Assembly (NCBI GenBank): GCA_902603215.1
Contig: CACKTW010000004.1
Location: 1 to 36,428 of the forward strand
DNA: 36,428 bases
Origin: an uncultured Pelagibacteraceae bacterium
Lineage (GTDB): Bacteria; Pseudomonadota; Alphaproteobacteria; Pelagibacterales; Pelagibacteraceae
Reading direction: 5' to 3'
The position numbers and the translations under genes are program-made. Below are positions 1-36,428 of the stretch, in pieces. The notes below the pieces were generated by a model. That model was given only the letters and a program-made list of their open reading frames with translations. It was not told the origin of the DNA and did no database searches. The stretch's first letter is position 1. Every line of letters starts with the position of its first letter.

Positions 1-132
1 ATAAAATACAATATTCCAAAATTTCTCACTGGGTTATGTTTGGTTGCAGTTTATTTTAGCGGTCCTGTAGGTTTAGTCATTTATTGGTTTATCAGAATAT
101 TTTTTGCAAAAAAAATAACTTTATATGATTAA
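1..132 (+). CDS. C-terminal end of a small membrane protein, possibly ABA4-like (DUF4281)
   Basis: The frame is open from the first base of the window and stops at TAA 130-132, so only the last 43 residues are present. They form a hydrophobic segment with the pattern FSGPVGLVIYWFIR, followed by a short basic tail. That ending resembles DUF4281/ABA4-like membrane proteins, which finish with a Gly-Pro-x-Gly transmembrane helix. The stop overlaps the start of the next gene by 8 bases, so the two are probably co-transcribed. The membrane nature is clear; the family call is tentative because the rest of the protein lies outside the window. Confidence 0.5.
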   Translation: MKYNIPKFLTGLCLVAVYFSGPVGLVIYWFIRIFFAKKITLYD

Positions 133-697
133 AACCTTTGAGTTTTATTTTGATTTCTCTAGCCCTTATTCTTTTTTGGCACACAAACAAATTCGAAAAA
201 TCGAATTAGAAAATAATATTAAAGTAAATTATAAACCTGTTTTACTTGGTGGGTTGCATAAGCTTGCTGGTATAACTGCAAATGCTTTTATACCTGCAAA
301 GGCAAAATTCATGATCAGAGATTGTAAAATGTGTGCTGAAAAATTAAATATTGAATTTAAATTTAACTCTTTTTTTCCTACAAGTTCTCTTGATTTGATG
401 AGAGGTGTTCTGATAGCTGAAAAAAATAATAAAAAAAAAGAATATATTGATATTTTTTTTGATGCTTATTGGAAAAATGATTTTAATTTAAATGATAAAA
501 GTTTAATTCTTAAACTTCTCAAAAAAATTGCTTTGACTAAAATGGAATTTGAAGATGAAATTAAAAATGAATTAAAAAATAAAACACAAGAGGCATTTAA
601 CAAAGGTATATTTGGTACTCCATCATTTATAGTCAACAACAAAATGTTTTTTGGACAAGATCGTATAGAATTTGTTTTAAAAGAAGCGGAAAAATAA
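125..697 (+). CDS. DsbA-family protein, 2-hydroxychromene-2-carboxylate isomerase-like
   Basis: A 190-aa thioredoxin-fold protein of the DsbA/kappa-class GST/HCCA-isomerase group. The N-terminus carries FDFSSPYSFLA, where Ser replaces the DsbA CxxC cysteines, as in HCCA isomerases. The C-terminus has the cis-Pro loop GTPSFIV followed by MFFGQDRIEFV, typical of the family. The length is normal (about 200 aa). Family members use glutathione to isomerise aromatic ring-cleavage products, but no aromatic pathway is visible nearby, so the substrate is unknown and a generic glutathione-dependent isomerase or transferase role is equally possible. The start overlaps the preceding membrane gene (ATGATTAA), indicating coupling. 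The gene converges on the rhodanese gene with a 2-base gap. Confidence 0.8.
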   Translation: MIKTFEFYFDFSSPYSFLAHKQIRKIELENNIKVNYKPVLLGGLHKLAGITANAFIPAKAKFMIRDCKMCAEKLNIEFKFNSFFPTSSLDLMRGVLIAEKNNKKKEYIDIFFDAYWKNDFNLNDKSLILKLLKKIALTKMEFEDEIKNELKNKTQEAFNKGIFGTPSFIVNNKMFFGQDRIEFVLKEAEK

Positions 698-699
698 AA

Positions 700-1083
700 T
701 TAAATTATTTTAAATCCATTTTGTTTCATCAAAGCAAATCCTCCATGGATATGAGAAACTTTTATAAACCCCATATCTTTTAAAGTTTTTGCTGCAAGAG
801 CTGACCTCATGCCACCAGCACAGAATAAAACCATCTCTTTAGACATGTCTAATTTACCTTCCTTAAAATAGAGACTTTCAGGATCCAACCAAAATTCCAA
901 CATTCCTCTTGGAATATGGTTTGCTTTTTCTACTTTTCCTTCTTTCTCTAATTCTCTAATATCTCTTATATCTATTAAATTACAAAGATTTTCATCGGCA
1001 AGTTTTTTTGCCTCGGAAGGTTCTAAAGTTTTGATTTCTTTTAAAGCTTCCTCTACAAGAAGTTTAGATGATTTAATAGTCAT
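700..1083 (-). CDS. Rhodanese-like domain protein (single-domain sulfurtransferase)
   Basis: A 127-aa single rhodanese domain. The N-terminal part includes LIDIRDIRELEKEGKVEKANHIPRG (here shortened in reading to its LIDIRD and HIPRG landmarks). The active-site loop is FCAGGMRSALAAK with the catalytic cysteine, and the typical GGF segment follows near the end. Rhodaneses carry persulfide sulfur on that cysteine and move it to acceptors such as cyanide, thiols or cofactor pathways. No signal peptide is visible, so it is probably cytoplasmic. It stands alone between convergent and divergent neighbours, so its acceptor cannot be inferred. The loop length fits sulfurtransferases rather than Cdc25-type phosphatases. 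Confidence 0.85.
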   Translation of the reverse strand: MTIKSSKLLVEEALKEIKTLEPSEAKKLADENLCNLIDIRDIRELEKEGKVEKANHIPRGMLEFWLDPESLYFKEGKLDMSKEMVLFCAGGMRSALAAKTLKDMGFIKVSHIHGGFALMKQNGFKII

Positions 1084-1135
1084 AAATGTTAAAATATAAT
1101 ATAATAAAAATTCTATAAATAGTGAAGCAAATTAA

Positions 1136-2167
1136 ATGCTAAAAATTAAAAATTCTCAAGAAAAAAGTTTCTATAAAAAAATTTTTGTTAAATTATGTAG
1201 ATTATTAGGCTACGAAATTATAGACCAAAGTAATTTTAGCATTCCAACATCTGGAAGAGATATAAATGAAAGCATAAGTATTCCGGGAAAAAGATCTATA
1301 ACTTTGCCTCTAGGCAAAGTCGAAATAACAAGACCCGTTAAATCCCTAGATATCATACTAAGAACATGTATGTCGGTTAATATGTTATCGCAATCAAAAA
1401 AGAGAATATTTGAAAAAAACAAGGAAGAATATACAAAACGAACTTTGGTATCTATAGCAAAAAGTGTAAATCACGCAAAAAATATATTTAAAGATACAAA
1501 ATTTAAAATTTACATTATTGATCATAATTCTAAAAAAAATCAAATTGATACAATGAGAAATATATTACAAAAATCAAATATTAATTTTGAAATTCTAAAT
1601 TTAAAACTAGATAAATTTTCCAGTCAAATAAAAAAAATTAATGAAGAAAATAAAGAAGTAACACCAAACCAGAAATCAAATATGTCAAATATTCACCAGT
1701 CTTTTTTACTTTCTAAAGAAAAAAGTGAAGATTTAATTTATTTTGTTGAAGACGATTATATTCACGAAACAATTAGCTTATCGGAAATATTATATACATA
1801 TGAAAGAATAGCATCTCTTACAAAACAAGAATTGATAGTCTGTCCAGCAGATTACCCTTATTTATATACTCAAAGTGAAAATACAAAAATTTTTTTAGGA
1901 GAAAATAGGCACTGGCGTCAAATAAACCAAACTTTGTGCACATTTCTAACAAGTAAAAAAATAGTTGAAAAATACTGGAATGAGCTTACCAGTATGTGTG
2001 AATTTGAACATTATCCTTTTGAAAAACCTCTGCATAATATCTACAAAAAAGAATTATGCGTTTCTCCGATTCCTTCGTTAGCCGTGCATTTTACAAATAT
2101 CAATTCAATTTATGGATTGTCTCCTAATGTGAATTGGAAAAAATTGTGGAATGAAAATGAAAGTTAA
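1136..2167 (+). CDS. Uncharacterised protein, possibly a GT-A-fold glycosyltransferase-like enzyme
   Basis: A 343-aa protein I cannot assign to a named family. Features hint at a GT-A fold: an opening strand DIILRTCMSVN (around residue 72), an alternating strand KIYIIDHNS (around 124), and an acidic motif YFVEDDYIHE (around 203) placed like a DxD nucleotide-sugar/metal site. These are followed by ICPADYP-like and HWRQINQTLCTF segments and a late PSLAVHFTN. There is no signal peptide or convincing transmembrane helix. It is transcribed alone and converges with a small minus-strand ORF. Surface polysaccharide glycosylation is plausible, but this rests on motif shape alone; another nucleotide-binding Rossmann enzyme cannot be excluded. 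Confidence 0.55.
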   Translation: MLKIKNSQEKSFYKKIFVKLCRLLGYEIIDQSNFSIPTSGRDINESISIPGKRSITLPLGKVEITRPVKSLDIILRTCMSVNMLSQSKKRIFEKNKEEYTKRTLVSIAKSVNHAKNIFKDTKFKIYIIDHNSKKNQIDTMRNILQKSNINFEILNLKLDKFSSQIKKINEENKEVTPNQKSNMSNIHQSFLLSKEKSEDLIYFVEDDYIHETISLSEILYTYERIASLTKQELIVCPADYPYLYTQSENTKIFLGENRHWRQINQTLCTFLTSKKIVEKYWNELTSMCEFEHYPFEKPLHNIYKKELCVSPIPSLAVHFTNINSIYGLSPNVNWKKLWNENES

Positions 2168-2179
2168 AGCAAACAAAAA

Positions 2180-2413
2180 TTAGTCTCTTATAGCGTAAGT
2201 AATAACGCTTGTTTCAGTTACATCGGTACCAAGTTTTTTTCATTTTCTGTTTAACATAATACTCATTGTGTTTTTAATAATTAACCAAATCACAAATGAA
2301 ATAATAAAAACAAATTCTACTTCAGATGAAACTGTAGTTTCTACAAAACTAGAGTTTGTAAAGCTTAGAAAAACAAGAACACTAAGTAATATAATTTTAA
2401 AATTTTTAATCAT
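2180..2413 (-). pseudogene. Small membrane-protein ORF interrupted by an in-frame TGA
   Basis: This ORF is not in the ORF track. From ATG 2413 the minus strand encodes 57 residues (MIKNFKIILLSVLVFLSF..., a signal-like segment plus a second hydrophobic helix EFVFIISFVIWLII), then TGA at 2242-2240. The same frame continues for 19 residues, KKLGTDVTETSVITYAIRD, and ends at TAA 2182-2180. The tail looks like genuine protein. Restoring TGG (Trp) at the stop would give one 77-aa protein. A point-mutated gene, a sequencing or assembly error, or two separate short products are all possible. It lies in the 376-base gap between the glycosyltransferase-like gene and HU; apart from the HU terminator nothing else was seen there. 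Confidence 0.4.
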
Positions 2414-2488
2414 TAAACATCTCTTATAGGGAGATTAAAAAAATTAAACCAATGCTATAATTGAAATATAGTTATGTTTATGATGTAA

Positions 2489-2530
2489 TAAAAAAAACAG
2501 CCTTTAAAATTATCTTTTTTTAAAGGCTGT
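2489..2530 (-). terminator. Rho-independent terminator of the HU gene
   Basis: A perfect 13-bp stem, ACAGCCTTTAAAA (2497-2509) against TTTTAAAGGCTGT (2518-2530), with an 8-base loop. Read on the minus strand, the hairpin is followed directly by a run of seven T and then ATTA. It begins 14 bases after the HU stop codon, so it ends the HU transcript and insulates the downstream small ORF. Confidence 0.88.
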
Positions 2531-2543
2531 CCTAAATAGAATC

Positions 2544-2819
2544 TTATCTATTAAACATTTCTTTCAATGCTTTTGCAGGTAAGAATTTAACTTTTTGAGA
2601 GGCAGCAATTTGAATTTGCTCACCAGTTCTTGGGTTTCTACCCACTCTAGCTTTTCTTTTTGCTACTTTATAAGTACCAAAACCAGCAATTTTGACCTGT
2701 TCATCGCTTTTTAGGCAACTCAAAATAATATCAAGAATACCATCAAAAGTTCTCTCGGCATCAGCTTTGCTTTGATTCATGGTAGTAGCTATTTTATTAA
2801 TTAACTGTTTTTTGTTCAT
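2544..2819 (-). CDS. hup: DNA-binding protein HU
   Basis: A 91-aa HU/IHF-family protein of normal length. It has the N-terminal MNKKQLINKIA helix, the KIAGFGTYKV core and the DNA-contacting arm GRNPRTGE, followed by the conserved FLPAKALKE C-terminal helix. HU homodimers bend and compact DNA with little sequence preference. GRNPRTGE with an alanine-rich C-terminal helix favours HU over IHF-alpha/beta. The gene is monocistronic: 150 bases separate it from the upstream rseP-like stop, and a strong terminator follows. A low-complexity AT-rich leader (2820-2969) presumably holds its promoter, but no confident -35/-10 pair was picked. Confidence 0.95.
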   Translation of the reverse strand: MNKKQLINKIATTMNQSKADAERTFDGILDIILSCLKSDEQVKIAGFGTYKVAKRKARVGRNPRTGEQIQIAASQKVKFLPAKALKEMFNR

Positions 2820-2969
2820 TTTAGCCCCATTTTGTTGATAAATTCACTCTTGCCATAAAAACCCATAAAATCAACGTTTTTTTTAGTATATTTTGCAAAA
2901 ATACACACAACATATGGCTATATTAAAAAAGTACTGATTTTATTGACTTTTTTTTAGTTTTTAAAAAAA

Positions 2970-4088
2970 TTAACTAAACAAACCCCAGTCCTTTAGATCG
3001 TTATAAGTTACAAAAAACATTAGTGAAACGAGAAAAAATAAACCGATTCGGAAAAATCCTTCCTGAGTTTTTTGCTTTAAAGGGCGTCCTAGAAGCTTCT
3101 CAAAAAAATAAAACATTAAGTGACCACCATCAAGCATTGGTATAGGAAATAAATTAATCAAACCTAAGCTAACAGAAATGTAAGCCATCATACCTAAAAA
3201 GGGGATAAAACCATATTCAGCAACTTGGCCTGTTATTTTTGCTATTCTAATGGGTCCACCTAATTGTGATGAGTCCCCTTTTCCTTTAATAATACTCCAT
3301 AAATATTCAAGGGAATAACTACTAACAAACCATACCTCTTTTAATGAATGAATTGCTGCTTCTACAAGTCCAAGTTTAACACGATTAAATTCATTGTTTA
3401 GTGGAGCAAGAATAACTCCTATTACTTTTTTATTCATTTTATTTCCTAAATTATCTTTAGATTCAATTAACTTAGGTTTTATTTTAAATAAAATTTCTTG
3501 ATTATTTCTTGAAATTTTTAAGCTGATTGTTTCCTCTGAAGACATTGAGATAAAAGAAGAAACTTGTGATATGCTGTTTATTTCTCTTTCATCAATTGAA
3601 ATTATTCTATCATTCTTTTTTAATCCAGCAACATAAGCAGGGCTATCCTTTTGAACATCAGCTATGATTGCGGGTGTAAAATCTTTTCCTGAAAACATGT
3701 AAATAAATAAAAAAATAAAAAAAGCTAATATAAAATTTGCTATTGGTCCTGCTGCAACGATCAAAGATCTTTGATACAAAGGTTTTAACACAAAAAGTTT
3801 TTCTTGATCTTTTTTGCTGTATTTAGACAAAACTTCTTTTTGCTCTGATTCACTAAAAACATTTCTATCACCAAAAAATTTTACATATCCTCCCAAAGGA
3901 ATCCAGCATATCTTCCATCTAGTTCCTGACTTATCATTCCATCCAAAAATTTCCTTTCCAAAGCCTATTGAAAAATCTGTTACACCAACTCCATACCTTT
4001 TTGCAAAATAATAATGCCCATACTCATGGATAAAAACAACAACTGTAATTAAAATCAAAAATGGAATTATAAAATTCATTAGTTCCAA
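2970..4088 (-). CDS. rseP: RseP-type site-2 (M50) intramembrane zinc metalloprotease
   Basis: A 372-aa polytopic protein. The zinc motif HEYGH (H21, E22, H25) lies in the first transmembrane helix. There is one PDZ domain (roughly residues 120-200, including SPAYVAGLKKNDRI), and the third-ligand motif MLDGGH lies near the C-terminus between membrane helices. Family members cleave transmembrane segments of anti-sigma factors or leftover signal peptides. E. coli RseP has about 450 residues and two PDZ domains; this one is shorter with one, as in many alphaproteobacteria. It is not in the usual dxr-rseP-bamA context. Its start overlaps the rhomboid stop region by 10 bases, so the two intramembrane proteases are translationally coupled. 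It may be a paralogue of a housekeeping copy elsewhere. Confidence 0.9.
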   Translation of the reverse strand: MELMNFIIPFLILITVVVFIHEYGHYYFAKRYGVGVTDFSIGFGKEIFGWNDKSGTRWKICWIPLGGYVKFFGDRNVFSESEQKEVLSKYSKKDQEKLFVLKPLYQRSLIVAAGPIANFILAFFIFLFIYMFSGKDFTPAIIADVQKDSPAYVAGLKKNDRIISIDEREINSISQVSSFISMSSEETISLKISRNNQEILFKIKPKLIESKDNLGNKMNKKVIGVILAPLNNEFNRVKLGLVEAAIHSLKEVWFVSSYSLEYLWSIIKGKGDSSQLGGPIRIAKITGQVAEYGFIPFLGMMAYISVSLGLINLFPIPMLDGGHLMFYFFEKLLGRPLKQKTQEGFFRIGLFFLVSLMFFVTYNDLKDWGLFS

Positions 4089-4786
4089 GGTCCTTTGCTA
4101 ATTTTTTTTTTAATTTTCTTTTTTTTTTTATTAAAAAATAATATCAATATAACACCAGAAATAAAACCACCTATATGCGCTGCATACGCTACGCCTCCTC
4201 CTTGACTTCCTGAGAGATTTGAATTTATAAATTGTAAAATAAACCAAAAACCTAAAACATAAATGGCTCTGATTTTTAAAAGTTGACTAAAAAAACCAAA
4301 AGGAATTAAAACAAGAACTCTTGCTTTTGGATAGTTAACTAAATAGGCGCCTAAAATCCCCCCTATTGCTCCACTTGCTCCAACCATTGGAATTTGTGAT
4401 TGTGTGTCCATAAAAACCTGAGACATTGCGGCTCCCACACCAGATAAAAAATAAAAAATGATAAATTTTGTTGGACCTAAATCATCTTCAATATTGTCTG
4501 CAAAAATCCACATATACAACATGTTTCCAATTAAATGCATAAAACCACCATGCATAAACATTGAAGAAAATATAGTCAGATAAGCTGGTATAATGTAAAT
4601 ATCATTTGGTAACTGACTATATCCTAGCAAAACTGAAGGTATAAGACCGTAAGAATAAAATAATTCTCCTGTTCGATATGAACTTGATCCTAGCTCAAAT
4701 AAAAATATTAAAACACAACAAGCTATTAAAAAATAAGTTACAACTGGCTTCCCTGATGTAGGGTTATCATCTTTTAATGGAATCAT
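4079..4786 (-). CDS. Rhomboid-family intramembrane serine protease
   Basis: A 235-aa rhomboid with six predicted helices. The family opening MIPLKDDNPT supports the start. It also has HGGFMHLIGNM (about 79-89), the catalytic GASGAIGG with Ser139, and the partner His204 in AAHIGGFISG. A very lysine-rich tail (KKKKKIKKKISK) lies at the cytoplasmic end. Rhomboids cut single-pass membrane proteins near the membrane surface. Its first 20 bases lie inside the 3' end of the upstream symporter gene and its end overlaps rseP, so the three genes form one coupled run downstream of a TPP riboswitch. The substrate is unknown. Confidence 0.93.
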   Translation of the reverse strand: MIPLKDDNPTSGKPVVTYFLIACCVLIFLFELGSSSYRTGELFYSYGLIPSVLLGYSQLPNDIYIIPAYLTIFSSMFMHGGFMHLIGNMLYMWIFADNIEDDLGPTKFIIFYFLSGVGAAMSQVFMDTQSQIPMVGASGAIGGILGAYLVNYPKARVLVLIPFGFFSQLLKIRAIYVLGFWFILQFINSNLSGSQGGGVAYAAHIGGFISGVILILFFNKKKKKIKKKISKGPWN

Positions 4787-6221
4787 AACTCATTATAACA
4801 ATTACTGGTACAAGTGTGGCTAATAAAAATGAACAAAATAACAATGAACTAGTAATTATTTTAGGAAAAAAATCATATGAGAACAATAATCCCACCAAAA
4901 TACTCTTTGAAAAGTCAGGTGAAGGAAATAAAAGTAAACCAAAAAACAGGCCTAGAAGTATAGATAATATTGCAATTTTTGAATTAATTCTTGTGGAATA
5001 AAAGCTATAAAAAACTGTAAAAACCGCGCTACAACAAAGCAAGTCTGCTAATAGAAATAGATAAAGTATACTAAATCCTTCTGAAGCAATAAAAAAAGCA
5101 ATAGCACACAAAAAAACCATCAAATATTTTGATAATTTTAGATAATCAATTTTAAATTGTTTTTTGAACAAGTTTTTTCCATTAACAATAAAAATACTAG
5201 AAATTGCATTAACTAAAGTATCCAAAGTACTTATTGTAAGTGAAAGAGCAAAAACAATAATAATTACTGATACAATTTTTGAATTATCTTTTAATAAAAT
5301 TGAAAAAAAAGCAAGATCTGGATTTACATTAAAATTTTGAGATACAGCTATTAAGCCGCTAAACCCCATAAAAAAAACAATTGGTATTATAATAATAAAA
5401 GAAATTAATAAGCTTTTTTTTAAAACTTTTTCATTTTTAGCTGAAAAAACTCTCTGCCAATTTCCTTGATGAAAAAGATTGGTTGCTGCCACGGCAATAA
5501 AAAAAGTAATTCCCGCAGTATAGTTTGGAATATATTTGGCATTAATTAGATGGGGAGCATTTTTTTTAATTATATCAAAAGAAAAATTATTATCTGTAAA
5601 TAAAAAAATATAACTTATAGAAATCAAAAATAACAAAATAACAATAAAAAATTGTATATTATCAGTAAAAATTGAAACTTTTAATCCGCCGTACAAAGTA
5701 TACGCTAGAGTTGTGACAATTACTATTGATGATGTAATCCAAAGTGGGGTGTTGGAAACATATTTTACCAATATTGATATTGCTGTTACTTCAGCACATA
5801 AAAAAATAAACATGTAAAATACAGTTAGAAATGTAATGAGCTTGAATAAACTCATTCCAAATTTAATTCTAATAAATTCGGTTAAAGTTATTCCTTTACT
5901 AAAAATTTTTCTTAATTTTGTACCCAAATATATTAGAGCCAACATTGGAAAAGCAGTTCCCAAAGAATATCCTATAACAGAACCTATTCCTCCCCAAGTC
6001 GCTGCCGAAGCTGGTCCAAATAGTATCCATGCACCTAAAGCAGAAACAACCAAGCTTGTGGTTAACGATATAACATCTACATTTCTATTCGCAGTTAAAT
6101 AATTATTAATTCCTCTATATTTTTTTGAGTAATTTATTCCTATAAAAGCAAATATTGTGCTTACTAATAAAACTAAAAATAACGACCAATCTTGATTTAA
6201 AAAAAATTCTTGACTATTCAT
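4767..6221 (-). CDS. thiV: Sodium:solute symporter, ThiV-like; probable HMP/thiamin-precursor importer
   Basis: A 484-aa SSS-family protein with about 12-13 hydrophobic helices. The N-terminal pattern YLTANRNVDVISLTTSLVVSALGAW followed by a GGIGSVIGYSLG loop (motifs shortened) is typical of the family. The strongest functional clue is the TPP riboswitch that directly abuts its start codon. In SAR11, an SSS transporter named ThiV behind a TPP riboswitch has been proposed to import the thiamin pyrimidine precursor HMP, which these cells require. Substrate assignment is therefore inference from regulation plus published SAR11 work; transport is presumably sodium-driven at the inner membrane. SD sequence GGGAG lies 4 bases before ATG. 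The 3' end overlaps the rhomboid start. Confidence 0.82.
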   Translation of the reverse strand: MNSQEFFLNQDWSLFLVLLVSTIFAFIGINYSKKYRGINNYLTANRNVDVISLTTSLVVSALGAWILFGPASAATWGGIGSVIGYSLGTAFPMLALIYLGTKLRKIFSKGITLTEFIRIKFGMSLFKLITFLTVFYMFIFLCAEVTAISILVKYVSNTPLWITSSIVIVTTLAYTLYGGLKVSIFTDNIQFFIVILLFLISISYIFLFTDNNFSFDIIKKNAPHLINAKYIPNYTAGITFFIAVAATNLFHQGNWQRVFSAKNEKVLKKSLLISFIIIIPIVFFMGFSGLIAVSQNFNVNPDLAFFSILLKDNSKIVSVIIIVFALSLTISTLDTLVNAISSIFIVNGKNLFKKQFKIDYLKLSKYLMVFLCAIAFFIASEGFSILYLFLLADLLCCSAVFTVFYSFYSTRINSKIAILSILLGLFFGLLLFPSPDFSKSILVGLLFSYDFFPKIITSSLLFCSFLLATLVPVIVIMSYDSIKR

Positions 6222-6295
6222 TAATCTCCCTCTCTGAATTACCGGACAGGTTATTAGGGTATAATCTCAGTCTTCCGACACCCCTTCGAATAATA
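6222..6295 (-). promoter_or_regulatory. TPP (THI-box) riboswitch
   Basis: Read on the minus strand the region holds the THI-box core in order: GAAGGGGTGTC, CTGAGATTATACCC, AACCTGTCCGGTAAT and AGGGAGA. These match the P2/J3-2 CUGAGA and the ACCUG-CCGG pyrophosphate-sensor segments of TPP riboswitches. The terminal AGGGAGA doubles as the Shine-Dalgarno of the symporter gene, three bases before its ATG. Ligand binding would therefore most simply block ribosome access rather than terminate transcription; no terminator hairpin with a T run fits between core and start. The fbpC stop lies only 18 bases upstream, so read-through transcripts from the iron operon would also pass through it. Confidence 0.92.
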
Positions 6296-6313
6296 ATTTA
6301 TATTAAAATTTAT

Positions 6314-7372
6314 TTAAAAGCAAACTATGTGGTCAATAGTAATTGGTCTTCTAATACCAAATTTTTCATCAACTTCATGCTGATGAATATGATGCGAATG
6401 AACAAAAACAGGTATAAGTCTATCGCTTGGAGTTTTAAGAGTATAAATGAAATTCGTTCCTCTAAATTTTCTATCTACGACTTCAAGTTTTAAATTGCTT
6501 TTATCATCATGTTCTAAATCTTCTGGTTGCAATAAAAGTTTTACTTCGGAGCCTTTTGGGTATCGTTTTAAAAAGTTTCCTTTTATAATTCCTAAGTCTT
6601 CACTTTCTAAACTATCTTCATCTATAACCTTGGCTGGTATCAATATTCCTCTATTCAAAAAATTCACAACTTCAACAGAATTTGGGAAATGATAAACATT
6701 ATAAGGATCATCATATTGTTTTAATTGTCCATCTAAAATAATTCCACATTTGCTACCCAAATAGAATGCTTCATATGAATCGTGAGTAACAATAATTGTG
6801 GTAATTTTCAAATCGGTCAAAATTTTCTTAAGTTTCACTTGAATTTCTTCTTTAAAACTTTGGTCAACGTTAGATAAAGGTTCGTCTAATAACAACAGAT
6901 CTGGTTTCGATATTAATGATCTTGCTAAAGATGCTCTTTGAGCCTCTCCAGAACTAATTTCATGAGGAAACTTATTTTTTACATGCTCTAAATTCAAAAG
7001 TTTAATTAAATCATCAATTTTCAAGTCTTTTTTTTTCTTTTTATTTCTTTCAGCTCCAAATTCTATATTTTGAATAACGTTATAATGTGGAAATAAAGAG
7101 TTATCTTGAAATGACAAAGCAATATTTCTTTTTTCCGGCTCAACATGAATCTCGTTTGAAGAAATAATTTTATTCTTTAATAAAATTTTACCAGAATGGA
7201 TTTTTTCCAATCCAGCTATAGATCTTAAAATTGTAGTTTTTCCAATTCCAGAAGGGCCCAATAAACATATTATTTCACCTTCCTTTTCAATATTAAGGGT
7301 AACATTATTTACTTTATTTTTTTTGCTTGCTGCAAATGTTACGTTTTTTATTTCTAAAAAATTTTTAATCAT
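6314..7372 (-). CDS. fbpC: Iron(III) ABC transporter, ATP-binding protein (FbpC-like)
   Basis: A 352-aa ABC ATPase. Walker A is GPSGIGKTT (about 38-46). The signature is SSGEAQRASLA, a departure from the usual LSGGQQQR. Walker B is LLLLDEPLSNVD, followed by the switch histidine in TIIVTHD. A C-terminal extension of about 120 residues resembles the TOBE-type regulatory domain of FbpC/PotA ATPases. It energises ferric iron import with the adjacent FbpB-type permease (7 bases upstream) and the binding protein further upstream. It is the last gene of the Fur-box-controlled cluster. Assignment to iron rather than another anion or polyamine rests on the permease and binding-protein types and the Fur sites. 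Confidence 0.9.
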   Translation of the reverse strand: MIKNFLEIKNVTFAASKKNKVNNVTLNIEKEGEIICLLGPSGIGKTTILRSIAGLEKIHSGKILLKNKIISSNEIHVEPEKRNIALSFQDNSLFPHYNVIQNIEFGAERNKKKKKDLKIDDLIKLLNLEHVKNKFPHEISSGEAQRASLARSLISKPDLLLLDEPLSNVDQSFKEEIQVKLKKILTDLKITTIIVTHDSYEAFYLGSKCGIILDGQLKQYDDPYNVYHFPNSVEVVNFLNRGILIPAKVIDEDSLESEDLGIIKGNFLKRYPKGSEVKLLLQPEDLEHDDKSNLKLEVVDRKFRGTNFIYTLKTPSDRLIPVFVHSHHIHQHEVDEKFGIRRPITIDHIVCF

Positions 7373-7379
7373 TTTACCT

Positions 7380-8993
7380 TTATTCTCTAAGAATATATCT
7401 AGATGTAATTAAAATAAAGAAACTTGCAATAATTATTAAAAACAATGATGGAATCGCTGCTGCTTCAAGTAAATCTTGTGAAGCATAAATATAAGCAGTG
7501 GTTGCAAAAGTTTCAAAATTAAACGGTCTCATGATAAGAGTTATTGGTAATTCTTTGATGATTTCAATAGCAACCAAAACTCCTATCAATAAAATTGAAT
7601 TTCTTAGGTATGGGATATGAATATTTGTAAAAGTTTTGAGCTTAGAATAACCAAGTAAATAGGCGCTTTCATCTATAGAATAATTTATTTTAATATATCC
7701 TGACTTAATACCATTGCATGCAAGAGAATAAAAACGAACAAAATAAACAACAACTAATCCAAAAACAGATCCAATAAAAATGGACTTAATTGTTTCAAGA
7801 TTTAAAAAACTTATTAAATTATTATCAAACCAAGAAATAAAGCTTATAAATGCCACTGCTAATATAACACCAGGTATTGCATAACCGGAAATTGAAAATG
7901 TTGTTAGTATCTCGAGGAATTTACTTCTTGAAACTCTGTTTCCATAATTAGATATAAAAGCAAAAACTATCAAGACGCAACTTGATAAAAACATTAATAA
8001 TAAAGTATTAAAAATTAACTGAACAATATTTAGATCATTTATATGTTTGGGAAATATTATTGTCCAATACAACATTTGTAAAACTGGAAATAAAAAACTA
8101 ACAAAGAAAACAAAAAAACAAACAAAAAATGCAAAAAATGATTTGTAACCACTTAAAGAAATAATTGACTTAGATTTAAATCCACCTTTAGATAACGAAT
8201 GATACCTTGCTCTTTTTCTAGATAAGTTTTCTAATATGAACAGTCCAAAAATGAATATCAAAAGATAAAAAGATAACTGGTTAGCTAATGATAGATCGTC
8301 GAATGAAACCCAAGCATTGTATATACCTGTTGTCAGTGTTGAAACGCCAAAAAATGAAACAGCTCCAAAATCTGAAAGTGTTTCCATTGCAACTAAAGAG
8401 AGTCCTGCAACAATTGCTGGTCTTGCTGATGGCAAAATAATTTTATAAAATGATTTTTTCTTTGAAAAACCAAGGTTTTTTCCAAGCTCAATTAAATTTT
8501 CAGATTGATAATGAAAAGAAGCTCTTGTTAATACATATACATATCCAAACAAGGAAAATGAAATTGAAATTATTGCTCCTAACATTTCATCAAATTTAGG
8601 AATTTTACTGTTATAATCCCCTTCTCCAAAAATTTTTGTTAATATTGAGTAAAATGTACCAAAATTTTCAAAAAAAGCTGTTAAGGAATATGCATATATA
8701 TAAGCCGGAACAGCAAAAGATAAAATTAGTGCCCATTTAAAAAAATTTACCCCTGGAAATTTATAAAATGAAACAATATATGCGCACCCTACTCCGATTA
8801 TAAAAGTAAAAATTAAAACACCAATTAAGAGAAATATTGAATTAAAAATATATTCATAAAGAAAAGTATCTTCAATTATAAAAAAATAATTCGTTGTAGT
8901 TTGAAAAAAACTTGAAAAAACTGTAATTATTGGAATAGCCACAATTACAGATATAAAAAATGAACCTAAATACCAAATATTAAATTTCTGCAT
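7380..8993 (-). CDS. fbpB: Iron(III) ABC transporter permease, fused double domain (FbpB-like)
   Basis: A 537-aa inner-membrane protein made of two homologous permease halves, as in FbpB/SfuB. Each half has an ATPase-contacting EAA-type loop: LIELGKNLGFSKKKSF in the first (about 168) and ESAYLLGYSKLKTF in the second (about 455). About twelve hydrophobic helices are visible, and the length matches the family (500-560 aa). It forms the channel for Fe(III) delivered by the periplasmic binding protein and is driven by FbpC. A 12-bp hairpin lies in the 126-base gap upstream, between the small Cys-rich ORF and this gene, possibly separating high expression of the binding protein from lower expression of the membrane part. 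Confidence 0.92.
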   Translation of the reverse strand: MQKFNIWYLGSFFISVIVAIPIITVFSSFFQTTTNYFFIIEDTFLYEYIFNSIFLLIGVLIFTFIIGVGCAYIVSFYKFPGVNFFKWALILSFAVPAYIYAYSLTAFFENFGTFYSILTKIFGEGDYNSKIPKFDEMLGAIISISFSLFGYVYVLTRASFHYQSENLIELGKNLGFSKKKSFYKIILPSARPAIVAGLSLVAMETLSDFGAVSFFGVSTLTTGIYNAWVSFDDLSLANQLSFYLLIFIFGLFILENLSRKRARYHSLSKGGFKSKSIISLSGYKSFFAFFVCFFVFFVSFLFPVLQMLYWTIIFPKHINDLNIVQLIFNTLLLMFLSSCVLIVFAFISNYGNRVSRSKFLEILTTFSISGYAIPGVILAVAFISFISWFDNNLISFLNLETIKSIFIGSVFGLVVVYFVRFYSLACNGIKSGYIKINYSIDESAYLLGYSKLKTFTNIHIPYLRNSILLIGVLVAIEIIKELPITLIMRPFNFETFATTAYIYASQDLLEAAAIPSLFLIIIASFFILITSRYILRE

Positions 8994-9055
8994 CTTAATT
9001 TCTTTAAAATATTCTTTTTTAGACTAGCACCTAATTAAAATACTTTCAATTGAGT

Positions 9056-9106
9056 AGCGTACCTACAATGTATGACGCATGTTTAGGAGAATCATGTAGG
9101 TACGCT
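9056..9106. other. Strong 12-bp hairpin in the iron-transport operon
   Basis: Perfect inverted repeat AGCGTACCTACA (9056-9067) and TGTAGGTACGCT (9095-9106) separated by 27 bases. It is unusually GC-rich for this genome and lies in the intercistronic gap between the small Cys-rich ORF and fbpB. There is no T run next to it on either strand, so a classic intrinsic terminator is unlikely. An mRNA 3'-end stabiliser or attenuator that lets the binding protein be made in excess over the permease is plausible, as for other binding-protein operons. A protein-binding palindrome is the alternative. Confidence 0.6.
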
Positions 9107-9119
9107 TTAATGTAAAAAA

Positions 9120-9299
9120 CTAATCTTTTATACCAAAGACTTTGTATATGTGTGGAATCTCATCATCCTTGATCTCAGATAGTTTTCTCCCATTTATTTT
9201 TTTGTTGATTTTTTTACACTCTGAACTGCAGGGATTGCAACATTCAGAAGAATTATTGTAATCAACTTCAAATAAACTTTTCTTAAGTTTTGCAATCAT
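9120..9299 (-). CDS. Small Cys-rich protein in the iron-transport operon, function unknown
   Basis: The ORF track starts at a TTG (9305), but ATG at 9299 has a GGAAG ribosome site at good spacing, giving 59 residues. The middle holds four cysteines in ECCNPCSSECKK, followed by a lysine-rich stretch and a C-terminus IPHIYKVFGIKD. No signal peptide or membrane helix is seen, so it is probably cytoplasmic. It begins 6 bases after the stop of the iron-binding protein gene, so it is co-transcribed and presumably under the same Fur-type control. A small metal- or Fe-S-binding helper for iron handling is a reasonable guess, but I recognise no family. Confidence 0.65.
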   Translation of the reverse strand: MIAKLKKSLFEVDYNNSSECCNPCSSECKKINKKINGRKLSEIKDDEIPHIYKVFGIKD

Positions 9300-9305
9300 C
9301 AACAA

Positions 9306-10328
9306 TTACTTCCAGCTAGCTGCTAGCATTACCTCTAGCGCGTCAGCCTGTTTTTTACCATATGATGAAACTTTAGTTTTAAGATCTTGTTTAAATCCTA
9401 AGCCCATTTTGCTAACCAAGTTATGAGGTTTAACATCATCAATCATTGGATATTCAAATGTGTTATTAACAATATGTTCCTGCGCTTCTTTTGTTAATAA
9501 AAACTCAAGTAATTTAATTGCATTACTTTTGTTTGGTGCATATTTTAATACACCTCCGCCACTAATATTCATATGAGTTCCTCTTCCATCTTGATTTGGA
9601 AAGAATGGTTTAACTTTTTTAGCTGCTGCTTGTTGTTCTGCTCCTTTTTTGCCAGACAACATCAAAGCTAAATAATAAGTATTAGCTACTGCAAGATCTG
9701 CTTCTCCTGCTGCAACAGCTAATATTTGTGCTCTATCGTTACCTTTGGAATCTCTTGCCATATTTTTTACTAGTCCTTTTGCCCATTCAGCTGTTTTCTT
9801 TTTTCCGTTATTTTGAATTAAAGAAGCAACAAGTGATTGATTGTAAACATTATTAGACTGTCTAATTACTATTCTGCCTTTCCATTTTGGATCAGCTAAA
9901 TCTTCATAAGTCATGCCTTTAAGATCGTTTGCATTTACTCTTTCTGGAGAATAGTAAATTATTCTTGCTCTTTTAGCTATTCCTGTCCAGTAAGCAGTTC
10001 TAAAGTTTGAAGGAACAGCTTTTTTTATAGCTGCTGAACTCGCACCTCGTTGAAACATCCCTTCTGCTTGAAATGCTCCTAATCTTCCAGCATCTGCTGT
10101 GATATATAAGTCTGCTATACAATCTTTTCCTTCTTCCTTTATTCGTTTTTGTAGAGCTTTATCTTTTCCTGATACTACATTTACTTTAATTCCAGTTTTT
10201 ACTGTAAACTTTTCATAAAGCTGAATATCTGAATCATAGTGTCTAGCACTAAAAATGTTTACCTCATTAGCCAAGCTAACGCTGGTAAAAAAAGTTATTA
10301 AAGCCGTAATAATTCCTATTTTTTTCAT
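9306..10328 (-). CDS. fbpA: Iron(III) ABC transporter periplasmic binding protein (FbpA/FutA/SfuC-like)
   Basis: A 340-aa secreted protein. The signal peptide is MKKIGIITALITFFTSVSLA, probably cut before NEVNIFSARHY, the normal mature start of FutA-type ferric binding proteins. The tyrosine pair in NTYYLALML corresponds to the Fe-coordinating Tyr-Tyr motif of the family, and RHYDSD near the mature N-terminus carries another usual iron-site residue. It captures ferric iron in the periplasm and delivers it to the FbpBC transporter encoded downstream; in SAR11 the equivalent gene is often called sfuC. The SD AAAGGAG lies upstream of ATG. Two Fur-type boxes sit 38-70 bases upstream, so expression should rise under iron limitation. 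Confidence 0.93.
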   Translation of the reverse strand: MKKIGIITALITFFTSVSLANEVNIFSARHYDSDIQLYEKFTVKTGIKVNVVSGKDKALQKRIKEEGKDCIADLYITADAGRLGAFQAEGMFQRGASSAAIKKAVPSNFRTAYWTGIAKRARIIYYSPERVNANDLKGMTYEDLADPKWKGRIVIRQSNNVYNQSLVASLIQNNGKKKTAEWAKGLVKNMARDSKGNDRAQILAVAAGEADLAVANTYYLALMLSGKKGAEQQAAAKKVKPFFPNQDGRGTHMNISGGGVLKYAPNKSNAIKLLEFLLTKEAQEHIVNNTFEYPMIDDVKPHNLVSKMGLGFKQDLKTKVSSYGKKQADALEVMLAASWK

Positions 10329-10365
10329 TTTTGTTTTACTCCTTTTTTTTCTTGTTAAAATTGAA

Positions 10366-10398
10366 AATGATAACTATTATCAATGATAATGATTATCA
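10366..10398 (-). promoter_or_regulatory. Two tandem Fur-type operators upstream of fbpA
   Basis: Two 7-1-7 inverted repeats stand side by side: TGATAACTATTATCA (10368-10382, one mismatch to perfect symmetry) and TGATAATGATTATCA (10384-10398, a perfect TGATAAT-N-ATTATCA). This is the classical Fur recognition form. They lie between the divergent fbpA and bactofilin genes, much nearer fbpA, and overlap the region where its promoter must be. Repression of the iron importer when iron is plentiful is the expected effect. An alphaproteobacterial Mur-type Fur homologue responding to manganese is the alternative. Confidence 0.88.
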
Positions 10399-10489
10399 AT
10401 CGCACATATTGTCGCAATATTCAAGGTTTAATTAAAAAATAATACAATTTTAAAGTTTAAAATCTTTAGTTGTTTAAATAGGATAATGA

Positions 10490-10813
10490 ATGGGAAAAAA
10501 TAAGTCATTTTTAAGAAGAGACACAAGAATAAAAGGTAATCTTATTGAAAAGGAAGTTGTTGTTATTGATGGAGAGATTCAAGGCAACATTACTGCTGAA
10601 GAAGTAGAACTTTTTGAAAATTCAAAAGTTAAAGGAAATATAAAATCTAAGTTATCTGAAATTGGCGGAAACCTTAAAGGAGATATTGATTCCGATAAAG
10701 TTCACATAAGAAAAACAGCCGATATCACTGGATCAATTTCTCAAAAAACAATTTCTGTTGAAGAAGGTGCTAATTTAAAAATTAGAACCGAAACTAAAAA
10801 TAAAAAGCATTAA
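10490..10813 (+). CDS. Bactofilin (polymer-forming cytoskeletal protein)
   Basis: A 107-aa protein with the bactofilin/DUF583 beta-helix pattern. It is a series of short hydrophobic-Gly repeats such as TRIKGNLIEKEVVVIDGEIQG, VKGNI and LKGDI (here only landmarks), flanked by charged, disordered N- and C-termini. Bactofilins polymerise without nucleotide into filaments or sheets under the membrane and take part in cell shape, stalk or peptidoglycan organisation. The length is at the short end of the family. It is transcribed alone, divergent from the iron operon, and its stop overlaps the convergent LysR gene by 4 bases. No peptidoglycan hydrolase partner is adjacent. Confidence 0.88.
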   Translation: MGKNKSFLRRDTRIKGNLIEKEVVVIDGEIQGNITAEEVELFENSKVKGNIKSKLSEIGGNLKGDIDSDKVHIRKTADITGSISQKTISVEEGANLKIRTETKNKKH

Positions 10814-11700
10814 AATTTCCATTCGCTAATTTTACTATATAAAAAATTTCTAAATGCAACTACTCTTGCAACATTTTTTAGTGATTGTGGATAAACAAAA
10901 TGCGCTTCTGTGATGGGTCCTTGAACATTAGGTAAGATTTTTACAATATTTGGTACATTTAATGTAATATAATCAGGTAAAGGTGCTATGCCTACTCCAC
11001 TTTGAACAGCTAGTAATAAGCCATACACACTATTAACTTTCATTATAGGTTTTCTTTTTTTATTATCTTTTAATCCTAATTTAAGAGCCCAGTCAGGATT
11101 GTAAACAGGATGTGGTGCTCCCTTACCAAAAGATATGAATTTATGTTTATTTAGATCATTTAAAGATTTTGGATATCCATATTTTTCTAAATATTTTGTA
11201 GATCCATAAAGGTGAGAATTAATATCAATTAATTTTTTTTGAATATAATTAAGCTGTTTGGGTCTTCTCATAAATATACCAATATCAGCTTGTCTAGTAC
11301 TTAAATCTAATTCTTTATCATCAAATATAAGCTCAACCTCTATATCGGGATTTAATTGCATAAATTCCTGAATCCTTGGAGTAAGCCAAGTTGTTCCAAA
11401 ACTAACAACTGTTGTAACAGTAAGTTTTCCACTGGGTTTATCTTTTTTCTCTCCAAGAACTGTTTCAACATCTTTTAATTTTGTAATTACTTCATGTGCT
11501 ATTTTAAAAAGATAATCCCCATTTTCTGTAAGAGTCAAACCTCTTGCATGTCTTTCAAATAGTTGGATTTTTAAATCTTGCTCTAATGAGAGAATTTGTC
11601 TGCTGATTGCTGATTGACTTAAGTTCAAAGTAACAGTTGCATTTGTAAAGCTTCCAGCTTCAGCCACAGCATGAAAAATTTTTAATTTATCCCAATCCAT
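10810..11700 (-). CDS. LysR-family transcriptional regulator
   Basis: A 296-aa LTTR of normal length. The winged helix-turn-helix is near the N-terminus (AGSFTNATVTLNLSQSAISR, about residues 15-34), then a linker helix and a periplasmic-binding-protein-like effector domain starting near residue 90 (KLTVTTVVSFGTTWL). It lies 5 bases downstream of the acuI-like gene on the same strand, so the pair is likely one transcript. That differs from the common divergent LTTR-target arrangement and leaves its regulon open. Autoregulation together with acuI, or a response to an acrylate/propionate-related ligand, is possible but is only inference from position. Confidence 0.92.
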   Translation of the reverse strand: MDWDKLKIFHAVAEAGSFTNATVTLNLSQSAISRQILSLEQDLKIQLFERHARGLTLTENGDYLFKIAHEVITKLKDVETVLGEKKDKPSGKLTVTTVVSFGTTWLTPRIQEFMQLNPDIEVELIFDDKELDLSTRQADIGIFMRRPKQLNYIQKKLIDINSHLYGSTKYLEKYGYPKSLNDLNKHKFISFGKGAPHPVYNPDWALKLGLKDNKKRKPIMKVNSVYGLLLAVQSGVGIAPLPDYITLNVPNIVKILPNVQGPITEAHFVYPQSLKNVARVVAFRNFLYSKISEWKF

Positions 11701-11705
11701 CTTAC

Positions 11706-12707
11706 TTATTTATTTGGATCAACTATAATCCTTCCAGCAACTCCACCTTTTAATATTTTTGGATATTCTTCAATTAATTCTTGAAGATTAATTTCTTTAA
11801 TTCGTTTATTTAAAATACTAAAATCAATTAATTTTTCAACTTGAGACCAAACAAATTCTCTTCTTTTTTTACTTACCATTACTGAGTCTATACCCCATAA
11901 TTTTATACCTCTTAAAATAAAAGGAATTACTGATGTATTCAGCTTGTTGTCGGAAGCATTGCCACATGTAGCAACTATCCCAGAATGTTTTGTATTTGAT
12001 ATAGCGTTGGCTAAAATTACTCCTCCAACTGTATCAACAACGCCATCCCATAAACTTTTTCCAAGTAGTCTTGGTTCGTTTTGAAGTTCTTTTCGTTCAA
12101 TAATATTTTTTGCTCCTAGTTCTTTTAAATAGTCTGATTGATCCATTTTGCCAGTAACTGCGGTCACGTTGCATCCTAATTTTGAAAGCACCATCACAGC
12201 AATACTACCTACCCCTCCTGTTGCTCCAGTAACTAAAACTTCATTTACTTTTTCTCCAAGAAGAATCTCCTCTCTTGCTTTCACGGCAAACGCGCATAGC
12301 AAAGATGTAAATCCTGCTGTTCCAAGTATCATGGCTTCTTTAGTTGAAAATCCCTTAGGTTTCTTTACTAAAAATTCTTTTTTAACTTTTGCAAATTGTG
12401 AATATCCTCCAAAATATATTTCTCCTACACGACAACCTGTCAGGATAACTTCATCTCCAATTTTAAATTCATTATCTGGAGAATCTACTACTTTTCCAGA
12501 CAAATCTATTCCGGGTATATGGGGAAATTCTTTAACTAATCCTGCTCCATTTTTTAATATTAGAGCATCTTTGAAATTTATTGATGAATAATCAACTTTG
12601 ACTAAAACATCGCCATGTTTCAAAAAACTTTTTTCTATATTTTTTACTTCTCGAATTAATTCATCGCCTTTTTTACTTAATACTAATGCTTTAAAATGTT
12701 CACTCAT
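11706..12707 (-). CDS. acuI: Acrylyl-CoA reductase (NADPH)-type oxidoreductase, AcuI/YhdH family
   Basis: A 333-aa medium-chain dehydrogenase/reductase without the catalytic zinc site. Family landmarks are VDYSSINFKDALI near residue 45, HIPGIDLSG near 84, the NADPH-binding GATGGVGSIAVMVL near 160, and a C-terminal ending with GGVAGRIIVD. AcuI reduces acryloyl-CoA to propionyl-CoA, which detoxifies acrylate formed when DMSP is cleaved. SAR11 cells degrade DMSP, so that role is sensible here, but no DMSP lyase is in the window. YhdH-like proteins can also act on other enoyl compounds, so substrate assignment is moderate. The LysR regulator follows 5 bases downstream. Confidence 0.83.
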   Translation of the reverse strand: MSEHFKALVLSKKGDELIREVKNIEKSFLKHGDVLVKVDYSSINFKDALILKNGAGLVKEFPHIPGIDLSGKVVDSPDNEFKIGDEVILTGCRVGEIYFGGYSQFAKVKKEFLVKKPKGFSTKEAMILGTAGFTSLLCAFAVKAREEILLGEKVNEVLVTGATGGVGSIAVMVLSKLGCNVTAVTGKMDQSDYLKELGAKNIIERKELQNEPRLLGKSLWDGVVDTVGGVILANAISNTKHSGIVATCGNASDNKLNTSVIPFILRGIKLWGIDSVMVSKKRREFVWSQVEKLIDFSILNKRIKEINLQELIEEYPKILKGGVAGRIIVDPNK

Positions 12708-12739
12708 AATAAATTAGATAAAAATATGATCTGTAATTC

Positions 12740-13348
12740 TTATTTACTGATAAATCTTAAATAACGATTTTGATAACTTAAATCTTCTTTAAATTGACCT
12801 AAATAATAATTTGTAACAGTTGTAGCCTGTTCTTTTTTAATCCCTCTAGTTGTCATACATTGGTGTGTGGCATCTATTGAAACGGCAACTCCTTTTGCAT
12901 CTAAAGCTGTCATTAAAGTACTGGCAATTTGCATTGTTAATCTTTCTTGAGTTTGAAGTCTTTTTGAAAATACCTCTACAACTCTTGCTAGTTTACTTAA
13001 ACCAACTACTCTGGTATTTGGAATATATGCTACATGAGCTACTCCGATGATGGGTGCCATATGGTGTTCGCAATGACTTTGTACTGAAATATTTTTTTGT
13101 ATAACCATGTCATCGTAACCTTGAACATCTCCAAACGTTTTTTCTAAAATTTTTGCTGGATCTTCACTGTAACCTTTAAAGTATTCTCTATATGCTTTTA
13201 TTAATCTTTTTGGTGTAGATTTAAGCCCTTCTCTTTTTGGGTTTTCTCCTAACCATTTAATAATTTTAACAAATGCTTCTTCAGCCTCTTTTTCTGAAAT
13301 TTTTTCACTATCTTTAAAGGTCTTTTCAATATCTTTAACTAATTTCAT
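12740..13348 (-). CDS. folE: GTP cyclohydrolase I
   Basis: A 202-aa FolE of typical length. It contains the zinc-site segment SHCEHHMAPI (Cys93, His96), the second zinc cysteine in THQCMTTRG (Cys164), and the active-site run VGLSKLARVVEVFSKRLQTQERLT (landmarks only). It converts GTP to 7,8-dihydroneopterin triphosphate, the first step of tetrahydrofolate synthesis, as a homodecamer. In this window it supplies the pterin branch on which the folate-dependent one-carbon enzymes downstream depend. It is divergent from hisI, with only 76 AT-rich bases between them for both promoters. Confidence 0.96.
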   Translation of the reverse strand: MKLVKDIEKTFKDSEKISEKEAEEAFVKIIKWLGENPKREGLKSTPKRLIKAYREYFKGYSEDPAKILEKTFGDVQGYDDMVIQKNISVQSHCEHHMAPIIGVAHVAYIPNTRVVGLSKLARVVEVFSKRLQTQERLTMQIASTLMTALDAKGVAVSIDATHQCMTTRGIKKEQATTVTNYYLGQFKEDLSYQNRYLRFISK

Positions 13349-13424
13349 AAACAGCTTTATATATATAAATCAGTATTTTTAAAATATGTAATATATGCTC
13401 TAATATGTTAAATAATCCATATAT

Positions 13425-13889
13425 ATGTTTAAAAAAAGAGAAAATGTCACAGAAATTGAGGAAGGCAAATATTTATCGCCTAAATTTGATAAAGATGGCT
13501 TAATACCGGTCATAACTATGTGTTCAAAAACAAAAGAAATCTTAATGCATGGGTATATGAATGAAGAATCTTTAAAAAAAACAATAGAAACAAAAGAAGT
13601 TTACTATTGGAGTAGATCAAGAAAATCTATTTGGCACAAAGGCAAAACAAGTGGTTTTATACAAAAAGTGGACGAAATTAGAATTGATGATGATCAAGAT
13701 TCGCTTTGGATATCTGTTGATATTGGGAATGGCGGAAGTTGTCATGCTGGATACAGATCATGTTTTTATAGATCTGTACCCTTAGGCAAAATTAAAGATC
13801 CAAGCAAGATTGAAATAGAATTCAAAGAAAAAAAAATATTTGATCCTAAAAAAATTTACAAAGATGAACCTAATCCAACAAAATTATAA
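13425..13889 (+). CDS. hisI: Phosphoribosyl-AMP cyclohydrolase
   Basis: A 154-aa single-domain HisI (no HisE fusion). It carries LMHGYMNEESLKKT near residue 40, YWSRSRKSIWHKGKTSG near 63, and the zinc cysteines in GGSCHAGYRSCFYR. It opens the purine ring of phosphoribosyl-AMP in the third step of histidine synthesis; no other his gene is in the window. The N-terminal 20 residues before the core are charged and variable. The stop shares a base with the start of the DUF2237 gene (TAATG), which points to translational coupling. Confidence 0.95.
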   Translation: MFKKRENVTEIEEGKYLSPKFDKDGLIPVITMCSKTKEILMHGYMNEESLKKTIETKEVYYWSRSRKSIWHKGKTSGFIQKVDEIRIDDDQDSLWISVDIGNGGSCHAGYRSCFYRSVPLGKIKDPSKIEIEFKEKKIFDPKKIYKDEPNPTKL

Positions 13890-14269
13890 TGAGTGATAAC
13901 GAACATCAAAAAAATGTTTTAGGTGAAAAACTTGAATCTTGTTCTATTGATCCTTTGACTGGTTGGTTTAGAGATGGTTGTTGCAATACAAATGAGGTTG
14001 ATCATGGTGTTCATACTGTTTGTGCTAAAGTTACTACAAAATTTTTAGAATGGGCAAAAACTGCTGGCAATGATTTAATGACACCTCATCCTGAATTTAA
14101 TTTTCCTGGATTAAAGGATGGAGATAATTGGTGTGTTTGTGCCAGCACTTATGCGGAGTCTATAAAAGCTGGAACAGCTTGTAAAATTTATTTAAAAAAA
14201 ACAAACTATAAAACGCTTGAAATAATACCTCTAACAAAGCTAAAAAAAAACGCGATTGATTTATCTTAA
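13889..14269 (+). CDS. DUF2237 family protein
   Basis: A 126-aa protein matching the DUF2237 pattern: NVLGEKLESCSIDPLTGWFRDG at the N-terminus (landmark), HTVCAKVTTKFLEW in the middle, and GLKDGDNWCVCASTYAESIKAG later. Several cysteines are conserved in the family (SC, CC, VCA, WCVCA), suggesting metal or thiol chemistry, but no function is established that I know of. It is translationally coupled to hisI by a one-base overlap and converges with the last gene of the dimethylglycine operon with a 9-base overlap. No signal peptide is seen. Confidence 0.88.
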   Translation: MSDNEHQKNVLGEKLESCSIDPLTGWFRDGCCNTNEVDHGVHTVCAKVTTKFLEWAKTAGNDLMTPHPEFNFPGLKDGDNWCVCASTYAESIKAGTACKIYLKKTNYKTLEIIPLTKLKKNAIDLS

Positions 14270-14836
14270 CTCTTCTTGAAATAAGTTGCCTGAACAAGCT
14301 ATGTTATGATTTTTAATTGGAGATATAATCTGAATTTTTAAATAAATATTACTGAATAATATATTTTTTTCATTTTCGCTCAATCTTAAAAGAGATAAAA
14401 AATCGTTAACAAAAGTTTCCTTCATAATTTTTGTATTTAAAATTTTATTTTTTTTTTGAAAAAATCCATAGCCATATTTGTTAAAAAAAATTTTATTTCT
14501 AACTACATTGCAGTCACTATTTTTTGGCCTATACTGTTTTTTTAAATATCTATCTTTATCCATTAAAGCTTTGATATAAATTTGAATTTGATTTTTGTTA
14601 TTAACTTCTATCTTGTGACCTATGGCAGAATACAAAATATGAAGCTGAACTCCTGCTCTACGTGTTAACACCTGTTCTTTTATAACAAGTTTGTTGTCTA
14701 TCTGCGAAAGAATAAATTCTAAATAAGAAACATTTTTATTTTCAAAAGTTTTTTTTAAATCTGAAGCAAATATTGTGTTTGTAAATAAAAAAATAAAAAA
14801 AATTATAAATAAAATTAACCTTTTACATATTTCCAT
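14261..14836 (-). CDS. Secreted/periplasmic protein of unknown function, last gene of the DMGDH-ETF operon
   Basis: The ORF track starts this frame at 14974, deep inside the ETF-QO gene. The ATG at 14836 gives MEICKRLILFIIFFIFLFTNTIFASDLKK, a clear signal peptide with an AxA-like cut after TIFA, so the real protein is about 191 aa. The mature part is basic and mixed alpha/beta, with YLEFILSQIDNKLVIKEQ near the front and two cysteines that could pair. I recognise no family. The start overlaps the ETF-QO stop by 14 bases, so it is co-translated with the electron-transfer genes, but whether it is functionally linked is unknown. Confidence 0.7.
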   Translation of the reverse strand: MEICKRLILFIIFFIFLFTNTIFASDLKKTFENKNVSYLEFILSQIDNKLVIKEQVLTRRAGVQLHILYSAIGHKIEVNNKNQIQIYIKALMDKDRYLKKQYRPKNSDCNVVRNKIFFNKYGYGFFQKKNKILNTKIMKETFVNDFLSLLRLSENEKNILFSNIYLKIQIISPIKNHNIACSGNLFQEELR

Positions 14837-16442
14837 ACTTGGGTCCCCCACCACCTTCTGGAGTAACCCAATTAATATTCTGTGAAGGTTCTTTAATATC
14901 ACATGTTTTACAATGAATACAGTTTTGAGAATTAATAACAAATTTTGCTTTATTATTTTCTCTTTGAATTTCATAAACTCCTACTGGGCAGTATCTTTGA
15001 GCAGGTTCATCAAACTTATCCAAAGTGTAATCAATTGGAAGATTTGGATTTGTTAGTTTTAAATGAACAGGCTGATTTTCAGCATGGTTAGTTCCTGTTA
15101 AATAAACAGAACTTGTCTTATCAAAAGTAATGATATTATCATATTTTGGATAATCAATTTTTGGCATTTTATTTGCTGATTTTAAAGTTTCATGGTCCGC
15201 ATGTTTATGTTTTAAAGTAAAAGGTAATTTTCCTCTAAATAAAATTTGATCAATCCCAGTAAATATGATTCCAGGAATTAACCCCCAGCCAAAACTTGGT
15301 TTAATGTTTCTAGCTGCGTATAGTTCTTTGTAGGCCCAACTTCTCTTAAATTTTTCTTCATAAATTGATAAATCTTTATTTTCTTTAATATGTTCGTTAA
15401 TTGTTTCGGCTGCAATTATTCCACTTTTCATAGCTGTATGAGATCCTTTAATTTTCGGCATATTCAAAGTGCCCGCATTACAACCAACTAGTAATGCACC
15501 TGGCATAAACATTTTTGGTAAACTTTGGATTCCACCTTCTATCAGTGCACGAGCACCGTAAGAAATTCTTTTACCTCCTTCTATAATTTTTTTGATTGCA
15601 GGATGAGTTTTAAATCTTTGAAATTCATCAAATGGTGATAAATGAGGGTTTTTATAATCTAATCCTATTACATAGCCTAAAAAAATTTGCTTGTTCTCAG
15701 CATGATACACAAAGCTTCCACCGTAAGTATTGTTATCTAATGGCCATCCGGCTGTATGCATTACAAGACCTTCTTGATGATTTTTTTCACTAATTTCCCA
15801 TATTTCTTTAAATCCAATACCATATTGTTGAGGATTTTTTCCCTCATCTAAATTAAATTTTTTAATTAATTGTTTTCCAAGATGTCCTCTGCATCCTTCG
15901 GCAAAAACTGTTACTTTCGCATAAAGCTCCATACCAGGTTGATAGCTATCTTTTTTGTTGCCATCTTTATCTACTCCCATATCCTGTGTTGCAATTCCTT
16001 TTACTGAACCATCTTGGTTATAAATAATTTCGCTTGCTGGAAATCCTGGAAAAATTTCAACACCAAGTTTTTCTGCTTGCTCAGCTAACCATCTACATAG
16101 ATTTGCTAAACTTATAATATAATTTTTGTGGTTTTTTTGAACTGATGGTAACAACCAAGTTGGCCAACTTAAAGATTTATGTCTTCCTAAAAATAAAAAT
16201 TTTTCTTTTGTAACCTTCGTTTTAACGGGCGAGTTTAATTCTTTCCAATTCGGTATTAACTCGTCTAAAGCCTTAGTTTCAAAAACATTTCCTGATAGGA
16301 TATGTGCTCCAATCTCTGATCCTTTTTCAAGCAAACAAATATTTAAATTTGAGTCTAATTGTTTAAGTTTAATTGCGGTAGCCAATCCTGATGGACCGCC
16401 GCCAACAATTACAGCATCATATTCCATAACTTCTTTGGACAT
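14823..16442 (-). CDS. Electron transfer flavoprotein-ubiquinone oxidoreductase
   Basis: A 539-aa ETF-QO. The FAD-binding motif is VGGGPSGLATA near residue 13. A membrane-associated ubiquinone-binding region includes GWGLIPGIIFTGIDQ near 385. The C-terminal 4Fe-4S cluster uses YCPVGVYEI and NCIHCKTCDIK. The enzyme passes electrons from reduced ETF to ubiquinone at the inner membrane. It is the fourth gene of a run dmgdh-etfB-etfA-etfqo, so electrons from dimethylglycine or sarcosine oxidation reach the respiratory chain without leaving this operon's products. The length is normal for the family (about 540-560 aa). Confidence 0.96.
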   Translation of the reverse strand: MSKEVMEYDAVIVGGGPSGLATAIKLKQLDSNLNICLLEKGSEIGAHILSGNVFETKALDELIPNWKELNSPVKTKVTKEKFLFLGRHKSLSWPTWLLPSVQKNHKNYIISLANLCRWLAEQAEKLGVEIFPGFPASEIIYNQDGSVKGIATQDMGVDKDGNKKDSYQPGMELYAKVTVFAEGCRGHLGKQLIKKFNLDEGKNPQQYGIGFKEIWEISEKNHQEGLVMHTAGWPLDNNTYGGSFVYHAENKQIFLGYVIGLDYKNPHLSPFDEFQRFKTHPAIKKIIEGGKRISYGARALIEGGIQSLPKMFMPGALLVGCNAGTLNMPKIKGSHTAMKSGIIAAETINEHIKENKDLSIYEEKFKRSWAYKELYAARNIKPSFGWGLIPGIIFTGIDQILFRGKLPFTLKHKHADHETLKSANKMPKIDYPKYDNIITFDKTSSVYLTGTNHAENQPVHLKLTNPNLPIDYTLDKFDEPAQRYCPVGVYEIQRENNKAKFVINSQNCIHCKTCDIKEPSQNINWVTPEGGGGPKYGNM

Positions 16443-16465
16443 ATGTTATTTTTTTACAGTATTTG

Positions 16466-17419
16466 TTATTTTTGTATAGTATTTAATTTGTTTAATTCTT
16501 CCAAAAATTGTGGAAGTGCATCAAATAAATCAGCTTCAAGACCATAATCTGCTACACTAAATATTGGTGCTTCACCATCTTTGTTGATTGCAACTATTAC
16601 TTTACTTTCTTTCATTCCTGCTAGATGTTGGATTGCTCCTGAAATTCCAACCGCAATATATAAATCTGGAACAACCACTTTTCCGGTTTGACCGACTTGA
16701 TGATCATTAGTTATATAGCCAGCGTCTACAGCGGCTCTTGATGCTCCAACTGCAGCATTTAGTTTGTCAGCTATCGCTGTGATCAATTTAAAGTTTTCAG
16801 CTTTTTGCATTCCTCTCCCACCAGAAATAACAACTCTAGCTGTGCCAAGTTCTGGTCTATCTGATTTAACTTCTTCCTTTTTGATAAATTTTAGTAATGG
16901 AGAAGATTCACCAGGTTCTTCTTTGACTATCTCTGCTGATCCACCTGATGAAGGTGCTGGATCAAAGGAAGTAGGTCTTATTGTAATGCATTTTTTTTGA
17001 TCCATACTTTTAACAGTTGCAAAAGCATTTCCTGCGTAAATTGGTCTTAAAAAAGTGTCTGGAGAAATCACTTTTATTATGTCGCTTACTTGTGATGTGT
17101 TTAACAAGGCAGAAACTCTGGGCATCAAATTTTTTCCAAATGTATTTGCTGAACAAACAATGTGAGAATAATTAGCTGACTGTTTGACTATTAAAGGTGT
17201 AAAATTTTCAGCTAAATAGTTTTCATAAATTTCATTATCTATATGAATAACTTTTTTTATATTTGAAACCTTTGATAAAGATTTTGCTACTTCGTCTGCT
17301 TTATTCCCTATAACTAAAACATGTAGATCTTGATCCATTTGAGATGCTGCGGTTACCGCATTTAAAGTAAATGGTTTTACTTCTTTGTTGTTGTGTTCTG
17401 CGATCAATAATACAGACAT
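16466..17419 (-). CDS. etfA: Electron transfer flavoprotein alpha subunit
   Basis: A 317-aa EtfA. The N-terminal domain begins VLLIAEHNNKEVKP. The FAD-binding C-terminal domain carries the diagnostic AVGASRAAVDAGY, QVGQTGKVVVPDLYIAVG and ISGAIQHLAGM series. It pairs with EtfB and accepts electrons from the flavin dehydrogenase encoded at the head of the operon. Its start shares a base with the etfB stop (TAATG). ETF-QO follows after 23 bases. Confidence 0.96.
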   Translation of the reverse strand: MSVLLIAEHNNKEVKPFTLNAVTAASQMDQDLHVLVIGNKADEVAKSLSKVSNIKKVIHIDNEIYENYLAENFTPLIVKQSANYSHIVCSANTFGKNLMPRVSALLNTSQVSDIIKVISPDTFLRPIYAGNAFATVKSMDQKKCITIRPTSFDPAPSSGGSAEIVKEEPGESSPLLKFIKKEEVKSDRPELGTARVVISGGRGMQKAENFKLITAIADKLNAAVGASRAAVDAGYITNDHQVGQTGKVVVPDLYIAVGISGAIQHLAGMKESKVIVAINKDGEAPIFSVADYGLEADLFDALPQFLEELNKLNTIQK

Positions 17420-18168
17420 TAAATTACCTTTGCCTCATTTTTTAATTTTTGGACTAATTCTGCAACGTTTGCTACTTTAATTCCTGATTTTCTTTTAGGT
17501 GGCTCTTCAACTTTAATCTGTTCTATTCTTGGTTTTGTATCTACTCCTAAGTCAGCAACATTAATTTGCTCTAAAGGTTTTTTCTTTGCTTTCATTATAT
17601 TTGGCAAAGAAGCATATCTTGGTTCGTTTAGTCTTAAATCGCATGTAATAACTGAAGGAATATTAACTTCAATTGTTTCTAACCCTTCGTCAATTTCTCT
17701 TGTAACCTCCAATGATTTATCTTTAACAACAATCTTTGATGCAAAAGTAGCTTGTGGCCAGTTTAATAACGCGGCTAACATTTGGCCGGTTTGATTACAG
17801 TCATCATCTATTGCTTGCTTACCCATAAAAACTAAATCTGGTTTTTCTTTTTCAACAATTTTTTGAAGAATTTTTGATACTGCCAAAGGTTCTAAAATAC
17901 CTTCTGATTTAACATGAATTCCCCTGTCAACTCCAACTGCTAAGGCTTTTCTAACTGTTTCTTGAGCCTTTTCTTCACCAACAGTGACTGCAATAACTTC
18001 TTTAACTTTACCAGATTCTTTAATTTTTACCGCTTCTTCAACAGCGTTATCGTCAGGAGGATTCGTGGACATTTTAATATTTTCAGTAACTACACCTGAG
18101 TTATCTTCTTTAACTCTTACTTGAACGTTATAATCAATAACTCTTTTTACTGCGACTAATATTTTCAT
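17419..18168 (-). CDS. etfB: Electron transfer flavoprotein beta subunit
   Basis: A 249-aa EtfB of normal length. It starts [20 protein letters not shown], contains the family signature segment around [20 protein letters not shown] (near 120) and ends with a basic linker, as usual. It binds AMP and forms the ETF dimer with EtfA. It is coupled by one-base overlaps to both the dehydrogenase upstream and etfA downstream, which argues that this ETF is dedicated to, or at least stoichiometric with, that dehydrogenase. Confidence 0.96.
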
Positions 18169-20600
18169 TATGCTCTTAATAGTTTATTTTCAGGATCGTA
18201 TGGACTCTCGTCCAAAATTGTAGCGTCGTGCATTTTTCCTAAAATATCAATTTTTAATTTTTGACCAGTTGTCGCAAGTTCAGGTTTGACCATACCTATA
18301 GCAATTGATTTATTTAATCTAAAGCCAAAATCACCTCCTGTTGCTCTTCCAACAACTTTTCCATTTTGATAAACAGGGTTATTTCCTAAAACATCTGCGT
18401 CGGATACATTGTGAACTTCCATAGTTACTAACTTGTTCTGAAAGCCTTTTTCTCTCCACTTGTTTAATGCATCTAAGCCAATAAATTTTCCTTTGTTAGG
18501 ATGTATAAATCTGTCTAAACCAGATTCGTAAGGCGAGTATTCAATGGACAACTCTGTGCCAACGAGTTTATAAGACTTTTCAACTCTTAAACTATTCATT
18601 GCTCTAATTCCAAAAGGTTTTAAACCAAGATCTTTTCCGTTTTCCATTAATTTATCAAATATGTGATTTTGATATTCTAATGGATGGTGAATTTCCCATC
18701 CCAATTCGCCAACAAAATTTACTCTTATAGCTGTACATGGGGCATATCCAATATCTACTTTCTTGGAACTTAGCCACTTAAAATTTTCATTAGAAAAATC
18801 ATCTTTTGAAACTTTTTTCATTAAATCTCTCGATTTAGGTCCTGCAACTACCAAAACGCCTATTGAATTTGTTAAATTTTCAAATTGAACTGACCCATCT
18901 TTTGGCATCCATTTTTGAATCCAGTCATGATCTAACCTTTGAAAAGCGCCAGCTGAAACTAAATAAAAACTATCTTCTGCTTCTTTCATTATTGTAAACT
19001 CAGAATGAACTCCTCCTTTTGTATTAAGAGCGTGACATAAATTTACTCTACCAATTTTTTTTGGAATTTTGTTTGCCACTAAATAGTCTAAAAATTCTTC
19101 TGCCTTTGGTCCTTTAATTCTACATTTTGCAAAAGCAGACATGTCTAAAAGACCCACATTTTCTTTTACATTTTTACATTCTTTTTCAACTGCTTTGAAC
19201 CATTTTGATCTTCTAAATGACCAATCATCTTTTTGTTCCATTCCATCTGTTGCAAAAAAATTTGCTCTTTCCCATCCAAACTTTTGTCCAAATACCGCTC
19301 CTAATTTTTTTAATCGATCATAACAAGGTGCTTGTCTTAATGGTCTTGCGGCTCCTCTTTCTTCATCAGGATAATGAATTATAAAAACGTTTCTATAAGC
19401 TTCTTCATTTTTTTCTTTTAAGTAAGATTTAGAACAATAATCTCCATATCTTCTTGGTTCTACTCCAAGCATATCTACTGTTGGCTCTCCATCTACAATC
19501 CATTCTGCTAGTTGCCAACCAGCTCCACCAGCAGCTGTAATACCAAAACTATGTCCTTCATTAATCCAAAAATTTTTTAATCCCCAAGCTGGTCCAACAA
19601 TTGGATTTCCATCTGGAGTATAACAAATTGCACCATTGTAAACTTTTTTAACTCCAACTTCTCCAAAAGCAGGAACACGGTGTATGGCTCCTTCAATATG
19701 AGGCGCAAGTCTATCTAAGTCTTCTTGAAATAATTCATATTCAGAATCTTTTGATGGACCATCAACATAACAACATGGTGCTCCATCTTCATAAGGTCCT
19801 AAAATTAATCCTCCAGCTTCTTCTCTCATATACCAACGACTATCACTATCTCTTAACACTCCCATTTCAGGAAGACCTTCTTTTTTTCTTTTTTGAATTT
19901 CAGGATGTGGTTCAGTAACTATATATTGATGTTCAACCGGTATTACTGGTATATCAAGACCAACCATTTTGCCCGTTTGTCTAGCAAAATTTCCTGAACA
20001 AGAAACAACATGCTCACATTCTATTGTTCCTTTATCAGTTTCTACTACCCAACCATCTTTGCTTTGTTTAATTCCTACTACTGCTGTATTTCTGTAAATT
20101 TCTGCTCCTTTGTTTCTTGCGCCCGTTGCAAGCGCTTGCGTTAAATCAGCTGGTTGGATATATCCATCTTCTGGGTGTTGAATTGCACCAATTAAATCTG
20201 AAGTATTACATAAAGGCCAAATTTCTTTTACTTGATCTGGAGTTAAAAATTTATATTTAACTCCAATAGTTTGAGCGACACCTGCATACTGATGATACTC
20301 GTCCATTCTATCTTTTGTGGTTGCTAATCTAATGTTTGATACAACGCTAAAGCCTACATTTTTTCCTGTTTCTTCTTCTAAAGTTTTATAAAAATCAACC
20401 GCATACTTATGAAGTTGTCCCACAGAGTAGCTCATATTGAATAATGGAAGTAATCCAGCTGCGTGCCATGTTGAGCCTGAAGTTAATTCTTTTCTTTCAA
20501 CCAAAACTACATCTGACCAACCTTTTTTCGCCAAATGATAAAGCATGCTAACTCCTACTGCTCCACCGCCAATTACGACCACTTTTGCTTTGCTTTTCAT
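18168..20600 (-). CDS. Dimethylglycine/sarcosine dehydrogenase-like FAD- and folate-dependent oxidoreductase
   Basis: An 810-aa two-part enzyme of the DMGDH/SARDH family. The N-terminal DAO-type flavoprotein half has [13 protein letters not shown] (about 8-20) and GSTWHAAGL, whose His46 corresponds to the residue that covalently holds FAD in mitochondrial DMGDH. The C-terminal half is a GcvT-like tetrahydrofolate domain (about 430-800, ending [15 protein letters not shown]-type). It would oxidise an N-methyl group, hand formaldehyde to THF as 5,10-methylene-THF and pass electrons to the ETF encoded next door. DMG is the likelier substrate because sarcosine oxidase is encoded separately here, but that is inference. 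AGGA SD and a TATAAAAT-like -10 precede it. Confidence 0.9.
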
Positions 20601-20631
20601 TTATGAGATTCCTACTAGATTTTATAGATAA

Positions 20632-20649
20632 TTAAAGATTAATCTTTAA
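20632..20649. promoter_or_regulatory. 18-bp perfect palindrome, candidate operator between divergent C1 operons
   Basis: TTAAAGATTAATCTTTAA is its own reverse complement. It lies between the DMGDH-ETF operon (minus) and the metF-like/gcvT-like operon (plus). On the minus strand a TATAAA -10 candidate at 20626-20621 would place the -35 inside the palindrome at 17-bp spacing, which is the right place for an operator. AT-rich sequence makes short palindromes common, but 18 perfect bases at this position are notable. The regulator is unknown. Confidence 0.5.
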
Positions 20650-20658
20650 ACAAATTTT

Positions 20659-21426
20659 ATGGACAGTTTGTGGGTACCCTGCTATATCCCGGAAAAAATG
20701 AACTTTTCTTTAGAAATTGGATTGAAATCAAACTTGGATGATTTGCCTAATATAAAAGATATTTATATTACCTTGTTACCCAATGAAGATTATAAAGATG
20801 TTGCTGCTAAAGCAACCCAGCTTGTTTCAAAAGGGTTTAATGCGGTCCCTCACTTTCCTGCGCGGTCTATTAAAAATTTAGAAAATTTAAAGGACTACTT
20901 AAATAGATGTAAAGATGGAGGTGTAAAACAAGCTCTGGTAATTGGCGGAGGAACGCAACCTATTGGAGATTTTCATTGCTCATTTCAATTACTTGAGACG
21001 GGACTTTTTGAAGGTCTGAAGATAGGAATTGCTGGACATCCAGAGGGATCTCCTGATATATCCGATTCTGATTTAGAAAAAGCTATGATTGATAAGAAAC
21101 CTTTCGCTGATTATATAGTGACTCAGTGGTTGATAAATCCAGATCCAATCAAAGAATACATACCTAAACAATCATTACCAGTACATGTGGGAATTACTGG
21201 GCCCATGAAAATTAGTAGTTTGCTAAAGTTTGCTACAATTGTTGGTGCAAAAAATTCCATTAATTTTATTAAATCAAATCCTATAAAAGCTTTTGATTTA
21301 CTGAAACCAAAAGAACCAAATGATTTAATTAATAAATTGAAAGATGTAGCAAGCAATTTTCATATTTATACATTTGGTAATTTGAAAACAACTAACAAAT
21401 GGTTAAAGGAGAATAACTATGCCTAA
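20659..21426 (+). CDS. Methylenetetrahydrofolate reductase-like protein (MetF family, short divergent form)
   Basis: A 255-aa TIM-barrel-type protein recognisable as MetF-like by its middle and C-terminal landmarks: QLVSKGFNAVPHFPARS, QALVIGGGTQPIG, IGIAGHPEGSP, FADYIVTQWLINPD and VGITGP. MetF reduces 5,10-methylene-THF to 5-methyl-THF. The usual FEFFPPK-type opening is replaced by MNFSLEIGLKS, and the protein is shorter than the typical 280-300 aa. Start choice is open: 20659 has no SD and rare GC-rich codons, while ATG 20698 (residue 14) has GGAAAAA in front and fits the family start better. The coupled GcvT-like methyltransferase overlaps its end by 8 bases, suggesting they handle the same methyl-THF pool. 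Confidence 0.8.
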   Translation: MDSLWVPCYIPEKMNFSLEIGLKSNLDDLPNIKDIYITLLPNEDYKDVAAKATQLVSKGFNAVPHFPARSIKNLENLKDYLNRCKDGGVKQALVIGGGTQPIGDFHCSFQLLETGLFEGLKIGIAGHPEGSPDISDSDLEKAMIDKKPFADYIVTQWLINPDPIKEYIPKQSLPVHVGITGPMKISSLLKFATIVGAKNSINFIKSNPIKAFDLLKPKEPNDLINKLKDVASNFHIYTFGNLKTTNKWLKENNYA

Positions 21427-22846
21427 AAAAAAGAAAAAAGCCAAAAAAAATAAAACTAAAAAAATTAAATCAGTTTCATTCAAAAATGAAAAAGTAAATT
21501 ACGATAAGGTAAAACATACGCTGTCAGTAGATCAATCAGATAGACATGTTCCTTACAATCTAAGACAGAGTGGTCCAACAAAAGTTGAAATGTTAATTTC
21601 AACAAGAGTACGAAAATCTCCTTATTGGCATCTTTCAATGAAAGCAGGATGTTGGAGAGCCACTATTTACAATCGAGTATATCATCCAAGGGGTTATGTA
21701 AAACCTGAAAAAGGTGGGGCTATGGTTGAATATGCAGCAATTAAAAATCATGTAACAATGTGGAACGTGGCTGTTGAAAGACAAATTCGCGTCAAAGGAC
21801 CAGATGCAGAAAAATTTACAGACTATGTGATTACAAGAGATGCAACAAAAATTTCAACAATGAGAGGTCGTTACGTTATTCTTTGCAATAATAAAGGTGG
21901 CGTATTAAATGACCCAGTTTTATTAAGAGTAGCTGATGATGAATTTTGGTTTAGCTTGTCAGATTCTGATATCGGTTTTTATTTACAAGGTGTTAATGCT
22001 GACAAAAGATTCAATGTTGAAATAGATGAAATTGATACATGTCCGGTACAAATTCAAGGACCAAAATCAAAAGCATTAATGAATGATTTAATTGGAGATC
22101 AAGTTGATTTAGATAATATGCCTTTTTATGGTTTAGCAGAAGCTAAGGTAGGAGGCAGAAGCTGTGTGATTTCTCAATCAGGATTTTCTGGTGAAGCCGG
22201 ATATGAAATTTACCTTCGTAATGCAACTTTATATGCAGAAGATATGTGGAATGCTGTGCTTAAAGCTGGAAAAAAACATAAATTGATGGTTATTGCTCCA
22301 GCTCACCACAGAAGAATTCAAGCCGGAATATTATCTTGGGGTCAGGATATGGATCAAGAGCATAATCCTTTTCAGTGCAATTTAGGCTATCAAGTTTCTT
22401 TATCTGGAAAAGGTCAATGGAATAAAACAACTGATTATGTCGGCAAAGAAGCTTTAGAGAAAATGAAGGATCAAATTAGCAATGGTAGCAAACCTTACAA
22501 ACTTCAACTTGTAGGCTTAGAATTAGGTGGAAAACCTATCGAGGAATATGCTCCGGACTTCTGGTTAATATCAAATGCCAAAGGGGGTAAGCCAGTTGGC
22601 TACATTACTTCACCTTGGTATCACCCAGAAAAGAAAAAAAATATTGCTATGGGTTACGTTCCTTATGAAGGACATAAAAACGCTAAAGGATTTCCGATTG
22701 GAAATTTTGGTAAAAAATATAAAGTTCATTTACCAAAAAAATATTCCAAAAATCCAGTTAAAGCAGTGGTTGTTCCGATTCCATTTACACAGTCTTTCAA
22801 TGCGAATACTCGAGAGTCAGAAGTTCTAGCTGTTTTAAATAAATAG
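21419..22846 (+). CDS. GcvT-fold folate-dependent methyltransferase, DmdA-like
   Basis: A 475-aa GcvT-superfamily protein. Residues 1-30 are a lysine tail (KKKKKAKKNKTKKIK), outside the fold. The core starts near residue 60 and has MWNVAVERQIRVKGPDA near 120, NDPVLLRVADDEFW near 178, VQIQGPKSKALM near 213 and SGFSGEAGYEIY near 260. The WNVAVERQ and CxxGGVLNDPV pattern is close to DMSP demethylase DmdA, but DmdA is about 370 aa and lacks this tail, so the substrate may differ. Other folate demethylases of this fold (LigM/DesA type) are also encoded beside metF, and the same logic applies here. A strong AAAGGAG SD sits inside the metF end, and a terminator follows. Confidence 0.82.
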   Translation: MPKKKKKAKKNKTKKIKSVSFKNEKVNYDKVKHTLSVDQSDRHVPYNLRQSGPTKVEMLISTRVRKSPYWHLSMKAGCWRATIYNRVYHPRGYVKPEKGGAMVEYAAIKNHVTMWNVAVERQIRVKGPDAEKFTDYVITRDATKISTMRGRYVILCNNKGGVLNDPVLLRVADDEFWFSLSDSDIGFYLQGVNADKRFNVEIDEIDTCPVQIQGPKSKALMNDLIGDQVDLDNMPFYGLAEAKVGGRSCVISQSGFSGEAGYEIYLRNATLYAEDMWNAVLKAGKKHKLMVIAPAHHRRIQAGILSWGQDMDQEHNPFQCNLGYQVSLSGKGQWNKTTDYVGKEALEKMKDQISNGSKPYKLQLVGLELGGKPIEEYAPDFWLISNAKGGKPVGYITSPWYHPEKKKNIAMGYVPYEGHKNAKGFPIGNFGKKYKVHLPKKYSKNPVKAVVVPIPFTQSFNANTRESEVLAVLNK

Positions 22847-22858
22847 TTAAAAAAATTA

Positions 22859-22892
22859 ATAAAACAGGGGATTAGTCTTCCCCCTGTTTTAT
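22859..22892 (+). terminator. Rho-independent terminator of the metF/gcvT-like operon
   Basis: A 12-bp stem, ATAAAACAGGGG (22859-22870) against CCCCTGTTTTAT (22881-22892), with a 10-base loop, begins 12 bases after the gcvT-like stop. The TTTT run forms the end of the 3' arm, and a matching A-rich stretch precedes the 5' arm, so it could act in both directions. It separates the operon from the Yip1 gene. Confidence 0.8.
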
Positions 22893-22912
22893 GGTACCAT
22901 TCTTCCCTGTTT

Positions 22913-23485
22913 ATGAATTATATAAAACCAATGTTTAATCAATTGATTGATTATATCTATAGATCTATTAAGCTTGATAGATCTCTTTATGGAAATCCTG
23001 AAAATTTCCATGATTTATCAATTTTTTATGCCGCTATAATAATAATTTTAAATGCTGTTGCTGGGGTGATAGCTGCAACTGTAATAGCTGCAAATACCAA
23101 TTACAGTCCGGCAACAGATATTGTGTCAGTAACTGTACAAACAATTCTGGATTGGGCAGTTTTGTCTATTCTTCTATATATAATTGGAACAAAAATATTT
23201 CATGAATCTGATACTAAAGCAGACTTAAAAAAAGTTTTTACTGTTGTGGGATTTGCTCATTCGCCAGGTTTACTAAAAATTATCGTTGTTGTAATACCCG
23301 GTTTAAATTTTAAGCTAATAATGACATTTGTATTTTTTACTTTTTTTTGGTTTATTGCTTCACTAACGATTGGAATTAAGGAAGCCTTAAATTTTAAAAG
23401 TGACATGAAATCTTTTGGCGTAATACTAATAGCCTTTTTGATAATTGGGTTTATAATTTCTTTTATTTTATTATTTTATTTGTAG
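22913..23485 (+). CDS. Yip1-family integral membrane protein
   Basis: A 190-aa protein with about five hydrophobic helices. It shows the Yip1/YIP1-like pattern of a short soluble N-terminus, then helices around 38-62, 78-96, 108-124, 128-152 and 165-190, with VVGFAHSPGLLKI at the family's conserved loop. Bacterial members have no defined role that I know of. It stands alone after a terminator and converges on the DUF3726 gene with a 3-base gap, so its position next to the sox operon need not be functional. Confidence 0.8.
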   Translation: MNYIKPMFNQLIDYIYRSIKLDRSLYGNPENFHDLSIFYAAIIIILNAVAGVIAATVIAANTNYSPATDIVSVTVQTILDWAVLSILLYIIGTKIFHESDTKADLKKVFTVVGFAHSPGLLKIIVVVIPGLNFKLIMTFVFFTFFWFIASLTIGIKEALNFKSDMKSFGVILIAFLIIGFIISFILLFYL

Positions 23486-23488
23486 AGT

Positions 23489-24100
23489 CTAATCATTATC
23501 TGTTAATCCAGCTCCTGCGGCTGTCTTCTTTAGGTCGTCAGACTCATCCACGAAAGTCTCTTCTGAAAGTTTATACAATTCTTTCCAGTCTTGCTCCGAA
23601 AAAGAATTTTTATTTTCTATAAATTCTATATTTACTACTTTTGCTTTGGATTGAGTTTGTTTTTCAATATTTTTTGAAAAAATAGATTTATCAAAATTTA
23701 ACAAGAAGTTTGAATTGTCAAATTGAACTAATATTTTTTTACTCATTATCTCAGATGCTCTGCTAATAAAAGGAAGCATAAGCAAAGGGTAGTTTACGTT
23801 ATAAAATTTAAGAGATTTTAATTTTTCTAGCTCCAAACAACGATCTAAAAAGGCTACGCCCGAATAAATGGGACATAATTCTTTATCATCAGTTTTATTT
23901 TCCTTTTCTATTTTTGTTATTTTTGCTGGATGTTTTTTCTTAATTTTTTTTAAATATTGATTGAGATTTATAATCCCCGGCAAACCAAATAATTCTAAAC
24001 TTCTTATTGATTTTCCTATTTCTTCTGCAACTCCCCATGAAAAACCTGCAGCTTTCGAAGCTCTTTTTGTAGTCGTTTCAATTTCGCTAAAAGTTATCAT
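23489..24100 (-). CDS. DUF3726 family protein, tail of the sarcosine oxidase operon
   Basis: A 203-aa protein with the DUF3726 hallmarks: RASKAAGFSWGVAEEIGKSI near the N-terminus, ELCPIYSGVAFLDRC in the middle and a conserved C-terminal EETFVDES...AGAGLTDND. No signal peptide or membrane helix is seen, and no function is known to me. It is the last gene of a tightly packed run (soxB-soxD-soxA-soxG-M19-like-556 aa-DUF3726), with a 2-base gap to the gene before it, so it is expressed with sarcosine oxidase and probably serves methylated-amine catabolism or enzyme maturation. That link is inference from the operon. Confidence 0.82.
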   Translation of the reverse strand: MITFSEIETTTKRASKAAGFSWGVAEEIGKSIRSLELFGLPGIINLNQYLKKIKKKHPAKITKIEKENKTDDKELCPIYSGVAFLDRCLELEKLKSLKFYNVNYPLLMLPFISRASEIMSKKILVQFDNSNFLLNFDKSIFSKNIEKQTQSKAKVVNIEFIENKNSFSEQDWKELYKLSEETFVDESDDLKKTAAGAGLTDND

Positions 24101-24102
24101 AA

Positions 24103-25773
24103 TTAATTAAGTGAGTTATATATCCATGTATCATCTGAATTTTTTAATTCATGAGATAATGGAGCTCCTTGATACATATTTATTCTAAGCCATTTATCTG
24201 ATCTTGGATCAAACTTAACTGCTCCAAAAAATGAAAGTTTTAAGCGAAGCATATCTATGGGCATTAATGAAGCTCCAATTGTATTATCTTGAATTTCTGA
24301 ATAAGGGAATTGATCAGTTATAAAAGCTCTTCTAACAACATGTCTCAAATCATCATTATTTAATAAAAAATCTGCAACTGTTTTTGATTGATTTGTTTTT
24401 AATATTCTTTCGTAAAGTTGTTTTATATCTCTTGCGATTGCCAAGGGTTGTTCTAATTCAGCGCCTTGTTCTTCATATCTGTTAGCAACTCTAGGCTCTT
24501 CTTTGTTTTTTGATATAAACCAGAAATTGGTAATACTATTTTTTTCCTTAAAATTAATTTTGATAATTGATTGATATTTCTTTTCTAAGATTATTTTAAG
24601 TTCTGAAATTTTCCTATGACCTGGAATGCTAAAGTAACGCTCTTCCTCTGAGCTCATATTATTAATTAAAGGATCTATAATTTTATCATAAGGTTCCATC
24701 ATCATAGAAACTATATATTCAACGCATTCTTCATTAAGATTTTTTTCTACCCAAAGATAGATTGTATTCCACAAATATTTTATCTTAATTGAACAATCTT
24801 TTTCTATAAATTTATCAAATTTAATTAAATCAGATTTTAGAGAATTAATTTTTTTATTTTGATATTCGCTATCTGTTAGCCATGTACCAATAATTGCTTT
24901 AGATTTAGTAAGACAATTTTTGAAAAAAATAAATTCATCATTATTCACAACCTTGATAGATCTAATCTCCTTTAACGCCTTTTCTCTACTATAAATCCAT
25001 TTATGTAAAAGTGTTGGATGATTAACAATAAAAGGTGCCATTCCTAACCCTGTTGAATTTCCTATTCCTAAACTTCTTGCAATGTTTTCATCAAGTTGAA
25101 CTGCTTTGTCAGGATTTTTATTTTTGGCTATATGATTAACTTGATCAAAAGTAAACTGACGAACCAGATACACCAGCATCATTTCTAGCCTGAATGGCCC
25201 ATAAACTTCTTTTCTATTTTTAATTCTAAAACGATCAGCTAATCCAAATTTCCCTGATCCATAAACAGCTGTAGTTCTATACAAATAACCTACTTTGTTT
25301 AATAAATTTCTATCTGGTTGTTTGCCTTCACTTAATGAGTTAACAACATGATCAAAAACTCTTACTGACTTATTGGCCCTTGATAATGTAAGTTCTTTGT
25401 AAGACATTCTGCCAATTTCTTGTTTGGGAACGTTTTCTTTAAGTCGGTTTATATCTTCTTGAGTTGGAGCTCCATCATGCAAAACAAAAGCAGTATCCCA
25501 TTTTGTAGCTATTACTCTATCTGATCGTTCGTTTGGATTTATATATTGAGAAAAACATATCAAAGAATAATTTCTTTTATTTTTCTCAAATGAATATACC
25601 GCTACTCCATAACCGCCTTTGTCTAGTTTAAATATGTTTCTTTTGTATTCCCAATCCTTAAATTCTCTAATAAAGCTTCTCAAAAATGAAAGTTTAGATT
25701 GATGAAACGATCCTAGTCTAGAAAGTTTCATTACTTCATTTGGATCTCTAAGTTTTATATTTATTTTGCTCAA
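24103..25773 (-). CDS. Conserved uncharacterised 556-aa protein of the sarcosine oxidase operon
   Basis: A large soluble protein I recognise as a conserved but unnamed family found beside betaine/dimethylglycine/sarcosine genes in proteobacteria. Strongly patterned segments are LGSFHQSKLSFLR (about 20), SRANKSVRVFDH (about 130), YRTTAVYGSGKFGLADR (about 168), LGIGNSTGLGMAPF (about 235) and GAVKFDPRSDKWLRINMYQG at the end. There is no signal peptide, membrane helix or nucleotide-binding motif I can name. Its start overlaps the M19-like gene stop by 4 bases and its end is 2 bases from DUF3726. The glycine-rich invariant segments suggest an enzyme or ligand-binding protein; no function is assigned. 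Confidence 0.75.
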   Translation of the reverse strand: MSKINIKLRDPNEVMKLSRLGSFHQSKLSFLRSFIREFKDWEYKRNIFKLDKGGYGVAVYSFEKNKRNYSLICFSQYINPNERSDRVIATKWDTAFVLHDGAPTQEDINRLKENVPKQEIGRMSYKELTLSRANKSVRVFDHVVNSLSEGKQPDRNLLNKVGYLYRTTAVYGSGKFGLADRFRIKNRKEVYGPFRLEMMLVYLVRQFTFDQVNHIAKNKNPDKAVQLDENIARSLGIGNSTGLGMAPFIVNHPTLLHKWIYSREKALKEIRSIKVVNNDEFIFFKNCLTKSKAIIGTWLTDSEYQNKKINSLKSDLIKFDKFIEKDCSIKIKYLWNTIYLWVEKNLNEECVEYIVSMMMEPYDKIIDPLINNMSSEEERYFSIPGHRKISELKIILEKKYQSIIKINFKEKNSITNFWFISKNKEEPRVANRYEEQGAELEQPLAIARDIKQLYERILKTNQSKTVADFLLNNDDLRHVVRRAFITDQFPYSEIQDNTIGASLMPIDMLRLKLSFFGAVKFDPRSDKWLRINMYQGAPLSHELKNSDDTWIYNSLN

Positions 25774-26753
25774 GCGCTTATCCCTTGGTAAAAATTATAC
25801 CAATTATTTCCTAGTATGTCATTTACCTCAGTATCTTTGAATCCAACTTTTTTTAGTCCTAATTCTAAGTTCTTAAATCCTCTTGCATCTTTAAACCAAT
25901 CTGGCTGTTTGGGAAAACTGGCATCTGAAGGGCTTCCTTCTCCGTAATCCTTTCCTTTGGTCCATTTGCCATTTCTCATCCAGTCGACTACAGAATCTGG
26001 ATGTCCAATACAAAGATCTGATCCTATTCCAATATGTTTAACACCTATAAGATCAGCAGTTTTTGCGGCCATTTCACAAAAACTTTCTAGGCTACAATTT
26101 GATTTATCTTTTAAATGATGAGGATATAAAGAAAGACCTATCATTCCTCCCGAGTCTGCTAATGCTTTTAAAACTTCATTTGATTTATTTCTTTTTGCGG
26201 AAAACCAAAATGATGGGTTGGCATGCGTAATTGCTATCGGTTTGGAAGATGCTTCAATTGCATCTAATGTAGATTTTTCTGCTGAGTGAGACATATCTAC
26301 CACAACACCTAATCTATTCATTTCTTTGATAACTTCTTTTCCCATTCTTGTAACTCCACTATCATTTTTTTCATAACAGCCCGTGGCCAATAAAGATTGA
26401 TTATTATAAGTTAACTGCATAAAAATTATTCCTAATTTATAAATTTCCTCAACTAGCCCAATATTATCTCCAATGGGTGAGCAGTTTTGAAAACCAAAAA
26501 AAACTGCTGTCTTTTTTTCTTTATGCGCTTTTTCTATATCTTTAAATGTTTTTCCGTGGAAAATTAAATCTTTAAAATTTTTAAAATGCTTGTTCCAAAT
26601 GCTTATATTTTTTTCTACTTCACTAAAATCTTCATGATAAGCAATTGTAACATGTATTGCATCTAATTTTGCTTCTCGATTAATTTTAAAAATCTCTTTA
26701 GACCAGTTGCAATATTGTAAATTATCTATTCTATAATTTTTTTTTTCACTCAT
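25770..26753 (-). CDS. M19 (membrane/renal dipeptidase)-like amidohydrolase with altered metal site
   Basis: A 327-aa TIM-barrel amidohydrolase of the M19 family. It has IIFMQLTYNNQSLLATGC near 117, VVDMSHSAEKSTLDAIE near 150 and PIAITHANPSFW near 172, which hold the two histidines expected to bind the second zinc. The other ligands are changed: the HxD motif appears as IHVTI (Asp to Thr), and the bridging Glu position appears as FFGFQNCSPIGD (Gln). Similar proteins sit in pseudomonad dimethylglycine loci (PA5396-type), so this looks like a distinct clade devoted to methylated-glycine catabolism rather than a peptidase. It overlaps both neighbours by 4 bases. Its substrate is unknown. Confidence 0.85.
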   Translation of the reverse strand: MSEKKNYRIDNLQYCNWSKEIFKINREAKLDAIHVTIAYHEDFSEVEKNISIWNKHFKNFKDLIFHGKTFKDIEKAHKEKKTAVFFGFQNCSPIGDNIGLVEEIYKLGIIFMQLTYNNQSLLATGCYEKNDSGVTRMGKEVIKEMNRLGVVVDMSHSAEKSTLDAIEASSKPIAITHANPSFWFSAKRNKSNEVLKALADSGGMIGLSLYPHHLKDKSNCSLESFCEMAAKTADLIGVKHIGIGSDLCIGHPDSVVDWMRNGKWTKGKDYGEGSPSDASFPKQPDWFKDARGFKNLELGLKKVGFKDTEVNDILGNNWYNFYQGISA

Positions 26754-27337
26754 AAATTTTTATAACCATATTCTAAGCAAGAATCTGTAATACTATCATA
26801 AAGAGACTCTCCAAAGCTTCTAAGAGCAAATAATCTTATTTTATTTGGATTATCATTAATCATATCAATAGTAATTGATATGCCATGAAATACTGAATTT
26901 AAACAACTATCTTTTTTTAATTCATCAAAATTAAATGGACATCCCTTTTTTAATATTTCTTTAGAATTTTCTCCCTCTAGTTCAATAATAGCTCTTGAAT
27001 GAGATAGGTCTGTAATTGCAAAATCAGTTTCCTTTAATGATTCAAAAATATTTTTTAATAAATCTTTTTTTCTTGAAATCAGCAGCCAATTTTTTGGACC
27101 AACCCATAAAATTCTAGTATCATTATTACAGGCTACTTTTAATGATTCATTATTGAAAACTAGCCCATCTACTTTAATATTGTGTACTGAAATAAGTGAA
27201 TTCTTATATTGAGCTATTTGTAAAATTAAAAAATCTTTTTCTTCTGAAATTTTAATCAATTTATCTTCATTTTTATTCTCATAATCTCCAAAAAGACCTT
27301 TTTTATGGACTTTTTCTAAGGCTGAACTATTTGTCAT
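26750..27337 (-). CDS. soxG: Sarcosine oxidase gamma subunit
   Basis: A 195-aa SoxG-like protein, distantly GcvT-like. Landmarks are LWVGPKNWLLIS near 75, FAITDLSHSRAIIELEGENS near 105 (the LS/DQS-H-SR segment is typical of SoxG), ILKKGCPFNFD and CLNSVFHGISITI later. It is the small gamma subunit of heterotetrameric sarcosine oxidase. Identification is strengthened by its place directly after soxA, whose stop it overlaps by 4 bases. Sequence conservation in this subunit is always low, so context matters for the call. Confidence 0.88.
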   Translation of the reverse strand: MTNSSALEKVHKKGLFGDYENKNEDKLIKISEEKDFLILQIAQYKNSLISVHNIKVDGLVFNNESLKVACNNDTRILWVGPKNWLLISRKKDLLKNIFESLKETDFAITDLSHSRAIIELEGENSKEILKKGCPFNFDELKKDSCLNSVFHGISITIDMINDNPNKIRLFALRSFGESLYDSITDSCLEYGYKNL

Positions 27338-30330
27338 GATCTAACCCTTTCTCCTTTAGGATCAACATAATGAGATGAAACCACTTCTACAGGAATAACT
27401 TTATTTTTTAATGGTGAAACCGCAAATAATTTTTGACCAATCATATTTTTTCCATCCTTTAAAATAGCTAGTGAAAAAGGATTATTGAATTCAACACTCC
27501 AGCAAGAAGATGAGATATGACCTAGTTTAGGATTGGGTAATTTTGCATTAACATCTTTAACCAGATGAGATCCTTCTGGAATGCTTGTTTTCTTATCTAT
27601 TGGAACTAATCCGACTATTTTTTGTCTATCTTTCGCTATAAATGCTGGTTTATTTAAAGATCTTTTCCCAATAAAATCTTTCTTTTTACTTAACATTCCT
27701 TCAAGTGATACATCATATGAAATGGTTCTTCCATCTAGCTCTGGTCCAGCAACATGTCCCATTTCAATTCTTAATGTAGACAATGCTTCTGTGCCATAAG
27801 GCTGTATCTCAAACTCTTTTCCTAATTGAATAATTTTTTCCCACATAAAGTTTCCATTATTTGATTCAACGTTAATTTCGTAAGCAAGTTCTCCAGAAAA
27901 AGAAATCCTAAATATTCTTGCATGAACTCCTGATAAATTACCTTCTAAGTAACCCATAAAAGGAAAGTTATCATTTGACACATCTAAATCTGTAAAAATT
28001 TTTTTTAACAAATCTCTAGACCTTGGTCCCGCTAAAGCAGCTCCTGCCCACTGCTCAGTCGTTGAAACAACATTAACATTTAGTTCTGGCCAAACAACTT
28101 GTAGATAATACTCAAGGTGAGATAAAATATTTGCTGCTTGTGCTGTTGTTGTGGTCATATGATAATGATTTTCTGAAATCCTAGTTGTAGTTCCATCATC
28201 CATTAGCATTCCATCTTCTCTAAGCATTACTCCATATCTTGCTTTTCCAATTGGAAGTTTTAACCATGCATTCGTATAAACTCTATTCAAAAATTCAGCT
28301 GAGTCTGGTCCTTTAATATCTATTTTACCCAATGTAGTAACATCACAAATTCCAACATTTTTTCTAACATTCGCTGCTTCTCTTTTTGATGCTTGAAATA
28401 ATGTTTCGTTACCTTTTTTATAATATCTTGGTCTTAACCAAACTCCCGCATCTACAAAAACTGCATTATTTTCTTTATGCCATGTGTGCATTGGTGATTT
28501 TCTAGTTGGTTTAGAATGTTTTCCAATTTCTCTTCCAACAATTGTTCCAATTGTTACTGGCGTATATGGAGGTCTGAAAGTTGTATGGCCTACATCAGGT
28601 ACAATTTTGTCTTCAATGCTTGAAACAAGTTGTAAACCATTAAGATTACTTGTTTTACCTTGGTCTGTTGCCATTCCTAATGTTGTATATCTTTTAACAT
28701 GTTCAATTGATCTATAACCTTCTCTTAATGCAAGCTCTATATCTGAAACGGTAACATCATTTTGAAAATCAATAAATCTTTTATATTTTTTTCCTTTTGG
28801 TAGAGGAACGCACCAAAATTTATCATGTTTTGTAAATTTCTTTTCTACAACTGATGGGGTTAAAATTTTTTTATCATTGTTTGTTATTTTTTTTGACAAT
28901 TGATAACCTGTTTCGAAAGACGTCTTTAATGTTTCTTCCAAAGTAAATGTTCCTTTTGCTGACCCCACTGTTGTTTCTTTTTGTTTTGGCTGATTTGGAA
29001 CAAATGAATCTATATTTTTATCAAATTTTGTTCTATTCCCAGACTGTGATGATAAATGTATTGTTGGAGTCCAAAATCCAGACACGCATATACAATCACA
29101 ATCAACATTTTCAATTTTTCCTAAAGTGTTTTTGTCTTTTGAAATCTTTGAAACTTCAGCTGATTTGACTTTCTTATAACCTTTTGCGGAAACAACAACG
29201 TGTGAAAATTTAATCTCGATATTTAAATTTTTTGCCTCATTAATAATTTCAGAACTTGGTTTTTCTCTTGAATCAAAAATTAAAGGATTGATTCCATTTT
29301 TTTTAAATTCAATTGCAGTTTCATAAGCGCTATCATTGTTTGTGAATATTAATGGTTTTTTACCAACCAAAACTCCATAAACTTTTAAATATTCTTTTGC
29401 TGCGGAAGCTAATACTACTCCTGGAGTATCATTATTTCCAAAAACTATTGGTCTTTCTATAGATCCAGAAGAAATGACAACTTCTTTAGCTCTAATATAC
29501 CAAAGTCTTTGCCTTGGAGTATATTTTTTAGGTTTTGCCAAATGGTCAGTTAAACGTTCTGACATTACTAACATATTGTGATCATAATAACCAAACACCT
29601 GCGCTCTGTTTTTTACCGTAACATTCTGCATTCCTTTAAGTTCATTTATAATTTTATTAGCCCAATCTTTTCCACTTTGGTTTCCAATGTTAACTTCATC
29701 AGTTAGTAAACTTCCACCAAACCTTGGTTTGTCTTCAGCAAGAATTACTTTTGCTCCATTTTTTGCTGCAGCATATGCGCTTGCTAGACCTGCGGGCCCA
29801 GATCCTGCAACTATTAAGTCACAATATTCATATTTATGCTCATATCTATCTTTGTCATGCTTGACTGATACAACGCCAAAACCAGCTGCTTTTCTAATAA
29901 ATGGTTCGTAAATTTTATACCAAAAACTTTTTGGCCACATGAAAGTTTTGTAATAAAAACCAGCTGGTAAAAATTTATTCAAAAAATTGTTTATAGCACC
30001 AACATCAAAATTTACACTTGGCCAACAGTTCACGCTTTCAGATTCTAGTCCTTCAAAAATTTCTATCTCAGTTGCACTTACATTTGGTTCACTTTCTCCA
30101 TTTTTATAAAGTTGAACCTTTGCGTATGGTTCGTCGACTCCTGAGCCAAAAAAACCTCTTGGTCTATGATATTTAAAACTTCTTCCAATAAGATGAACTC
30201 CATTAGCAATTAGTGCTGAAGCAAGCGTATCACCTTCGTATCCATAATATCTTTTTCCATTGAATTTAAATGAAACTTTTTTATCTCTATTAATTAAACC
30301 AATATTATCTAATCTATAATCTTGTGACAT
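27334..30330 (-). CDS. soxA: Sarcosine oxidase alpha subunit
   Basis: A 998-aa SoxA of full length. The N-terminal part is a 2Fe-2S-ferredoxin-like fold without the cluster cysteines (YYGYEGDTLASALIANGVHL near 28). It is followed by a NAD-binding flavoprotein-type domain (LIVAGSGPAGLASAYAAA near 172) and a C-terminal GcvT-like tetrahydrofolate domain from about residue 600 (VGICDVTTLGKIDIKGPDSA and FSGELAYEINVES are landmarks). With SoxBDG it oxidises sarcosine to glycine, yielding 5,10-methylene-THF and, with oxygen, hydrogen peroxide. The gene is 2 bases after soxD and overlaps soxG. Confidence 0.95.
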   Translation of the reverse strand: MSQDYRLDNIGLINRDKKVSFKFNGKRYYGYEGDTLASALIANGVHLIGRSFKYHRPRGFFGSGVDEPYAKVQLYKNGESEPNVSATEIEIFEGLESESVNCWPSVNFDVGAINNFLNKFLPAGFYYKTFMWPKSFWYKIYEPFIRKAAGFGVVSVKHDKDRYEHKYEYCDLIVAGSGPAGLASAYAAAKNGAKVILAEDKPRFGGSLLTDEVNIGNQSGKDWANKIINELKGMQNVTVKNRAQVFGYYDHNMLVMSERLTDHLAKPKKYTPRQRLWYIRAKEVVISSGSIERPIVFGNNDTPGVVLASAAKEYLKVYGVLVGKKPLIFTNNDSAYETAIEFKKNGINPLIFDSREKPSSEIINEAKNLNIEIKFSHVVVSAKGYKKVKSAEVSKISKDKNTLGKIENVDCDCICVSGFWTPTIHLSSQSGNRTKFDKNIDSFVPNQPKQKETTVGSAKGTFTLEETLKTSFETGYQLSKKITNNDKKILTPSVVEKKFTKHDKFWCVPLPKGKKYKRFIDFQNDVTVSDIELALREGYRSIEHVKRYTTLGMATDQGKTSNLNGLQLVSSIEDKIVPDVGHTTFRPPYTPVTIGTIVGREIGKHSKPTRKSPMHTWHKENNAVFVDAGVWLRPRYYKKGNETLFQASKREAANVRKNVGICDVTTLGKIDIKGPDSAEFLNRVYTNAWLKLPIGKARYGVMLREDGMLMDDGTTTRISENHYHMTTTTAQAANILSHLEYYLQVVWPELNVNVVSTTEQWAGAALAGPRSRDLLKKIFTDLDVSNDNFPFMGYLEGNLSGVHARIFRISFSGELAYEINVESNNGNFMWEKIIQLGKEFEIQPYGTEALSTLRIEMGHVAGPELDGRTISYDVSLEGMLSKKKDFIGKRSLNKPAFIAKDRQKIVGLVPIDKKTSIPEGSHLVKDVNAKLPNPKLGHISSSCWSVEFNNPFSLAILKDGKNMIGQKLFAVSPLKNKVIPVEVVSSHYVDPKGERVRS

Positions 30331-30332
30331 GC

Positions 30333-30599
30333 TTAAATCTCTTCTGTAACTTTAAATGTTTTAAATATTTCATGTGTTGATGTATCTCTTTGAATTTTAA
30401 ACCACTGTCTACATCCTGAGACATGATGCCAAAACTCTAAATGTTTTCCTCTTGGGCTTTTTCTCAAATAAACAAAATTATCCCAATCTTTATCTGAAAC
30501 TTCTTTATTTATTTCTGGCCTTTTAACTGTTGCATCTCCACCATAAGCAAATTCATTTTGAGACCTATCTCCACAATATGGACATTTAATAAATAACAT
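30333..30599 (-). CDS. soxD: Sarcosine oxidase delta subunit (zinc-binding)
   Basis: An 88-aa SoxD of normal size. The zinc ligands are visible as KCPYCGDRSQNEFAYGG (Cys6, Cys9) and EFWHHVSGCRQWF (His59, Cys63), the pattern of the small zinc-ribbon-like delta subunit. The ordering soxB-soxD-soxA-soxG is the standard one, with 3 bases separating it from soxB and 2 from soxA. The protein is structural for the heterotetramer. Confidence 0.95.
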   Translation of the reverse strand: MLFIKCPYCGDRSQNEFAYGGDATVKRPEINKEVSDKDWDNFVYLRKSPRGKHLEFWHHVSGCRQWFKIQRDTSTHEIFKTFKVTEEI

Positions 30600-30602
30600 C
30601 TT

Positions 30603-31859
30603 CTATCCTATCCAAGTTTTAGTTCCTAAACCTTTTTCATCTAATAAATAACCCGTGCTAAAACGATTTAAACTTAAATTAGCATTTAATTCATGAACTG
30701 CATCTTTTGCAATCGTGTAAGCAAAAGTCCAACCAGATGCGGGAGTTGATTTAAAACCACCATAACACCATCCACAATTTAAATACAATCCTTCAATGTG
30801 TGTTTTGTCAATTATTGGAGAACCATCCATAGACATATCCATTATACCACCCCAAGTTCTTAACATTTTTAATTTGCTTAGAAATGGAAATAAAGCAAGA
30901 CCTTCCGTTAAAACATGTTGTAAAGTTGGTAGGTTTCCTCTCTGAGCATAACTATTATAACCATCCAAATCTCCTCCCATTACCATTTCGCCTTTGTCTG
31001 ATTGACTGGAATAAAAATGACCTGCTCCAAAAGTAACAACATAATTTAAAATAGGTTTTATTGGTTCAGAAACACAAGCTTGTAGCAGATGTGTTTCGAT
31101 AGGAAGCGTCATATTTAATTTTTCTGCAAGAATAGAAGTACTTCCAGCAACACATAAACCAACTTTTTTTGTTTTAATATTTCCTTTTGAAGTTCTAATA
31201 CCTTTTATTTTTCCATTAACAATATCAAATCCATTAACTTCACAATGTTGTATGATATCTACACCCATGGAATCGGCTTGACGTGCGTAACCCCAAACAA
31301 CAGCGTCATGTCTAGCTGTTCCAGCGCTTGGTTGCATTAGTCCGCCAAAAATTGGAAACCTCACATTTTCTGAAAAATCTGCCATTGGAATTAATTTTTT
31401 TACTTCTTCTCTATCCAATAAAACTGCATCAATTCCATTAAGTCTCATGGAATTCCCTCTTCTTGAAAATGCATTCATTTGAACATCAGAATGAGCAAGA
31501 TTAATTATTCCTCTTGGAGAAAACATTACATTAAAATTCAATTCTTGACTCATGTTTCTCCATAAATTCATTGCAAATTCATTAAATCTAGCATTGGCAT
31601 CATACATATAATTAGATCTAATAATTGTCGTATTTCTTCCAACGTTTCCACCTCCTATCCAACCTTTCTCTATGATGGCAATATTTTTTATTTTATGTTC
31701 TTTAGCTAAATAGTAGGCTGTAGCAAGTCCGTGCCCCCCTCCACCTATAATTACAACATCATATTCTTTTTTAGGTTTGGGATTTTTCCAGGCAACTTCC
31801 CAGTCTTTATGATTTCTAAAGGCATTTTTGATTAAGCTAAATAATGAATATTTCTGCAT
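30603..31859 (-). CDS. soxB: Sarcosine oxidase beta subunit
   Basis: A 418-aa DAO-family flavoprotein. FAD motif VVIIGGGGHGLATAYYLA is near residue 35, followed by the diagnostic GGGNVGRNTTIIRSNY (about 69-84). TARHDAVVWGYARQA (His184) is where characterised SoxB proteins attach FMN covalently. GWCYGGFKSTPASGWTFA lies near the C-terminus. It holds the sarcosine-oxidising site of the heterotetramer. It is the first gene of a seven-gene operon and is divergent from fhs; the roughly 97-base spacer is AT-rich, with no clear riboswitch. Confidence 0.95.
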   Translation of the reverse strand: MQKYSLFSLIKNAFRNHKDWEVAWKNPKPKKEYDVVIIGGGGHGLATAYYLAKEHKIKNIAIIEKGWIGGGNVGRNTTIIRSNYMYDANARFNEFAMNLWRNMSQELNFNVMFSPRGIINLAHSDVQMNAFSRRGNSMRLNGIDAVLLDREEVKKLIPMADFSENVRFPIFGGLMQPSAGTARHDAVVWGYARQADSMGVDIIQHCEVNGFDIVNGKIKGIRTSKGNIKTKKVGLCVAGSTSILAEKLNMTLPIETHLLQACVSEPIKPILNYVVTFGAGHFYSSQSDKGEMVMGGDLDGYNSYAQRGNLPTLQHVLTEGLALFPFLSKLKMLRTWGGIMDMSMDGSPIIDKTHIEGLYLNCGWCYGGFKSTPASGWTFAYTIAKDAVHELNANLSLNRFSTGYLLDEKGLGTKTWIG

Positions 31860-31956
31860 AAAAATAAATCTATACCACGAATTTAATTTTTTCTAATTGT
31901 AAAAGATCTTCTAAATAATGTATACATATTCAGTTTTTTTAGATATAGGTGACGCA

Positions 31957-33642
31957 ATGAGCACTATGAAATCTGATATTGAGATCGCAAGAGCTGCGAA
32001 AATGCTCCCTATTAAAGATATCTTGAAAAAAATTAATGTGCCAGATGAGCCTGGATCGTTTAGTCCTATGGGTCGTCATATTGCAAAAATAGATTTAGAT
32101 TATATTAATAAATTAAAAGAAAAAACAAGTAATTTAATTTTGGTTACAGCTATAACTCCAACGCCTGCTGGGGAAGGAAAAACTACAACATCTGTTGGAT
32201 TGAGTGATGGTCTTAACAAAATTGGAAAAAAATCAATAGTATGTTTAAGAGAGCCTAGTTTAGGTCCATCTTTTGGAATGAAAGGTGGTGCGGCAGGAGG
32301 CGGTTATGCTCAAGTTGTGCCAATGGAACAAATCAATTTACATTTTACAGGTGATTTCCATGCAATTACATCTGCACATAATCTTTTAGCTGCATTGATT
32401 GATAACCATATTTATTGGGGCAATAAACTTAACATAGATGTAAGAAGAATTTTTTGGAGACGAGTTGTTGATTTAAATGATCGTGCACTAAGATCTATTA
32501 ATATTAATCTTGGTGGTATCGCAAACGGATTTCCAAGAGAAGATGGTTTTGATATTACTGTTGCTTCAGAAATCATGGCTATTTTTTGTTTATCAAATAA
32601 TTTGAAAGACTTAGAGGAAAAAATTGGAAATATTACAGTAGCTTACACAAGAGAAAAAAAACCAATCTTTGCTAAAGATTTAAATGCTCAAGGTCCAATG
32701 ACTGTTTTGCTTAAAGAAGCTATTCGTCCAAATATCACTCAAACGCTTGAAAATAATCCTGCAATTATTCATGGAGGTCCATTTGGTAATATCGCTCATG
32801 GTTGCAATTCACTAATCGCAACAAAAACGGGCTTAAAATTATCTGATTATGTTGTAACTGAAGCAGGTTTTGGAGCTGATCTTGGTGCTGAAAAATTTAT
32901 TAATATAAAGTGTCGTAAGGGAGAAATTCAACCTAGTTGCGTTGTTCTTGTTGCAACTATTCGAGCATTAAAAATGCACGGTGGATTAAAAAAAGATGAA
33001 TTAAAATCAGAAGATGTTAATGCGTTAAAAAAAGGTTTACCAAATCTTGAGAGGCATATTAATAATATTAAAAAATTTGGCTTGGATGTTGTTGTTGCAA
33101 TTAATCATTTTGTAACTGATACGGATAAAGAAATTAAAATTATTGATGATTTTTGTAAAAAAAATAAAGTAAAAGTTAGTCTTTGCAAACATTGGGAAAA
33201 AGGTGGTGAGGGAACTAAAGAATTAGCAAATATTGTTGTTGAACTTTGTAAAAAGTCAAAAAAAGAAAATTTTAAATTTCTATATAAAAAAGACCTTTCG
33301 TTATGGAAAAAAATTGAAACTATAGCAAAAGAAATTTATGGAGCTAGCGAGGTTGTTGCTGATACAAAAAATAGAGAATTGTTAAAAAAAATGGAAGATA
33401 GCGGTTTTGGTGACTTCCCAGTTTGTATAGCAAAAACACAATATAGTTTTTCTACTGATCCAAATTTAAAAGGTGCTCCATCTGGTCATGTTTTACAAAT
33501 TAGAGAAATAAGATTGTCTAGCGGTGCTAAATTTATTGTTGTTATATGTGGATCAATAATGACCATGCCAGGACTTCCTAGAGTTCCTGCTGCAGATTCA
33601 ATTAAACTGAACAATAAAGGTGAAATAGAAGGTCTGTTCTAG
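31957..33642 (+). CDS. fhs: Formate-tetrahydrofolate ligase
   Basis: The ORF track starts at 31918, but ATG 31957 ([19 protein letters not shown]) has an AGGTGA ribosome site with proper spacing and fits the family start, giving 561 aa, normal for Fhs. The P-loop is [16 protein letters not shown] near 55, followed by [26 protein letters not shown] (landmark) and a C-terminal [15 protein letters not shown]. It joins formate to THF with ATP, or runs in reverse. Beside sarcosine oxidase it can interconvert the C1 units released by demethylation with formyl-THF and formate. It is divergent from soxB and its stop overlaps the convergent amidotransferase by 4 bases. Confidence 0.96.
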
Positions 33643-34439
33643 CTATTCTTTTTTAGATAATTTAACCAATTTTTCAATTCCACTGTGCGAGTAGTATCGT
33701 TTATTTTTAAATCTTCTCTTGTAATTAAATCAATATGACTATCAATTTCAGAATTGTTTTCAAAAGTTTTTACATCTAACAATCTTTGTCTTCGATGTTT
33801 AATTAACTTAATCATGTAAGAATAAGGAATTTCAGGATGATATTGTAATCCCCATATTTCGGATTTTCCTGCAGCAATATGCATGGCTCCAAATTTATTA
33901 ATTTTATTACTTGCTAATAAAACAGAATTTTTTGGTGGAACTTCTACTTCATCAAAATTAAAGGCAGGTGCAGTAAATTTATTTGGTTTAGAAATATAAA
34001 GATGATGTTTTTTTCCTTCATCAGTTAATTCAATGTTTTGGGCTATCCCAACATGTGCTCCGTTCGGTGCTATTCTACATTTTCCACCCATTGCAGTTAC
34101 AGCAACCTGCAAACCCCAACAAGCTGCAAAAAATTTTTTTCCATATTCAAAACATTTTTTTGCAAACTCTACATGTTTTTTAACTTCTTTATCATTTTCA
34201 TCATTTATACGTAGCGTACTTCCTGTTAAAACAATCCCGTTATATTTTTCTAATGATGAAATAATCTTTGACATAGAAGCATCATCGCAAGGTTCTGTAA
34301 TGTCTATTTTAGAATTAGGTTCGTACATTTCGATATGTTTTTTAAAGTTTTCTGATTGTGATGTACAGCCAGCTTTCTTAAAGCCAGAATTTGCTTCTTT
34401 GGTATTGCCCTCAACTATTAATAAGTTTAAACGATCCAT
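33639..34439 (-). CDS. Class I glutamine amidotransferase domain protein
   Basis: A 266-aa stand-alone type 1 GATase. The nucleophile elbow is [10 protein letters not shown] (Cys107), and the His-Glu pair is in WGLQYHPEI (His201, Glu203), so the triad is complete. It resembles the amidotransferase domain of GMP synthase but has no synthase domain, so it is probably a different enzyme that uses or hydrolyses glutamine or gamma-glutamyl amides. It begins 9 bases after the iron-type alcohol dehydrogenase stop and is the last gene of a gpsA-like/adh/GATase run. The physiological acceptor is not evident. Confidence 0.86.
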
Positions 34440-34448
34440 ATTGAAAAA

Positions 34449-35612
34449 TTAGTCAAATAATTTTCCTTCAATACTATATTCATACATTTTTTTCAAATCA
34501 TTTAGTTTAAGTTTTTTTGGGTTTCCTTGGGTAGATGGATCTTCTAAAGCCATCAAAGACAGTTTATCTAGATCTTCTTTTTTAATATTTATGACGTCAG
34601 ATAATTTATGTGGAATATCTAATTCTTTTCTTATTTGAATTACCCAATTTAAAAAAGATTCAAAGCTCTTATCTTTTAAATCAATATATTCACAAATTTT
34701 TATTATTTTATTTTCAATTTCTTTCCTGTTAAAAGTTAACACATAAGGCATAAAAATTGCATTTGATAACCCATGATGAACTTTATACATGGAATTAACA
34801 GGATGGCTCAAAGAATGAATTGCACCCAAACCTTTTTGAAATGCGGTTGATCCCATGCTTGCGGCAGCCAACATATTTGATCTTGCTTCTAAATTTTTTC
34901 CATCTTTTACTGCAACCTTTAACCATTTTTTAATAAGACATATTCCTTCAAGAGCTATCCCGTCTGCCATTGGATGGAAAGCTGGCGCACAAAAAGCTTC
35001 AAGATTATGTGCTAAAGCATCCATTCCGGTTGTCGCTGTAAGTTTAGGTGGTAAATCAACAGTTAAGATAGGATCTAAAATTACTATTGATGGTAAAATT
35101 TTTGGATGAAAAATTATTTTTTTTACACCAGTTTCTTCTTTTATTATTGCTGAAGCTCTGCCTGTTTCTGAACCTGTTCCAGCTGTTGTTGGAACTGCAA
35201 TTATTGGAACAATCTTATCTGCATTAGCCCTAGTCCAATAATCTCCTACATCTTCAAAATCCCACAAAGGTCTAGATTGTCCTGACATAAAAGCAATTGC
35301 TTTACCAACATCCAAAGCACTTCCTCCACCAAAAGCAATGACTCCATCATGTTGTCCTTTTTTAAATTCAGTTACACCATCTGAAACATTTTTTCCTATA
35401 GGATTTCCTTCAAATTTTGAAAAAATTTTAACCTGAATTAAAGAATTCATATCATCAATTATTTTTTTAACCATTTTAGTTTTTTCTAATTTAGCATCAG
35501 TGACAAATAATGGTTTTTTAATCTTTAAATTTTTACAAGCTTGAAAAAGCTCTTTTATTCGTCCTTCTCCAATCCAAACTGTTGTCGGATAATTCCAGTT
35601 AGCTTTTATCAT
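34449..35612 (-). CDS. Iron-containing (group III) alcohol dehydrogenase
   Basis: The ORF track begins at 35666 inside the upstream gene; the ATG at 35612 (MIKANWNYPTTVWIGEG) gives 387 residues and the usual family start. Landmarks are VIAFGGGSALDVGKAIA (NAD site, about 92), IIAVPTTAGTGSETG (about 137), GMDALAHNLEAF and AIHSLSHPVNSMYKVHHG, which carry the metal-binding Asp/His set. Group III enzymes oxidise short alcohols or reduce aldehydes. A Fe-ADH near C1 genes in SAR11 has been proposed to oxidise methanol to formaldehyde; given the surrounding C1 genes this could be that enzyme, but the substrate is not readable from sequence. Confidence 0.92.
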   Translation of the reverse strand: MIKANWNYPTTVWIGEGRIKELFQACKNLKIKKPLFVTDAKLEKTKMVKKIIDDMNSLIQVKIFSKFEGNPIGKNVSDGVTEFKKGQHDGVIAFGGGSALDVGKAIAFMSGQSRPLWDFEDVGDYWTRANADKIVPIIAVPTTAGTGSETGRASAIIKEETGVKKIIFHPKILPSIVILDPILTVDLPPKLTATTGMDALAHNLEAFCAPAFHPMADGIALEGICLIKKWLKVAVKDGKNLEARSNMLAAASMGSTAFQKGLGAIHSLSHPVNSMYKVHHGLSNAIFMPYVLTFNRKEIENKIIKICEYIDLKDKSFESFLNWVIQIRKELDIPHKLSDVINIKKEDLDKLSLMALEDPSTQGNPKKLKLNDLKKMYEYSIEGKLFD

Positions 35613-35622
35613 AAATAATTTT

Positions 35623-36428
35623 CTACCAATTAATAGATAGTATTTTATTTTGACATATAGCTTCAATTAAACTTATCATAAGAGGTAATTTTTCTTTTTT
35701 AAAATCTTTCATTATTTTTGGTCCAATATCCAGCACTAGTTCTGCTCCTTCAATGGTATCATTTGGCATAAATTCGTTTTTTGCATCTTTGTATTTATGT
35801 CCGTTTCCCAAGTATTTTCCCATTTTGCTATTTCTTCCTCCTGCTGAGCTTACATATAAATCTCCAAGACCTGCTAATCCATAAACAGTTGCTTCTTTTC
35901 CTTTTAACGCTTTAGTAAAATAGTGCATTTCAGAAATTGAATGGTACATTAAAGAGGCTGCTGTATTCAGATAGTTTTTATCCTTTATTTCCTCTGCTGC
36001 TTTTGAGCTGCAAAGTCCCTTTGATGCACCAATAATCATTGAATAAATATTTTTGATCGCTGCACATACTTCAACGCCAACTAAATCATTTGAAAATTCT
36101 GTAGAATAATAGCTTGTTGAAATCATTTTCCCTATAGATTTTATAATATTAGTATCAGAATTTGCTAATACTACACTACTTCTAATTTTATTCGCTAAAC
36201 CAGCAGCTAGACAAGGTCCTCCTACCGCTGAGATATTTATTTTTTTGAAACCTTTTTTAATCAATATTTGTTTTAATTTATCAGCAAGCGTTTCAAACTT
36301 GTTATTTATTACTGTTAAACCTTTTGTTAGCAATAAAATAGGAATTCCATCAGCATTACATTTTGAAATTTCTTCAGCAGCCCAATCAATACCTTTGGAA
36401 TTTACAGCAATAACAATTAAATTTGGTT
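35623..36428 (-). CDS. NAD(P)-dependent glycerol-3-phosphate dehydrogenase-like protein (GpsA-like), 5' end outside window
   Basis: The ORF track starts at a TTG (36333), but the frame is open to the window edge (…NLIVIAVNSKGIDWAAEEISK), so the N-terminal Rossmann part lies beyond. What is present matches GpsA: ILLLTKGL, SAVGGPCLAAGLANK at the GPSFA position, the active-site GVEVCAAIKNIYS with its lysine, and GLAGLGDLYVSSAGGRNSKMGKYLG near the C-terminus. The substitutions (GPCLAAG for SGPSFA, SAGGRNS) make it a divergent member, so another 2-hydroxy or phospho-sugar dehydrogenase is possible. It is 10 bases upstream of the alcohol dehydrogenase start. Confidence 0.75.
   Translation of the reverse strand, partial: PNLIVIAVNSKGIDWAAEEISKCNADGIPILLLTKGLTVINNKFETLADKLKQILIKKGFKKINISAVGGPCLAAGLANKIRSSVVLANSDTNIIKSIGKMISTSYYSTEFSNDLVGVEVCAAIKNIYSMIIGASKGLCSSKAAEEIKDKNYLNTAASLMYHSISEMHYFTKALKGKEATVYGLAGLGDLYVSSAGGRNSKMGKYLGNGHKYKDAKNEFMPNDTIEGAELVLDIGPKIMKDFKKEKLPLMISLIEAICQNKILSINW

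Follow-up and report, generated by a model that had tools for sequence, protein, structure and literature searches.

In HTCC1062, a TPP riboswitch lies before SAR11_0811 (Meyer et al., 2009; PMC2704228), and ThiV is the likely HMP importer under TPP riboswitch control in SAR11 groups, being in HTCC7211 only the likely candidate for HMP transport (PMC11452348). Intramembrane proteases of two described families, the rhomboid serine proteases (PF01694), among them GlpG and rhombosortase, and the RseP or site-2 metalloproteases (TIGR00054), provide the second point of comparison for the locus considered here. In many proteobacteria rseP lies beside bamA, and in E. coli it is essential. The third is formed by promoters embedded in the ends of upstream coding sequences and by leaderless bacterial mRNAs.

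The window, a stretch of 36,428 nucleotides, comes from a Pelagibacteraceae (SAR11) genome of 805,379 bases that is about 70% complete, and it contains a TPP aptamer, thiV, a rhomboid gene and rseP in close succession (Table 1). An earlier note on this DNA read the segment from 4079 to 6295 as a single operon, headed by the riboswitch and including both proteases; that range takes in the riboswitch, thiV and the rhomboid gene but leaves out most of rseP, which extends down to 2970. The reading that appears likely is a different one, in which the riboswitch regulates thiV and the proteases are served by their own embedded promoter, TPP affecting them at most in a minor way.

Table 1. Features of the riboswitch, symporter and protease region, listed in the direction of transcription
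Feature	Position	Strand	Remarks
Iron-type ABC importer (binding protein, permease, ATPase)	6314..10328	minus	ends 19 nt before the aptamer
TPP riboswitch aptamer (RF00059), short SAR11 form	6209..6295	minus	Infernal match
AGGGAG, 3′ conserved aptamer segment and thiV Shine-Dalgarno site	6226..6231	minus	4 nt before ATG
thiV, sodium/solute symporter, putative HMP importer	4767..6221	minus	SSF, PF00474, E 5e-13
TGTTATAAT, putative extended -10 element for rhomboid-rseP	4792..4800	minus	last thiV codons, 5 nt before rhomboid ATG
Rhomboid family intramembrane serine protease	4079..4786	minus	PF01694, E 1.3e-32
AAAGGA, Shine-Dalgarno-like codons (KGPW) at rhomboid C-terminus	4091..4096	minus	upstream of rseP
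rseP, site-2 metalloprotease	2970..4088	minus	start TTG 4088 or ATG 4079; TIGR00054, PF02163, E 8e-66
HU-family DNA-binding protein	2544..2819	minus	PF00216; next same-strand gene after rseP, 150-nt gap
Intrinsic terminator-like hairpin 3′ of HU	2494..2533	minus	16-pair stem and T run

The element abutting the thiV start is a known TPP riboswitch of ordinary type, predicted to bind TPP and to control expression. Its match spans the entire RF00059 model (positions 1-105 of 105) with 35.1 bits and an E-value of 1.5e-5 locally and 1.2e-5 genome-wide, a score that falls below the Rfam gathering score of 54.3 bits and is thus missed by a default scan. It is the sole RF00059 match in the window's genome. 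Orthologous aptamers 5′ of thiV in relatives reach 71 bits, and the conserved core (CUGAGA, ACCC, ACCUG, UAAU and GGGA) is complete in the window aptamer and in about 100 relatives. As in Ca. Pelagibacter, the short aptamer directly precedes the symporter gene. In an HTCC1062-like genome (G025), the aptamer at 786,499-786,587 matches in position the HTCC1062 intergenic region at 786,467-786,574 (PMC2704228), and the thiV gene of that genome encodes a protein to which the window protein is 64% identical. The window symporter is thus best regarded as of the ThiV type, an SSF protein under a TPP riboswitch and orthologous to SAR11_0811, with HMP transport as its putative function. Both the assignment and the remark that this pairing is known in SAR11 were correct in the earlier note; riboswitch plus ThiV is already published SAR11 biology (PMC2704228; PMC11452348).

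The 3′ conserved segment of the aptamer coincides with the ribosome-binding site of thiV; of the 89 leaders that were parsed, 86 have 2-6 nt between AGGGA and the thiV ATG. No terminator lies between the aptamer and the ATG, where the space is too short, and the only terminator-like hairpin in the interval 2300-10500 is the one downstream of HU, the chance expectation being 2.2 sites per scan. Because a terminator is missing and AGGGA doubles as the ribosome site, the riboswitch probably acts on thiV translation alone. Both features fit a mechanism in which the aptamer, on binding TPP, would hide its own ribosome-binding site, and little ThiV would be made. For a P1 closing stem over the thiV start codon, neither duplex energies nor pairing in each register, compared with shuffled partners, gave a convincing signal; the partner-shuffle tests of P1 covariation are not significant once the registers tried are allowed for, and the folding z-score of the single window leader (0.01) is uninformative.

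Similar elements occur in other settings among the relatives. In group g13 (G022:C8, G031:C32; L025, L026), the TPP aptamer resides about 700 nt upstream of thiV rather than adjoining it, which suggests an intervening gene. In the g2 genomes without thiV, a TPP riboswitch (G014:C1:27480-27566; G023:C7:16440-16528) precedes an NMT1/THI5-like gene (PF09084; L171 3054-3923 in G014 and L172 3087-3956 in G023) whose product apparently has no signal peptide, a combination that is possibly a different route to HMP.

On the 5′ side, thiV transcription might also originate in the operon of the iron-type ABC importer. This neighbor is not constant, since in relatives it is absent or replaced by FTR1; an FTR1-type iron permease takes its place upstream of the riboswitch in the close relatives L063 (9204-9920), L108 and L119. 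Between the binding-protein and permease genes of the importer is a small conserved open frame of 61 amino acids (9120-9305, minus strand), Cys-rich and with no Pfam match, that is found in several relatives too.

Downstream of thiV, the two intramembrane proteases are, as the earlier note had it, a serine and a metallo enzyme. The rhomboid protein scores 113 bits against the PF01694 cut-off of 22.6 and shares with known rhomboid proteases both the domain and the catalytic motifs, displaying GASG, HLIGN and AHIGG, of which GASG and AHIGG belong to the Ser-His dyad. Neither the GlpG nor the rhombosortase equivalog cut-off is reached, which leaves the protein without an assignable specific substrate. 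RseP is a full-length family match (284 bits for TIGR00054, cut-off 147.6) with HEYGH and LDGGH as its HExxH and LDG motifs, and with PDZ matches. Instead of adjoining bamA, the window rseP resides before HU and behind a slot of variable content. There is one full-length rseP in the window's genome, at its 70% completeness, and one in each relative where the gene is found; a second copy near dxr or bamA, which the earlier note had listed for checking, was found neither in the window's genome, in which bamA is located elsewhere, nor in the relatives. In the sister family, the second of the order (24 genomes, G037-G060), no M50 match of RseP length is present; the M50 matches seen there are weak and mostly lie inside a protein of about 700 amino acids, and that family may lack RseP or have a strongly diverged form of it.

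The genes are tightly packed. thiV and the rhomboid gene overlap by 20 nt, as claimed before; the overlap of 10 given for the rhomboid gene and rseP holds with the TTG start at 4088 but shrinks to 1 nt (TAATG) with the in-frame ATG at 4079. The rseP start differs among relatives, with a stop after the TTG in L192 and only the upstream start kept in L110, L145 and L223. Nearly all rhomboids adjoining rseP end in a KGPW-type C-terminus with AAAGGA or AAAGGT codons, which resemble a Shine-Dalgarno site for rseP, whereas nearly all rhomboids away from rseP end in NPW; one group of the latter lies tightly behind a chorismate-synthase-like gene, its identity read from the sequence. Because these codons mark the rhomboids next to rseP and NPW the others, the coupling of rhomboid and rseP appears to be older than thiV and independent of it.

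Overlaps of this kind, 20-23 nt between thiV and the rhomboid gene and 1-13 nt between the rhomboid gene and rseP, together with the missing intergenic terminator and an order kept in several genera, are what would be expected if riboswitch, thiV, rhomboid and rseP shared one TPP-controlled mRNA, with translational coupling relaying the repression, perhaps as a means of importer quality control. Such an operon is very unlikely, and the gene order elsewhere speaks against it. The comparison took in 61 related genomes and 80 further loci. HU follows rseP in nearly all of the relatives seen, and what varies is the slot in front of this pair, bounded on its other side by adh-lysR(-bactofilin): it may contain a rhomboid without thiV, thiV-rhomboid, only thiV, LysE, other genes, or no gene. 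A LysE-type gene occupies it in g6, g8, g10 and g13 (one g6 genome has lysR instead), lysR directly precedes rseP in g5, and in g2, where thiV is absent, rhomboid-rseP follows a divergent bactofilin gene. The order thiV-rhomboid-rseP, whose conservation across Pelagibacterales the earlier note had proposed to check, is confined to the window's grade (g1, g3, g7, g9, g11, g12 and g14, spanning several genera) and is scattered outside it, an outcome that the note had named as refuting its reading. In the adjacent clade thiV precedes rseP without a rhomboid, sometimes with an opposite-strand gene in between, and in derived lineages the slot contains other genes and thiV lies elsewhere. In the HTCC1062-like genome G025 no rhomboid was found, and two ABC genes and an opposite-strand gene separate thiV from rseP, in contrast to the overlapping genes of the window.

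Thus the proteases and the symporter occur apart in both directions: rhomboid-rseP stands without thiV at 26 distinct outgroup junctions, and thiV is usually without a rhomboid behind it and often without an adjoining rseP, while its pairing with the riboswitch is kept across genera as the neighbors change. Vitamin repression of a single-copy rseP, a gene with an essential E. coli counterpart, would moreover be costly. Gene order in SAR11 is 96% conserved, and where it is rearranged this is mostly at the borders of operons (Wilhelm et al., 2007; PMC2217521); a retained order is therefore weak evidence for function; the variable slot before rhomboid-rseP suggests an operon boundary at that point.

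The slot follows descent. Mapped onto a 63-row RseP tree, its states require 9 changes against 39.7 for shuffled labels, with 3 changes each for rhomboid adjacency and thiV proximity. The simplest history begins with an old, tightly coupled rhomboid-rseP pair, before which the riboswitch-thiV cassette arrived a single time, the rhomboid being lost later toward the best-known Pelagibacter. The cassette would have moved into the variable slot, and loss of the spacer would then have allowed the thiV frame to extend across the rhomboid promoter into the rhomboid start.

Evidence for such an engulfed promoter comes from the last thiV codons, and it argues against the earlier statement that the overlaps leave no promoter room; a separate promoter, the other outcome that the note had named as refuting its reading, is thus suggested by the sequence. 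All 21 distinct overlapping thiV-rhomboid junctions carry the codon pattern ATT-NNT-ATA-(ATN or CTG) just before the rhomboid ATG, and TATAAT stands 5 nt before that ATG in 20 of them (TATACT in the other), mostly with TG at the extended -10 position (TGnTATAAT). From the peptide and the codon usage of each gene, TATAAT would be expected in 3.6 of the 21; the excess has a P of about 7e-16 if the genes are taken as independent and of about 5e-6 with only seven effective lineages, and shuffles yield TATAAT in at most 2 of the junctions. Three adjacent thiV codons here show 100% synonymous identity where 38-46% is expected, the top value of 380 windows along thiV. The rhomboid protein cannot account for these codons, because they lie outside its frame. 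Nor is the motif simply ancestral, as it is found at that position in none of the 26 outgroup rhomboid junctions without thiV; it is likewise absent before all 13 rhomboids located elsewhere.

Conceivably, the conserved TTGTTATAAT could be no promoter but a translation signal, in the form of an unstructured A/U-rich start region, or a constraint on the ThiV C-terminus. There is no clear -35 box, and in these lineages the rhomboid has no Shine-Dalgarno site and needs some start signal. However, the fixed synonymous sites exceed what protein constraint alone could produce, the hexamer is identical to the sigma-70 -10 consensus and so spaced as to set the start on the A of the ATG, and TATAAT persists in two of the three lineages in which the region is a non-coding spacer; a role other than that of a promoter is accordingly quite improbable. 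The element points to an embedded promoter and to a leaderless rhomboid-rseP mRNA that would start on the ATG, much as in known systems of embedded promoters and leaderless messages, although in the window the putative promoter is recognized from synonymous conservation, unlike in those systems.

Wider searches were less specific. A generic consensus promoter scan returned no more sites than shuffled sequence. Exact TATAAT is not enriched near SAR11 start codons genome-wide when gene families are equally weighted, and these counts do not favor leaderless starts as a common SAR11 feature. A peak at -11 in the unweighted genome-wide count was discounted, the rhomboid junctions themselves being among the sequences counted. 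The papers searched contained no map of SAR11 transcription starts.

The preferred reading thus has rhomboid and rseP most likely transcribed from a promoter whose -10 element occupies the final codons of thiV, the mRNA having no leader or almost none. Because no terminator intervenes, thiV transcripts probably run into rhomboid-rseP as well. With the terminator absent and a -10-like element present, it could be that the embedded promoter maintains a constant basal protease level to which read-through from thiV adds a TPP-sensitive share. This dual supply is unlikely: under a translational riboswitch the thiV mRNA, and hence the read-through, may hardly vary with TPP, and the present data contain no TPP effect on the proteases. 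The proteases would instead depend on their own promoter, and any effect of TPP on them would therefore be minor at most, exerted via read-through.

A link from vitamin to protease is thus unlikely. In the literature searched for a connection among TPP riboswitches, rhomboids and RseP, only an E. coli RseP study came up, and it is silent on TPP riboswitches. A scheme in which read-through and overlap-based translational coupling from thiV let TPP status tune both proteases in one SAR11 grade, placing proteolysis in the membrane and the import of thiamin precursors under joint control, is very doubtful; a protease response to TPP, if there were one, would connect vitamin status with membrane proteolysis in a way that is new. 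The locus otherwise urges caution where overlapping genes in streamlined genomes are taken to be co-regulated. It seemingly presents a promoter that the coding sequence upstream has engulfed and that synonymous-site selection has preserved, and it lets the steps be ordered by which a riboswitch cassette took its place before a probably essential protease gene.
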